Shown one piece after another: positions 1 through 54,982 of a stretch of DNA of 54,982 nucleotides (position 1 is the stretch's first letter; every line of letters starts with the position of its first letter). Under the pieces are notes generated by a model. The model was not told the DNA's origin. It searched no databases and saw only the letters and a program-made list of their open reading frames with translations. This stretch comes from Gemmatimonadota bacterium (GTDB taxonomy: Bacteria; JAAXHH01), in NCBI GenBank assembly GCA_009837395.1, contig VXTP01000020.1:38599-93580 (forward strand), written 5' to 3'. The translations under genes and the position numbers were made by a program.

Positions 1-65
1 ATCACGGGCATTCATCACGGGCATTCATCACGGGCATTCATCACGGGCATTCATCCCAGGCAATC
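1..65. repeat. 13-bp tandem repeat at left edge
   Basis: Four exact copies of the 13-mer atcacgggcattc (1-13, 14-26, 27-39, 40-52) are followed by one diverged copy (53-65). The array is cut by the window edge, so the true copy number is unknown. It ends 14 bases before the yraN start codon. No hairpin or promoter hexamer is evident inside it. It may begin at the 3' end of the preceding gene, as several other arrays in this window do, but that is inference. Confidence 0.95.
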
Positions 66-79
66 ATTCCGAAGGCATC

Positions 80-454
80 ATGACCGCATCGAAGCAAATC
101 CTGGGTTCACGCGGCGAGTCCATCGCGGAGACACTCCTGTGCCGGAAGGGCCACGCCGTGCTGGCCAGGAATTACCGGGACCCCGTCTCCCGGTGCGAAA
201 TCGACCTCATCACCCGGGACGGCGACGAACTCGTCTTCGTGGAGGTCAAGGCCGGAACCGGACGCCGGTTCGGCGATCCGCATTCCTGGGTGGACGCGAG
301 GAAACAGCGCCATGTCGCGCGGGCTGCCCGCCGATTCCTGCAGGAAAGACGCTGGCACGAGACGCCGTGCCGTTTCGACGTCATCGGAATCGACCTCTCT
401 CGGAATCCGCCCGGGATAACGCACCTGGAGCACGCATTCTGGAGTGCCGTCTGA
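80..454 (+). CDS. yraN: YraN/UPF0102 family endonuclease-like protein
   Basis: A 124-residue protein of the YraN (UPF0102) family, which has a restriction-endonuclease-like fold related to Holliday-junction resolvases. The order of conserved parts is as expected: an N-terminal GEsiAetLL helix, a long arm with LARNYR, then EIDLITRDGDELVFVEVK. This supplies the acidic and lysine residues (E-x-D and E-V-K) typical of PD-(D/E)XK nucleases. The length is usual for the family. The ATG at 80 has a GAAGG ribosome site five bases upstream. The cellular role of YraN is not settled; a DNA recombination or repair function is inferred from fold. The downstream PHP gene starts about 85 bases after the stop. 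Confidence 0.9.
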   Translation: MTASKQILGSRGESIAETLLCRKGHAVLARNYRDPVSRCEIDLITRDGDELVFVEVKAGTGRRFGDPHSWVDARKQRHVARAARRFLQERRWHETPCRFDVIGIDLSRNPPGITHLEHAFWSAV

Positions 455-539
455 TGTGTTGCAGCCACCCTGCGGCGAATCTGAGGCGGCGGTCCTCTCC
501 TTGCAGGCGACCGGGCCACAAAAAACCGGACGGGTTGTT

Positions 540-1775
540 ATGCTGAGGTTACGCAGATCGCTGAAAATCCTCGTCGCGGCCGGCTTCCTGCTCTGGATCG
601 TCGATGGATACCTGCTCATGCGGTCCGAGTCTCCCCGGCCTGCGCCGGATCCGGCTGCCGGCACCGCGACCACGACCGGACCTGGTACCACGACCGGACC
701 TGGTACCACGACCGGACCGGGCGGCGGCGCGCGCTATTCAGGCGCCATCCACATGCATTCCACCTACTCCGACGGCGGGGGATCGGTCGAGGATATCGTC
801 CGGGCGGGACAGAACGCGGGACCGGATTTCCTCGTCCTGACCGATCACGACACCATGCAGCCCCTGATCGACGGCCACCAGGGGTATCATGACGGCCTGC
901 TGCTGCTGGTGGGCGAAGAGGTCAACACCAGCGCGGGCCATCTGCTTTCCCTCGGTGTGGGCAGGGATGTGAGTCAGGACGGCCCCCTGGGGCTCCCGGC
1001 ACTCGTCGAAGAGATCTCTGAATCGGGTGGTGTGTCCATCGCGGCGCACCCCACGGGCCGCCGCCCCTGGACGGACTGGACCCTGGAAGAGATGGACGGC
1101 CTGGAAGTGCTCAACGGGAACAGCGAATGGCGCGACGACGGCGTGCTGGAACTGGTGCGGGCTCTCGTTTTCCTTCCGTTCATGCCCGACGAGGTCTTCA
1201 ACAGCCTCGTCGACCGTCCCGACGAGGCCATCCGCCTCTGGATGCATCGCGCGCAGCGCCAGCCCGTTACCGTGATCGGCAGCCTGGACGCCCACGAGCG
1301 CATAAAGCTCTGGGGTGAACGCCACCTGTCCTTCCCCACCTACGAACGCATGTTCGGATTGATCCGGACCTACGTGATCACCAGTACGGAACTGACCGGC
1401 GACGCCGAGGTCGACGAGGAGATCCTGCTGAATGCGATCCACCGCGGCAGTTGCTACGTGGTGCTGGAAGGGTACGAGCCGGCCCCCGGTTTTTCCTTCG
1501 AGCTTACTATGGGGCAGGAGACAAAGTCCATGGGGGCCAGTGTCGCGTACCAGGATGGCGGCCGTTTGCACGTGACCGCGCCGTCATCGGGTCCAGTGCG
1601 AATACGGCTGTTTAGAGACGGGGTCCCCCTGATCGAGACCGAAGGACATGAGCTGTTCGTGGAGGTCCCCGGCCCGGGGGTCTATCACACCGAGGTCTAC
1701 CAGTTGCGCGGCACCCTGCTGCGCGGCGAGCGTCAGCGGCTCTGGATCATCTCGAACGCGTTCCGGGTGGAGTAG
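540..1775 (+). CDS. Membrane-anchored PHP-domain phosphoesterase
   Basis: A 411-residue protein with an N-terminal membrane anchor (LKILVAAGFLLWIVDGYLL) followed by a threonine-glycine-proline linker and a PHP (polymerase and histidinol phosphatase) domain. PHP motif 1 is HMHSTYSDGGGS, motif 2 is LTDHDTM and a later metal-ligand region includes SIAAHPTGR. PHP domains are trinuclear-metal phosphoesterases; the substrate cannot be told here. The anchor suggests action outside the cytoplasm. The frame is open upstream to 444, but that start would overlap yraN, so the ATG at 540 directly before the charged/hydrophobic anchor is preferred. The C-terminal 120 residues look like a beta-rich accessory domain. 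The linker is built from an 18-bp repeat. Confidence 0.82.
   Translation: MLRLRRSLKILVAAGFLLWIVDGYLLMRSESPRPAPDPAAGTATTTGPGTTTGPGTTTGPGGGARYSGAIHMHSTYSDGGGSVEDIVRAGQNAGPDFLVLTDHDTMQPLIDGHQGYHDGLLLLVGEEVNTSAGHLLSLGVGRDVSQDGPLGLPALVEEISESGGVSIAAHPTGRRPWTDWTLEEMDGLEVLNGNSEWRDDGVLELVRALVFLPFMPDEVFNSLVDRPDEAIRLWMHRAQRQPVTVIGSLDAHERIKLWGERHLSFPTYERMFGLIRTYVITSTELTGDAEVDEEILLNAIHRGSCYVVLEGYEPAPGFSFELTMGQETKSMGASVAYQDGGRLHVTAPSSGPVRIRLFRDGVPLIETEGHELFVEVPGPGVYHTEVYQLRGTLLRGERQRLWIISNAFRVE
669..721 (+). repeat. 18-bp in-frame tandem repeat in PHP protein linker
   Basis: Two exact 18-base copies of accacgaccggacctggt (669-686 and 687-704) and a shortened third copy (705-721) encode the TTTGPG linker between the membrane anchor and the PHP domain. 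The repeat keeps frame and only changes spacer length. Confidence 0.9.
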
Positions 1776-1810
1776 GTTAAGGGATTCGTCCTGCGGCGAT
1801 CCAGTCCGCG

Positions 1811-1845
1811 CCCGGGCTCACGCTTCCCGGGCTCACGCTTCCCGG
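1811..1845. repeat. 15-bp tandem repeat just after the pyrC stop
   Basis: Two exact copies of cccgggctcacgctt (1811-1825, 1826-1840) plus the first five bases of a third. On the minus strand the array begins six bases after the stop codon of the dihydroorotase gene. It lies in the 75-bp gap between the convergent PHP and pyrC genes. Confidence 0.9.
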
Positions 1846-1850
1846 CCCTT

Positions 1851-2858
1851 CTACCGAACTTCCGCCACTTTCCAGTCCAATTCCCGTCCAGGATACATGG
1901 GGATGACGTCGCCGTACCGCTCGGGGATGACCGCCCCGGTCTTCTCGAACACCACGGTTTTTGCCGGTGGCTCGACACCGTAGATCCGCTTCGCGTTGTC
2001 CGAGACGAAAGCCTGCAGCCGGTCCAGCGCGCCGTGTTCTTCGAAGAGCCCGACGAGCATCTGCAGGGCGATGGGCGCGGTGAAGACCCCGGCGGCGCAG
2101 CCGGCACTCTCCTTTTTGTCGACCGGGTGGGGCGCGGAATCGCTGCCGAAGACGAGTCCGGGGTGGGCTTCGAGGGCCAGCGCGAGGAGCGCTTCGCGGT
2201 CTTCCGGACGCTTGGCGATGGGCTTGCAGAAGAGGTGGGGGTTGAGCAGGCCGCCCGCCACGTCGTCCAGGGTGATCAGCAGGTGCTGCAGGGTGACGGT
2301 GGCGGACAGGTTCTCGTGGCGGTCCAGCAGTGCGGCGGCCTCCCGGGTCGTGATGTGTTCCATGACGATGTGCAGCCGGGGAAAGCGCGTGGCCAGGTCT
2401 TCGTAGACCGGGAGGAACGCGCGCTCCCGGTCCATGACGAAATCCGTCGTTTCGCCGTGCACCATCAGCCGGATATCCAGGTCCTGCATCAGGGCGAGGG
2501 TATCCTCCACGTCGCGGAGTTCGCCGACTCCTTCCTCGCTGTGGGTGGTGACGCCCTCCGGGTACAACTTGACGCCGATAATTCGGTCCTTCATCGAAGC
2601 CAGTTCGCTTTCGGTGTAGGGCCGCAAGAACAGGGTCATGTAGGGTTCGAAGGCGTGGCGTTCCACGACCTCCCTGATTTCCCGTTCGTATCTGTCCAGC
2701 CGGTCCTGGTTGTCCACGGGGGGCACCAGGTTGGGCATGATTACGCCCCCGGAGAAGGTCTCCGCGCTCAACGGCGCCACGCGCCTGAGCATGGCGCCTT
2801 CACGGAAGTGGATGTGCATGTCCAGGGGGGAATGCAGGGAGAAGGTGGTTTTCGACAT
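1851..2858 (-). CDS. pyrC: Dihydroorotase (PyrC type)
   Basis: Dihydroorotase catalyses reversible cyclisation of carbamoyl aspartate to dihydroorotate, the third step of pyrimidine synthesis, in the cytoplasm. The 335-residue length and the N-terminal DMHIHFREG motif match the short E. coli-type PyrC class. Other visible metal-site parts are the carboxylatable lysine region GVKLYPEG, histidines in [10 protein letters not shown] and [11 protein letters not shown], and the C-terminal [12 protein letters not shown] loop with the catalytic aspartate. The ATG at 2858 begins the conserved N-terminus. No other pyrimidine gene lies nearby. It is convergent with the PHP gene and lies downstream of ygfZ on the same strand, separated by a repeat-containing gap. 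Confidence 0.94.
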
Positions 2859-2899
2859 GGGATGTGTTGGGATTCCGGTGTAACGCCTTTCGCTATTAA

Positions 2900-2954
2900 G
2901 GGCCGGGGTCGTGCCTCAGGGCCGGGTCGTGCCTCAGGGTCCGGGGTCGTAGAA
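2900..2954. repeat. 18-19-bp tandem repeat spanning the ygfZ stop
   Basis: About three imperfect copies of gggccggggtcgtgcctca (copies near 2900, 2919 and 2937). The stop codon and last codons of the ygfZ-like gene (stop at 2934-2936) lie inside the array, so the last residues DPGP are repeat-encoded. Confidence 0.85.
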
Positions 2955-4049
2955 GGGCAGGTACGCGATTTCGGCGCGGGCCGTGGTGCCGTCCACCTCG
3001 ACTTCCAACGGCCAGCCCGGTCCGCCCGACGCCTTGGATCTCCGCCGGACGAATCCCAGCGCGATGATCCCGTCGACCGCCCGTCCGTGGACCGCCGTGG
3101 TGATCCACCCGGCGTCCTTCCCGTCCTTCCGGATCACGGCATTCCGTTCGGGCAGCGTTTCCCCTTCGATGACCAGTCCCGACAGCAGGCGATTGGGACG
3201 GCCCCGGTGTTCCATCATCACGACGGGTTCCTGCCCGATGTAGCATCCCTTGGTGAAACTGACGGCCCGGTCCTTCACCGCCTCGTTGGGTATGATCCTA
3301 TCGTCCAGTTCCGCGGTGCAGCGGGGGATGCCCGCTTCCACGCGCAGGACCTCCAGGGTCTCGTATCCGATGGGTACGCAGGGAACGCCACCTCCCACGC
3401 CATCTCCCTCGCCGTCTCTCGTGCCGGCGAGTAACGCCTTCCAGATTTCGTCCGCGCTTTCGGCGGGGACGTAGATATCGTAGTCCCGTTCGCCGGTACG
3501 ATGCGTCCGCGCCACGGTCGCGGGCACGCCGCTTAGTTCGATCTCCGCGTTTCCGCCGGGCGGCAGCGGCGGCAGGGGGTCGGCCAGACTTTGGATGCAG
3601 TCGTCCGCCCGCCTTCCGGACACGCCGATCAAACCGTACCGCTCGGTGACGTCCGTGATCTCGACGTCGTCCATGAGGGCGTACCGGTCGAGCGTATCCC
3701 CGAGCACTACCGCCATGCCCGGTTCCACGTCGATGAGGAGGTCTTCCCCGCGGACGTGGACCGTCATGTCCGAGATGATCTTTCCCTGGGGCGTCAGCAT
3801 GCAGGCATAGACGCCCTCCCCGGCGCCGAGCTGCTCCACGTCGTTGGTCACCACGCGGTGCAGGAAGCGCTGCCGGTCCGCGCCGGTCATGCGCAGCTTG
3901 CCGCGGCCGGAAAGGTCGCTCACGCCGGCGGCGGTCCGGACCGCGTGGTATTCGGCGTCGGCGTCCCCGTAGTGCAGCACGGCCGGCCGGCCCTGGATGT
4001 CGCCGGCGACCGCGCCGAGATCGTCGTGGCTTATGTGGCTTTTACTCAT
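2934..4049 (-). CDS. ygfZ: YgfZ/GcvT-like folate-binding protein
   Basis: A 371-residue member of the YgfZ branch of the aminomethyltransferase (GcvT) fold. YgfZ proteins bind tetrahydrofolate and help assemble or repair certain iron-sulfur enzymes in the cytoplasm. The diagnostic YgfZ signature is present as KGCYIGQEPV, including the conserved cysteine. The N-terminal half has the FLHRVVTNDV and GKIISDM segments of the folate-binding core. The frame is open 16 codons upstream to 4097, but the conserved protein starts at the ATG at 4049, just before the alignment-ready YHAVRTAAGVSDLSGRGK region. The C-terminus ends inside a tandem repeat. A glycine-cleavage T protein is the alternative, but the KGC motif and absence of other gcv genes argue against it. 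Confidence 0.88.
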   Translation of the reverse strand: MSKSHISHDDLGAVAGDIQGRPAVLHYGDADAEYHAVRTAAGVSDLSGRGKLRMTGADRQRFLHRVVTNDVEQLGAGEGVYACMLTPQGKIISDMTVHVRGEDLLIDVEPGMAVVLGDTLDRYALMDDVEITDVTERYGLIGVSGRRADDCIQSLADPLPPLPPGGNAEIELSGVPATVARTHRTGERDYDIYVPAESADEIWKALLAGTRDGEGDGVGGGVPCVPIGYETLEVLRVEAGIPRCTAELDDRIIPNEAVKDRAVSFTKGCYIGQEPVVMMEHRGRPNRLLSGLVIEGETLPERNAVIRKDGKDAGWITTAVHGRAVDGIIALGFVRRRSKASGGPGWPLEVEVDGTTARAEIAYLPFYDPGP

Positions 4050-4457
4050 TGTCGAGTCGTATGTAGTGGATTGACCGCGATAAACACTATGTATCAATGT
4101 GGGTAGTCCACGGCCCTGTCAATTTGTATTTGGGAACTACATCAATAGAGCACGAGGAAATAGTATTCGACGGCACTGGTCACTTGGTTGTCGGTTTGGG
4201 AAGAGTGTCTTACATATCGATACCAGGACCCAAGCTCCCGTTGGCACAACTAATTGTATATTTAAGGCATACGTTTCCTTTCAACGGCAACCTCAACCTG
4301 CGTGAATTTTCGTGAAAACACAGCAAATCCGCATCATGCAGGCATAGTCTGCCACCTAGGTCGGGGTCTTGGCGTCACGCCAAGACCCTATGTACGATAT
4401 GCGGTGAATCAGTATGCGCTGACTTCAATACCGTTCGACGACTTCCTATGACAGAGG
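4050..4457. other. Intergenic region, AT-richer than flanks
   Basis: About 400 bases between ygfZ (starts at 4049, minus strand) and the end of the JAMM peptidase gene (4458, minus strand). Small open frames here have no recognisable protein features and their composition is unlike the window's genes. The only clear structure is a perfect hairpin at 4364-4388. A TTGACA on the minus strand (near 4111-4116) could be a ygfZ -35 element, but I found no convincing -10 at the right distance. Confidence 0.6.
4364..4388. other. Perfect 11-bp inverted repeat with 3-base loop
   Basis: Arms gggtcttggcg (4364-4374) and cgccaagaccc (4378-4388) pair perfectly around the loop tca. It lies about 70 bases beyond the stop of the JAMM peptidase gene on its downstream side. 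Neither strand has a following T tract, so it is not a standard intrinsic terminator. It could be a factor-dependent terminator stem, a palindromic protein site or a remnant of an inserted element. Confidence 0.8.
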
Positions 4458-4898
4458 TTATGGAGGGCATCCTCGGACAACACTGCACGGAATCTCACGA
4501 ATTCCCTCGTACGTCTTCGAAACAGTAAAGCAGCAGAGGTAGATGCGACCATCTTCGATGGTGAAGATCACAGCCGGAATTCCTGTGATTGCGGGTAGAT
4601 CTCTGTCTCGCAGACTCGGCTTCACCGAACCCTGATGAGAGTGATAAAATGCCAGGGGCTCCTCGTTCGCCTCGGCAGCCGCTCGGCACGTTCGCCGATA
4701 GTCGCTCGTCGAAACACTGAAGTCATGCGCACGATGGGACCTATTGGGGATCGGGCGTATTCGGGTTACGATCGCCGATTTCTCGTCGATGCGCCCACAG
4801 AGGATCCCACAGACTTCGCGTTCCGGTGTTCTCAACGGGAACTGCTTCGTCAGATCCTCGCAGGCGCGCGAGAGTACCAGCAGTTTCTTGTATAACAT
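4458..4898 (-). CDS. JAMM/JAB (MPN+) metallopeptidase-like protein
   Basis: A 146-residue single-domain protein with a JAMM zinc-peptidase signature. A glutamate in EREVCGIL is followed by FYHSHQ and then PSLRD, giving H-x-H-x6-S-x2-D. The usual spacing between the second histidine and the serine is seven, so this is one residue short. JAMM enzymes are isopeptidases or peptidases that often cut after a glycine-glycine tail, as in prokaryotic ubiquitin-like systems. The ATG at 4898 lies seven bases after the stop of the upstream gene; a GTG at 4922 would overlap that gene by 17 bases. Both genes look co-transcribed. Local base composition is less GC-biased than the flanks, which suggests horizontal acquisition. 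No E1- or E2-like gene is visible nearby. Confidence 0.75.
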   Translation of the reverse strand: MLYKKLLVLSRACEDLTKQFPLRTPEREVCGILCGRIDEKSAIVTRIRPIPNRSHRAHDFSVSTSDYRRTCRAAAEANEEPLAFYHSHQGSVKPSLRDRDLPAITGIPAVIFTIEDGRIYLCCFTVSKTYEGIREIPCSVVRGCPP

Positions 4899-4905
4899 GG
4901 CTACG

Positions 4906-6084
4906 TTATCGCTTCGAGCCACCGATGCAGTAGTGACAGTTGTCCATCCCGGCAGAGTGGGCTTGACGAAGACTGTCGTAGACCCTCAGATTGGCGGGAT
5001 TAGCCAGATGCAAAAAAGAACAGTTGCGCCTATGGACTTCCTTCTTCTGGTAGCTCGTATTGGCAATATACTCCCCTCCGGCGAGTGAAGTCGCACGCTT
5101 CCCTGTCCCGGAGAAAGGTCCCACACCTCCTACCGGCAGGGTCGTGGATAGGGCACGATTATTCGAGTCGGATGCCAGGAACGGAAGTGCAGCATCCTTC
5201 TCGGTCTTTTTAGACTTCCATACATCTGGATCCCAGGTGGCTCTGACCGTGATCTCGTTATCTTCCTCAAGGATTCCGACCGCCTCAGCGACTTCATGGA
5301 CGGCGGTGGTAGCTGCCCCTATTGCAACCGGCACCAGATACGGAGCGGCAACAGGGACCACGCAGGAGACAACGACGGCCACGGCAGAAACGATGGCCGC
5401 ACCCAGCGCCTCCCACCAGCCGCTCCCACCGAACGTGATCACACCCTGTACGACGAGGTTCCGAGGAGACTCGGCGAACGGAATGCGCGAAGCTACTTTA
5501 CCAACCTGCGACATGTATCGCCCGCGCAACTTCTTGTCGGCCAGGAGTAGTTGGACTTGCTCTCGGCGGGGGAGGTAGTGGTTTTCATAGGATCCGACGG
5601 CGATCTGGTAGTCGACTCCAAGGTACCTGAGAAGTCGGGTCTCGTCTCGATTTAAAAAGGCCGGATTAGCAAAGACTGCCGTCTCATGGGGGTATGATGC
5701 AATTGCTGGTCCGTAGATATCGGCAGCAGGATTCCACTTTGAGAGCTTTGTGGTCAGAGCAACCAGTTCGCGGAATTTCTTCTCCGCGATGACGCCCGCT
5801 CGGACCAGGGCGAGCTCCGACTTTAGCGAAACCGTCTTGCCTCGAACTCGTCTTGCAGCGACAGATACCACCTGCCTATGGTATCTCCGAAGGTCCTTCA
5901 GGATTCGGACGACGCGTCTGATTTCTGGGTTCTCGCGCATCGCATTGCGAAGGTCCGGCGGCATGCCCGACCGGCTACGCTCGGATCTTCTGTTGCGCAC
6001 TTGTTCCCGCGCAAAAGATCGAACTCTTCCATCCTCAAATAGAAGCTTCTCGAATTCGTGCCTGGTATGGGCTTGAAGATGCAT
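4906..6084 (-). CDS. Membrane protein with C-terminal Ada-like zinc module, partner of JAMM protein
   Basis: A 392-residue protein not assigned to a named family. Residues 1-130 are highly basic and helical. A central region follows, then a hydrophobic glycine/alanine/valine-rich stretch around residues 215-270 that looks like one or two membrane or pore-like segments. The last 60 residues form a small module beginning GEYIANTSYQKKEVHRRNC with an H-x3-C pair and a closing C-x2-C pair, which resembles the Ada-type metal-binding tail domains seen at the ends of many unrelated proteins. The protein ends ...CHYCIGG-SKR: a diglycine followed by three residues, as in processed ubiquitin-like precursors. 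The ATG at 6084 has a strong GGAGGAGG site. It sits directly upstream of the JAMM gene. Function unknown; a JAMM substrate or a toxin-like protein are both possible. Confidence 0.7.
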   Translation of the reverse strand: MHLQAHTRHEFEKLLFEDGRVRSFAREQVRNRRSERSRSGMPPDLRNAMRENPEIRRVVRILKDLRRYHRQVVSVAARRVRGKTVSLKSELALVRAGVIAEKKFRELVALTTKLSKWNPAADIYGPAIASYPHETAVFANPAFLNRDETRLLRYLGVDYQIAVGSYENHYLPRREQVQLLLADKKLRGRYMSQVGKVASRIPFAESPRNLVVQGVITFGGSGWWEALGAAIVSAVAVVVSCVVPVAAPYLVPVAIGAATTAVHEVAEAVGILEEDNEITVRATWDPDVWKSKKTEKDAALPFLASDSNNRALSTTLPVGGVGPFSGTGKRATSLAGGEYIANTSYQKKEVHRRNCSFLHLANPANLRVYDSLRQAHSAGMDNCHYCIGGSKR

Positions 6085-6384
6085 TTTCCTCCTCCTCCAC
6101 GGTGCTAGTTGTTTGTGAAACCACCTTGAACGTCGCGTGCATCTATTATAGGGACGATATTCCCTTGACCCTTTGCCCTCCGCCCTGCACGTGATCAGAA
6201 CGGTAAAAAGTAATGCAAAATATTTTCCAAAAGTAAATTATTCTTTTTATGTGTTAATAATATCCGTGATAGAACTTACTGTATGATTTGGTTGCCAATG
6301 ACCTTCTTCACGCTCGCTTTTCGGGATTAGCCTGGATACAAGAAGCAGAATACAAACTGATACACCGCTCAGGGGCCTTTTGGG
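6085..6384. other. AT-rich divergent intergenic region
   Basis: About 300 bases between two divergently transcribed units, the minus-strand JAMM cassette and glyS on the plus strand. It is strikingly A/T-rich around 6205-6300 compared with the surrounding sequence. No reading frame with protein-like features was seen. It holds the candidate -10 element for the minus-strand cassette, and the glyS promoter begins just beyond it. Confidence 0.6.
6145..6150 (-). promoter_or_regulatory. Candidate -10 element of the JAMM cassette
   Basis: On the minus strand the sequence reads TATAAT, a perfect consensus -10, about 60 bases upstream of the 6084 start codon. No good -35 hexamer lies at the matching distance (AAGGGT at 17 bases), so it would be a weak or activator-dependent promoter. 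Confidence 0.35.
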
Positions 6385-6413
6385 TTGACACCGCACGGGG
6401 TTTTCGTTATGGT
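6385..6413 (+). promoter_or_regulatory. Sigma-70 type promoter for glyS
   Basis: TTGACA at 6385-6390 and TATGGT at 6408-6413 are separated by 17 bases. The expected start site near 6420 gives a leader of about 70 bases before the proposed GTG start of glyS. Confidence 0.6.
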
Positions 6414-6490
6414 GAACGCGTTGTTTGCGGCGTGCCGGAAGCGCCGTGCTGCCTGTCATCTCCCCGTTTTTCAAACCGGAAAGGACCGCG

Positions 6491-8089
6491 GTGGCCGCTG
6501 TCTCGCTGGAACAACTCGTCTCCCTCTGCAAGCGCCGCGGAATCATCTACCCGGGCTCGGAAATCTACGGCGGCCTGCAGGGCCTGTACGATTACGGCCC
6601 GGTGGGCGTCGAGCTGAAGAACAACATCGTGGACTCCTGGTGGCGTCGCAACGTCTATGAACGGGATGACATGGAGGGGCTCGACAGCGCCATCCTGATG
6701 AATCCGCTGACCTGGAAGTTTTCGGGTCACGAGGAGACCTTCGTCGACCCCCTGGTGGACTGCCGCAAGTGCCAGGGACGGTGGCGCGCCGACCAGGTAA
6801 AGGGTGTATGTCCCGTCTGCGGATCCACGGACCTGACCGAACCTCGGCCCTTCAACCTGATGTTCAAGACCCAGGTGGGTCCGGTATCGGAAGAAGACGC
6901 CTACGCGTATCTACGCCCTGAGACGGCCCAGGGAATCTTTGTCAATTTCAACAACGTGCTGACCACCACGGCGCGCAAGCTGCCCTTCGGCATCGCCCAG
7001 GTGGGCAAGGGATTCCGCAACGAGATCAATCCCCGCAACTTCCTGTTCCGCGTCCGTGAATTCGACATGCTGGAGATCGAGTTCTTCGTCCATCCCGGTA
7101 CCGAGGACGAATGGCAGGACCGGTGGCTGGAGGACCGCCTCGCCTGGTGGGAACACATCGGCGTCAGCCGGGACAACATCCGGATCCTCGACGTGCCGCA
7201 GGAGGACCTCGCCCATTATTCGAAAAAAACCTACGACCTGATGTACAGGTATCCCACCCTCGGCTTCGAGGAACTGGAGGGCATCGCGAGCCGGACGGAC
7301 TTCGACCTGGGCTGCCACACGCGGTATCAGGAACAGTACGACCTCACGGCGCAGGTCGCTGAAAACCTGTCCAGCACGACCAGGCTTTCCTATTTCGATC
7401 CGCAGGCGAACCGCCACTTGATCCCCTTCGTGGTCGAGCCGTCGGCGGGGGTCGGCCGCTGCCTGCTGGCCGTGCTCAGCGAAGCCTACGACGAATCCAT
7501 GGTGAAAGCGCCGCCGGAGGACAAGCTTTCCGGCGTCAAGGACGGGCTGGACGCCTTCAACGCGTCGGTCGCGAAGAACACCAAATTGCCGGACGAAACG
7601 CGGGAATCCCTGCTGGCCTTCGGGGAGGCGATCGCCGGCGAGCTGCCCGAAAACATGCCGCGCATCGACGCGCTCCTGGCCATGACGGGCGCGGACCGGA
7701 TCAAGGAGGGCAAGACGCTGCGGAACCTGTCGCAGAAGGTCATCGGCGACCACTACCGGACGGTATTGCGTCTCAAGCCCCACCTGGCCCCGGTCAAGGT
7801 GGCGGTCTTCCCATTGAAGCGGACCGACGACCGGCTCGCGGAATCGGCCCGGGATATACGCAGGTCGCTGCAGTCCGGGGGAAGGATTCGCACGGTGTAC
7901 GACGACACAGGCGCCATCGGCAAGCTCTACCGGCGCCAGGACGAAATCGGCACGCCGCTCTGCGTCACGGTCGACTTCCAGACCCTCGACGACCAGGCGG
8001 TGACGGTCCGCGACCGGGATACCATGGCGCAGGATCGTGTGGCCATCAGTGAACTGACAGATTATGTGGAAGAAAAACTGGCATCCTGA
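6491..8089 (+). CDS. glyS: Glycyl-tRNA synthetase (homodimeric type)
   Basis: Charges tRNA-Gly with glycine in the cytoplasm. The 532-residue protein is the alpha2 class II type, not the alpha/beta type. Visible parts are the KRRGIIYPGSEIYGGLQG N-terminus, a zinc knuckle CRKCQGRW...CPVCGS, motif 2 GIAQVGKGFRNEI, the glycine-site segment around EIEFFVHPG, motif 3 region PSAGVGRCLLA and a C-terminal anticodon-binding domain. The frame is open to a TTG at 6425, but the GTG at 6491 has a GGAAAGGA site at 6478-6485 and gives the usual family N-terminus. A stop-codon-anchored repeat array begins at its TGA. Confidence 0.95.
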   Translation: MAAVSLEQLVSLCKRRGIIYPGSEIYGGLQGLYDYGPVGVELKNNIVDSWWRRNVYERDDMEGLDSAILMNPLTWKFSGHEETFVDPLVDCRKCQGRWRADQVKGVCPVCGSTDLTEPRPFNLMFKTQVGPVSEEDAYAYLRPETAQGIFVNFNNVLTTTARKLPFGIAQVGKGFRNEINPRNFLFRVREFDMLEIEFFVHPGTEDEWQDRWLEDRLAWWEHIGVSRDNIRILDVPQEDLAHYSKKTYDLMYRYPTLGFEELEGIASRTDFDLGCHTRYQEQYDLTAQVAENLSSTTRLSYFDPQANRHLIPFVVEPSAGVGRCLLAVLSEAYDESMVKAPPEDKLSGVKDGLDAFNASVAKNTKLPDETRESLLAFGEAIAGELPENMPRIDALLAMTGADRIKEGKTLRNLSQKVIGDHYRTVLRLKPHLAPVKVAVFPLKRTDDRLAESARDIRRSLQSGGRIRTVYDDTGAIGKLYRRQDEIGTPLCVTVDFQTLDDQAVTVRDRDTMAQDRVAISELTDYVEEKLAS

Positions 8090-8198
8090 ACCGGGCCGCC
8101 CGGCGAGTTTGAACCGGGCCGCCTCGGCGTAGAACGCGACCGCCCCGGCGAGTTTGAACCGGACCGCCCCGGCGGCGAACGTGACTGCCCCGGCGGCG
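8087..8198. repeat. 22-23-bp degenerate tandem repeat anchored on the glyS stop
   Basis: The sequence tgaaccgggccgcc occurs at 8087-8100, where its first three bases are the glyS stop codon, and again at 8110-8123. Diverged copies follow near 8130, 8155 and 8177, mixed with ccccggcg blocks. The array fills the gap up to the next gene and ends about 25 bases before its ATG. Confidence 0.88.
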
Positions 8199-8222
8199 CG
8201 AGAGACGAGAAAGGAGCAATAC

Positions 8223-9395
8223 ATGGCACGGAACGTAAACGTAGGCCTGGTGGGTTATTCGTTCATGGGCAAGGCGCACAGCCACGCCTTCAAGGACATG
8301 TCCTTCTTCTTCCCGGACGCGGCCGGCGTGCCGGTCATGAAAGCCATTTGCGGGCGGAACGAGGAGAACGTGAAAGGCGCCGCCGCCGAGTTCGGCTGGG
8401 AAGGATACGAGACCGACTGGAAGACGCTGATCGCCCGCGACGACATCGATCTCGTCGACGTTTCGACACCGGGCGACAGCCACGCGGAGATCGCCATCGC
8501 CGCCGCCGAAGCGGGCAAGCACGTCTTCTGCGAAAAACCGCTGGCCAACAGCCTCTCGGAGGCCCGCGCCATGGCCGAAGCCGTAAACCGGGCGGGCGTA
8601 AAGAGCATGGTGGCCTACAACTACCGCCGGGTGCCCGCCGTCGCGCTGGCGAAGCGGCTCATCGAGGAAGGCCGCATCGGCCAGGTATACCACTGGCGCG
8701 CCGTCTACCTGCAGGACTGGATCATGGACCCCGATTTCCCCCTGGTGTGGCGGCTGCAGAAGGAAAAGGCCGGCTCGGGTCCCCACGGAGACCTGAACGC
8801 CCACATCATCGACCTCGCCCGGTATCTCATCGGCGAGATCACCGAGGTGACCGGCATGCAGGAGACCTTCATCAAGGAGCGTCCCATCGTGGACGAGATC
8901 GATTCGGCCCTCGGCGCGAGCGCCGGCGGTTCCACGCGGACGGGACCGGTGACCGTGGACGACACGACCCTGGCGCTGGCCCGGTTCGAGAACGGCGCCG
9001 TGGGCTCCTTCGAAGCCACCCGCTTCGCCGGCGGGAGGAGAAACGGTAACCGGTTCGAGATCAACGGAAGCAAGGGATCCATCTCCTTCAACCTGGAGAA
9101 GATGAACGAACTCCAGTACTACAACCGGGAAGACGAGGACCACGTGCAGGGCTTCCGCGAGATCATCGTGACCGAAGGCGCGCACCCCTACATGGACCGG
9201 TGGTGGCCACCCGGACACATCATCGGCTGGGAGCACACCTTCATCCACGAGGTGTACGATCTCATGCAGGCCATCGCCGGCGCCGACGACAACCTCCATC
9301 CGGATTTCGACGAAGGGGTCCGGGACCAGGCCGTGCTGGAAGCCGTTTCGCTGTCGGCTGAGCACGGCAGCTGGGTCCGTATCGCCGACCTGTAG
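8223..9395 (+). CDS. Gfo/Idh/MocA family oxidoreductase
   Basis: A 390-residue NAD(P)-dependent sugar or polyol dehydrogenase-like protein. The Rossmann fold starts with VGLVGYSFMGKAHSHAF in place of a plain GxGxxG. It continues with DLVDVSTPGDSHAEIA and the family-typical CEKPLANS motif with its catalytic-site lysine. The C-terminal half is the alpha/beta substrate domain, with GDLNAHIIDLARYLIGE carrying the likely catalytic histidine. The ATG at 8223 has a GGAG site; an earlier in-frame ATG at 8154 lies inside the repeat array and is disfavoured. It precedes a xylose-isomerase-like gene and a binding-protein gene on the same strand, which suggests a role in catabolism of a sugar or inositol-like compound. 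The substrate is not known. Confidence 0.88.
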   Translation: MARNVNVGLVGYSFMGKAHSHAFKDMSFFFPDAAGVPVMKAICGRNEENVKGAAAEFGWEGYETDWKTLIARDDIDLVDVSTPGDSHAEIAIAAAEAGKHVFCEKPLANSLSEARAMAEAVNRAGVKSMVAYNYRRVPAVALAKRLIEEGRIGQVYHWRAVYLQDWIMDPDFPLVWRLQKEKAGSGPHGDLNAHIIDLARYLIGEITEVTGMQETFIKERPIVDEIDSALGASAGGSTRTGPVTVDDTTLALARFENGAVGSFEATRFAGGRRNGNRFEINGSKGSISFNLEKMNELQYYNREDEDHVQGFREIIVTEGAHPYMDRWWPPGHIIGWEHTFIHEVYDLMQAIAGADDNLHPDFDEGVRDQAVLEAVSLSAEHGSWVRIADL

Positions 9396-9511
9396 GCCTG
9401 CGGCCTGTGAACGCGATACCGGCGTGGGGCGCCCGCCATCAACCGGCGGCCTCCACGCCGTACATGCCGGCTATGAATGCCGATTTATGAATCTGAAAGG
9501 AGCAGTCAATC

Positions 9512-10513
9512 ATGTCTCGTCCCGTAACGCTTTTTACCGGCCAGTGGGCGGACCTCACCCTCGACACGCTCGCCGGGAAGGCGGCGAGCTGGGGGTTCGA
9601 CGGTCTGGAACTGGCCTGCTGGGGTGACCACTTCGACGTGAACCAGGGCGCCGAGAGCAAGGCGTACTGCGAGGACCGCCGGGCGCTGCTGGACAAGCAC
9701 GGCCTGCAGGTGTTTTCCATCAGCAACCATCTCGCCGGCCAGGCGGTCTGCGACCTGATCGATTCCCGCCACGAGGCGATCCTGCCGCCCCATGTCTGGG
9801 GGGACGGGGACCCGGAAGGCGTGCGCCAGCGCGCGGCCGAGGAGATGAAGCAGACTGCCCGGGCCGCCGCGAACATGGGCCTCGACGTGGCCAACGGGTT
9901 CACCGGATCGTCGATCTGGCACCTGCTCTACTCTTTCCCGCCCGTGGACCCTTCGTCCATCGATGCGGGATACGAAGACTTCGCGGCGCGCTGGAATCCG
10001 ATCCTGGACGTGTTCGACGAGGTGGGCGTGAAGTTCGGCCTGGAGGTGCATCCGACGGAGATCGCCTTCGACATCTCCTCGGCACAGCGGGCGCTGGACG
10101 CCCTGGGCAATCGCGAGGCCTTCGGATTCAACTACGATCCCAGCCACTTCGGCTACCAGGGGGTGGACTACGTCGAGTTCATCCGGACCTTCAGGGACCG
10201 CATCTACCACGTGCACATGAAGGACGTCTGGTGGTCGGAACGCGCGACCCGGGCGGGTGTCTTCGGCGGACACGTGAATTTCGGCCATTCCGACCGTTAC
10301 TGGGATTTCCGGTCTCTCGGCCGCGGCAGCATCGATTTCGAGGAGATTGTCCGCGCCTTGAACGAGATCGGGTACCAGGGTCCTCTTTCCATCGAGTGGG
10401 AGGACAGCGGTATGGACCGCGAGCACGGCGCCGAGGAAGCCTGCGCCTTCACGAAGGGCGTCGACTTTCCGCCGTCCGACGTGGCCTTCGATGCCGCCTT
10501 CGCCGAAGAATGA
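9512..10513 (+). CDS. Sugar phosphate isomerase/epimerase (AP-endonuclease-2-like TIM barrel)
   Basis: A 333-residue xylose-isomerase-like TIM barrel. Metal-ligand positions typical of the family are visible: a glutamate in [10 protein letters not shown], aspartate and histidine in [11 protein letters not shown], histidines in [10 protein letters not shown] and a glutamate in [11 protein letters not shown]. The ATG at 9512 has an AAGGAG site. It lies 116 bases after the Gfo/Idh gene and 31 bases before the binding-lipoprotein gene, which fits a shared transcript. Such proteins usually isomerise or epimerise sugars or inositol derivatives. The substrate cannot be read from sequence. The segment [10 protein letters not shown] in mid-protein is typical of the larger sugar-isomerase relatives seen beside Gfo/Idh genes. 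Confidence 0.87.
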
Positions 10514-10544
10514 CCAATCGGCCCGCGGCGACCGGGAGGGCACG

Positions 10545-12254
10545 ATGGGAGGACGGTTATACGTCTTGATCTGCGCCGCCGCGCTTGTCGCAGCGGCTTG
10601 CGGGTCACCGGGTGACGGGCCTGGCGACGGGACGCAGACCTCGCGTGTCAATTCGGTGGGGCGGGAACTGCCGGCAGACGCCGCCCCGCTCAGCGAGCAG
10701 TACATCCGGCTGAGCATGCTGGAACCGTCCACCCTGGACGTGGGCATCTCCCTCTTCGACGCCCAGTTCAACGCCTTCCTCTTCGAATCCCTCCTGGTAT
10801 TCGACGAAGACATGGAGATCAGGGGCGCGGCCGCCGAGTCCTGGTCCGTGGCGGACGACCACGTGACCTGGACGTTCACGATCCGCGCAGGCGCGAAGTG
10901 GAGCGACGGCCGGCCGGTGACGGCCCACGATTTCGAATGGTCCTTCCGCCGGCTGCTCGATCCCGCCCACGCCAACATCTTCGCCTACTTCTACTACCCG
11001 ATCAAAGGCGCCCGGGCTTTCAACACGGGACAGACGAGCGACCCGTCGACCGTCGGCGTCCGGGCCGTGGACGACCGCACGCTGGTGATCGAGACCGAAG
11101 AACCGTGCTCGCACTTCCCATACATCCTCACCTTTTTTACTTCCGTGCCGGCGCCCCGGTGGCAGGTGGAGAAATACGGGATAAGGTGGTCCGAGCCGGA
11201 GTACTGCGTGTCCAATTCCACCTGGCGCCTCGCGTCGTGGGACAAGAACGTCAGCATGACCTACGCGCTGAATCCCCATTACAACGGACCCTGGAAGGGA
11301 TACCTCGAACGCATCGAGTTCACCTTCATCCTGCCGGGCTGGCGGGGACTGCCGGCCTATGAAAACGGCGAGTTCGACCGGATCGGCGTCATGGGGCCCG
11401 ATTACCACCACGCGCGCATGGATCCCGTCTTGAGCCGCGAGCTGATTACCTATCCGAACTTCGGGACGTACTATACGATCTTCAGGACCCGCGAGCCGCC
11501 CTTCGACAACATCCGGTTGCGTCAGGCCCTGGCCCACGCCATCGACCGCGAATCCATCTGCAACGTCGTGCTAGGCGGCGCCGCCACGCCGGCCTACGGC
11601 ATGCTGCCGAAGGGCTTCCCGGGGTACCAGGCGGAAAGGATCCGCGCGTACCAGGCCTTCGATCCGGAGCTGGCCCGGCAGCGACTGGCGGAGGCCGGTT
11701 ACCCCGGCGGCAAGGGGCTTCCCCCGCTCGAACTCTGGGTGCGGGGCCAGCCGCCGACGCCCGACGAATGGAACGTGGTCGTCGCCATGCAGCAGATGTT
11801 CGAGGACCACCTGGACATCGAGGTGAACCTGCGGCAGCAGTCCACCAACGCCTTCAACGCCTTCATGCGCAACCACGAGATCCCGTGGGGCTTCCTGTGG
11901 TTCAACATGGACTACCCCGACCCCAGCGACATGATCGCCGTGCCCTGGCGCTCCCAGCCCGCGGGATCGGGCCGTCAGGACTGGATACACGAGGAATTCG
12001 ACCGCCTGGTGGATGCGGCCGCGCGGGAGTTCGACGAGGCGAAGCGCGTTTCCATGTACCAGGACGCCGAGGTGATCCTGGCCGAGCAGGCCGCGGGCGT
12101 GTTCCTGCACAACATGGTCAACGCGACCCTGAGCAAGCCGTGGGTCCTGGGCATCGAGGAAAACCGGTACGGCGACCGGAGGTGGAGCGGTTTCGCGCCG
12201 TCCTTCGCCACGCTGTACATCGGTGAATCCGGGCGGGATTCAGGCAGGCGGTAG
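10545..12254 (+). CDS. ABC transporter substrate-binding lipoprotein, peptide type (SBP_bac_5)
   Basis: A 569-residue extracytoplasmic solute-binding protein of the oligopeptide/dipeptide class (OppA-like). The N-terminus has a short hydrophobic segment ending in a lipobox, LVAAAC, so it should be lipid-anchored. The mature part starts with a low-complexity linker, then LSEQYIRLSMLEPSTLDVGI. The family features AESWSVADDHVTWTFTIRAGAKWSDGRPV and RLRQALAHAIDRESI are present. The ATG at 10545 has GGGAGGG upstream; an in-frame ATG at 10491 lies inside the previous gene. No permease or ATPase genes are adjacent, so its transporter partner must lie elsewhere. It is convergent with the dioxygenase gene with only three bases between stops. 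Confidence 0.92.
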   Translation: MGGRLYVLICAAALVAAACGSPGDGPGDGTQTSRVNSVGRELPADAAPLSEQYIRLSMLEPSTLDVGISLFDAQFNAFLFESLLVFDEDMEIRGAAAESWSVADDHVTWTFTIRAGAKWSDGRPVTAHDFEWSFRRLLDPAHANIFAYFYYPIKGARAFNTGQTSDPSTVGVRAVDDRTLVIETEEPCSHFPYILTFFTSVPAPRWQVEKYGIRWSEPEYCVSNSTWRLASWDKNVSMTYALNPHYNGPWKGYLERIEFTFILPGWRGLPAYENGEFDRIGVMGPDYHHARMDPVLSRELITYPNFGTYYTIFRTREPPFDNIRLRQALAHAIDRESICNVVLGGAATPAYGMLPKGFPGYQAERIRAYQAFDPELARQRLAEAGYPGGKGLPPLELWVRGQPPTPDEWNVVVAMQQMFEDHLDIEVNLRQQSTNAFNAFMRNHEIPWGFLWFNMDYPDPSDMIAVPWRSQPAGSGRQDWIHEEFDRLVDAAAREFDEAKRVSMYQDAEVILAEQAAGVFLHNMVNATLSKPWVLGIEENRYGDRRWSGFAPSFATLYIGESGRDSGRR

Positions 12255-12263
12255 GATTCAGGC
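12236..12263. repeat. 10-bp direct repeat flanking the binding-protein stop
   Basis: ggattcaggc occurs at 12236-12245 and 12254-12263. The stop codon of the binding-protein gene (12252-12254) sits at the edge of the second copy, and the convergent dioxygenase gene ends within it. Confidence 0.7.
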
Positions 12264-13124
12264 GAAGGGGGCCAGATCGAATCCCGTTTCCGGCCGGATC
12301 CGTTCTGTGCCGTCGGGCCAGTCCGAGGGCCAGTCCCAGCCCGGGATCTGCAGGCTTTCCGCGCGGACCCGGTGCGCGGCGGCCCGCCGATGCACGCCGG
12401 GTGGCGCCGTGCTGACCTCCGAACTGTGGAGCATGGTGGGATAGTAGAAGGTGACGCTTCCCTCGCCCGCCGTGCAGTCGATGGCCTCGTGCTCGTGGCT
12501 TGCGACATAGGCCTCGGGTCCGCCCTTCAGTTCAAGCGGTCCTTCGAGATAGGAGCCGGGGAGGACCTTCATGGCCCCGTTCTCGATGGTCTGAGGGTCC
12601 ACGTTGATGCGGACGATGATGGTCTTCTGAAAAAGGTCTTCCTTCCAATCGATGTCGGCCGGCCTGATGTGTATGTGGCCGAACTGGTTCCAGTGGCCTG
12701 AAAGATCGAGGTCCCGGGGCGGGTCCACGATGAAGAAGGTGTCCTGGTGCCATCCGATCTCCGCGTCGCCGCCGGCCACCTTGTCGAACATGGTACCGAT
12801 GCTGGCGTGCTTCACCGGCTCACCCAGGGCGCGTTCGAGCACGCTGACGATGGCGGGATGCCGTGAGAACCGGAGTCCGCCTTCGCACACGGCGTAGAGT
12901 TCCCACAGCAGCCAGACCGTGTCCTTCGATTTCCCGAGGAGCTTGTCGGTCGGCCGACCCTTGTATTCCGGTACGCGGCTCGCCTCCGCGATGGTCCGGT
13001 CCAGCAGTCCGCGGAACGTATTCATCTCTTCCGCGGAGAATACGCCTTCGACGGTCACGATGCCCTGCGTCTTCAGCGTGTCCACCGCTTCCTGCAGACC
13101 GAGGGCGTTTTCAACCTGGTTCAT
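12258..13124 (-). CDS. Phytanoyl-CoA dioxygenase (PhyH) family protein
   Basis: A 288-residue Fe(II)/2-oxoglutarate-dependent oxygenase of the PhyH family. The iron-binding H-x-D is in IGWHQDTFFIVD. The distal histidine is probably in YPTMLHSSEVS, and an arginine follows in VHRRAAAHR for 2-oxoglutarate. These enzymes hydroxylate many small molecules, so the substrate is open. The ATG at 13124 has GGGGAG upstream. It is transcribed on the minus strand, 28 bases after the start-side of the lipoprotein gene stop. Family expansion is known in several marine and soil uncultured phyla. Confidence 0.88.
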   Translation of the reverse strand: MNQVENALGLQEAVDTLKTQGIVTVEGVFSAEEMNTFRGLLDRTIAEASRVPEYKGRPTDKLLGKSKDTVWLLWELYAVCEGGLRFSRHPAIVSVLERALGEPVKHASIGTMFDKVAGGDAEIGWHQDTFFIVDPPRDLDLSGHWNQFGHIHIRPADIDWKEDLFQKTIIVRINVDPQTIENGAMKVLPGSYLEGPLELKGGPEAYVASHEHEAIDCTAGEGSVTFYYPTMLHSSEVSTAPPGVHRRAAAHRVRAESLQIPGWDWPSDWPDGTERIRPETGFDLAPFA

Positions 13125-13152
13125 GGTGTTACTCCCCTGACGCGCCGGGCCG

Positions 13153-14970
13153 CTAACGGTTCAGCCGGAGCGTTATGTCTTCCGTCTCCCATCCCAATCG
13201 TACTTCCAGGGTGTCCGGATGGACCATGGAACGTTCGGCGGGAACGAATGGCAAGGCGTTGCCGTAATCGAATTTACCGTTTCCGTTCGCGTCGCGATAG
13301 GCTTGAAGGATATACCGGCCCGGCAGCACGTTGTCAAACCGAAAACCTCCGGGCCCGGCAAGTTCGATCTCCGATGCGGGCTCCGAGTCCCGCAGTTGGT
13401 AAAGGGAGATCCCCACGGCTCCCGCCCCCGCGGGGTCTTCGTCCTCGAACCGTCCCGACAGCGAACCGTAGCTCTCGGGATCGATGGTCGAGAAGGTGTA
13501 CGCGAGTGTGTCGGGACGGTCGCCCGTGGCCTGCAGCGGCTGGTCGAACCCGTTCTTGACCAGGCCGGCCAGTACGAGGATCTCGTAGTCGGTACTCGGC
13601 TGCAGCATTAAATCGGGCCGCATCGCGGCGACCGTGGCGTCGATCCACCGGAGATCTCCGCCGATCTTCTGGTCCGTGGTATCCCGAAGGACCACGGCCC
13701 CCTCCTCCAGGGTAACGGGTTCGCTGAACGAGAACCGGAGCTCGACGGATTGTGCGACGTCCTTCGAACGGTTGCCGGGATGAACTTCCAGAAGCCTCGG
13801 CGCCGGCGGGTTCTCAATGGACGACCCGGTGAATTCGGCGGTGTTCTCCGTCGTGTCGATCGGTTCCGACCAGGTGTTTTCCAGGCCGGTAACGGTCAGG
13901 CGATAGACCCGGTCGCGGACCTGGGGCGCCGTGATGAGCACGATGGTCGCCGGATCCGCAGGATCCAGGTAGGCGGACGTGACCTCGAGGCTTTCACCCT
14001 CCTCCACGCCGGCGATGGCATAGGCGCCCGTGTCCCGGACCATGTCCGCGCGAGGGGCCTCGCTCAGGAAGATACTCAGTGCGCGCCGGTGGGACACCCG
14101 GGCGGACATCACGTGCATGGCGGCGGTATCGTTCACGGCCATCCGGAACCACATGGGACCGTCCGCCAGGCCGTCTTCCGCCATGCCGTCTTCCGACAGG
14201 ACGACGTCCCGGGTGGGCACCCCGATGGGGTCCACGCCCGCGTCGTAGAGACGGTCTCTGCCCTGGTCCAGGAAGGCGAAGAGGCGGTACCTGCCGACCG
14301 AGAGATGGTTGAAGGTAAAGGTACCGTCCCGGCCGGCCTGGGTCAGGTAGTCCGGGGTCGTGCCTGCCGGGTCCGGTTCGGGCTTCCCGGCAAGGTTGTA
14401 GGCCCAGACATAGGTGTTCCTGGCAGGCTGGCCGTCATGGACCGTCAGGCCGTTGACCTCACCCTCTTCGATGCTGGGGCCGGTCGACAGCGCGTACACA
14501 AAGGTCGAATCCATGCGGTTACTGCGCATGTCCCTGAAGCCGGTGCCCACCGTGATGATATATGTTCTGTCGGCCAGCAGGGGTTCCTCGAACCGGACCG
14601 TGATCTCGTTGCCCCGCCAGCTCGCTTCGGCTTCGAATTCGACGATCGGCGCGATGAACAGGTTACCTTCGATGGAACGGGGCTGGATGCGTTCGCTGAA
14701 GGTCAGCTTCGGGGAAACGTCCAGCGGCACGTGGGTCGAACCCGCCGGGGGATCGGTTTCTACCACCCAGGGTGGAATACGGTCGCGCGGGCCGCCGGGC
14801 GGCATGCCTTCGCGGGCGCAGGCCACGGCGACCAGGCCGACCAGGCAGGCCATGGCGACCAGGCAGGCCGGGCCGATCAGGCGGGCCGTATCGAGCCGTC
14901 GGGCCAGGCCGATCAGGCGGGCCAGGCCGTCCGGAATTTTCAGCGCGGAATGGTCCGGCGTCCCGTTCAT
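13153..14970 (-). CDS. Ig-like domain lipoprotein (Big_5/SbsA type)
   Basis: A 605-residue surface lipoprotein. The N-terminus has a leucine/alanine-rich hydrophobic region ending in VAVAC-AREG, a lipobox. The segment PPGGPRDRIPPWVVETDPPAGSTHVPLD is the typical opening of SbsA-like Ig (Big_5) lipoproteins common in FCB bacteria. A second Ig-like module begins near VHPGNRSKDVAQSVELRFSF. The C-terminal part (FRFDNVLPGRYILQAYRDANGNGKFDYG) looks like a carboxypeptidase-regulatory-like beta sandwich. Function is probably structural or adhesive. The start at 14970 lies three bases after the recombinase stop and has no clear ribosome site, so translation may be coupled. The first 45 residues are encoded by a GC-rich repeat. 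Confidence 0.8.
   Translation of the reverse strand: MNGTPDHSALKIPDGLARLIGLARRLDTARLIGPACLVAMACLVGLVAVACAREGMPPGGPRDRIPPWVVETDPPAGSTHVPLDVSPKLTFSERIQPRSIEGNLFIAPIVEFEAEASWRGNEITVRFEEPLLADRTYIITVGTGFRDMRSNRMDSTFVYALSTGPSIEEGEVNGLTVHDGQPARNTYVWAYNLAGKPEPDPAGTTPDYLTQAGRDGTFTFNHLSVGRYRLFAFLDQGRDRLYDAGVDPIGVPTRDVVLSEDGMAEDGLADGPMWFRMAVNDTAAMHVMSARVSHRRALSIFLSEAPRADMVRDTGAYAIAGVEEGESLEVTSAYLDPADPATIVLITAPQVRDRVYRLTVTGLENTWSEPIDTTENTAEFTGSSIENPPAPRLLEVHPGNRSKDVAQSVELRFSFSEPVTLEEGAVVLRDTTDQKIGGDLRWIDATVAAMRPDLMLQPSTDYEILVLAGLVKNGFDQPLQATGDRPDTLAYTFSTIDPESYGSLSGRFEDEDPAGAGAVGISLYQLRDSEPASEIELAGPGGFRFDNVLPGRYILQAYRDANGNGKFDYGNALPFVPAERSMVHPDTLEVRLGWETEDITLRLNR
14825..14935. repeat. GC-rich degenerate repeat encoding the lipoprotein signal region
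   Basis: Units resembling gaccaggcaggccatg and ccgatcaggcgggcc recur between about 14825 and 14935. Read on the minus strand they encode the hydrophobic LVAMACLVGLVAVA-type signal region. Read on the plus strand the units match those of the topA tail near 15886-15975, where the same motif lies on the opposite strand. Confidence 0.75.
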
Positions 14971-14973
14971 AGG

Positions 14974-15870
14974 TCAGGCGCGGGGATGCGCCTCTTCGTA
15001 CGTTTTCTTGAGGCGGTCGAGGGCGACGTGGGTATAGACCTGCGTGGTTGAAAGCCGTTCATGGCCGAGCAGTTCCTTGACCGCCATCAGGTCCGCTCCG
15101 GCGTCGAGCAGGTGCGTGGCGGTCGTATGGCGAAGCATGTGGGGCGTCAGTCCCTGCTGGCTGATCCGGAGGCCGTATCTCCCCAGGATATACTGGACCC
15201 CGCGTCCCGTCAGCCTGCGACCGTGTTGATTCAGCAGGAGCGCGGCCGTATCTTCCCGTTCCGATTTAATCAGCATGGGACGGACGTCCATATAGGCGGC
15301 CAGCGCGGACAGCGCCGGGCCACCCAGCGGCACGATGCGTTCCCTGTCCCCCTTGCCGATTACGCGGATCCGCTCCTCCGTCATTTCGATCGCGCCGACG
15401 TCGAGCCCGACGAGCTCCGACAACCGCATGCCCGCGCCGTAAAGCAGTTCCAGGATGACCACGTCCCGCAGCCCGAGCAGCCGGCCGCGGTCGGGCTGGC
15501 CGAGCAGGGCTTCCACCTGGCTCTTGTCCAGGAACCGGGGCAGGTGGCGGTCCCATTTCGGCGTGGTCAGGTAGACGCAGGGGTTGGAGGAAACGACCCC
15601 TTCCCGGCACAGGTAGTGGAAGAAGGACCGCACGGCCGCGAAACGGCGCGCGATGGTCCGCCTGCTGAAGCCTTCCCGGTGCAGGTGATGAAGGAACGCC
15701 CGCACCACGGACTTGTCGATGGATTCCGGGTCCGGCGGACCGGCGCCCCCTTCTTCGGAGAGGAAAGACTGGAATTGGCCCAGGTCGCCGGCGTAGGCCG
15801 ACCGGGTATGGCGGGAGTAATTGCGTTCGATCTCGAGATGATCGAGGAATGCGCTGACCAGTTTCTCCAT
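14974..15870 (-). CDS. xerC: Tyrosine recombinase XerC/XerD
   Basis: A 298-residue site-specific tyrosine recombinase that would resolve chromosome dimers at dif in the cytoplasm. The N-terminal SAM-like DNA-binding domain (HLEIERNYSRHTRSAYAGDL) is followed by the catalytic domain. The catalytic set is complete: R in GAGMRLSELVG, K in RVIGKGDRER, H-x-x-R in HMLRHTTATH, H in LLGHERL, and the nucleophilic tyrosine in QVYTHV. Length is usual. XerC versus XerD cannot be settled by eye. It lies six bases downstream of topA on the same strand, so the two are probably co-transcribed. No integrase-associated att site or phage gene is nearby, which favours a housekeeping role. Confidence 0.92.
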   Translation of the reverse strand: MEKLVSAFLDHLEIERNYSRHTRSAYAGDLGQFQSFLSEEGGAGPPDPESIDKSVVRAFLHHLHREGFSRRTIARRFAAVRSFFHYLCREGVVSSNPCVYLTTPKWDRHLPRFLDKSQVEALLGQPDRGRLLGLRDVVILELLYGAGMRLSELVGLDVGAIEMTEERIRVIGKGDRERIVPLGGPALSALAAYMDVRPMLIKSEREDTAALLLNQHGRRLTGRGVQYILGRYGLRISQQGLTPHMLRHTTATHLLDAGADLMAVKELLGHERLSTTQVYTHVALDRLKKTYEEAHPRA

Positions 15871-15876
15871 GATCGG

Positions 15877-18216
15877 TCAAGCCTCCTGGAGGGTCTGGCC
15901 GGCCTGGTCCGCATGGCCAGCCTGGTCCGCATGGCCGGACTGTTCTGCCTGGTCCGCCTGGTCCGCATGGCCGGATCCGTCGGGCTGCGACTCGGCGGCC
16001 CGGACGCGATGCTTGCATGACGGGCACTGGAGCGCTTCGCGGCCGGATCTTTCCTGTTTCTCGACCATGAGGGGATATTCGCACCGGGGGCAGCGGCGGT
16101 CGACGGGCTTGTCCCACACCACGAAACGGCACTTGGGGTAGTTGCTGCATCCGTAGAAGTTCCGGCCCTTCTGCGACCGGCGGGCCGTGAGGAACCCGTC
16201 GCAACCTTCTTCAGGACAGTCGACCCCGAGGTTGACCGGCCGCGTCTCCCGGCAGCGGGGATATCCGCTGCACGCCAGGAACGGGCCGTACCGGCCGGTC
16301 TTCACGACCATTTTCTCGCCGCACTTCCCGCATACTTCGTCGGTGTTCAGGTCGGCGTTCTCTTCGCCGTTCATCGGCCGGGTGTTCCGGCACGCCGGAA
16401 ACCCCCCGCAGGCCATGAACCGGCCGTTGCGGCCCCATCGGATGATCATGGGCTTGCCGCATTTCTCGCATTTCTCGTCCGTTTCCTCCGTCAGCGTGCT
16501 CTTCAGCTCCGATCGCTGGGCGTTCACAGACTGCAGCCGCTCGTTGAAGGGCTGGTAGAAGTCCACCAGGGTGCCGGTCCAGTCCAGTTCCCCGGTTTCG
16601 ATGCGGTCCAGCGCGTCTTCCATCTTCGCGGTGAACGCCACGTCGAACAGGTCCGGGAAGGCCAGGACCAGGATCCGGTTCACGGCCATGCCGAGGTCAG
16701 TCGGCGTGAACCGGCCCGCTTTCATGGCCGCGTACTTGCGCATGCGCAGCGTGCTGATGATCTGGGCATAGGTGCTCGGCCGGCCGATCTGCCGGACCTC
16801 GAGTTCCTTGACGAGACTCGCTTCGGTGTACCTGGGCGGGGGCTGGGTGAAATGCTGCCTGGGTTCGAGCTTCTCCAGGGCGAGTTTCTCGTCCTTCCGC
16901 AGCTCGGGCAGGGATTTCTCGTCGTCCTTGCCTTCCGCGTCCTCGTCGACCGGTTCTTCATAGGCCTTTAGGAATCCCGCGAAGGTCGGCACGGTGCCCG
17001 TGGCGCGGAACTGGTACTTCCCGGACCGGATGTCCACGGTGGTCACGTCGAAACGGGCCGGACGCATCTGGGACGCCACGAAGCGCAGCCAGATCAGTTC
17101 ATACAGCCTGTACTGGTCCTTCGTCAGGAAGGGCTTCATCTTCTCCGGGCTGCGGTCCACCGCCGTGGGCCGGATCGCCTCGTGGGCATCCTGGGCGCCC
17201 GGCTTGGTCTTGAACCTCCGCGGCTTGGGGGGGACGTATTCGTCGCCGTAGACCCGGCCGATCAGGTCCCGGACGGCCGTGATCGCGTCGTCCACGATCC
17301 GGGTCGAGTCCGTCCTCATGTAGGTGATCAGCCCGATGGCCCCCTCGTCGCCCAGCTCGATGCCTTCATAGAGCTGCTGGGCGATCATCATGGTCTTCTG
17401 GGTGGTGAACCGGAGGCGCCTGGCCGCGTCCTGCTGAAGGGTGCTGGTGATGAAGGGCGGATAGGGATTGCGCTGCGTGCGCTTCCGCTTGATGCCCTCG
17501 ATTTCGAAGGTCTTCCCGCGCAGGTCCTCGATCAGCGCCCGGGCCGACTTCTCGTCGGGCAGGTTGAACTTCTCTCCGTCCACGCGGATCAGCTTGACCG
17601 GGAACACGGCGTCCCCCTCCGACCGGAGGTGGGCCGTAATGGACCAGTATTCCTCGACCTTGAACTTCTCGATTTCCACTTCCCGTTCGCAGATCAGCCG
17701 CAGCGCCACCGACTGTACCCGTCCCGCGCTCAATCCACCGGTGATGGTCTTCCAGAGGAAGGGGCTGACCTGGTATCCGACGAGACGGTCCATGACGCGG
17801 CGCGCCTGCTGGGCGTTGACTTTCTGCATGTCGATCGACACGGGCTTGTCGATCGCCGTCCGCACCGCCCCGGGGGTAATTTCGTGGAAGAGCACCCGCC
17901 CCACTTCCTTCTTGCTGTTGCCCAGCTGGCTGGCCACGTGCCAGGCGATGGCCTCGCCCTCCCGGTCGGGGTCGGTCGCGAGGAAGATCTGATCGGCCGT
18001 CCGCGCCGCGCTGCGGAGGTCTTTCACGACCTTTTCCTTCCCCGGGATCGTGACGTATTCGGGCTGGAAACCGTTCTGGACGTCGACGCCCAGGCTCTTG
18101 GGCGGCAGGTCCCGGACATGGCCCACGGACGCCATGATATCGAAATCCTTGCCCAGGTATTTCTTGATCGTACGGGCCTTGGCCGGGGACTCCACGATAA
18201 CGAGTGATTTGGACAT
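15877..18216 (-). CDS. topA: DNA topoisomerase I
   Basis: A 779-residue type IA topoisomerase that relaxes negative supercoils. The toprim domain opens SLVIVESPAKARTIKKYLG and carries DPDREGEAIAWH. The active tyrosine is in LITYMRTDST. Four C-terminal zinc-ribbon modules follow, starting CEKCGKPM, CGKCGEKM, CPEEGCDG and CPRCEYPL; some modules have extra cysteine spacing. Beyond the last zinc module is an unusual tail of about 33 residues built from G-H-A-D-Q-A repeats, encoded by 18-bp repeats. The tail is not part of the family. It sits downstream of smg, as in many bacteria (smg-topA), and upstream of xerC. Confidence 0.95.
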   Translation of the reverse strand: MSKSLVIVESPAKARTIKKYLGKDFDIMASVGHVRDLPPKSLGVDVQNGFQPEYVTIPGKEKVVKDLRSAARTADQIFLATDPDREGEAIAWHVASQLGNSKKEVGRVLFHEITPGAVRTAIDKPVSIDMQKVNAQQARRVMDRLVGYQVSPFLWKTITGGLSAGRVQSVALRLICEREVEIEKFKVEEYWSITAHLRSEGDAVFPVKLIRVDGEKFNLPDEKSARALIEDLRGKTFEIEGIKRKRTQRNPYPPFITSTLQQDAARRLRFTTQKTMMIAQQLYEGIELGDEGAIGLITYMRTDSTRIVDDAITAVRDLIGRVYGDEYVPPKPRRFKTKPGAQDAHEAIRPTAVDRSPEKMKPFLTKDQYRLYELIWLRFVASQMRPARFDVTTVDIRSGKYQFRATGTVPTFAGFLKAYEEPVDEDAEGKDDEKSLPELRKDEKLALEKLEPRQHFTQPPPRYTEASLVKELEVRQIGRPSTYAQIISTLRMRKYAAMKAGRFTPTDLGMAVNRILVLAFPDLFDVAFTAKMEDALDRIETGELDWTGTLVDFYQPFNERLQSVNAQRSELKSTLTEETDEKCEKCGKPMIIRWGRNGRFMACGGFPACRNTRPMNGEENADLNTDEVCGKCGEKMVVKTGRYGPFLACSGYPRCRETRPVNLGVDCPEEGCDGFLTARRSQKGRNFYGCSNYPKCRFVVWDKPVDRRCPRCEYPLMVEKQERSGREALQCPSCKHRVRAAESQPDGSGHADQADQAEQSGHADQAGHADQAGQTLQEA
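15886..15985. repeat. 18-bp in-frame repeat at the topA 3' end
   Basis: Repeated units resembling ctggtccgcatggccgg give the GHADQA tail of TopA on the minus strand and stop a few codons before its stop codon. At least four recognisable units are present, some interrupted. Confidence 0.85.
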
Positions 18217-18255
18217 GTGTGTGTAATCGCGCTGGAGATGAAGGTGGGTCGGACT

Positions 18256-18726
18256 TCAGTTTCCGATGATGCCCTCTTCGAGGTCGTCGGGCAGCCAGAT
18301 CATGACCTGTCCGGATTCCGACTCGAGCAGGATCGGGGCGGCGATGGTTTTGATATCGTCCCGGGTGACGGAACGGGCGCCCGTCAGCATAGCCCGTTCG
18401 ATGATCAGTTCGGTCTGCGTATCGGTGATCAGGCCCAGTTCGCGAAGTTCCAGCAGGTAGCCGTACGCGTCCGGCTGGATCATCAGCTGTTCCACGGCGT
18501 GCAGAATCCGGTTGGGCTTGGGCTGGAGCGGCTTGGTCGGATCGACCACGATTTCCGCCTGCGCCTGGAGACGGTCGAACAGCCAGGCGAAGGCCGTGTT
18601 GACCTCCTGCTGGGTATAGCCGTGGCCGACCAGGGTCTGGGAGACGTCGGCGATGTCGTTGAATCGGCCTTTTTCATCCTGCATGTGCTTCATGAGGAAA
18701 ACGATGATTTCCATCACTTTTTCCAT
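18256..18726 (-). CDS. smg: Smg family protein (DUF494)
   Basis: A 156-residue protein of the Smg/DUF494 family, conserved beside topA and dprA in many bacteria. The N-terminus MEKVMEIIVFLMKHM and the DVSQTLVGHGYTQQEVNTAFAWL segment are typical. Molecular function is unknown. The open frame extends to 18873, but the ATG at 18726 has an AGGAG site and begins the conserved protein, so the shorter form is chosen. It lies 39 bases upstream of topA on the same strand. Confidence 0.88.
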   Translation of the reverse strand: MEKVMEIIVFLMKHMQDEKGRFNDIADVSQTLVGHGYTQQEVNTAFAWLFDRLQAQAEIVVDPTKPLQPKPNRILHAVEQLMIQPDAYGYLLELRELGLITDTQTELIIERAMLTGARSVTRDDIKTIAAPILLESESGQVMIWLPDDLEEGIIGN

Positions 18727-18872
18727 GATGCGCTCCTGAAGGAATGCGAAGATGTGATTGGAACCGGGCCGAAGAACGACCCCTGGCCGTATACCGTACT
18801 TCCGGTTTTCGCTGTCCAAATCTAAGCTTCCGGGGGTCCGCATGCAAGTTTTTTTACCGGTCCCGGACGGCA

Positions 18873-19895
18873 TTACGTCGCTTCGAACACCTTGCCGATT
18901 TCATCCCGGTCGAAGGCCGGGAGATCGGTGATTTCACCCTTGCTCCTGATCCGGATACCGAACTCGGGGGGCTGTACGGACCCGATCTCGGCGACCGGGA
19001 TGCCGGCGTCGCCAAGACGGACCGCAAGGGGCTTCGCACGGTCCGCCTCCACCACGATGAGCAGGGCGCCCGACGCAATGACGCCCAGGGGATCCAGGCC
19101 GTAAAACGCACAGAGGGCCTCCGGTTCGGGCAGCAGCGGAATCCGGTCCTCCTCGATGAGCATGCCGACCCCGGAAGCGACCGCGATCTCCCGCAGTCCC
19201 GACGCGAGTCCCCCCTCCGTCGGATCGTGCATGGCGCGGACCCCGCCGGTTTCCATGGCGAGGCGGGCTTCCCTGACCACGCTGAGGCCAGGCTGCCTGA
19301 GGTATCGCCGGCAGGTCTCGAGGAATTCGTCGGAGAATCGCGTCCGGACTTCGTCGCTTTTTTCCATAGCGATCAGCGCCGTCGCCTCGATGGCGATCCC
19401 CTTGGTCAGCAGGATCCGGTCGCCCAACCGGGCGCCGTCGCCGGAGACATAGCCGTCGGCCGTCGTTTCTCCCAGCATCTGCCCGATCAGCAGCGGCCGG
19501 TCCAGGCCGTGGGTGATTTCGGTATGGCCGCCGCAGAGGGTGATGCCGAGTTCCCGGCAGGCATCGGCCAGGCCGGAGAATATGCGGTCCACCAGTTCGG
19601 CGTCGGTTTTATCTTCCGGAAGCAGTATGGTCGAGAGGAACCACCGGGGCGTCGCGCCCATGGCGGCGACGTCGTTGGCGTTGATGTTGACGGCGTACCA
19701 GCCGATTTCCTCGGTGGCGAAGGTGATGGGGTCGGTTTTCGAGACGAGTACGCCGGGACCGAATGAGATGACCGCGGCGTCCCGGCCGATGCCCGGGCCC
19801 ACGAGCAGTCTCGGGTCGGCGCCCGAAGCATAGCGGCGCAGGATGCGGTCCAGGTCTTCCGCGGGCAGCTTGCCGACCGGGTAATAGGGAGGCAT
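18873..19895 (-). CDS. AIR synthase-like / HypE-like protein
   Basis: A 340-residue ATP-binding protein of the PurM/AIR-synthase superfamily, closest in look to HypE. The N-terminal glycine-rich segment GPGIGRDAAVISFG and the AVNINANDVAAMGATPRWFL motif are typical of the dimer-interface ATP site. The C-terminal domain carries MHDPTEGGLASGLREIA. It lacks the C-terminal PRIC tail of true HypE and the Cys/Sec loop of SelD. No hydrogenase genes are nearby. It is downstream of HU on the same strand. Substrate is unknown; members outside hydrogenase clusters are often annotated only as AIR-synthase-related. Confidence 0.82.
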   Translation of the reverse strand: MPPYYPVGKLPAEDLDRILRRYASGADPRLLVGPGIGRDAAVISFGPGVLVSKTDPITFATEEIGWYAVNINANDVAAMGATPRWFLSTILLPEDKTDAELVDRIFSGLADACRELGITLCGGHTEITHGLDRPLLIGQMLGETTADGYVSGDGARLGDRILLTKGIAIEATALIAMEKSDEVRTRFSDEFLETCRRYLRQPGLSVVREARLAMETGGVRAMHDPTEGGLASGLREIAVASGVGMLIEEDRIPLLPEPEALCAFYGLDPLGVIASGALLIVVEADRAKPLAVRLGDAGIPVAEIGSVQPPEFGIRIRSKGEITDLPAFDRDEIGKVFEAT

Positions 19896-19940
19896 GTCTC
19901 GCTGATTGGCGTGGATGCGTCGATGCCCGCGCGTCGGCGG

Positions 19941-20243
19941 TTATTCCCGACGCTTCCGCTGGGCGCGCAAAGCTTCTTTCAGGATCTTGCCGGGCTTGAA
20001 CTTGGCTTTCCGGCGGGCCGGAACCTCGATGGTGTAGCCGGTACGCGGATTGCGGGCCGCCGGCTTGGGGCGGGTATTCCTGATCTCCAGCGCGCCGAAT
20101 CCTCTGATCTCGATCCGGTTGCCCTCGACCAGGTTCTCCCGCATGATTTCGAAGAGCGCGTCGATCACGGGATAGATCTGCGTCTTTTTCAGTCCCAGCG
20201 TCTCGCTGATTTCGTTGACCAGTTCTCTGCGCGTTGTCGTCAT
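19941..20243 (-). CDS. HU/IHF family nucleoid protein
   Basis: A 100-residue DNA-bending protein of the HU/IHF family. The alpha-helical dimer core is followed by the RGFGALEIRNT beta segment and the DNA-binding arm ARNPRTGYTIEVPARR with its intercalating proline. The lysine/arginine-rich tail LKEALRAQRKRRE is slightly longer than in HU. It overlaps the stop of the class II aldolase gene by four bases (ATGA), so it is translationally coupled to it, which is an unusual pairing. Whether it acts as HU or IHF-like cannot be decided. Confidence 0.93.
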   Translation of the reverse strand: MTTTRRELVNEISETLGLKKTQIYPVIDALFEIMRENLVEGNRIEIRGFGALEIRNTRPKPAARNPRTGYTIEVPARRKAKFKPGKILKEALRAQRKRRE

Positions 20244-20923
20244 GTAGGTTCCTCGGTCCGGTGTTCTTTCTTTCCGCCGGATGAACAGGGCAGGCCGTGC
20301 AGGCGGTGCAGCTTGTCCACGTTCTCCTGGTCGATGGTGTTGACCCGGCCGAGCATGCGCGCCACGAGGGCGATCTGCGCGCAGTGCTCCATGGTTTCCA
20401 TCTTGTGATAGGCCGAAACGATGTCCGGACCCAGGGTCAGCGCGCCGTGGTTCTCCAGCAGGACCGCGTCGTAGTCCCGAACGAATCCCCGGAGCGATTC
20501 GACCAGTTCCATGGTTCCCGGCGTCCCGTAAGGCGCGATGGGCACGAAACCCAGGGAGACGATCACCTCGGGCAGCAGGGCGTCGGGCAGATGCACGCCG
20601 GCCACCGAGAATCCCGTCGCCGCCGGGGGATGGGCGTGGGCCACGGCATGGACGTCCGGGCGCTCGCGGTACACCATCAGGTGCATCTTCATCTCTGACG
20701 ACGGCTCGTGCATCCCCGAGATCACCGCGCCGTCATAGTCGACGATCACGAATTTGTCCGGGTCCAGGAAACCCTTGCTCACCCCGGTCATCGTGATCAG
20801 CAATCGGTCTTCGGACAGTCGAACGCTTAAGTTCCCGTCGTTCGAGGCTACGTATCCCCGGTCATACATCCGCTTGCCGACGTGGATTACATCGGATACG
20901 ACTTGCTCTATTTGCAAGATCAC
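20240..20923 (-). CDS. Class II aldolase/adducin family protein
   Basis: A 227-residue zinc-dependent aldolase of the fuculose-phosphate / ribulose-phosphate epimerase (AraD/FucA) family. The zinc histidines are in AVAHAHPPAAT and LLENHGALTLG, and a catalytic glutamate is in SSEMKMHLMVYRER. Such enzymes split L-fuculose-1-phosphate or related phosphosugars to dihydroxyacetone phosphate and an aldehyde, or act as sugar-phosphate epimerases. The length fits. The ATG at 20923 is chosen because it gives a complete N-terminus and follows a well-formed promoter. It overlaps HU by four bases. Confidence 0.88.
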   Translation of the reverse strand: MILQIEQVVSDVIHVGKRMYDRGYVASNDGNLSVRLSEDRLLITMTGVSKGFLDPDKFVIVDYDGAVISGMHEPSSEMKMHLMVYRERPDVHAVAHAHPPAATGFSVAGVHLPDALLPEVIVSLGFVPIAPYGTPGTMELVESLRGFVRDYDAVLLENHGALTLGPDIVSAYHKMETMEHCAQIALVARMLGRVNTIDQENVDKLHRLHGLPCSSGGKKEHRTEEPT

Positions 20924-20966
20924 GTTGTTCCGGTTGAAAGATTGCGGATTGCGGTGGTACGGTTCG

Positions 20967-20995
20967 AATATATCCGGCCCGCCGTTCCCTTACAA
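20967..20995 (-). promoter_or_regulatory. Sigma-70 type promoter for aldolase-HU genes
   Basis: On the minus strand TTGTAA (20995-20990) and TATATT (20972-20967) are 17 bases apart. The expected start site lies near 20960, giving a leader of about 37 bases before the aldolase ATG. Confidence 0.6.
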
Positions 20996-21029
20996 GTATT
21001 ATTATTTCCATAAGTTATAAACCGGAAAG

Positions 21030-22481
21030 TTACAGGCCGGACCGCACGATTCGCGCCACGTCGACGATGCGGTGCCGCGCCACGCCCCGCATATCGATCC
21101 GGACCCGGTCCCGGCCGCATTCGGCCAGCAGCGGCGGTGTTGCTTTCAGCCACCGGGCCGCCAGGCCGGCGGGATCGCCGTCCGGCGGGCGTATGGATAC
21201 GGCGTAACCGGGCAATGCGTCGGCGGGGAGGCGGTACGCCGTGAGATACGCCCGGCTTTCGATCAAATCACACGCCCCGCGGAGCCGGCGGACATCAGAC
21301 AGGCTTTCGCACAACAGGCGGGCGCGAGTGCCTACCTCTTCCCTGGTCGCGGCGAGCATGTGGGCTGCCGGATGGCACGCGAGGTCGCAGGCGCTTTCGG
21401 CCAGTTCCGCCAACCGTGCGTCGAATCCCGCCCGCACGTGCCGGGAGGCCTGCGCCGCTGGCCAGGTGCCGTGCGCTCTAAGTCGCGCGATGACCTGTCG
21501 CGTTCCGATCAGCAGTCCGCAGGGCGGACCGCCGATCAGGCCGCCGCCGGCCGCGATGGTCAACGGCGTACCGGACCGCACGGCATTGGTGACCGAGCTT
21601 CTCGCCGCAAACGGGGCGGAAGGGACCGGGCGCAACGTCGTATCGCCGGCCAGGTGCAGCACCGTGGCGCCGGATTCCGCACCGGCCCGGGCGATTTCCT
21701 CCGGGGCCGCTTCCTCGGTGAAACCACGAAGGGCGCAGGTGGACGGACGGGCCGTGACGATCAGTGCGGTCCGGTTTCCCATCGCGCGCCGGTAGTCGGA
21801 AAGGCGGGACTTGTTGGTGGCGCCGGCCTCGACCATCGTGGCGCCGGAAAGCGCGCAGAGCGACACCGGGTTCACGGGCCGATCCTCGTAAGGCGCGTCG
21901 ATCAATCCCGCCTGGCTGCGGCCGATGACCACTTCCGCCCGTCCCACGAGCGCCCGGACCGCCAGGAGAAAGGCGTCGGCGACGGACCGGCAGACGAGTA
22001 CGTCTTCGGCGCCGGTCAAATCGTGCACGAGTCCGGCGGTACGGCCGTCCTCCTCGTAAGCCGCGAGGGTGAGGCCCAGCCTCGAGGCGCTCCCGGCGGC
22101 CGTTCCGGCGTAGTGTTCCCGCACAAGCGGATGGAAGATTATGCCGGAGGCGTTGATCGGCACCTCGCCCGCCGAACGGGCTTCACTCTCCAGGCGCGCG
22201 GCGGCCCGTTCGGCGAGACGCTCCGGCGCGAATACGTCCGCTTCCGCGTGTCCGTCCGCTTCCGCGTGTCCGTCCGCTTCAGCGTGTCCGTCCGCTTCCG
22301 TCTCCGGGGGACGAAGCCGGATCCGGTCCCGCGCGTCGCGTAGCACCTTCCGGATCGCGGCGTCGATCTGCCCGTCCTCGAACCGGCCGCGCAGCGCCTC
22401 GATCCGGGACTCGCCTTGCATCAGGCGCACGGAAGGCAGGCGGGCGAATTGGCGCTGCAGCGCTTCCCGGCCGGGGCTCAT
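21030..22481 (-). CDS. SelA-like protein lacking the PLP lysine
   Basis: A 483-residue homologue of selenocysteine synthase (SelA), which converts seryl-tRNA(Sec) to selenocysteinyl-tRNA. Family landmarks include EVPINASGIIFHPLVREHYAG, LTGAEDVLVCRSVADAFLLAVRALV, GATMVEAGATNKSRLSDYRRA and STCALRGFTEEA. In real SelA the PLP lysine lies in a GDKLLGGPQAG motif. Here the matching segment is GGGLIGGPPCG, so both the aspartate and the lysine are replaced by glycine. It is therefore unlikely to use PLP in the normal way. Residues 60-80 carry an EADGHA repeat absent from the family. The ATG at 22481 has a GGAGG site and overlaps the previous gene by four bases. No selB, selD or tRNA-Sec was seen in the window. 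Confidence 0.75.
   Translation of the reverse strand: MSPGREALQRQFARLPSVRLMQGESRIEALRGRFEDGQIDAAIRKVLRDARDRIRLRPPETEADGHAEADGHAEADGHAEADVFAPERLAERAAARLESEARSAGEVPINASGIIFHPLVREHYAGTAAGSASRLGLTLAAYEEDGRTAGLVHDLTGAEDVLVCRSVADAFLLAVRALVGRAEVVIGRSQAGLIDAPYEDRPVNPVSLCALSGATMVEAGATNKSRLSDYRRAMGNRTALIVTARPSTCALRGFTEEAAPEEIARAGAESGATVLHLAGDTTLRPVPSAPFAARSSVTNAVRSGTPLTIAAGGGLIGGPPCGLLIGTRQVIARLRAHGTWPAAQASRHVRAGFDARLAELAESACDLACHPAAHMLAATREEVGTRARLLCESLSDVRRLRGACDLIESRAYLTAYRLPADALPGYAVSIRPPDGDPAGLAARWLKATPPLLAECGRDRVRIDMRGVARHRIVDVARIVRSGL
22236..22302. repeat. 18-bp in-frame repeat in the SelA-like gene
   Basis: An 18-base unit resembling gcgtgtccgtccgcttcc recurs about three and a half times between 22236 and 22302. 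On the minus strand it encodes the EADGHA repeats. Frame is kept and the repeat lies in a linker between the N-terminal helical region and the PLP-fold core. Confidence 0.9.
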
Positions 22482-23242
22482 TTGTCCCTCCCTTTCCTGA
22501 TTACCGCGTCGAGCGCGGTTTCCGTGCATCGGCCGATCAGGTGGTCGCCGCCGGCCCGTAGCGTCCGTATTTCCCGGGCAAGCCGGTCCAGGTCGGCGGG
22601 ACGGTCCACGTCGTGCCAGGCCGGGAGTTCGTGGCATGAAAGCCCGCTAGCCCGGATGGCCGCTCGGGTCTGCCGCAGCACCCGGCCGGTGCCCCAGTGT
22701 ATGGATTCGAACAGTCGGTCGTACCGGCTGGTGGCGTTTCTGCGGCGTCCCGGACCGCCAGGGTCGCCCGATCCACCTGATCCGCCTGGACCGCCCAGTC
22801 CGATCAGGTAATAACCGCCGTCATCGGCGGGACCGAGCACGACGTCGTGCCCGTCCAGCGCCTCGAAAGCCTCTTCGACGAAAGCCAGGGGGAGGAGGGG
22901 GCTGTCACCGCCCAGTATGACGGTCTTTTCCCATCCGTCCTGCCGGATATCCGCGAAAGCGTTCGACAACCTGTCCCCGAGGTGGCTGCCCCGCTGACGA
23001 AGCCAGTTCACATCGGGATCACCCGGACAGCCCAGGGCGGATTCGAGTTCCTCTCGCCCGTCGTCGGGCGTCCAGGCCACGAAGAGGGATGCGACGGCGG
23101 TCCGCTGCGCCAGGTGCAGCGTGTCCACGATAAAGGCGCGGTAGAGTTCGGCGGCCTCGTCCATCGTTACCCGGGGCGTCAACCGGGTTTTCACGGTCCC
23201 CGGTCTCGGTGCTTTCATGAACAGGACGAGGGCGTTCGACAT
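22478..23242 (-). CDS. TIGR04282-type glycosyltransferase (rSAM/selenodomain-associated)
   Basis: A 254-residue nucleotide-sugar-transferase fold protein of the DUF2064/TIGR04282 family. The opening ALVLFMKAPRPGTVKTRLTP carries the nucleotide-binding loop, and GSHLGDRLSNAFAD, VILGGDSPLLPLAF and DVVLGPADDGGYYLIGL are family marks. The family is named for its frequent company with radical-SAM and selenium-related genes, which fits the overlapping SelA-like gene. The exact substrate is unknown. The ATG at 23242 begins the conserved core; the open frame runs to 23332 but that part has no family similarity. A low-complexity GGPGGSGGSGDPGGPG stretch after the DDGGYYLIGL motif is repeat-encoded. Confidence 0.85.
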   Translation of the reverse strand: MSNALVLFMKAPRPGTVKTRLTPRVTMDEAAELYRAFIVDTLHLAQRTAVASLFVAWTPDDGREELESALGCPGDPDVNWLRQRGSHLGDRLSNAFADIRQDGWEKTVILGGDSPLLPLAFVEEAFEALDGHDVVLGPADDGGYYLIGLGGPGGSGGSGDPGGPGRRRNATSRYDRLFESIHWGTGRVLRQTRAAIRASGLSCHELPAWHDVDRPADLDRLAREIRTLRAGGDHLIGRCTETALDAVIRKGRDK

Positions 23243-23334
23243 GGGCGTGTGCCGATCGGGAAGCGGTGGGGAAGGCCTGGTCCGCCCGGAAGGCGGCAAG
23301 GCGTTCAAGCCGGGCGTTTCCCCGGATCTCATGC

Positions 23335-23363
23335 ATACTACCGGCCGGCCGGGTGTGTGTCAA
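23335..23363 (-). promoter_or_regulatory. Sigma-70 type promoter for TIGR04282-SelA-like genes
   Basis: Minus-strand TTGACA (23363-23358) and TAGTAT (23340-23335) are separated by 17 bases. The start site would lie near 23328, giving a leader of about 86 bases. This supports the 23242 start rather than 23332. Confidence 0.65.
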
Positions 23364-23426
23364 TTAATACACTTATTTATCAATCATTTATCCCGTTTCC
23401 AGTCCGCTCAGAATCAACAATAAACC

Positions 23427-23455
23427 TTGACATGAAGGGCGGCTGATCTTTATTT
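23427..23455 (+). promoter_or_regulatory. Sigma-70 type promoter for the nrnA-like gene
   Basis: TTGACA at 23427-23432 and TTATTT at 23450-23455 (17-base spacer) or TATTTT one base later. It is divergent from the minus-strand promoter at 23335-23363. The leader would be about 190 bases and contains a direct repeat. Confidence 0.5.
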
Positions 23456-23498
23456 TCGACGATTCTTACCGGCACGCCGGATCACCCGATGCGGCGGA

Positions 23499-23612
23499 CC
23501 CAGGCGGAATCAAAAGAGCGACGTACGGACCGAAGCCCGGCGAAGAGGCGAAACGCAAAGTCGTGCGGGCCCAGGCGGAATCAGGGCGCGCAGTACGGAC
23601 CGAAACCCGGCG
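23499..23612. repeat. Imperfect direct repeat of about 43 bp
   Basis: Two copies of a segment starting cccaggcggaatca and ending cccggcg lie at about 23499-23542 and 23568-23612. They differ by a few substitutions and are separated by about 26 bases. Both lie in the untranslated leader of the nrnA-like gene. Confidence 0.85.
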
Positions 23613-23657
23613 TAGGTGTCACGCGACCCCGGCCGGACCGATCCATGGAAGATCGCC

Positions 23658-24629
23658 ATGTGGGATGAAGTCAAGGCAGTCATCGCATCGAACCAGTCCT
23701 TCGTGATTTCCAGCCACGTCAATCCCGACGGGGATTCGATCGGATCGGCCCTGGGGGTCTACGAGTGTCTGAAGGCGCTGGGGAAGGACGCCGTCGTCGC
23801 CATGAACGACGCCATTCCCGCCGCCTATACCTGGCTGGACCCCGATGGAGAAATCTTCGCGCCTGCTCCGGAGGATGAGTCAGGGCGCCTCGCCGCCGCG
23901 GACGTGGTCGTCATCGTGGACGCCAACGGATGGGACCGGCTGGGGCGGTTGCGGAAACCGCTGGAGGAATCGGCGGCGGTCAAGATCGTGATCGACCATC
24001 ATCCCTACACTGAACTGATCACGCCTTTGTCGGTAATCGATACGAAGGCGTCCTCAACGGCTGAACTGGTTTACGATCTGATTGACTCGATCGGCGCGCC
24101 GCTCACGCCGAGGGCGGCGGACGCGCTGTACACGGGCATCCTGACCGATACCGTGTCGTTCCGCTTCGCCAGGAGTGCGCCGTGCGCCCATATCGTCGCG
24201 GCCAAACTCCTCTCCACGGGCGTCGACCCGTCCAGGGTCTACGACCAGATCTACAACCGGAACACGGGCGCCCGTACCCGGCTCATGGGCCGCGCGCTCT
24301 CCAATATACAGTTTACGGGACATGGCCGCGTCGCATGGCTGACCGTTACGCGGTCCATGATCGAGGAAACCGGCGCCCGGTCGTCGGACACGAGCGGGTT
24401 CGTGGACGTGACCATGACCATCGCCAGCGTCGAGATCGGGATCATATTCGTGGAAGGCAAGGAAGGTACGGTCCAGATCAGCTTGCGATCCCGGCCGGAA
24501 ACCGACGTCAACCAGGTCGCCGTGGCCCTGGGCGGCGGCGGCCACAAGAACGCCGCGGGCGTAACATTCAACGGCACGTTGGAAGAAGCCGTCCGGACCG
24601 TGACGGAGGCGGCAGTCAAAGCGTTATAA
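23658..24629 (+). CDS. nrnA: DHH family phosphoesterase, NrnA type
   Basis: A 323-residue DHH-DHHA1 phosphoesterase of the NrnA class, which degrades short oligoribonucleotides and 3'-phosphoadenosine 5'-phosphate in the cytoplasm. The N-terminal SHVNPDGDSIGSALG carries the first metal ligands. The second site is VVVIVDANGWDR and the DHH-like motif is VIDHHPY. The DHHA1 domain ends with the substrate loop GGGGHKNAAGV. Length is typical. The ATG at 23658 is preferred to an in-frame GTG at 23616 because the family begins with MWDEV. The stop codon lies inside a 44-bp tandem array. It precedes the pterin genes. Confidence 0.92.
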   Translation: MWDEVKAVIASNQSFVISSHVNPDGDSIGSALGVYECLKALGKDAVVAMNDAIPAAYTWLDPDGEIFAPAPEDESGRLAAADVVVIVDANGWDRLGRLRKPLEESAAVKIVIDHHPYTELITPLSVIDTKASSTAELVYDLIDSIGAPLTPRAADALYTGILTDTVSFRFARSAPCAHIVAAKLLSTGVDPSRVYDQIYNRNTGARTRLMGRALSNIQFTGHGRVAWLTVTRSMIEETGARSSDTSGFVDVTMTIASVEIGIIFVEGKEGTVQISLRSRPETDVNQVAVALGGGGHKNAAGVTFNGTLEEAVRTVTEAAVKAL

Positions 24630-24729
24630 TCTGTCGACCGTCGCGCGCCGGCTGGGCTGTCAGAGCGTTATAAACTGTCGACCGTCGCGCGCCGGCTGGG
24701 CAGTCAGAGCGTTATAAACTGTCGACCGC
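24615..24729. repeat. 44-bp tandem repeat spanning the nrnA stop
   Basis: Three copies with a 44-base period start at 24615, 24659 and 24703, each opening with gtcaaagcgttataa or gtcagagcgttataa. The first copy encodes the last residues and stop codon of the nrnA-like gene; the others are non-coding duplicates of that 3' end. Confidence 0.95.
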
Positions 24730-24742
24730 CGCATCCCACCGC

Positions 24743-25567
24743 ATGATGCTCATAACGCGAAAAACCCGGTTCTCGGCGGCGCACCAGTGCCGCAACCCGG
24801 AGTGGACGGAGGCCAGGAACCGGTGGGTGTACGGTTCCAGCGCCGTCGGCACCGCCCACGGTAACGACTACGAGGCCGAATTCACCTTCGGGGGCCAGGT
24901 CGATCCCCGGACCGGCGTGGTCCTGAACCTGACCGAGGTCAAGCAACTGCTGCACGCCGTGATCGAACCGCTGGACCTGAGCCACCTGAACCACGATCAC
25001 GACGCCCTGAAAGGTCCGGCGCCGACCAGTGAAAGGCTTGCCCGGTACCTCTGGCACGCGGTGGAAGGCGGTACCGGACCGTGCGTACTCAAGCGCGTTC
25101 TGCTGCGCGAAAGCCGCACACGAAACATCGTATACACCGGAGACGACAGCATGGTCCACGTTACGAGAAGCGTCGAGTTCAACGCCGCCCACCGCCTGCA
25201 CAGTATAAGGTTGAGCGACGAAGAAAACGTGCGTATATTCGGTAAGTGCAACAATCCCCATGGCCACGGTCACAACTATGAGCTGGAGGTGACGGTCCGA
25301 GGCCCGGTGGACGAGAAGACCGGGATGGTCATCGAAATGGGACGTTTCGATGAGGTCCTGCAGAAGGAAGTCGTGGATCGCTACGACCATCGCCACCTGA
25401 ACCGGGACCTGGAGGAATTCAGGACCGTCAATCCGACTTCTGAGGAACTGCTCAGGGTAATCTGGAAGCGGCTGCATCCGTTTTTTGATACCCCTTCGCT
25501 CTACCGGATTCGCCTGGTGGAGACATCCAAGAACGCTTTCGAGTATTATGGCGAGGAGGACCGGTAA
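24743..25567 (+). CDS. Tandem 6-pyruvoyl-tetrahydropterin synthase/QueD-like fusion
   Basis: A 274-residue protein with two PTPS/QueD folds in a row. The second half (from about residue 138) has a complete zinc site, FNAAHRL and [15 protein letters not shown], and a catalytic-region YDHRHLN. The first half (FSAAHQC, then [14 protein letters not shown]) keeps the first histidine but loses the cysteine and one of the paired histidines, so it is probably not catalytic. QueD makes carboxytetrahydropterin for queuosine and PTPS makes the tetrahydrobiopterin precursor. It sits directly before folE, which makes the substrate dihydroneopterin triphosphate. The ATG at 24743 or the next codon are both possible. 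The end overlaps nothing; folE starts five bases later. Confidence 0.85.
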
Positions 25568-25572
25568 CCACG

Positions 25573-26124
25573 ATGGATCCGATCGAGGGATTGACGAGGA
25601 CGCTGCTCACGGAGATCGGCGAGGACCCGGACCGGGACGGTCTCCGGCGCACGCCCCTCCGCGTGGCGCAGTCCCTGCGGTTTCTGACCCAGGGTTATGA
25701 AAAAAGCATTGATACCGTCCTGAACGGCGCTATCTATGAAGAGGACTACGACGAGATGGTGCTGGTGAAGGACATCGAGTTCTTTTCGCTGTGCGAGCAC
25801 CATCTGCTGCCCTTCTTCGGCCAGTGCCATATCGCATACATTCCCAACGGCAAAATCATCGGTCTGGGCAAGGTCCCCCGCATCGTGGACGTTTTCGCGC
25901 GGCGGCTTCAGCTGCAGGAACGACTGACGTCCCAGATCGCCCAGACCCTGCAGACCTGTCTCGATCCCCTGGGAGTAGCCGTCGTCATGGAAGCCAACCA
26001 CCTCTGCATGATGATGCGCGGCGTGGAGAAACAGCATTCCAAGGCGACGACGAGCGCCATGCTCGGCGTGTTCAGGGACGATCGCAGTACCCGGATGGAG
26101 TTCCTCGACCTGACCCGGTCGTAG
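25573..26124 (+). CDS. folE: GTP cyclohydrolase I
   Basis: Converts GTP to 7,8-dihydroneopterin triphosphate, the first step to folate, queuosine and biopterin. The 183-residue length is normal for the type IA enzyme. Conserved parts are [13 protein letters not shown], the zinc ligand region [14 protein letters not shown], the [19 protein letters not shown] segment, the second cysteine in [10 protein letters not shown] and the catalytic histidine. It lies five bases after the PTPS-like gene, so the two form a pterin operon. Confidence 0.96.
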
Positions 26125-26205
26125 CGTTGGGGACAGGCGGGATCCGTCGCGCGGGACCCGGCGCACGGGAGACCGGCCGCGCGATAGGGAATACGGAGGA
26201 AGCCG

Positions 26206-27651
26206 ATGAACAAAGACCAGCTCGTCGAACGGCTTGCGGACGTACTGGGCCGGGAGAACGTCATCGACGCGCCGGACCAGTTGATCGTCTACGAATGCGA
26301 CGGACTGACCATCGACCGGAACGCCCCGCACGCCGTCGTCTACCCCACCACGACGGAGGACGTCGCGGCCGTGGTCCGGATTCTCCATGAAGCGCGGATT
26401 CCCTTCGTGGCGCGCGGTGCGGGCACCGGCCTGAGCGGCGGGAGCCTGCCGCCCGACGGCGGGGTCATGATCGCGCTGACCAAGATGAACCGCATCGTGG
26501 AGGTCGACTTCCGCAACCAGCGGGCCCTGGTGGAAGCCGGCGTGGTCAACCTGCACTTGTCGAAGGAGACCGGCAAGCAGGGCTATCACTTCGTGCCGGA
26601 CCCCTCGAGCCAGTACGCCTGTACCATCGGCGGGAACATCGCCGAGAACTCGGGCGGTCCGCACACCCTGAAGTACGGCGTCACGACCAACCACACCCTG
26701 GGCGTGGAAGTGGTCCTGCCGGACGGCCAGGTCACGTGGTTCGGCGGCAAGGCGGAAGACGCCGTGGGTTACGACCTGCGTGGTCTCATGATCGGATCCG
26801 AGGGCATGCTGGGCATCGTAACGCGTGCGTGGGTCAAGCTGACCCGCCTGCCCCAGGCCTGGCGGACGTTCCTGGTGGTGTTCGACCAGGTGGAAGACGC
26901 CTCGCGCGCCGTCGCCAGCGTCGTCGGCCGCGGGATCGTCCCGTCGGCCCTCGAGATGATCGACAAGGTCGCCATCGGCGCTATCGAGGCGGCCTACCAT
27001 TTCGGGTTCCCCCTGGACGCCGAAGCCGTGCTGATCATCGAACTCGAAGGTCATGAGGCGGGCCTGGACACCCAGGCCGAAGCGGTGGCCGAGGTCTGCC
27101 GGGAGAACCGGGCCAGCGATATCCGTACCGCGGAGGACGAAAAGGAACGCGCCCTGTTGTGGATGAGCCGCAAGCGGGCCTTCGGCGCCATGGGTCGCCT
27201 GAGTCCCAGCTACTACGTGCAGGACGGCGTGGTACCGCGGACGAAGATCCCGGACATCATGCGGGTCATCCAGGAGACGGCCGGGAAATATGATCTGCTG
27301 ATCGGCAATGTATTCCACGCGGGGGACGGCAACATCCATCCCTGTATCGCGTACGACGACCGGGACGAGGAGCAGGCGCGGAAGACCGTGGAGGCCAGTA
27401 ACGAGATCCTGCGGGCCTGCGTCGACCTGGGCGGGTCCATCACCGGGGAACACGGCATCGGATACGAAAAGGTCGACCTGATGCCCCTGATCTTCAATGA
27501 AGCGGATATCGAGGCCATGGAGACGGTCAAAGCGGTGTTCGACGAGGAGAACCTCAGCAATCCCGGCAAGATGTTTCCCACGAACCGCACCTGCATCGGA
27601 TGCGGAACGGCGGAGCTGAAGTACACCAACCGCCAGGCGGCGCTGCTATAG
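26206..27651 (+). CDS. glcD: FAD-binding 2-hydroxyacid oxidase (GlcD-like)
   Basis: A 481-residue flavoprotein of the FAD_binding_4 / vanillyl-alcohol oxidase family, close to the GlcD subunit of glycolate oxidase. The FAD domain holds PFVARGAGTGLSGGSLP and CTIGGNIAENSGGPHTLKYG; the C-terminal domain holds NVFHAGDGNIHP and GEHGIGYEKVDLM. It oxidises a 2-hydroxyacid to a 2-oxoacid, passing electrons on. The ATG at 26206 has a GGAGG site. The C-terminus includes CIGCG, which is not usual for the family. It is followed 25 bases later by a GlcE-like gene. A GlcF iron-sulfur partner was not seen in the window. Confidence 0.88.
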   Translation: MNKDQLVERLADVLGRENVIDAPDQLIVYECDGLTIDRNAPHAVVYPTTTEDVAAVVRILHEARIPFVARGAGTGLSGGSLPPDGGVMIALTKMNRIVEVDFRNQRALVEAGVVNLHLSKETGKQGYHFVPDPSSQYACTIGGNIAENSGGPHTLKYGVTTNHTLGVEVVLPDGQVTWFGGKAEDAVGYDLRGLMIGSEGMLGIVTRAWVKLTRLPQAWRTFLVVFDQVEDASRAVASVVGRGIVPSALEMIDKVAIGAIEAAYHFGFPLDAEAVLIIELEGHEAGLDTQAEAVAEVCRENRASDIRTAEDEKERALLWMSRKRAFGAMGRLSPSYYVQDGVVPRTKIPDIMRVIQETAGKYDLLIGNVFHAGDGNIHPCIAYDDRDEEQARKTVEASNEILRACVDLGGSITGEHGIGYEKVDLMPLIFNEADIEAMETVKAVFDEENLSNPGKMFPTNRTCIGCGTAELKYTNRQAALL

Positions 27652-27675
27652 ACACGAAGGCACCCAGGTTACTCC

Positions 27676-29085
27676 ATGTCCGATGAGGCGCTGCACAGCA
27701 GGCTCGGATCCCTCGTGGAAGGCTATGTCCCGGCAAGCCGGGAAGCGCTGGCCTCCCTTGCTGTGGAAGGCGTCGTTCCCTCGGCCGTCGTGGCCCCGGG
27801 GAGCGTGGAATCGCTCGCAGCCACCGTGCAGATGGCCTCGGAACTTGGTTACGCGGTCATTCCGCGGGGCGGCGGCACCAAAATGGACTTCGGTCATCCG
27901 CCCTCCCACGCGGATATCGTGGTATCCTTGGAACGCCTGAACCGGATCGTCGCGCACGAGCCCGCGGACCAGACAGCCACGGTGGAGGCCGGCATCACCA
28001 TGGCGAGACTGCAGGCCGGGCTGGGGAAGCGCGGCCAGTTTCTGCCGCTGGACCCGCCCCACGGCGACGCGGGGACCCTGGGCGGGGTGCTCGCCACCAA
28101 CGCTTCGGGCATGCTCCGGACTTCCTTCGGCACGGCCAGGGACCTGGTCATCGGCGCCCGGGTGGTCCAGGCGGACGGCACCGTCGTCCGGTCCGGGGGG
28201 CAGGTCGTAAAGAACGTGGCGGGGTACGACCTGAACAAGATGTACATCGGTTCGCTCGGTACGCTCGGCATCCTGGCGGAAGTGAACCTGAAGCTGCAGC
28301 CCCTGCCGGCGGCGGGAAGGTTGCTCATAGGGACTATCGCGGAGATCGGGGAGGCGGCCGAATGCGCCTTTCGGGTCATGGATTCCGAGGTCATGCCCTC
28401 CTTCCTGGAAGTGGCCAGTCCCGCGACGCGCTCCCTCCTCGCCGGGGAAGTCGCCGGACCAGGGGCCGGATCCCGGTCGGACGGCGGTGTGGAAGGCCAC
28501 CTCGGGGACGATCGGGATTTCGCGGTCGTCGCGGGCATGATCGGCACGGATGAGACGGTGGACTGGCAGGCCGGGGAATGCGAGCGGATCTTCCGGGATT
28601 CGGGGGCGGCCGACGTCATTTCCGTGGACGGAGACGGATACCGACGGGTGCTCGACGGGATGCGGGCTTTTCCGGGAGGCGGTCTCCTGCCCCAGGACAT
28701 GGGCCCCGCCGTGACCTGCCGGGCCGGCGTCACGCCGGACGGGGTGGAAGCGCTCTTCCGGCTGGCGGACGAAGGCAGCCGGCGCCTGTCCATCGGCTGC
28801 GGCCTGCTTTCTCATTTCGCGAGTGGTCACGTGGCCTTCGTCTTCTACCGGGACGGGACGTTCCGGGAATCGGATCTCGAAGGGCTGGCCAGTTTGTTCG
28901 AGGACCTGCGGAACGCTTCGGAAGAACAAGGCATCTTCGTTGTGGAACACGCCCCCGCCGCCCTGAAGGAACGGGTCGGCGTCTGGGGTTCGTCCCGCGG
29001 GAACCGGCACATCATGGAAATGCTCAAAAACCGGTTCGACCCGAAGGGCACGCTGAACCCCGGACGGTTCGTCGACGGCATCTGA
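27676..29085 (+). CDS. glcE: FAD-binding oxidase subunit (GlcE-like)
   Basis: A 469-residue second FAD_binding_4 protein. It has the FAD-binding IPRGGGTKMDFGHPP and GTLGGVLATNASGMLRTSFGTARD motifs and the QVVKNVAGYDLNKMYIGSLGTLG segment, which is typical of GlcE. It lacks the NVFHAGDGNIHP C-terminal metal site of GlcD, as expected for GlcE. It is somewhat longer than E. coli GlcE. It lies in an operon with the GlcD-like gene and a LarA-like gene and probably forms an oxidase or dehydrogenase heteromer for a 2-hydroxyacid. The start at 27676 has only a weak ribosome site. Confidence 0.82.
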   Translation: MSDEALHSRLGSLVEGYVPASREALASLAVEGVVPSAVVAPGSVESLAATVQMASELGYAVIPRGGGTKMDFGHPPSHADIVVSLERLNRIVAHEPADQTATVEAGITMARLQAGLGKRGQFLPLDPPHGDAGTLGGVLATNASGMLRTSFGTARDLVIGARVVQADGTVVRSGGQVVKNVAGYDLNKMYIGSLGTLGILAEVNLKLQPLPAAGRLLIGTIAEIGEAAECAFRVMDSEVMPSFLEVASPATRSLLAGEVAGPGAGSRSDGGVEGHLGDDRDFAVVAGMIGTDETVDWQAGECERIFRDSGAADVISVDGDGYRRVLDGMRAFPGGGLLPQDMGPAVTCRAGVTPDGVEALFRLADEGSRRLSIGCGLLSHFASGHVAFVFYRDGTFRESDLEGLASLFEDLRNASEEQGIFVVEHAPAALKERVGVWGSSRGNRHIMEMLKNRFDPKGTLNPGRFVDGI

Positions 29086-29103
29086 CTAATGGGAGGACTC
29101 CAC

Positions 29104-30363
29104 ATGAAACTGCCCGCATTCAGGGAGATACGCCAGCGGTTCGACGCGCCTTTCGTCGAGGACATCGCCGGAACGGCCGAAGGGGAGGTCGCCCGCATGA
29201 TCGAGGAGACGGGCCTGCGCGCCGGGTCCACGGTGGCCGTCGCCACCGGCAGCCGGGGGATCGGCAACATCGCGACTATAGTGAAGAGTGTGGTCGCCGC
29301 CCTGGCAAAGGCCGGCCTGAAGCCCTTCGTCGTGCCGGCCATGGGCAGCCACGGCGGGGCGACTTCGGAAGGACAGCGCCGGGTTCTGGAGAACTACGGC
29401 ATTCACGAGGCGGCGACGGGTTGTCCCATCCGTTCGGACATCGAGCCGGCGAGTCTCGGCGAGACCGCGGACGGGCTTCCGGTCTACCTGGACCGAAACG
29501 CCCTCGGCGCCGACCACATCGTGGTGGTCAACCGCGTTAAACCCCACACGGACTTCAAGGGCTCGGTCGGCAGCGGCCTCATGAAGATGCTGGCCATCGG
29601 GCTGGGCAAGCAGAAAGGCGCAAGCTACTATCACGGCGCGGTCTTCGAATACGGGTTCGAACACATGATCTCGACCGTGTCGCAGCACGTGCTTGAGCGC
29701 GCGCCCGTGGCCTTCGGGCTGGCCATCATCGAGAACGCCTACGACCAGACCGCGCACCTCATTGGCGTCCCGGCCAGCGTCCTGCAGCAGGAAGAACGGC
29801 GGCTGTTCCAGGAGGCGCAGCGCCTCATGCCCCGCCTTCCGTCCGACGACATCGACATCCTGATCGTCGACGAGATGGGCAAAAACATCAGCGGGACCGG
29901 GATGGACACGAACATCATCGGCCGGCGCATGCAGAATTTCGAGACCGAACCCGCGAACCCGCGGATCCTGCGGATCGTCGTCCGCGACCTGACGCCCGAG
30001 AGCGAGGGCAACGCCGTGGGCATCGGGCTGGCCGATTTCACCACCCGCCGCCTGGTGGACAAGATCAACCACCGGTATACCTACGTCAATTCCATCACGG
30101 GCATGAGCCCGCAGAAGTCCCGCATCCCCGTGTTCCTGGACACGGACCGCGACGTCATCGAGGCCGCCTTCTCCACCATCGGCATGAAACCGCCCGGCGA
30201 CGGACGCGCTGTCCGCATCCGGAACACGCTTTCCCTCGGGCGCGTCGAGGTTTCCGAGGCCCTGTCCGACGAGCTGGCCGGCCGGGACGACATCGAAATC
30301 ACGGACCGCCGCGGTCCGCTGGAGTTCGACGAACAGGGCACCCTGGCGGCCCTGCCCGGCTGA
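29104..30363 (+). CDS. LarA-like (DUF2088) nickel-pincer-type isomerase family protein
   Basis: A 419-residue protein of the lactate racemase (LarA) / DUF2088 family. Features seen are the GSTVAVATGSRGIGN loop, PAMGSHGGATSEGQ, and VVNRVKPHTDFKGSVGSGLMKMLAIGLGK. LarA enzymes use a nickel-pincer nucleotide to move hydride at 2-hydroxyacids, and homologues epimerise related acids. Adjacent GlcD/GlcE-like genes fit a 2-hydroxyacid pathway. The cofactor-making larB, larC and larE genes were not seen in the window, so cofactor use is not proved. The ATG at 29104 follows a GGGAGGA site; the ATG at 29089 overlaps that site and is disfavoured. The stop codon is inside a 19-bp repeat. Confidence 0.78.
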   Translation: MKLPAFREIRQRFDAPFVEDIAGTAEGEVARMIEETGLRAGSTVAVATGSRGIGNIATIVKSVVAALAKAGLKPFVVPAMGSHGGATSEGQRRVLENYGIHEAATGCPIRSDIEPASLGETADGLPVYLDRNALGADHIVVVNRVKPHTDFKGSVGSGLMKMLAIGLGKQKGASYYHGAVFEYGFEHMISTVSQHVLERAPVAFGLAIIENAYDQTAHLIGVPASVLQQEERRLFQEAQRLMPRLPSDDIDILIVDEMGKNISGTGMDTNIIGRRMQNFETEPANPRILRIVVRDLTPESEGNAVGIGLADFTTRRLVDKINHRYTYVNSITGMSPQKSRIPVFLDTDRDVIEAAFSTIGMKPPGDGRAVRIRNTLSLGRVEVSEALSDELAGRDDIEITDRRGPLEFDEQGTLAALPG

Positions 30364-30448
30364 CGCGGTCCTTGCGGGGTGACGCTAGTCATCCCGGCCG
30401 AAACAGGCCTGCGCGGCGGCTGCGAAGCCCCCTGCCCGGCTGACGCGG
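30350..30448. repeat. 19-bp direct repeat, first copy containing the LarA-like stop
   Basis: ccctgcccggctgacgcgg occurs exactly at 30350-30368 and 30430-30448 (80-base period). In the first copy the tga is the stop codon of the LarA-like gene; the second is a non-coding duplicate of the gene's 3' end. Confidence 0.92.
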
Positions 30449-30472
30449 CGCCCCCTGTCCTCCTGTTTTTTA

Positions 30473-30500
30473 TTGACAAGTTTCCAATTTTGTGTATATT
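30473..30500 (+). promoter_or_regulatory. Strong sigma-70 type promoter for the sigma factor gene
   Basis: TTGACA at 30473-30478 and TATATT at 30495-30500 are 16 bases apart in an AT-rich island. The leader to the GTG start is about 130 bases. It is GC-rich and likely to be structured, but I recognise no riboswitch. Confidence 0.75.
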
Positions 30501-30638
30501 AGTAAACTTGCCGGTTTTGCGGCAGCGTGTACCGGACCGCCTGGTACGCCCGGAAAGTCCGATCGGGCGGGGATTCCGGTTAAGTGGGGACGGAAACGGC
30601 CCTGAAGTCAAACGAATAAACAGGAGTTGTCACAGCAC

Positions 30639-31499
30639 GTGAGTACGATAACGAAAACCCATACGGCAGCGACGGAAGACCGGTCTCTCGACCTTTACCT
30701 GCAGGAGATCGGCAACGTGCCGCTTCTGATGGCTGAAGAAGAAACCGAACTGGCCCGGTCGGTCCGGGCCGGAGACCAGAAGGCGCTTGAGAAGCTTACA
30801 TCGTCCAATCTCCGGTTCGTGGTCAGCGTGGCCAAGCAATACCAGAACCAGGGCCTTTCCCTGTCCGACCTGATCAACGAAGGCAATATCGGGCTGATCA
30901 AGGCGGCCAAGCGGTTCGACGAGACCAAGGGCTTCAAGTTCATTTCCTACGCGGTCTGGTGGATCCGGCAGTCTATCCTCCAGGCGCTCGCCGAGCAGTC
31001 CCGCATCGTTCGGCTTCCCTTGAGCCGGGTCGGCACGCTCCACAAGATCGGCCGGCTTTCCAGTGAATTCGAGCAGGAGTTCGGACGGGAGCCCAGCACC
31101 GAGGAGATCGCCGAGGAACTCGACATGAATCCCGGCGACGTGAAGGACACGATGCGCATCGCAAGCCGCCACGTGTCGCTGGACGCACCGCTCAAGACGG
31201 GTGAAGACAACCGGTTGCTGGACCTCATCGAGGACGACGACCAGGATGCGCCGGACGAGGCGCTCATGGTGGATGCGCTCAAAGACGAGATCTTCAGGGC
31301 GCTCGGGTCCCTGACCAAGCGGGAGGCGGCCGTCATCGCGCTGTATTACGGCATTAACATGGAAAGATCCTATACCCTCGAAGAGATCGGGACGCGGTTC
31401 AGTCTCACGAGGGAGCGCGTGCGCCAGATCAAGGAAAAGGCGCTGCGCAGGCTTCGCCACGTCTCCAGGAGCCAGAAGCTCCGGGCCTATCTGAACTGA
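30639..31499 (+). CDS. rpoD: RNA polymerase sigma factor, RpoD/SigA type (short)
   Basis: A 286-residue sigma-70 factor without the long N-terminal region 1.1, as seen for primary sigmas in Bacteroidota and Chlorobiota. Region 1.2 is [17 protein letters not shown]. Region 2 carries [37 protein letters not shown] and the -10 recognition [14 protein letters not shown]. Region 3 follows, and region 4 has the -35 recognition helix [22 protein letters not shown]. Two starts are possible: TTG at 30627, which is too close to the CAGGAG site, or GTG at 30639, twelve bases from it; the GTG is preferred. Whether it is the primary or a stationary-phase factor is not certain. Confidence 0.88.
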
Positions 31500-31598
31500 T
31501 CGATCCCCATCTCCGGCGCGGCGGGATCCACCCCGGACGCCCCGCCGCATATCCGCCCGCGGCAGCGTCGTACCGGCCGCCGGGGCGCGGAGAACGGT

Positions 31599-32534
31599 AT
31601 GCTGCGACGCAAGTTCGTTTCATTCGTACATCTGCCGGCCAATGCCCGGAACGAATCCCGGGAATACGGCCTCCTTCCGGTCCTGGCCGGTCTCGCCGTC
31701 CTGTTGCTTCTGATGCTGGCCGGATGGCATATCGGCGCGTCCTACCTGACGACCCTGTTGGACGACGGCGCCCTGACGGAACGGGAGCGGGAGAACAACC
31801 GGCTGCAGGAGCAGTTGAGCGCTCTCCATGAGTTGGACGGTACGCTCGAATCTCGGATCGAGAACCTGTCGGAACGGGCGGCGGATATCGACAAGATCGT
31901 CCACGGCCCCGATGCACCAGGTCCGCTTGGTCCGCTTGGCCCGCTTGGCCCGGCTTCCGGCGCCGAAGAATCCCCGCCGGCCCAGGCATCCATCGAGTGG
32001 ACCGAATCGCCCGACGCGGCCATAGACCGGATCGGCGGCCGGATCGACCGGTTGCTGGACGAAACCCGCGCGGAGCTGGCCAGCCTGCGTTCCGTCGAAG
32101 CGGCATCCCGGGACGACGAGGCCTACTGGCGCGGCATCCCCATCATCTCGCCGGTGCAGGGACCGGTTTCGAGACCGTTCGGTACGACGCGTAACCTGCT
32201 GAGCGACGAGGTGCGCGTGCACGGCGGGCTGGACATCGCCGCGAACAAGGACGAACCGGTGCGGGCCACGGCGTACGGCGTGGTCTCGCGGACCGGCGTG
32301 AACGCGAGCCTCGGCAGGTACGTGGACATCAACCATCAGAACGGGTACGTCACGCGTTACGGCCACCTCTCCGAAGTGCTGGTCGAAAGCCGGAAACGGG
32401 TGGAACGGGGGGAGATCATCGGGCTGGTCGGAATGACCGGCAAGACCAGCGGATACCACATACATTACGAGGTCCACCACGAAGGCCGCATCCTCGATCC
32501 GTCGACCTGGTTCTTCCCGGAAAGGGGCCTGTGA
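31599..32534 (+). CDS. Membrane-anchored M23 family metallopeptidase
   Basis: A 311-residue protein with an N-terminal membrane segment (LLPVLAGLAVLLLLMLAGW), a coiled-coil region (ENNRLQEQLSALHELDGTLESRIENL), a GPLGPLGP linker and a C-terminal LytM-type M23 domain. The zinc ligands are visible in VHGGLDIA (H, D) and HIHYEVHHEG (H-x-H). M23 enzymes cut peptide cross-links in peptidoglycan; the coiled coil suggests it works with or activates other cell-wall enzymes. It lies 100 bases after the sigma factor gene, on the same strand, and upstream of another M23 gene. The ATG at 31599 has no strong ribosome site. Confidence 0.9.
   Translation: MLRRKFVSFVHLPANARNESREYGLLPVLAGLAVLLLLMLAGWHIGASYLTTLLDDGALTERERENNRLQEQLSALHELDGTLESRIENLSERAADIDKIVHGPDAPGPLGPLGPLGPASGAEESPPAQASIEWTESPDAAIDRIGGRIDRLLDETRAELASLRSVEAASRDDEAYWRGIPIISPVQGPVSRPFGTTRNLLSDEVRVHGGLDIAANKDEPVRATAYGVVSRTGVNASLGRYVDINHQNGYVTRYGHLSEVLVESRKRVERGEIIGLVGMTGKTSGYHIHYEVHHEGRILDPSTWFFPERGL
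31920..31955 (+). repeat. 9-bp in-frame repeat encoding GPL linker
   Basis: The unit ggtccgctt or ggcccgctt occurs about four times between 31920 and 31955, giving the GPLGPLGPLGP linker of the M23 peptidase between coiled coil and catalytic domain. Confidence 0.8.
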
Positions 32535-32571
32535 GCCGCCGTCCGGTTGACGGAAATTCCTCAAAAAAAGT

Positions 32572-32600
32572 TTGACACACGGCGCTTTACGCTGCATTTT
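32572..32600 (+). promoter_or_regulatory. Possible promoter of the second M23 gene
   Basis: TTGACA at 32572-32577 and CATTTT at 32595-32600 (17-base spacer). The -10 matches only half the consensus, so it is a moderate call. The leader would be about 75-100 bases depending on the start codon. Confidence 0.45.
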
Positions 32601-32679
32601 AGGAGACATATAGTCGCGATAAGTGGTTTAATCGCATAGACTAAGATTTGTCCGGCAACTATTTTGCCTGGCAATAGTT

Positions 32680-33573
32680 TTGGGAATTGAAGTTTTGATA
32701 AAACGCCGAATGCCGACCGGGTTGCTGGTCCTGCATTTCGGGGATAGAACGGTTCGGATATCCGGACTGCCAGTCGCCGTCATGCTGGGCACGCTGCTCA
32801 TGGTAACGGGTGTCGTGTACGCCGGTGCGCGGTCATGGCTTGCCGAATACCGACACGGCAGCATGCACGAAGAGATCAAGGTCCTGGAGCAGTCCAGCCA
32901 GTCGAACAAGGCCAGGCTGGAATCGCTCATTGCATCGGAAGAGTCCGCCCGGCTCATCGCGGGACTTCCCAGCATCCATCCGGATATACGCCAGGTGGGT
33001 GTGGGTGGACCGGCCCCGTCGCCGGATCCGGGATTCGCGCCCGATTCTCCTTATTACCGGGCTACCAGGCTGCATTCCGAGATGGAAACCTCCCGGCGCA
33101 GATCGAGTCTTTCGCTCAGGAGCATGGAGGACATCGAGCAGCAGATCCGCGAGGTCGACGACCGATGGCAGTTCGTTCCCTCGATCACTCCGGTGACCGG
33201 TGTGATTACCAGCCGGTACGGCCTGCGGACCGACCCCTTCACCGGTCTCTACACCATGCACCACGGGATCGATATCGCCGCGGCCCCCGGGACCCCGGTC
33301 AAGTCGCCGGCCGGCGGCGTCGTGGCCAGGACCGGCGTGGACCCCCGGTACGGCCTGTACCTCGACGTGGACCACCTGAACGGATACAAGACCCGCTTCG
33401 GCCATCTTTCCGCCATCCTGGTGAAGAAGGGCGAGGAACTGAAGCGCGGCGATATCATCGGACGAGTGGGCATGACGGGGAGAACCACCGGAAACCACCT
33501 GCACTACGAGGTCCATAAGGACCGCAGGCGCGTCAATCCCATGCAGTACATCCGGTCGGAAAACGGCTGCTGA
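32680..33573 (+). CDS. Membrane-anchored M23 family metallopeptidase (second)
   Basis: A protein of up to 297 residues with an N-terminal membrane segment (GLPVAVMLGTLLMVTGVVYAGA), a predicted coiled-coil middle (EEIKVLEQSSQSNKARLESLI and later SLRSMEDIEQQIREV) and a C-terminal LytM/M23 domain. The zinc ligands are MHHGIDIA and HLHYEVHKDR. It is a paralogue-type neighbour of the preceding M23 gene, similar in layout but not in the middle region. The start is uncertain: TTG at 32680 or 32695, or ATG at 32710. A strong terminator lies just downstream, so the unit ends here. Likely role: peptidoglycan remodelling at the cytoplasmic-membrane outer face. Confidence 0.88.
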   Translation: MGIEVLIKRRMPTGLLVLHFGDRTVRISGLPVAVMLGTLLMVTGVVYAGARSWLAEYRHGSMHEEIKVLEQSSQSNKARLESLIASEESARLIAGLPSIHPDIRQVGVGGPAPSPDPGFAPDSPYYRATRLHSEMETSRRRSSLSLRSMEDIEQQIREVDDRWQFVPSITPVTGVITSRYGLRTDPFTGLYTMHHGIDIAAAPGTPVKSPAGGVVARTGVDPRYGLYLDVDHLNGYKTRFGHLSAILVKKGEELKRGDIIGRVGMTGRTTGNHLHYEVHKDRRRVNPMQYIRSENGC

Positions 33574-33600
33574 TCCATTACGACCGCTAAGCATTACCGG

Positions 33601-33632
33601 AGGCAGGGACATTCTACATTCCCTGCCTTTTT
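33601..33632 (+). terminator. Rho-independent terminator after the M23 gene
   Basis: A perfect 9-bp stem, aggcaggga (33601-33609) with tccctgcct (33620-33628), a 10-base loop, and a run of T at 33628-33632. It lies 28 bases after the M23 stop. Confidence 0.85.
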
Positions 33633-33761
33633 CATATCAGTGCCGCCTGTCCGTTCCGCTGCGCTCTCCGGGGCGTCTCCCCTGATTCGTCGGCATTCCA
33701 GCCATACTACCGAATACGTCTTGCTTCCGTCCTGGACTTCCATCGTGTGAGGGCCCGTCCG

Positions 33762-34487
33762 ATGTTCAGACAGGACTACATCATGAGGACGATCCGCGTT
33801 TTCATCGATGCGCTGATCCTGTTGATCCGGGCGCGCCGCGACCAGGACTATCACCGCGCCCGATCGATCATCACCCAGACCTGGGAGGACATCTTCGGCC
33901 TGTCGACGGCGTCCGTCATGGCGCTGTCGGAACGCACCCTGCTCTCCATGTTGATGAAACGGAGCGGAGGGGCCGTGGACACCGCCCTCATGGCCGCGCG
34001 CCTGTTCAAGGAGAACGGAACGCTGACCCTGGCGGACGGGCAGGAGGAAGACGGCCGGCGCTTGTACCTGAAGGCGCTTAACTGCTACCTGGAAATCGCC
34101 GTGGAGCCGTCCATCGGCACGGAGGACTTTCGCTGGATCAGCGAAGACATCAGCACCACCGGGCTCGTAACGGATCCACACGAAGCGATCAGCGAGCTGC
34201 TCGGCCTCCTCGAGAACGTTGAACTGCCCGTGTCGACTTCGATGCTGCTGTTCACCTACTACGAACGGTACGGCCGGTACGCCAGCGCCGAGGACATCCT
34301 GTTTCACGCCATGGACGATCACCCGGCCGAACCCGAATTCGCCCGGCTCGGGATGGCGTTCTACGAACGGCTCGAATCCGCGGAGGACGACCGCCTGGAA
34401 CGGGGCGGACTGCCCCGCGACGAAGTCCGCGAAGGACGGGAACAACTCAGGCGCCGGATACGCCGCGCAGGGCACGTTTTTGATTGA
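33762..34487 (+). CDS. DUF6483-like helical protein
   Basis: A 241-residue protein that opens MFRQDYIMRTIRVFIDALILLIRAR, the typical start of the DUF6483 family, followed by helical segments such as SIITQTWEDIFGLSTASVMALSE. It appears to be all-alpha with TPR-like repetition and has no catalytic motif I recognise. DUF6483 proteins have no known function. The frame starts at 33747 with two possible earlier ATGs, but the conserved part begins at 33762. The stop codon overlaps the -35 element of the miaB promoter. The gene is flanked by a terminator upstream. Confidence 0.65.
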   Translation: MFRQDYIMRTIRVFIDALILLIRARRDQDYHRARSIITQTWEDIFGLSTASVMALSERTLLSMLMKRSGGAVDTALMAARLFKENGTLTLADGQEEDGRRLYLKALNCYLEIAVEPSIGTEDFRWISEDISTTGLVTDPHEAISELLGLLENVELPVSTSMLLFTYYERYGRYASAEDILFHAMDDHPAEPEFARLGMAFYERLESAEDDRLERGGLPRDEVREGREQLRRRIRRAGHVFD

Positions 34488-34512
34488 CGGTACCGTGCCG
34501 GGCGAATAGATT
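34484..34512 (+). promoter_or_regulatory. Sigma-70 type promoter for miaB
   Basis: TTGACG at 34484-34489 and TAGATT at 34507-34512, 17-base spacer. It overlaps the stop codon of the DUF6483-like gene and leaves a leader of about 32 bases. Confidence 0.55.
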
Positions 34513-34550
34513 AGCGGAATCTTAAAAAACGCGATTTTTCACGGAGATGC

Positions 34551-35975
34551 ATGGTGGCAGTCAGCCTGGTCAGCGTGGACAGCATGGAAAGCACGGACAG
34601 CACGGTTCTCGATCCGCCCGCGGCGCCTGCCCCGACACAGGCGCCTGCCCCGACACAGGCGCGGTCCCTGTACGTGGAGACCTACGGCTGTCAGATGAAC
34701 AAGGCGGACTCCGAGTTGATCGTGGGACTGCTCGCCCGTGAGGGCTACCGGGTCACGGACCGGGTCGACCGGGCCGACGTGATCCTGGTGAATACCTGCG
34801 CCATCCGCGAGAACGCGGAGCAGCGGGTACTCGGGCGCATGTCCGAGCTGAACCGGTTCAAGACGGCCAACCCCGACCTGATCCTGGGGCTCTGCGGGTG
34901 CATGTCCCAGCACCTCGGCGACCGGATCATCGAGCGCGCGCCCTACATCGACCTGGTCGCGGGTCCCGACAGCTACCGGCGCCTGCCGGCCATGCTCCGC
35001 GCGCTGGATGCGGAAAGCGAACCGGCGCTGAGCCTGACCTGGGACCGGGCGGAACACTATCTCGACATCGACCCTGTCAGGGAAGCCGGCGTCAACGGCT
35101 GGGTCACGATCATGCGCGGCTGCGACAAGATGTGCTCCTTCTGCATCGTGCCCTTCGTGCGCGGCCGGGAGCGCAGCACGCCCCACGGCGAGGTGATCCG
35201 CCAGGTCGAACGCCTCGCGTCGGAAGGCTACCGTGAAGTGACCCTGCTCGGGCAGACGGTGAACAAGTATCAGGACGGCGGGGTGGATTTCGCGGACCTG
35301 CTTTCCATGACGGCGGAAGTCGACGGCATCGAGCGCATCCGGTTCACTTCGCCCCATCCGGCGCATTTTCCGGACCGGCTGATCGAGGTCATGGCGGCTT
35401 CCCCGAAGATCTGTCCCCACACGCACCTTCCGCTGCAGTCCGGCGCGTCTACGACCCTTTCCCGCATGCGCAGGGACTATACCCCGGAGGTGTTTCTCGA
35501 CGTCGTCCGGCGGCTCCGGGAGCGCATGCCCCGGATCGCATTGACGACGGATATCATCGTGGGCTTCTGCGGGGAAACGGAAGCGGAATACGAGGCGACC
35601 TGCGAGATGATGCGGACCGTGCAGTTCGACAGCGCCTTCATGTTCAAGTATTCACCCCGGCCCGGGACCGCTTCCCATAAGCGCCTGGCCGACGACGTGC
35701 CCGACGATGTGAAGGGCCGGCGCCTGAGCGCCATCATCGAGATGCAGAAGTCGATCTCCGAAACCCGGAACCACGCGTATCGGGGAAAGACCGTGAACGT
35801 GCTTGTCGAGGGACGGTCCAGGCGGGACGCCGACAAGCTCTTCGGCAAGACGGACGCCTTCAAGACCGTCGTGTTCCCAATGAGGGAGGGCGTCGAATCC
35901 AACATGATCGTGCCTGTGCGCGTGAGTGGTTCAACGCCTTTCACGCTGTTCGGTGACGTCGTGGCGACAGCGTAG
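34551..35975 (+). CDS. miaB: tRNA-2-methylthio-N6-isopentenyladenosine synthase
   Basis: A 474-residue radical-SAM methylthiotransferase that adds a methylthio group to isopentenyl-A37 of tRNA. Domains are in order: N-terminal UPF0004 with [15 protein letters not shown] and cysteines in [11 protein letters not shown] and LCGCMSQ, the radical-SAM site [18 protein letters not shown], and a C-terminal TRAM domain ending near [11 protein letters not shown]. The second iron-sulfur cluster cysteines are complete. The first 38 residues are an alanine/proline/threonine-rich extension that is not part of the family; part of it is an 18-bp repeat. The ATG at 34551 has a GGAG site. MiaB rather than MtaB or RimO is favoured by the QMN and NTC context. 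Confidence 0.93.
34623..34658 (+). repeat. 18-bp in-frame repeat in the miaB N-terminal extension
   Basis: Two exact copies of gcgcctgccccgacacag (34623-34640, 34641-34658) encode the APAPTQ repeats of the MiaB extension. Confidence 0.9.
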
Positions 35976-36033
35976 CCCGGCTCCGGGTCAAACCGCCGGC
36001 CGGCAGCGGGCAAGCACAGGGAAAGGTTCAGAT

Positions 36034-36846
<813 letters not shown>

Positions 36847-36896
36847 AGGCGGTCTGAGCCGGCAGGCACTGGCCAACTAGCAATCCTGGAGGCTGA

Positions 36897-38024
36897 ATGG
36901 CGCGAACGGGAAGAGCGGCGATCCTGAGCGGGGAAAAGGGCACGTTCACCGTCGGCGAGGCGGTGGTCCCCGACCCCGGTCCCGGAGAGGTGCTCGTAAG
37001 ACAGTCCATGTGCGGCGTCTGTGGCACGGACGTGCACGTCTATCAAGGCCACGCGCGGCGCAAGGCCTTCCCGCTCGTGTTGGGCCATGAGATCGTGGGC
37101 GTCATCGAGAAGCTGGGATCGGGCGTCGACTCGGACGCTATGGAAAAGCCGGTCCGGGAGGGCGATCTCATCGCCATCATCCCGGGGCAGCAGTGCGGGA
37201 CCTGCTATTTCTGCGCGGTGGTCCGGGAGCCCGGGCTCTGTCCGAATGTGCTGGCCTACGGATTCCGGCCCTACGCCGACATCAAGCCTCACTTCCAGGG
37301 CGGGTACGCCGAGTACGTGCTGCTGAACATCCCCCGCAGCAAGTTTCTCAAGGTCCAGAGCCCGCCCGAGGTCGCGGTACTGCTCGAACCCTTCACCGTC
37401 GGCCTGCATTTCGCCGAAAAGGCCCAGATGAAACTCGGGTCCACCGCGGTCATCCAGGGCGCCGGCGCCATCGGATTGTTCAGCCTGGCCGCGGCCATCG
37501 AGGCCGGCGCGCACCGCACCATCGTGGTCGGGGCGCCCGCGTCGCGCCTGGAACTGGCGAAGGCCTTCGGCGCCGACGTGACCATCAACATCGAGGAAGT
37601 GCCGGACGCGCAGGATCGCATCGAAGCGGTCAAGGCGGAGACGCCGGGTGGTTACGGCGCCGACGTGGTCTTCGAGTGCACGGGCGTGCCGCCGGCCATC
37701 CCGGAGGGCGTGGAGATGCTGCGGCGGGGCGGGACCTACGTAGAAGGCGGTCATTTTACCGACGCCGGCGACGTTTCCATGAACCCCTTCAACCACTTCG
37801 TGTTCCGCCACATCACCCTCGTCGGGGTCTGGGCCAGCACCATCACGCATTTCGTGCGCGGCCTGCCCATCCTCGAATCGGGCCGCTACCCCTTCGAGGA
37901 AATGGTCTCCCACACCCTGCCGCTGAGCCGGGTCGGCGAGGCCATCGACGCGCTGTCGACCAACTACCGGCTCGACGGCGAAGAGGTCCGCAAGATCGCC
38001 ATTTCGGGTGAAGTGGCCGGATAA
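36897..38024 (+). CDS. Zinc-dependent alcohol dehydrogenase (MDR family)
   Basis: A 375-residue medium-chain dehydrogenase. The catalytic zinc cysteine and aspartate lie in MCGVCGTDVHVYQGH, the histidine-glutamate pair in LGHEIVGVIEKLG, and the structural zinc cysteines in CGTCYFCAVVREPGLC. The NAD(P) site is VIQGAGAIGLFSLAAAIEAGAH. Substrate is unknown but sugar-alcohol or polyol dehydrogenases such as sorbitol or threonine dehydrogenase are near. The ATG at 36897 has a GGAGG site. It precedes a TIM-barrel isomerase and probably shares its operon. A small repeat with stop codons in several copies follows the gene. Confidence 0.9.
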   Translation: MARTGRAAILSGEKGTFTVGEAVVPDPGPGEVLVRQSMCGVCGTDVHVYQGHARRKAFPLVLGHEIVGVIEKLGSGVDSDAMEKPVREGDLIAIIPGQQCGTCYFCAVVREPGLCPNVLAYGFRPYADIKPHFQGGYAEYVLLNIPRSKFLKVQSPPEVAVLLEPFTVGLHFAEKAQMKLGSTAVIQGAGAIGLFSLAAAIEAGAHRTIVVGAPASRLELAKAFGADVTINIEEVPDAQDRIEAVKAETPGGYGADVVFECTGVPPAIPEGVEMLRRGGTYVEGGHFTDAGDVSMNPFNHFVFRHITLVGVWASTITHFVRGLPILESGRYPFEEMVSHTLPLSRVGEAIDALSTNYRLDGEEVRKIAISGEVAG

Positions 38025-38055
38025 AGGCTAAGCGTAGATAAAGGCGTAGCGTAAA
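38021..38055. repeat. Degenerate direct repeat starting on the ADH stop
   Basis: ataaaggctaagcgtag (38021-38037), ataaaggcgtagcg (38039-38052) and a shortened third unit. The taa of the dehydrogenase stop codon lies in the first unit. Confidence 0.7.
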
Positions 38056-38065
38056 GGAGCCCGCT

Positions 38066-38824
38066 TTGAAGTTCAAACTGGGATTCAGCGGACTGCGGTG
38101 GCAGACTCCGGACCTGGATGAGATCCTTGGGCAGCTTAAGGAAACCGGCTGGGACGGTTGGGAGATCCGGCAGTCGCTGGACTGGCTGGGGTCGGCGAAG
38201 CGGGTGAAGACCATTTCGGATCGTGCGGGCGTTCAGGTCGCCGTGGTCACCGGAACCGGCATTACGATCGACGGCAGTCACGAGATGAAGGAGCGGAACA
38301 AGCGCCGCATAGACTTCGCCGCCGACGTGGAGGCGGACACCTTCATGTTCATGGGTGCCAACCGGCCCTACGGCAGCTCCTCTACCCCGGACGACATCAG
38401 GGCCCTGGCGGATCTGTCGGATGAATTCGCCGACTACGCATCGCAGTACGACCTGGACGTGTGCTACCACATCCACACGAGCACCACGGTCGATTCCCGC
38501 GAGGAATGGGAACTGCTCATGTGCCTGATGAAGCGGGCGCAGCTCTGCATCGACGTCTCCCATTCGGCCTTCTGGCACTACGATCCCGCCCAGTCCATCC
38601 GGGACTTCAGGGATCGGCTGGTGTACGTGCACCTGCAGGATTACAAGGACTATCGCTTCGTCGAGCTTGGAGACGGTGGATTGCTCGACTTCGGCGCCGC
38701 CATGAAGGCGCTGGAGGAGATCGGATACGACCGGTGGGTGACCGTGTGTCCCAGCCAGTCGGACCTGCCCGATACAGAGAAGATGAAGCTGGAACGCGCC
38801 TACCTGCGTAAACTGGGGTACTGA
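38066..38824 (+). CDS. Sugar phosphate isomerase/epimerase (TIM barrel)
   Basis: A 252-residue xylose-isomerase-like TIM-barrel protein, much shorter than the one at 9512. It has the metal-site context VCYHIHTSTTVDSREEWELL, LCIDVSHSAFWHYDP and VYVHLQDYKDYRF. It begins with a TTG at 38066, six bases after an AAAGGAG site; no better ATG lies nearby. The gene follows the alcohol dehydrogenase and probably acts with it on a polyol or sugar acid. It is convergent with thiDN with five bases between stops. Confidence 0.82.
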   Translation: MKFKLGFSGLRWQTPDLDEILGQLKETGWDGWEIRQSLDWLGSAKRVKTISDRAGVQVAVVTGTGITIDGSHEMKERNKRRIDFAADVEADTFMFMGANRPYGSSSTPDDIRALADLSDEFADYASQYDLDVCYHIHTSTTVDSREEWELLMCLMKRAQLCIDVSHSAFWHYDPAQSIRDFRDRLVYVHLQDYKDYRFVELGDGGLLDFGAAMKALEEIGYDRWVTVCPSQSDLPDTEKMKLERAYLRKLGY

Positions 38825-38829
38825 CCGGC

Positions 38830-40176
38830 CTACTTCCCCCGGGACTTTTCCAGCACGGCCAGTGCGATATCCCCGACCCGCTCCGGGGTCTCGGCGATGA
38901 CCCGGATCATGGGTTCCTTCCCCTCGTCCCCCAGGTCGTAGACGATATCCGGCACGAAGCCCTGCTCCTCGATGACTCGCGCCGTTCCCCACTCTAACGT
39001 CGAGCCTTCCCGCCTTTTCGATTCGAGCGGCTCCTCGTGGCGGTCGAAGGAGGCGACCGAGAGTCCCAGTCCCCGGCAGGCGCCGAGGATCGATTCGTCG
39101 TACCGGATGTTCATCACGGACCGTTTGGCCGGGTCCTTCCGCATGGCGGTGAGGATGATCCGGGCCACGTGGGAGGACGCCCCGAATTCGGGCGGCGCCA
39201 CGGAGCGGATATCGCGGCGCACGCGGATGAGCCGGCCGGGGAAGGCGGCCACGTCGTCCGCCGACTGGGCGCCGGAAAGCCCCATGCCCAGGTTGCACTG
39301 TACTTCGGGGACGAGATCCCCCGCGTGGGCGCTTTCGAGACGGCGCGCCGCGGCCGACAACTGGTCCAGGACCGAGAGGCGTTCGGCGTCGCGGTAGAGT
39401 TCGTGGAAGTGATGGACCGGTCCGTGTCCCCCGCCCAGGGGTTCCGCGTGGCGTAGGGCCCCGGTGAGGTAGGCCTTCGCAGACTCCACGGCTTCGGCCA
39501 CCCCGGCCCCTTTAGCCAGTCCGGCGGCAATGGCGGACGCGAAGGTGCACCCCGTACCGTGGGTGCTCCGGGTGTCGATACGTTCGGCCTCAAAGATCCG
39601 GAACTCCGCGTTGTCAAACAACACGTCGACCGCCGGCCCCTCGAGGTGGCCGCCCTTGACGACCACGTGGCGCGGCCCCATCTCGTGGAGCTTCCGGGCG
39701 ATCGCCTTCATCCCGTCCACGTCCGACGCCTCGATGCCCGTCAGCGCTTTCGCCTCGTCCAGGTTCGGCGTGACGACGACGGCGAGGGGGACAAGCCGCT
39801 CGATCAGCGTGGAGACCGCCTCCGGTTCCAGCAGCGCGTCGCCGCTCTTGGCGAGCATCACCGGGTCCACCACCAGGGGTATGTCGGCATACGCCCGCAG
39901 CGCGTCGGCCACGGCGGCGATGATCTCCGCGTTGGCCAGCATGCCGGTCTTGACGGCCCGGGCGCCGATATCCGAAAGGACGGAATCGATCTGCGCCGCC
40001 ACCGCCTCGGGCGGCAGGTTGTGGACGGCCTGCACGCCGAGGGTGTTCTGGGCGGTCACGGACGTTACGGCCGACATGCCGTACACACCGTGGGCCGAGA
40101 ACGTCTTGAGGTCGGCCTGGATGCCGGCGCCGCCTCCGGAGTCGGAACCCGCGATGGTGAGTGCTACCGGGATCAT
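38830..40176 (-). CDS. thiD: Bifunctional HMP(-P) kinase / thiamine-phosphate synthase (ThiD-ThiN)
   Basis: A 448-residue fusion. Residues 1-260 are ThiD (LTIAGSDSGGGAGIQADLKTF, VVDPVMLAKSGDALLEPEA, KGGHLEGPAVDVLF, HGTGCTFASAIAAGLA), which phosphorylates hydroxymethylpyrimidine and its phosphate. Residues 270-448 are ThiN (VLDQLSAAARRLESAH, EVQCNLGMGLSGAQSADDVAAFPGR, FGASSHVARIILTAMRKDP, MNIRYDESI), an archaeal-type thiamine-phosphate synthase that replaces ThiE. Both halves look complete, so one protein covers several steps. It is alone on the minus strand, convergent with the isomerase gene. The ThiN half is more typical of Archaea and some bacteria, and fits a family already known as ThiDN. 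Confidence 0.92.
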   Translation of the reverse strand: MIPVALTIAGSDSGGGAGIQADLKTFSAHGVYGMSAVTSVTAQNTLGVQAVHNLPPEAVAAQIDSVLSDIGARAVKTGMLANAEIIAAVADALRAYADIPLVVDPVMLAKSGDALLEPEAVSTLIERLVPLAVVVTPNLDEAKALTGIEASDVDGMKAIARKLHEMGPRHVVVKGGHLEGPAVDVLFDNAEFRIFEAERIDTRSTHGTGCTFASAIAAGLAKGAGVAEAVESAKAYLTGALRHAEPLGGGHGPVHHFHELYRDAERLSVLDQLSAAARRLESAHAGDLVPEVQCNLGMGLSGAQSADDVAAFPGRLIRVRRDIRSVAPPEFGASSHVARIILTAMRKDPAKRSVMNIRYDESILGACRGLGLSVASFDRHEEPLESKRREGSTLEWGTARVIEEQGFVPDIVYDLGDEGKEPMIRVIAETPERVGDIALAVLEKSRGK

Positions 40177-40230
40177 GAAAGGTGACTCGGGTGGATGATC
40201 ATGGTGTTCGGCTGGTCGTCAGGCGGGCGT

Positions 40231-40262
40231 CCGCGTCCGGCCTTCGCGGCCGGTATTCGCGG
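40231..40262. other. Hairpin between aaa gene stop and thiDN start
   Basis: Arms ccggcc (40237-40242) and ggccgg (40248-40253) with outer arms ccgcg (40231-40235) and cgcgg (40258-40262). No T tract follows on either strand. It may be a weak terminator or leader structure. Confidence 0.5.
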
Positions 40263-40272
40263 ATCGGTCTGA

Positions 40273-41784
40273 TCAGGTCGTCTTGGGTTGGTTTTCGTAG
40301 AACTTCTTGATCAAGCGGTCCAGGTACGCGCCGGGGTTCTCGATCGCTGCCTTGGTGATCTTCAGTTCCCGGGCCTGGATCAGCTTCAGGCCGTGGACGT
40401 AGTCCTTGAACAGTTCCATCCCCATTTCCTCGGTGGTCCGGCCCTGTTGCACCGCCAGGTTTTCCAGCGCGGCGGCCGCGGCTTCGTCCAGCGTGAGTGT
40501 GATGTCGTGTTCCGCGTAATACACCTGCACCAGTTCGGCCGGTTCGGGCGGCGCTTCCGCGAGGATCCGTTCGAGTTCGCTTTCCGGGTTTTCCACCACC
40601 GTGGCCGTCACGCTGAACTGCTTCACCGTGCTGGACGGCAGTTTCTTCTCGAACCGGATCAGGATCCGCTCCATCGCGCCGATGAGGCCGCGGGCGCCCG
40701 TGCCTGACTGGTGGGCCTGCTCGGCGATCAGGCGCAGCGACTTTTCGTCGAAGTCCACGTCGATGCCGTAGGCCTTGAAGTCCAGTTTCTTGGCGATGAT
40801 GACCGGGCTGTTCGGGTTCCGGAGGATCTGGAACAGGTCGTCGACACTGAGCTTGTGCAGCACGGCGGTCACCGGCAGGCGTCCGATGAATTCCGACTCG
40901 AAGCCGTACTTAATCAGGTCTTCCGCGGTTACGTTCGGCAGCCATTCGCCGTCGTCGGGCTTTTCCGCGCCGTCGCCCTGCTCGAAGCCCATCGTCTGCA
41001 CGCTCATGCGCTTCTTGATGATCTCTTCCAGGTTGGCGAAGGCCCCGCTGACGATGAAGAGGATGTTCCGCGTGTTGATGCGTTTCCTTTCCACCTTGCC
41101 CGTCTTCTGGAACTGGAGGGCGTTCTCCATCTGGGACGTCAGGTCGTGGGGCGCCTGCAGGTCCACGTCCGTCTCCTCCATCAGCTTGAGGAGCGTGCGC
41201 TGCACCCCGGTCCGCGACACGTCGGGACCCACGATGTTGCCCGACGAGGCGATCTTGTCGATCTCGTCGATGTAGATGATGCCGTGTTCCGCCAGCTTGA
41301 TGTTGCCGTCGGCCTCGTGGACCAGCGAGCGGACCAGCTCGTCCACATCCCCGCCCACGTAGCCCGTCTCGCTGAACCGCGTGGCGTCGCCCTTGACGAA
41401 GGGCACGCCGATCCTGCTGGCGATGAGCTTGATGAGGTAGGTCTTCCCCACCCCGGTCGGGCCGATCAGGATGATGTTGTTCTTGATGTTGCCGACCGGT
41501 TCCTGCTCCTCCTGGAGCCGGATCCGGTTGAAATGGGTGCAGATCTTGGTGGCCAGGATCTCCTTGGCCTCGTCTTGGCGGATGACGTATTCGTTCAGGT
41601 AGGCTTCCAGCTCCTCCGGCTTCATGTCGAACCGGATCTCCGGCAGCGGGACTTCTTCCGCGGGCGGATCCGCCGGGACGCCTTCCTTCTCCGGCTGGGC
41701 GAACTGGACCTGCGCGCCGTACTTGGTCGAGAAGAACTCCTTGAGGTCCTTCTGTATGTCACCCATGTCGGGGGTCTTGGCCAT
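40273..41784 (-). CDS. ClpX-like AAA+ ATPase without zinc domain
   Basis: A 503-residue AAA+ unfoldase close to ClpX. Walker A is GPTGVGKT, Walker B is GIIYIDEIDKIA, with arginine-finger region EFIGRLP and sensor 2 GTGARGL. The N-terminal cysteine zinc domain of ClpX is missing; instead there is a 90-residue charged region with DMKPEELEAYLNEYVIRQDEAKE. The loop that in ClpX docks onto ClpP (IGF) reads MGF in SVQTMGFEQG. The C-terminus has a 90-residue extra domain after the sensor 2 region (EHDITLTLDEAAAAALENLAVQQ). No clpP gene is near. It is likely an unfoldase variant, perhaps with its own partner. Confidence 0.82.
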   Translation of the reverse strand: MAKTPDMGDIQKDLKEFFSTKYGAQVQFAQPEKEGVPADPPAEEVPLPEIRFDMKPEELEAYLNEYVIRQDEAKEILATKICTHFNRIRLQEEQEPVGNIKNNIILIGPTGVGKTYLIKLIASRIGVPFVKGDATRFSETGYVGGDVDELVRSLVHEADGNIKLAEHGIIYIDEIDKIASSGNIVGPDVSRTGVQRTLLKLMEETDVDLQAPHDLTSQMENALQFQKTGKVERKRINTRNILFIVSGAFANLEEIIKKRMSVQTMGFEQGDGAEKPDDGEWLPNVTAEDLIKYGFESEFIGRLPVTAVLHKLSVDDLFQILRNPNSPVIIAKKLDFKAYGIDVDFDEKSLRLIAEQAHQSGTGARGLIGAMERILIRFEKKLPSSTVKQFSVTATVVENPESELERILAEAPPEPAELVQVYYAEHDITLTLDEAAAAALENLAVQQGRTTEEMGMELFKDYVHGLKLIQARELKITKAAIENPGAYLDRLIKKFYENQPKTT

Positions 41785-41968
41785 AGGGGATCGGTCCTTT
41801 CGGCTTCCTGGTCCGTTCCGGGTTGAGACGCATTGCCGGCCATTGGCGTCCGCGCAACGCTACGATAGAACCCCCGTAATATAGGTCAAGCGGCGGATTC
41901 GGGCAAACGCAATTGACAGGGCACGCCGACGGAGTGGCCGGTTTCCCTGACGTAGACCGCTTTCAAGG

Positions 41969-43515
41969 CTACGGTTTCGCGGCGCGGCCGCCGAAGGCGC
42001 GCAGGGCCCAGTACCTGACACGGCTCCACACCCGGCCCATCCCCTCGGACCGTAGCAGTTCCCGGAAGTTGTAGGTCAGCGCGTTCGCACCCCTTGCCGT
42101 CATCCATCCGTTCTGGTTATAGGCGTACGTTGTGGTCGCGCTACCCACGGCGGTGCTGTCCAGCCTGTTGGGCGTGGAGGTACCTGAGTAGTTGTAGTTG
42201 AGCCGGCTGCTGCCGGTCACCACGGACGTCAGGTTGCCGCTTCGGTCGTAGGCGTAGTCCCGGCTCGTGCCGCCGGTCAGGTCGAAGCCGGTGATCCGGT
42301 AGAGGGCATAGTAGGCGTAGTCCGCCGTCTTGGAAGCGGCGCTGCCATGGCTGTACTCCTGCCTGGTGACGTTGCCGGCGAGGTCGTAGGTAAGCTTGGA
42401 ATTGAACGTACCGGCGTAGTTGATTTCGGTGACCCACTCGCGTGGGTTGTAGGTGTAGGTGCCGGTCGCGATTGCGGCGCCCACGACATGCGTGCCTATG
42501 TTGCCCGCGGCGGTGTTAGTATATTCTGCCAGGGTCATGCCTCGTGCATCCCCCACGCGGGCAAGCCGCCCTGCGCTGTCATATGCGTAGCGCGCCTGCG
42601 CGCCGTCTGGGTAGGTGAGTCTCGTTACACGCCCCGCCAGGTCGTGGGTATAGGCGGCCGTCTTCGCGCCGGTCAGGCCCTCGATTTCCACCCGCTTGAC
42701 GCGCACGTTGCCCAGGTGGTCGTAGGCGTAGCGATGCACGACCTCGGCGGCCGTGTCGGCGTCGGTGTTTTCCTCGACTTTAGTCAGGCGCCCCTGGGCG
42801 TAGTTGGCCCCGCTTCCCAGGACGTCGTCGTCGTAGGTCATGCGGCTGCGCCAACTGGAGGCATCCGACTCGAAGGGGTAGGACCTCTCGGGATCGAGGC
42901 TGGAGAAGGTGGCCGCGGCCGCGCCCACGCGGGTTAAGCGCCCGAAGTCGTCGTAGACGGTGAAGATAACCTTGCCCGTGCCGGTGGCACGCTGGCGCGC
43001 GTCCTGCGAGAAGCGAGCGCTTCAGGTCGTCGTACTTGTACAGCATAGCCGCGTCGGCGTCGGGGTGATGCCGGCTGGTCATGCGCCCCAGGGTGTCGTA
43101 GGCGTAGGTGGACCGGCCCCTGCCCGGCAGGGTGCTCGCGGTGAGGCGGTCCAGGACGTCGCGGGTATGTATGATCAGGTTGTTCCGGGTGCCCCGGTCC
43201 GTTCTCCCGGCGTCGGTCAGGGTGTAGCACACACGTCCCCAGGGGTCGATTCGGCTCGTGGTGGCCACGCCCTTCTCGTCCGTAACGGTCCGGAAGGCGT
43301 GTGCCAGCCCGACCTCGTGGGACCAGAAGCCGTAGGCGGTGCGTATGGCATTGGACGGCGTATGGTCCGGGGGGAAGACCTGAGAGGTCCTGAGCAGGGG
43401 ATCGTCACCGTAGGCGATCGTCGTGATGCGGTTTTCCGCTGCCGCATCGGACAGGATGCTGTAGTCGTGCGAAGGCGACTGATATACCGGTCCGAGCAGG
43501 CGATCGGGCCGAGAT
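41969..43515 (-). pseudogene. Degenerate RHS repeat remnant
   Basis: A fragment of an RHS/YD-repeat protein read on the minus strand. The homology begins near 43515 (RPDRLLGPVYQ), runs through many YD-type repeats such as YDTLGRMTSRHHPDAD, and ends near 42060 after ALTYNF, where it changes into an unrelated tail GRVWSRVRYWALRAFG before the stop at 41969. Compared with the intact copies, two bases are missing near 43010-43022, which shifts the frame, and an in-frame 6-base deletion lies close by. Both the start and the C-terminal conserved core (RPDPMQDEYPG and DPDG) are missing. It is the third and most decayed RHS copy and has no toxin tip or immunity gene. Confidence 0.85.
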
Positions 43516-43769
43516 TGGTATCCCCGGATTGTGAACGGTTCAGTGTAACACTCGTGTCACATGTATGCCGTCAGTGCCTAAGACTAGAAGTTCGCAACCC
43601 GAGGTATCTACTGCCTAGTCTTGAAAATACCACTGACCGGGCTAGATCTGTCCCGGTCAATGGTTCAGCACTACACCACTGGATTCAACAATTGATGCAA
43701 AGAAAACTCACCCCGGCTTGTTTTCCTTAACATGGTAAATGACTGACGCTTTAATGAGTATTGAGATAT
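43516..43769. other. Intergenic region with inverted repeats
   Basis: Between the RHS remnant and the candidate immunity gene. It holds three inverted repeats: TGTAACAC/GTGTCACA (43539-43556, one mismatch), AAGACTAG/CTAGTCTT (43580-43587 and 43615-43622), and TGACCGGG/CCCGGTCA (43634-43641 and 43652-43659). On the minus strand the last is followed by TGGTATTTTC and could act as a weak terminator of the toxin operon. It may mark an old insertion or recombination junction. Confidence 0.6.
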
Positions 43770-44207
43770 CTAGAACTTAAATACTCCCACTAATCGAAGT
43801 AGGCAAAAAAGGTTCATAATTCCACCTCCCAATACCGCAGAAACAATAAACGATTTATTCCATAGAGCCAGTTTACTCCAGTTCTTGATATCCTTCCAAT
43901 AGCTTAAAATGACTAAGTTAACGATGACTGTAATAGTATAAACTTGATCAAATCCATAGTGATTCATGGCGTCCCACAGATAGGCGAACAGGTCATCCAT
44001 CACGTTATGGGGGTACTCTAAGATCTCTCCAAGAGAACTCTCTACCCTTGGTTGTGGTAATAGATTACTTAATATGTATATCACCCTTGAATACCCCCGT
44101 GAAGTGGCATGATGTGTCGAAGGTCGATTTCCGCAGTCTACTATGCATCGTACGACATGAATGTTGTTGATACGAACTGCCCGTTCATGTCTCCTACTGT
44201 GCCACAA
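43770..44207 (-). CDS. Candidate membrane immunity protein downstream of RHS cassette
   Basis: A frame of up to 145 residues lying directly behind the second RHS toxin cassette, with four bases between its TTG at 44207 and the RHS stop. A shorter form of 76 residues starts at ATG 44000 (MDDLFAYLW). The C-terminal half has two hydrophobic segments (VYTITVIVNLVILSYW and FIVSAVLGGGIMNLFCLLRLVG). I recognise no family. The position after a toxin tip, small size and membrane character suit an immunity protein, but this is inference. Base composition is AT-rich like the toxin tip before it. The start is uncertain. Confidence 0.5.
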   Translation of the reverse strand: MWHSRRHERAVRINNIHVVRCIVDCGNRPSTHHATSRGYSRVIYILSNLLPQPRVESSLGEILEYPHNVMDDLFAYLWDAMNHYGFDQVYTITVIVNLVILSYWKDIKNWSKLALWNKSFIVSAVLGGGIMNLFCLLRLVGVFKF

Positions 44208-44210
44208 CTC

Positions 44211-47033
44211 TTACTTGCGAGATGGCAATATTTCACCCAATCTACCAAAGGCTTTCTTAATAACCTTTCCTTTCAACAGGTTCTCTCCAGTAGTTTTTAT
44301 TTGATCGACGACTTCTTGTTCTGGGCCATCAAAAAACAAATGGTCAGCGGCTAATGCGGTGGTTTTTGTAATATCTGCGACAGTGCTTAACACCGCAAAA
44401 ACTCCTGTAATGCCAACTCCTGTTTTTAAAACAGGCACACTCCTCGACGCCACGCCTAATGTGGCAACACCTAATCCTATCGTTGCACCATCCTCAGCAA
44501 TTTCCGATGTTTCATCGCTAAGTATAATCGTCTCTTCTATAGCATTCTTGGTTATGTCCGCTGCATAATCAGCAACTTGTTTGGCTGTATTATGTAGGTA
44601 CACATCAGGATCAATAAAGAACTCATGATTACTAAGCCCATCTGGATCCACATACTTCAGCGGATTGTTGTTGGCATAGGCATACGGGCTGATCCCCGGA
44701 TACTCGTCCTGCATGGGATCGGGCCTCAGGAACCTGCCGACCTCGTAAGCGTACGACCTCGCCAGCATGTAGTCAAGGCTGGACTCGGCGTCCCGCTCGT
44801 GTCCCGTGAACCGGAAGTGCGTGGTGCCTGTGCCACTCGATGCCAGAACCTTTCCGTAAGGCCAGTAGTCGTAGGCGGCGGTGACGGCGCCTTCCCCGTC
44901 GACCAGGCTCCGGGTGCTCCCCAGGTGGTCGGCCAGGTAGTAGCTGGCGCTATTCTCTCCTATTCGGACGATGCGCCTGCTGCCGGCGTATACGTACCTT
45001 GCCGAAAGCGTCTGTCCCGAGTATTCGGCCAGGACATTGCCACCAGGGCCTCTCAGATAGTACGTCGTGGCCGTCCCGACGGTCTTCTTCACGCGCCGTC
45101 GGTCCGAGTCCATGAGATACCGCGCGCTGCCGTATCCGGTGGTGAGTCCCCGGTAGTCGTAGGTCAGCGCGTTCGTACCCCTTGCCGTCATCCACCCGTT
45201 CGGGTTGTAGGCGAACGCCTGCCCTCCGGTGCCCGTGGTGCTGTCCAGCCTGTTGGGCGTGGAGCCAGCCGAGTAGTTGTAGGTGAGCCGGCTGCTTCCC
45301 GTGACCATGGACGTCAGGTTGCCGCTTCGGTCGAAGGCATAGTCCCGGCTCGTGCCGTCGGTCACGTCGAAGCCTGTGATCCGGTACAGGTTGTCGTAGG
45401 CGTAGTCGGCCGTCTTGGATGCGGCGCTGCCATGGCTGTACTCCTGGCTGGTTACATTGCCGGCGAGGTCATAGGTGAGCTCGGAACTGAACGTGCCCGC
45501 ATAGTCGATTTCGGTGACCCACTCGCGCGGGTTGTAGGCGTAGCGTCCGGTTACGACGTCGTCTCCGGTGACGTGGGTCTCGATGTTGCCCGCGGCGGTG
45601 TGGGTATACTCTCCTAGCGTGTTCCCTTTCGCATCCCCCACGCGGATGAGCCGCCCTGCGCTATCATATGCGTAGCGCGCCTGCGCGCCGTCGGGGTAGG
45701 TGAGTCTCGTCACCCGCCCTGCCAGGTCGTGGTCGTATACTGCCGTCTTGGTGCCGGTCAGGCCGTCGATGCTCACCTGCTTGACACGCACGTTGCCCAG
45801 GTGGTCGTAGGCGTAGCAGTGCACGACCTCGGCGGCTGCGTCGGCGTCGGTGTTCTCTTGGGCCCTGGTGAGGCGCCCCTGGGCGTAGTTGGGACCGCCA
45901 GAGGCGGCCCCGTTGCCGGCGACTGGGTCGCTGTCGGTAACGGCATCGCCGCCGTCGTAGGTCATGCGGCTTCGCCACGACGAGGCGTCGTTTTCGAAGG
46001 GATAGGACCGCTCCGGGTCGAGACGTGAGAAGCCTGCGGCCGCCTCGCCCACGCGGGTCACGCGCCCGAAGTCGTCGTAGACGGTGTAGGTGACTTTCCT
46101 GTTGGCGCCCGTGCCGGCGGCGCGTTGCCGCGCGTCCTGCGAGAAGCGCACGCGGCCCAGGTCGTCGTACTTGTACAGCGTGGCGCCGTCGGCGTCGGGA
46201 TGATGCCGGCTGGTCATGCGGCCCAGGGTGTCGTAGGCGTAGCGCGTGGTGCCGCCGCCCGGCATGGTGGTCGAGGTAAGCCGGTCCAGGGCGTCGTAGG
46301 CAAAGGACGTCCGGTTGTTCCGGGTACCGGCGCTCGTGCCCGCCGAGTCGGCGATGACGTTGCTCATGCGCCCATAGGGGTCATAGACCCTGGTGGTGGC
46401 CACGCCCTTTTCGTCGTCTACGGTCACGTAGGACCGGCCCAGGCCGGGCCCGGCGGCCCAGTTGCCGTAGCGGGTGTCGACGGCCGAGTTGTTGTCGTGG
46501 CCGGGTGGGACGACGCTCGATACCCTCAGGAGCGGGTCGTCGTCGTAGGTGGTCGTCGTGACGCGGCCACCCGCGTCGGTCTCGGCCAGGGCGCCGTAGC
46601 GCTGCGAGGGCGACCTGTATACGGGACCGAGCAGTTTATCGGGTTTGCCCGCCCGGTTGTACGTCGTCCGGGCGACGATGTCGTTGGCTTCGGCCCCTGC
46701 CCGCGTCTGCATGCTTCGCGCCAGGCCGTCGTAGTAGGTCGTGACGGCCTCCGCCTTGCCGACGTAGAGGTTCGCGAGGTAGCCGTCACCAGACTCGCCC
46801 CTGGCGATGAACACGGGCGTCCAGTTCGCCGGGACTGTGGCCGAAGCGCTAGCGCCCTTGAACCGGGTGACCTCGTGGCCGTAGAGCCAGGCGTTCACCT
46901 TGCCGGTGGGCAGGAGCTCCATCTCCACGCGCGCCCAGGGCCAGCTCGAGTTGTATCCCGGCACCATGGCCCTGGATGCGGCGGTGCCGCCGATGCGGCT
47001 CTCGAGCATGACGCGACCGCGGTCGTAGACCAT
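44211..47033 (-). CDS. RHS repeat cassette, 5'-truncated, with distinct C-terminal tip
   Basis: A 940-codon open frame that starts inside an RHS protein. Its first residues (MVYDRGRVMLESRIGG) match the middle of the full-length RHS protein at 48522-54982, and an in-frame stop (TAG) lies just before, so it has no true start, signal or N-terminal region. The RHS repeat block and the conserved core ending RPDPMQDEYPGISPYAYANNNPLKYVDPDG are intact. After DPDG the tip of about 145 residues is unique and hydrophobic (GLGVATLGVASRSVPVLK, GVGITGVFAVLSTVADITK), unlike the nuclease-like tip of the first copy. Its nucleotide sequence is less GC-rich. This is a displaced (orphan) toxin-tip cassette that could be switched into the full-length gene by recombination. 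Confidence 0.82.
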   Translation of the reverse strand: MVYDRGRVMLESRIGGTAASRAMVPGYNSSWPWARVEMELLPTGKVNAWLYGHEVTRFKGASASATVPANWTPVFIARGESGDGYLANLYVGKAEAVTTYYDGLARSMQTRAGAEANDIVARTTYNRAGKPDKLLGPVYRSPSQRYGALAETDAGGRVTTTTYDDDPLLRVSSVVPPGHDNNSAVDTRYGNWAAGPGLGRSYVTVDDEKGVATTRVYDPYGRMSNVIADSAGTSAGTRNNRTSFAYDALDRLTSTTMPGGGTTRYAYDTLGRMTSRHHPDADGATLYKYDDLGRVRFSQDARQRAAGTGANRKVTYTVYDDFGRVTRVGEAAAGFSRLDPERSYPFENDASSWRSRMTYDGGDAVTDSDPVAGNGAASGGPNYAQGRLTRAQENTDADAAAEVVHCYAYDHLGNVRVKQVSIDGLTGTKTAVYDHDLAGRVTRLTYPDGAQARYAYDSAGRLIRVGDAKGNTLGEYTHTAAGNIETHVTGDDVVTGRYAYNPREWVTEIDYAGTFSSELTYDLAGNVTSQEYSHGSAASKTADYAYDNLYRITGFDVTDGTSRDYAFDRSGNLTSMVTGSSRLTYNYSAGSTPNRLDSTTGTGGQAFAYNPNGWMTARGTNALTYDYRGLTTGYGSARYLMDSDRRRVKKTVGTATTYYLRGPGGNVLAEYSGQTLSARYVYAGSRRIVRIGENSASYYLADHLGSTRSLVDGEGAVTAAYDYWPYGKVLASSGTGTTHFRFTGHERDAESSLDYMLARSYAYEVGRFLRPDPMQDEYPGISPYAYANNNPLKYVDPDGLSNHEFFIDPDVYLHNTAKQVADYAADITKNAIEETIILSDETSEIAEDGATIGLGVATLGVASRSVPVLKTGVGITGVFAVLSTVADITKTTALAADHLFFDGPEQEVVDQIKTTGENLLKGKVIKKAFGRLGEILPSRK

Positions 47034-47040
47034 GCGGACT
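44640..47040 (-). repeat. Direct repeat of about 2.4 kb, matching 49098-51504
   Basis: The RHS repeat and core region of the second cassette is nearly identical in protein and highly similar in DNA to that of the full-length RHS gene at about 49098-51504. Both start at the DPDG core and end at MVYDRGR. Part of it (about 45150-46650) also matches the remnant at 42060-43515. Such long homology allows recombination between copies. Confidence 0.88.
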
Positions 47041-47147
47041 TGGTTGGTGGCGTCATATTGGGACTATGTGCCGATCCTGCCCGCGCGGGACCAATTCCCA
47101 TGGTAGTGCGAACATACTTCTGAATGGATGTGCGATAACAACGCAGC

Positions 47148-47810
47148 TTAAAACACAATCCGGTTCTCTCCTGCTGGATCTTCAACTGGAAAAAACTGAA
47201 GGTTCGTAAGCTTGCACTTTTTGACCGTCTCAAGTACCCGGTCTGTGCAAAAGAACACAATCGGCGACAGATCCGTCGTAAACAGATCGTGGCCTGTGCT
47301 TGCGTCGTAATCAAACACGAACGGTGGAGTAGGATCGCCTTCGCGTTGCCTTCTTGACGATTTCCAATCGTCGGTACGATTCCCACATACCTTGCAGAAA
47401 CGCACGTCAACATAGCCGCTCGCGTCAAAATCCATCTTGCCCGCCTGATGGCGTTCCCTGCCATCCAGCCAGTGGTAATCGGGGGCGTCGTCCAACGACA
47501 GACCGTTTACGATGGGACCCTCGAACTCCACCCGGCCGCCTGGTTCGATCCTGATGTTGTTCGCACGCATCGCGTCTACAAAACGTTGCGAGACGATAAA
47601 GCAACGGTATTCCTCACACTCGAATACATCCGGCCAGACTTTGGCAGGACTATCTGCCAACTCGACCCGAAGATCCCCGGTGAGTTGCCCCATGACTTCG
47701 TAGCATTCAGGACAGGGGCCAAGATCGGGATAACCTTCCAGAATCGTGGAGATGTATGGCATTACACCTCTTTGAAACACCGTATAGTCTGATACAATGT
47801 AGAATCCCAT
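47148..47810 (-). CDS. Double-CXXC immunity-like protein (second copy)
   Basis: A 220-residue protein paralogous to the next one upstream at 47863-48522. Two cysteine pairs are placed as CPECYEVM and CKVCGNRTDDW. Shared blocks are ILEGY..GPCP, RFVDAMR, NGLSLDDAPDYHWLDGRERHQAGKMDFDASGYVDVRFC, and GHDLFTTDLSP. This pattern resembles the double-CXXCG immunity family linked to SitA6-type toxins. Identity to the paralogue is high in these blocks and lower elsewhere. It has no adjacent toxin of its own: upstream is the first immunity gene and downstream the truncated RHS cassette. It may protect against a lost tip or against other strains' toxins. Confidence 0.75.
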   Translation of the reverse strand: MGFYIVSDYTVFQRGVMPYISTILEGYPDLGPCPECYEVMGQLTGDLRVELADSPAKVWPDVFECEEYRCFIVSQRFVDAMRANNIRIEPGGRVEFEGPIVNGLSLDDAPDYHWLDGRERHQAGKMDFDASGYVDVRFCKVCGNRTDDWKSSRRQREGDPTPPFVFDYDASTGHDLFTTDLSPIVFFCTDRVLETVKKCKLTNLQFFPVEDPAGENRIVF

Positions 47811-47862
47811 TTCGGGCTCATTTCTTCGTAATGCGCAACTTCACTTTCTCGTTAGCTTCGAC

Positions 47863-48522
47863 CTAGTACGCAATCCGCCTGGCTTTTTCACCTTCCTCAC
47901 AGGGATAGAACGCTATGTTCGTCAGCTTGTACTTCCTCACTGTTTCAAGCACGCTCTCCGTGCAGAAAAATGCGCAGGGCGACAGATCCGTCGTAAAGAG
48001 ATCATGCCCGGATTTTTCATCAATTTCGAACACGGTTGGTGGAGGCGGGTCAGACCGGCGACGACGACCTGTCAATATGATATCATCGGTTCGATTCTCG
48101 CAAACACCGCAGAAACGCACGGCGACGTACCCGCTCGCGTCATAATCCATCTTGCCAGCCTGATGACCCCTTCTGCCGTCCAGCCAGTAGTATCCCGGCG
48201 AGTTGTCCAATGACAGGCCGTTTTCGATGGGCTCGACGAAATCTACCCTTCCGCCCTTTTCGATACGAATACCGCTTTCACGCATCGCGTCTACGAAGCG
48301 GACCGAGGCCACAAAACAGGGATAATCACCGCAAGCAATGAGATCAGGCCAGATACTGGCCCTGCCGTCTCCCAATATCACACGCAGATCACCGGACGGG
48401 TCCCGCTTGTTTATGCCGCATACCGGACAAGGTCCATAGTCAGTAAGACCTTCCAGAATCTGATATATCTCCGGCATACCCCTTCTGTAGGACGTATCGT
48501 GACCGATACTAAAATACCTCAT
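47863..48522 (-). CDS. Double-CXXC immunity-like protein, partner of RHS toxin
   Basis: A 219-residue protein starting with ATG at 48522, which shares a base with the TAA stop of the RHS gene (TAATG), so the two are translationally coupled. Cysteine pairs are CPVCGINK and CGVCENRTDD. The ordering (toxin tip, then this gene) and the double-CXXC pattern suit the SitI6-like immunity family known beside SitA6-type toxins. Binding of the toxin tip is the inferred function. A close paralogue follows 52 bases later. Confidence 0.8.
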   Translation of the reverse strand: MRYFSIGHDTSYRRGMPEIYQILEGLTDYGPCPVCGINKRDPSGDLRVILGDGRASIWPDLIACGDYPCFVASVRFVDAMRESGIRIEKGGRVDFVEPIENGLSLDNSPGYYWLDGRRGHQAGKMDYDASGYVAVRFCGVCENRTDDIILTGRRRRSDPPPPTVFEIDEKSGHDLFTTDLSPCAFFCTESVLETVRKYKLTNIAFYPCEEGEKARRIAY

Positions 48523-51500
48523 TATTGGTATTCCCCCTTGTTACGTAACTCGTCCATCTTATTCAATATCTGTTCACGCGAAGCATCAGGATATTGCTTA
48601 AAGAAATCATCCCATTCTTCGTTAAAAGCACGACTCCATTTCTGATGATTGCCTTGAGGACTTCCTGACACCCATCGTCCATAGCTCGGATTATTGATGT
48701 CCAGTCCGGCACGTTCCCAGTGTTTCCGAAACCTTCGTGCTTGCGGAAGGTCATGATGAGCCTGTGCGTTCTCCATCCCAGGAGGCGGATCGCCAAGTCG
48801 GTCCCTCAGTGTTCCCTTTGCGCCCGTTCCACTACTCGCCGACCTGCCAGCATCTATCGTATTTGCGACATCTGTCGCATTGTCAGCCTGATTTACCGCG
48901 CGAGCCCCACGTATTGATTTAATCAGTGTGCCCGCACCGCCCGGCAAGCCCGGTACGATAGTAGCACCCGCGTCCACGGCGAGGCCTACAACGTCCAGCG
49001 CCGCCCAACCGTAACTTCCCTCGCTTACGTTCTGAGCGAGCGATACCAAACCGATGCCGATGTTGGCGACATCCCAGAACGACTCAAAGTACGCGCCATC
49101 GGGATCCACATACTTCAACGGGTTGTTGGCGGCATAGGCGTAGGGACTGATCCCCGGGTACTCGTCCTGCATGGGATCGGGCCTCAGGAACCTGCCGACA
49201 TCGTAAGCGTACGACCTCGCGGGCATGTAGTCAAGACCGGACTCGGCGTCCCTTTCGTGTCCTGTGAACCGGAAGTGCGTAGCGCCCGTGCCACTCGAAG
49301 CGAGGACCTTACCGTAGGGCCAGTAGTCGTAGGCGGCGGTGACGATGCCGGCTTCGTCGACCAAGCTCCTTGTGCTGCCAAGGTGGTCGGCCAGGTAGTA
49401 GCTGGCGCTATCTCCGGCTATGCGTACGATCCTTCGGGCCCCTGCATACACATACCTTGCCGAGACGGTCTGTCCTGAGTATTCGGCCAGGACGCTGCCG
49501 CCCGGGCCTCTCAGGTAGTACGTCGTGGCCGACCCGACGGTCTTCTTCACGCGCCTTCGGTCCGGGTCCATGAGATACCGCGCGCTGCCAACTCCGGTGG
49601 TAAGCCCCCGGTAGTCGTATCTCACCGTATCTGCACCTTTGCGCGTCATCCATCCGTTCTGGTTGTAGGCGTACGTCTGACCACCAGCGCCCGTGGTGCT
49701 GTCCAGCCTGTTGGGCGTGGAGGTACCTGAGTAGTTGTAGGTGAGCCGGCTGCTGTCGGTCACTACAGACGTCAGGTTGCCGCTACGGTCGTAGGCGTAA
49801 TCCCTGCTCGTGCCGCCGGTCAGGTCGAAGCCGGTGATCCGGTACAGGTTGTCGTAGGCATAGTCTGCCGTCCTGGAAGCGGCGCTGCCATGGCTGTACA
49901 TCTGTCTGGTGACGTTGCCGGCGAGATCGTAGGTGAGCTCGGAACTGAACTTGCCCGCATAGTCGATTTCGGTGACCCACTCGCGCGGGTTGTAGGCGTA
50001 GGTACCGGTGACTACGCCATCCGCTGTGGTGTCACCCTCGCCCTGACCCACGATGTGGGTGGCGATGTTGCCGGCAGCGGTGTGGGTGTACGCCGCGAGC
50101 GTGTTGCCATTCACATCCCCCACGCGGCTGAGCCGCCCTGCGCTGTCATATGCGTAGCGCGCCTGCGCGCCGTCGGGGTAGGTGAGTCTCGTTACACGCC
50201 CCGCCAGGTCGTGGGTATAGGCGGCCGTCTTCGCGCCGGTCAGGCCCTCAATGCTCACCTGCTTGACGCGCACATTGCCCAGGTGGTCGTAGGCGTAGCG
50301 GTGCACGACCTCGGCGGCCGCGTCGGCGTCGGTATTCTCTTGGGCTTTGGTCAGGCGCCCCTGGGCATAGTTGGGACCGCCGCCTTCGATCTCGCCACCC
50401 GCGACAAGGTCGCCGCCGTCGTAGGTCATGCGGCTGCGCCACGACGAGGCGTCGTTCTCGAAGGGGTAGGACCGCTCCGGGTCCAGCTCAGAGAAGTTGG
50501 CGGTCGCCTCTCCCACGCGGGTCACGCGCCCGAAGTCGTCGTAGACGGTGTAGGTGATTTTCCTGTTGGCGCCCGTGCCGGAGGCGCGCTGCCGGGCGTC
50601 CTGCGAGAAGCGCACGCGGCCCAGGTCGTCGTACTTGTACAGCGTGGCGCCGTCGGCGTCGGGATGATGCCGGCTGGTCATGCGGCCCAGGGTGTCGTAG
50701 GCGTAGCGCGTGGTGCCGCCGCCCGGCATGGTGGTCGAGATAAGCCGGTCCAGGGCGTCGTAGGCATAGGACGTCCTGTTGTTTCGGGTGGCGACGTTCG
50801 TGCCCGCCGAGTCGGCGATGACGTGGCGCATGCGCCCATAGGGGTCATAGACCCTGGTGGTGGCCACACCTTTTTCGTCGTCGACGGTCTGGAACGATCG
50901 ACCCAGTCCGGACTCAGTGCCCCAGTTGCCGTAGCGGGTGTCTACAGCCGAGTTGTTGTCGTGACCGGGCGGGACGACGCGTGATACCCTCAGGAGCGGG
51001 TCGTCGTCGTAGGCGGTCCGGGTGATCCTGCTGCCAGCAGCAGCATCACTCAGGACGCAGTAGTCATAAGACGGCGCCTGGTGTACGGGCCCCAGCAAGC
51101 GGTCGGGCTTGCCCGCCCGGTTGTACGTTGTCCGGGTGACGATGTCGTTGGCTTCGGCCCCTGCCCGCGTCTGCATGCTTCGTGCCAGGCCGTCGTAGTA
51201 GGTCGTGACGGCCTCCGCCTTGCCGACGTAGAGGTTCGCGAGGTAGGCGTCTCCAGACTCGCCTGCCGCCTTGAACGCGGGCGTCCAGTTCGCCGGGACG
51301 GCGACCGAGGCCGATGCGCCTTTGAATCGGGTGTCCCGGTGGTTATACATCCAGGCGTTCACCCTGCCCGAGGGAACGAGCTCCATCTCGACACGGGCCC
51401 AGGGCCAGTTTCGGTTGTAACCGGGTACCATGGCCGTGGACGCGGAGGTGCCGCCGATGCGGCTCTCCAGCTTTACGCGGCCGCGGTCGTAGACCATGCG

Positions 51501-54500
51501 GACGTAGTCGCCTGCGTCCCTGTCATCAAAAGCCATGATGACGGTTTTTCCCGAAATCGCCGATGCCGGATGGAAGTCGGCCCTTGCGGTGACGCGGCCT
51601 TCGACCCTTCCGGTTTCGAGCACGGAGGAGGGCCCCAGCTTTACGGACCGCTTCGTGGCTTTCCGCTGGTTGTAGGCGACAGCCCCGGTACCTGTGACGC
51701 CATCGCCTACAGCCCGGGGGTCGATGCCCGCTCGGAAGTTCGACCCGGCCTTGGCGTGGAAGCCGGGCCCCAGGACGATGCGCACGCTGGCTTTCAGATC
51801 TACGGTCTCTCCGGCTTCGACGACGTAGGGACCGGTGGTCTCCAGGCTGACGCCCTCTTCGAGTCGGTCACCTGTGCCGCGGGTGATGACGCGGTGCCCG
51901 TCCTTTGAGAGATCCTTGTGGCCGTCTTTGGAAAGATAGGCGATATCGGTCTGCCGGTTGGGTCTTGAGGTGTTATAGGCGCTGGTAGCGCTTATGCCAC
52001 GCGAGAAGCGGTGGTCCCGCTGGGCGGTGAGGCGTCCGGCGCCGTCCGTGGTCTGCACGACGCGGCGCAGGCCGTCCCTTGCGTACCGGACGGTATGTCC
52101 GTTCGCGTCGGTAACGGCTATGGCGTCCAGGGTCACCGGATCGTAGGTGGTCATGGCGCCCGGCTGCGCGCCTTCCGGCCATGCGCGCAGGTTATCGAAG
52201 GACGCGACGACCGACTGCACACCGTTGGCCAGCCTGACGGCGTCGACGACGCCTCTGCGGCCCCTCATGTTCCATGCGCCGGTCTTCGGGTAGCGCGCAC
52301 CGTCCATGCGGGCCCACCACCGGCCGTTCTTCCAGGCGATGCGCAGGCGGTGCCAGCGGCCGGGCACGTAGCGCGCGCCCGTGTCCTTGAGGGTCCCGTT
52401 GTCTGCAGCCTTCACGCTGCCATCCCGTTCGAAGACCCAACGGATGCGATTTTGTCCGAGGGTTACCTCGGTGCGTTCGTCGGTGGCCTGGACCCTGGCG
52501 TCGACCTCGAACACGCCGGCGGCCAGGGAGGGCAGGGTGCGTTCTGCCACGGCGTTGTCCAGTGTGATGGCGCCGGCTTCCAGTGTGATGGCGCCGGGCC
52601 TGGTGTCGGTTCTGAGCCACGGACCCGCGGCGACGAGCGCGTCCCAGCCGGCGTGGTCATCGAAGACCTCGGCGGTTACTTTCGATGCATCGGCCCCGGT
52701 GAAGGCGGCCACGGGCCGCATCCTTCCGTAGCCCATGATCGTGGAGCTCACCGTGCCATGGGCGTCCTTCGCCTGGGTCAGGTTGCCGTAGGCGTCGTAG
52801 GCGGCGGCCACCTGCCGGTCGATCCACTCGCCCGTGTCCACCTGGCCGTCCGCGTTGCGGTCCAGCCACACCGAGGTGGTGTCGGGCATGATGATGGCGT
52901 TGTTTCCGTGGACAAACCGGCCGTAGCGATGCCTGGCGGACTGCAGCTTTGTGCCGGACCCGTCCCTGACGGTGACCACGTGGGGGCGGTCCAGGATGTG
53001 GGCGCCTTTGAGGAACACGTCCTCGGGGTCGTCGGCACTCATCCCGGTGACCTGGATGTCCTTCGCGTACACCCTGATCTTGCGGTACACGGCCTGCTGC
53101 GGCTTGTAGACGCCGGCATACATCGTGAGGTTGACCCTGGCGCTCTCCGCGCTCGAAGGCACGGGCATGAGGACGTCGAAGGATTTTTCCTCGGGATCGG
53201 GCCGCCCGCCGGCCAGCGGCACGACCTGCGTCAGCGACGCGGCCGGACGGCTGCCGGCGTTCTTCCAGGCGACGGTTACCGTGACGCCGGCGTACATGTT
53301 GTCTCCGCCCTGCAGCTGATCGGTGCCGAGGACGCCCCGGATGCGCAGCGCATCGCGACCGGACACGGAGAAGCGCCGGCCTGCGAAGTCGTAGAACCCG
53401 GAGCTCTCGATTGCCGAGTCCGCGTTGAGAAAAGCCTCCACCGAGGCCACGGGCGGATCTCCGGAGCTAAGGAAGGCGGCGTGGGTGCGGTTGGCGGTCG
53501 ACAGGGAGGTGTCGAGGACGGGCTGTCCGAAGACTAGGGTCACCGGACTCCTCGTCACCTGGTCCGCGTGATAGCTGGTCTCGGTGACGCGCAGGGTGTG
53601 GCTGCCCGACTTGAGCGTCTCGCTGGCCACCAGGCCGTTTTTCGCGTTATGGGTGAGCTGCGTGGTGGTGATGACCCCGTCCCTGGTGGTCGCCTGCTCC
53701 TGCGCCCTGATCCAGTACGCCTGTTGGGGGATGCCCGGGTGGTAGAAGGGCTGCCAGCGGCCGGTCCAGGTGCCCTGGGTCGTGACCTGCCAGTTCGTTC
53801 GCTGCCGCTGGACCACGGTTCCGGACGCGTCGTAGTGGATCGTCTGCTCCAGCAGGCCCCTGCGGATGTCGCGTTCGGACTCCTGCTTCTTGTTCGTGGC
53901 CGAGAGCCCCAGGGCGTCCAGGTCGGATTCGCCCACGAAGTCGCGCCGTGTTTTCCCATGGCCTCCGGGCAGGACCTCGTCTACGATGGGGAAGGTGATG
54001 CGGCGTACGCGCCGGTCGTCGATGATATCCATGACCGGCGCCGTCTGGATATAGTTGAACGTGGTGATATCCGGCGGGACCGGTCCCCCGCCGCCGTCCG
54101 CGTCTCGGATCATGCGCTTGATGCGGCGAGCCCGGTCGAAATAGGCGTCATCGTATTTAAGCGTGGTATCGGGAGGTGCGACCCCCTCATAGGCGATCTT
54201 CATCTCTCCGCCCGCGGGCGTTAAGATCTTGGTGATGCGGTAGCTGTCGCCCAGCGTGTTGGTGAAGCGCCAGGGCGGCAGCTGGTCTGAGGCCGCGCTG
54301 CCGGTGCCCATGACGGCGATCTCCTCGAGCAGGAGCGTGCGCGCGTTGTCGCCCGGCGCCACAGGGGGCCGCGCCTGAAGGCTCTTGTCGTCGGCATAGC
54401 GAAAAACGTACCGGGCGACCTGGCTGCCGGCTGCATCGGTGACCTTAAGCGCGTCGAGGCGGTGGGCGCTCGAGATGCCGTCGTACATCCGGTAGTTGCG

Positions 54501-54982
54501 GTTGTTGCGCACCAGGTGGTGGCCGTAGGTGAGGTTCTGGCCCGCCGGCGTGTCGAAGTAGTTGTCGTAGGTGATGGCAACGCCGCCGTGCCGGGCGACA
54601 TGGAGGTCCTCGCGCTCGCTGGTCTCGGTCGTGATCCTCCGCACGACCTTGCCGTCTGAGCCGGCAAGGATGACCTCGTCAAGGTGGCCGGTATGGAACG
54701 TCTTGACCACGGTCAGGTTGTAGATGTTCCCATCTTCAGAGACGCCGTTCGGAAAGCGCGGGTCCAGGTCCGCGAAGTCGAGCAGGTTTCGGAAGGAGCG
54801 CGTTTCTGCGGCCCGTTCCTTCGCCCAGTCCCGGACCGTGGTGACCGGACCGTCGGAAGCGTACCTGAACCGGATCGTGTTGCCGGCCTGGTCCCGGATC
54901 TCGGCCAGGTTCCACTGGTATACCATTTCGGGCATGAGCTCGTCGAAGCGCCCGTTCTGCACCGTGCCGCCCTTGACGGTCT
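48522..54982 (-). CDS. Giant RHS repeat toxin, HNH-like C-terminal tip (5' end beyond window)
   Basis: The frame is open to the right edge, so at least 2,150 residues are visible and the N-terminus is missing. From the edge inward are a region with RHS N-terminal features (YDNYFDTPAGQNLTYGHHLV), a LamG/jelly-roll-like region, a coathanger-like segment (VDLKASVRIVLGPGFHAKAG), then many YD repeats and the core closing RPDPMQDEYPGISPYAYAANNPLKYVDPDG. After DPDG comes a 190-residue tip with a hydrophobic pre-tip and a final domain with NAQAHHDLPQARRFRKHWE, GSPQGNHQKWSRAFNEEW: an HNH-like, SitA6-like nuclease pattern. RHS shells enclose and deliver toxins to rival cells. Immunity genes follow. Confidence 0.9.
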   Translation of the reverse strand, partial: TVKGGTVQNGRFDELMPEMVYQWNLAEIRDQAGNTIRFRYASDGPVTTVRDWAKERAAETRSFRNLLDFADLDPRFPNGVSEDGNIYNLTVVKTFHTGHLDEVILAGSDGKVVRRITTETSEREDLHVARHGGVAITYDNYFDTPAGQNLTYGHHLVRNNRNYRMYDGISSAHRLDALKVTDAAGSQVARYVFRYADDKSLQARPPVAPGDNARTLLLEEIAVMGTGSAASDQLPPWRFTNTLGDSYRITKILTPAGGEMKIAYEGVAPPDTTLKYDDAYFDRARRIKRMIRDADGGGGPVPPDITTFNYIQTAPVMDIIDDRRVRRITFPIVDEVLPGGHGKTRRDFVGESDLDALGLSATNKKQESERDIRRGLLEQTIHYDASGTVVQRQRTNWQVTTQGTWTGRWQPFYHPGIPQQAYWIRAQEQATTRDGVITTTQLTHNAKNGLVASETLKSGSHTLRVTETSYHADQVTRSPVTLVFGQPVLDTSLSTANRTHAAFLSSGDPPVASVEAFLNADSAIESSGFYDFAGRRFSVSGRDALRIRGVLGTDQLQGGDNMYAGVTVTVAWKNAGSRPAASLTQVVPLAGGRPDPEEKSFDVLMPVPSSAESARVNLTMYAGVYKPQQAVYRKIRVYAKDIQVTGMSADDPEDVFLKGAHILDRPHVVTVRDGSGTKLQSARHRYGRFVHGNNAIIMPDTTSVWLDRNADGQVDTGEWIDRQVAAAYDAYGNLTQAKDAHGTVSSTIMGYGRMRPVAAFTGADASKVTAEVFDDHAGWDALVAAGPWLRTDTRPGAITLEAGAITLDNAVAERTLPSLAAGVFEVDARVQATDERTEVTLGQNRIRWVFERDGSVKAADNGTLKDTGARYVPGRWHRLRIAWKNGRWWARMDGARYPKTGAWNMRGRRGVVDAVRLANGVQSVVASFDNLRAWPEGAQPGAMTTYDPVTLDAIAVTDANGHTVRYARDGLRRVVQTTDGAGRLTAQRDHRFSRGISATSAYNTSRPNRQTDIAYLSKDGHKDLSKDGHRVITRGTGDRLEEGVSLETTGPYVVEAGETVDLKASVRIVLGPGFHAKAGSNFRAGIDPRAVGDGVTGTGAVAYNQRKATKRSVKLGPSSVLETGRVEGRVTARADFHPASAISGKTVIMAFDDRDAGDYVRMVYDRGRVKLESRIGGTSASTAMVPGYNRNWPWARVEMELVPSGRVNAWMYNHRDTRFKGASASVAVPANWTPAFKAAGESGDAYLANLYVGKAEAVTTYYDGLARSMQTRAGAEANDIVTRTTYNRAGKPDRLLGPVHQAPSYDYCVLSDAAAGSRITRTAYDDDPLLRVSRVVPPGHDNNSAVDTRYGNWGTESGLGRSFQTVDDEKGVATTRVYDPYGRMRHVIADSAGTNVATRNNRTSYAYDALDRLISTTMPGGGTTRYAYDTLGRMTSRHHPDADGATLYKYDDLGRVRFSQDARQRASGTGANRKITYTVYDDFGRVTRVGEATANFSELDPERSYPFENDASSWRSRMTYDGGDLVAGGEIEGGGPNYAQGRLTKAQENTDADAAAEVVHRYAYDHLGNVRVKQVSIEGLTGAKTAAYTHDLAGRVTRLTYPDGAQARYAYDSAGRLSRVGDVNGNTLAAYTHTAAGNIATHIVGQGEGDTTADGVVTGTYAYNPREWVTEIDYAGKFSSELTYDLAGNVTRQMYSHGSAASRTADYAYDNLYRITGFDLTGGTSRDYAYDRSGNLTSVVTDSSRLTYNYSGTSTPNRLDSTTGAGGQTYAYNQNGWMTRKGADTVRYDYRGLTTGVGSARYLMDPDRRRVKKTVGSATTYYLRGPGGSVLAEYSGQTVSARYVYAGARRIVRIAGDSASYYLADHLGSTRSLVDEAGIVTAAYDYWPYGKVLASSGTGATHFRFTGHERDAESGLDYMPARSYAYDVGRFLRPDPMQDEYPGISPYAYAANNPLKYVDPDGAYFESFWDVANIGIGLVSLAQNVSEGSYGWAALDVVGLAVDAGATIVPGLPGGAGTLIKSIRGARAVNQADNATDVANTIDAGRSASSGTGAKGTLRDRLGDPPPGMENAQAHHDLPQARRFRKHWERAGLDINNPSYGRWVSGSPQGNHQKWSRAFNEEWDDFFKQYPDASREQILNKMDELRNKGEYQ
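49098..51504 (-). repeat. Direct repeat of about 2.4 kb, matching 44640-47040
   Basis: RHS repeat and core block of the full-length gene. It matches the truncated cassette at 44640-47040 across its length and the remnant at 42060-43515 over part of it. Confidence 0.88.

Follow-up and report, generated by a model that had tools for sequence, protein, structure and literature searches.

A SelA paralogue without its PLP lysine as the probable non-catalytic partner of a SelA without its N-terminal domain

A selA homologue that has lost its active site

The locus described here raises the question of what a homologue of the selenocysteine (Sec) synthase SelA can still do once its PLP lysine is gone. 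The gene, termed LONG, lies in the window (the whole stretch of 54,982 nucleotides that was analysed) between two conserved neighbours:

21030..22481, minus strand: LONG, a non-catalytic SelA paralogue bearing the N-terminal domain (NTD); 483 aa plus stop
22478..23242, minus strand: glycosyltransferase-like gene (TIGR04282/DUF2064) that overlaps LONG at its 5' end
20240..20923, minus strand: class II aldolase family gene, downstream of LONG

The frame of LONG has an ATG start and a ribosome site (AGGGAGGG), and its start overlaps the upstream gene as TGA/ATG. This upstream neighbour had been assigned in the preliminary description to the rSAM/selenodomain-associated transferases, and it was confirmed as TIGR04282 by a score of 172.5 bits (cut-off 134); the aldolase probably serves a function separate from LONG. 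Across the order, an AIR synthase-family gene (window 18876-19895) is also conserved near LONG, scoring below the cut-offs of the ThiL, HypE and SelD models; it was discarded as a SelD given its 98 bits (cut-off 125), a mixed ThiL/HypE/SelD signal, and genuine SelDs elsewhere.

LONG is a SelA-fold protein according to Pfam SelA (PF03841, 118 bits), and it matches NCBIfam TIGR00474 from model position 2 with 156.1 bits, below the curated cut-off of 267.9. A fold search of the PDB with the AlphaFold model (pLDDT 74.8, pTM 0.64) returned the A. aeolicus SelA 3w1h as best match, and the homology to canonical SelA, a homodecamer (A. aeolicus 3w1h, E. coli 8uzw), extends over the full length including the NTD. 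The protein is divided as follows:

22308..22460, minus strand: NTD (canonical-NTD HMM, E 2e-6; AlphaFold helices 18-55)
22182..22307, minus strand: variable linker of EADGHA tandem units (aa 59-100), with varying repeat number and little constraint
21033..22163, minus strand: fold-type I core, catalytically dead (aa 107-483; PF03841 118 bits, catalytic residues replaced)
21789..21836, minus strand: segment VEAGATNKSRLSDY, reported at the dimer-dimer interface and with 85% of conserved residues kept (aa 216-231, corresponding approximately to 187-200 of A. aeolicus SelA)
21540..21548, minus strand: GGG replacing Gly-Asp-Lys by alignment (aa 312-314, the last of them in the PLP lysine column)

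At the PLP lysine, IAAGGGLIGGPPCG of LONG is aligned against VSFSGDKLLGGPQAG of SelA, placing a glycine at K295 of E. coli SelA (K285 in A. aeolicus) and another in the D294 column, so that the reported GGG in place of GDK is borne out. Alignment with SelAs placed no alternative lysine at this position of LONG, ruling out a misalignment hiding one. When the K295 column was compared more widely, as had been proposed, it held G in 14 and E in one of the 15 LONG orthologues, and K in 25/25 canonical SelAs.

The landmarks preceding the active site, which had been described as kept, are so in part: the NTD, the TGAE and VGATNK..DY motifs and the GGP..G turn are retained, while other residues stand in place of Ser282, Arg312 and the two motifs NNN and SRGELVEIGG, and the region of Arg119 is deleted. 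Among the selenophosphate and catalytic residues, LONG has G for D284, P for R312 and Q for R315, in addition to the Arg119 deletion; the R86 column does hold an aligned R, in a stretch that is poorly aligned. Catalytic residues were lost in all 15 LONG proteins. With the lysine and most of the PLP and selenophosphate residues gone, the claim that LONG cannot carry out the normal PLP chemistry is supported.

LONG is maintained by purifying selection

LONG occurs in each of the 12 species sampled from the genus, at 64-86% identity, and also in G013 (38% identity), G014 (35%) and G015 (26%), which belong to the same order (Candidatus Latescibacterota); in G012 it is present as a fragment at a contig edge. 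All 12 species and G013-G015 have an intact frame of LONG, and the order transferase-LONG-aldolase is kept in all of them, that is, in four family-level lineages; G012 retains the aldolase beside the contig edge. Pairwise dN/dS values within the genus were 0.29-0.53 for LONG against 0.12-0.23 for SHORT, the second selA copy of these genomes (see below), LONG thus evolving faster. In the linker of LONG, pN/pS was 0.5-1.6, indicating little constraint and near neutrality, whereas the NTD and the core are constrained. The number of EADGHA units (window 22236-22301) differs among species of the genus.

Since the orthologues are intact and syntenic, and dN/dS is low with the near-neutral linker as an internal control, LONG is maintained under purifying selection. 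The argument for selection drawn earlier from the intact frame therefore held, and the suggested comparison of synonymous and non-synonymous changes gave a purifying ratio of ~0.3-0.5. That LONG is a decaying selA relic, as its lost active site and faster evolution might suggest, is hardly credible: it is contradicted by frames that stay intact in every one of the 12 species and also in G013-G015, at identities as low as 26%, by the synteny, and by a dN/dS of 0.3-0.5 against ~1 in its own linker. Of the two options offered in the preliminary description, a decayed paralogue or something new, decay is rejected and an altered role stands, more likely that of a partner subunit than an unrelated function.

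A second selA copy and the Sec machinery

The strong SelA match of this genome is SHORT (contig C36, 126808-127911; 454 bits, and 497.9 bits with TIGR00474), which lies on a different contig from LONG and is unlinked to it. Both proteins fail the model TIGR01437 (DgaE / D-glucosaminate-6-phosphate ammonia lyase, cut-off 385.3), with 20.1 bits for LONG and 69.6 for SHORT. Every catalytic and selenophosphate residue examined is present in 14/14 SHORT proteins, and all 14 are devoid of the NTD, the frame being closed by a stop 1-50 codons ahead of the catalytic core. A tRNA-Sec with anticodon UCA (70.6 bits) adjoins SelB, and the pair is ~20 kb away from SHORT; SelD is also encoded, at loci away from LONG. 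The search for a normal selA together with selB, selD and tRNA-Sec, which had been recommended, thus recovered all of them, with the qualification that the other selA has no NTD. SepSecS (TIGR03531) gave no match over the cut-off in 16 genomes of the phylum; therefore, no alternative Sec synthase was found.

Some genomes had incomplete sets. SHORT was not detected in G014 (83% complete), though LONG, SelB, tRNA-Sec and a Sec-type SelD are present there; tRNA-Sec and SelB were not detected in G009 and G015 (85-87% complete), nor SHORT and tRNA-Sec in G012, which is rated 99% complete but consists of 430 contigs and has SelB at a contig end.

In the family of the window, SelD (L124, L130 and others) forms part of a frame of 700-900 aa with a fused domain and an active-site Cys; in G014 and G015 it is stand-alone with an in-frame TGA, which in G014 corresponds to Sec at the SelD active site. 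A scan for selenoproteins by conserved in-frame TGA over 400 kb of G000, compared with G006, yielded only gene-end overlaps and ambiguous cases, and none was identified in the window's genus.

The NTD and an interface segment are retained

An HMM built from canonical SelA NTDs of other phyla matched all 15 LONG orthologues (E 1e-5 to 3e-17), with a significant match in none of 26 NTD-less SelAs. PF12390 matches the NTD of the orthologues L018, L019 and L022, but not that of LONG in the window. In the core of LONG, the positions conserved among canonical SelAs are kept very unevenly, 85% of them in the VGTTN....DY segment against 30-60% in the other multi-residue regions; likewise, the two fullest dead copies of a second phylum (see below) keep 88% in this segment against 10-44% elsewhere in the core. 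The residues T191, T192 and D199 of A. aeolicus SelA, which fall in this segment, are reported to lie at the dimer-dimer interface of the ring, as is the 218-224 loop (PMC4607533), and SelA-N in isolation captures tRNAs with a long D-stem in cells (PMC7590224). LONG and the two fullest dead copies keep both the NTD and the interface segment, and therefore have what a ring subunit presenting tRNA would need. Retention of the segment points to ring assembly, though it may have other roles.

Because SHORT has no NTD and LONG keeps one, a non-catalytic partner subunit is likelier for LONG than a decayed paralogue or an unrelated function. We consider that Sec synthase is probably split into two subunits here, LONG being the non-catalytic one that binds the tRNA; as judged from the sequences, the Sec-making enzyme appears to be divided between two proteins in the genomes that carry LONG and SHORT.

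The same division in a second phylum

We sampled 384 genomes for TIGR00474. Among the matches listed, those of other lineages are almost without exception single full-length SelAs; in G135 and G272, which represent one family in the sample, an NTD-less SelA is found alongside tRNA-Sec and SelB. Three further candidates for an NTD-less SelA (G374, G070 and G308) were discarded as contig splits, the N-terminal part being on another contig.

The family of G135 and G272 belongs to the second phylum, of which 14 genomes were covered: 12 carry an NTD-less SelA keeping the lysine, and 10 a dead SelA relative; the HMM confirmed that the NTD is absent from all 12 NTD-less proteins. The two fullest dead copies (425-436 aa) have a clear NTD (PF12390, 5e-9 and 5e-7) and G in place of the lysine. 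The remaining ones, of ~250-370 aa, start with the same PPSV motif as the fullest, and in the most reduced the NTD match by HMM is weak or absent. An extra N-terminal region of 60-90 aa (approximately MKVxVDGxxxxVRxGxPVExxLSExQRR...GAYFTV) precedes the PPSV motif in L207, L208, L210, L211 and L213; no Pfam match to it was obtained in the three proteins scanned. The gene directly 5' of the NTD-less selA is that of tRNA-Sec in G385 and G384, with selB alongside in G385, and by this position the NTD-less SelA would therefore be the Sec synthase.

These observations bear on whether SHORT makes Sec at all. Since NTD loss has been called a hallmark of SelA homologues that are not used for Sec (PMC4607533), SHORT could resemble the Helicobacter pylori SelA, with another enzyme making Sec and LONG as its cofactor-less helper. 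We regard this as very improbable: most of these genomes carry tRNA-Sec and SelB, the NTD-less selA of the second phylum has selC as a neighbour in two genomes and selB in one, no SepSecS was found, and SHORT keeps all catalytic and selenophosphate residues.

A different possibility is that LONG has an unrelated function together with the TIGR04282 transferase and the class II aldolase, SHORT being sufficient as Sec synthase. The gene order kept across four family-level lineages speaks for it; however, the dead partners of the second phylum have no such neighbours and still display the identical domain pattern, and retention of a tRNA-Sec-binding NTD would be left unexplained, making this reading quite unlikely. 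No neighbourhood common to the dead partners of both phyla was found, and the transferase, which had been pointed out earlier, turned out to be uninformative.

LONG might also bind tRNA-Sec without assembling with SHORT, as a chaperone, a reservoir or a competitor limiting Ser-tRNA-Sec, while SHORT works NTD-free. Its retained NTD would allow this, and inside cells, tRNAs with a long D-stem can be sequestered by SelA-N on its own (PMC7590224). Nevertheless, the dead copies of both phyla keep the dimer-dimer segment better than the rest of the core, which argues for assembly, Sec use is tied to an NTD on SelA itself (PMC4607533), and the co-occurrence of LONG with NTD loss would be left without a reason. 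We hold this explanation to be unlikely, if less so than the two preceding ones.

The split may have arisen once or twice: a single clade of the NTD-less SelAs from both phyla was not rejected (AU p 0.79) but was not recovered freely, and the dead copies are long branches in the trees.

A proposed two-subunit Sec synthase

Returning to the division of labour proposed above, selA would have been duplicated, the SHORT copy then losing its NTD while keeping the PLP/selenophosphate active site, and the other copy, LONG, losing the active site while retaining the NTD and the dimer-dimer segment. The NTD of LONG would grip the long D-arm of Ser-tRNA-Sec and present the acceptor end to SHORT, whose active site would make Sec with selenophosphate by PLP chemistry; LONG would also complete the ring. 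A mixed assembly of this kind could work because in canonical SelA each tRNA-Sec sits between two dimers and reacts in an active site that belongs to the neighbouring dimer.

At the level of sequence, LONG and SHORT are paired by the complementarity of their domains and by co-occurrence in two phyla; from this we infer that they would associate physically, that LONG would bind tRNA-Sec and that SHORT would depend on LONG. It is rather likely, in our estimate, that the Sec synthase of at least two bacterial phyla works only as a hetero-oligomer, made up of a PLP-bearing, NTD-less catalytic subunit and a dead paralogue providing tRNA-Sec recognition and ring contacts; in one phylum the latter would have been reduced to ~250 aa (NTD plus interface segment).

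Both halves are recognisably SelA, and enzymes with dead partners are already known elsewhere. Serine palmitoyltransferase (LCB1/LCB2) and tRNA-guanine transglycosylase (QTRT1/QTRT2) consist of an obligate catalytic subunit and a paralogue without catalytic residues, the same kind of pair as proposed for SHORT and LONG in different enzymes; in those pairs the dead partner is not known to make up for a tRNA-binding domain that the active subunit has lost. SepCysE is not known to be a paralogue of its enzyme SepCysS. In Methanocaldococcus jannaschii these two (PDB 3wkr, which was among the fold-search matches) constitute a PLP enzyme acting on aminoacyl-tRNA with a separate helper protein, whereas the adaptor proposed here would be a dead copy of the enzyme itself. 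Canonical SelA has NTD and active site on one polypeptide, in contrast to the separate paralogues LONG, without the PLP lysine, and SHORT. The NTD-less SelAs of Helicobacter pylori and Frankia (PMC4607533) resemble SHORT in keeping the catalytic residues; however, Sec decoding has been lost there, while SHORT genomes have tRNA-Sec, SelB, SelD and a dead NTD-bearing paralogue. In the literature searched, we found no description of a two-part Sec synthase.

If the proposal is correct, tRNA recognition and catalysis would reside on different proteins in the synthesis of the 21st amino acid. How the ring coordinates its ten tRNAs with its active sites could then be tested with two separable parts, and the pair could help to engineer Sec or allo-tRNA systems. 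There are also consequences for annotation. An NTD has served as the marker by which Sec-making SelAs are recognised (PMC4607533), a rule that the LONG/SHORT genomes break while keeping tRNA-Sec, SelB and SelD, and annotation by NTD would mislabel the real enzyme, SHORT, as a non-Sec SelA. Separately, the orthologue L019 of G014, which is lysine-less (GDG), passes the equivalog cut-off of TIGR00474 (351 against 267.9 bits), and annotation by this model labels a dead copy as an active Sec synthase.
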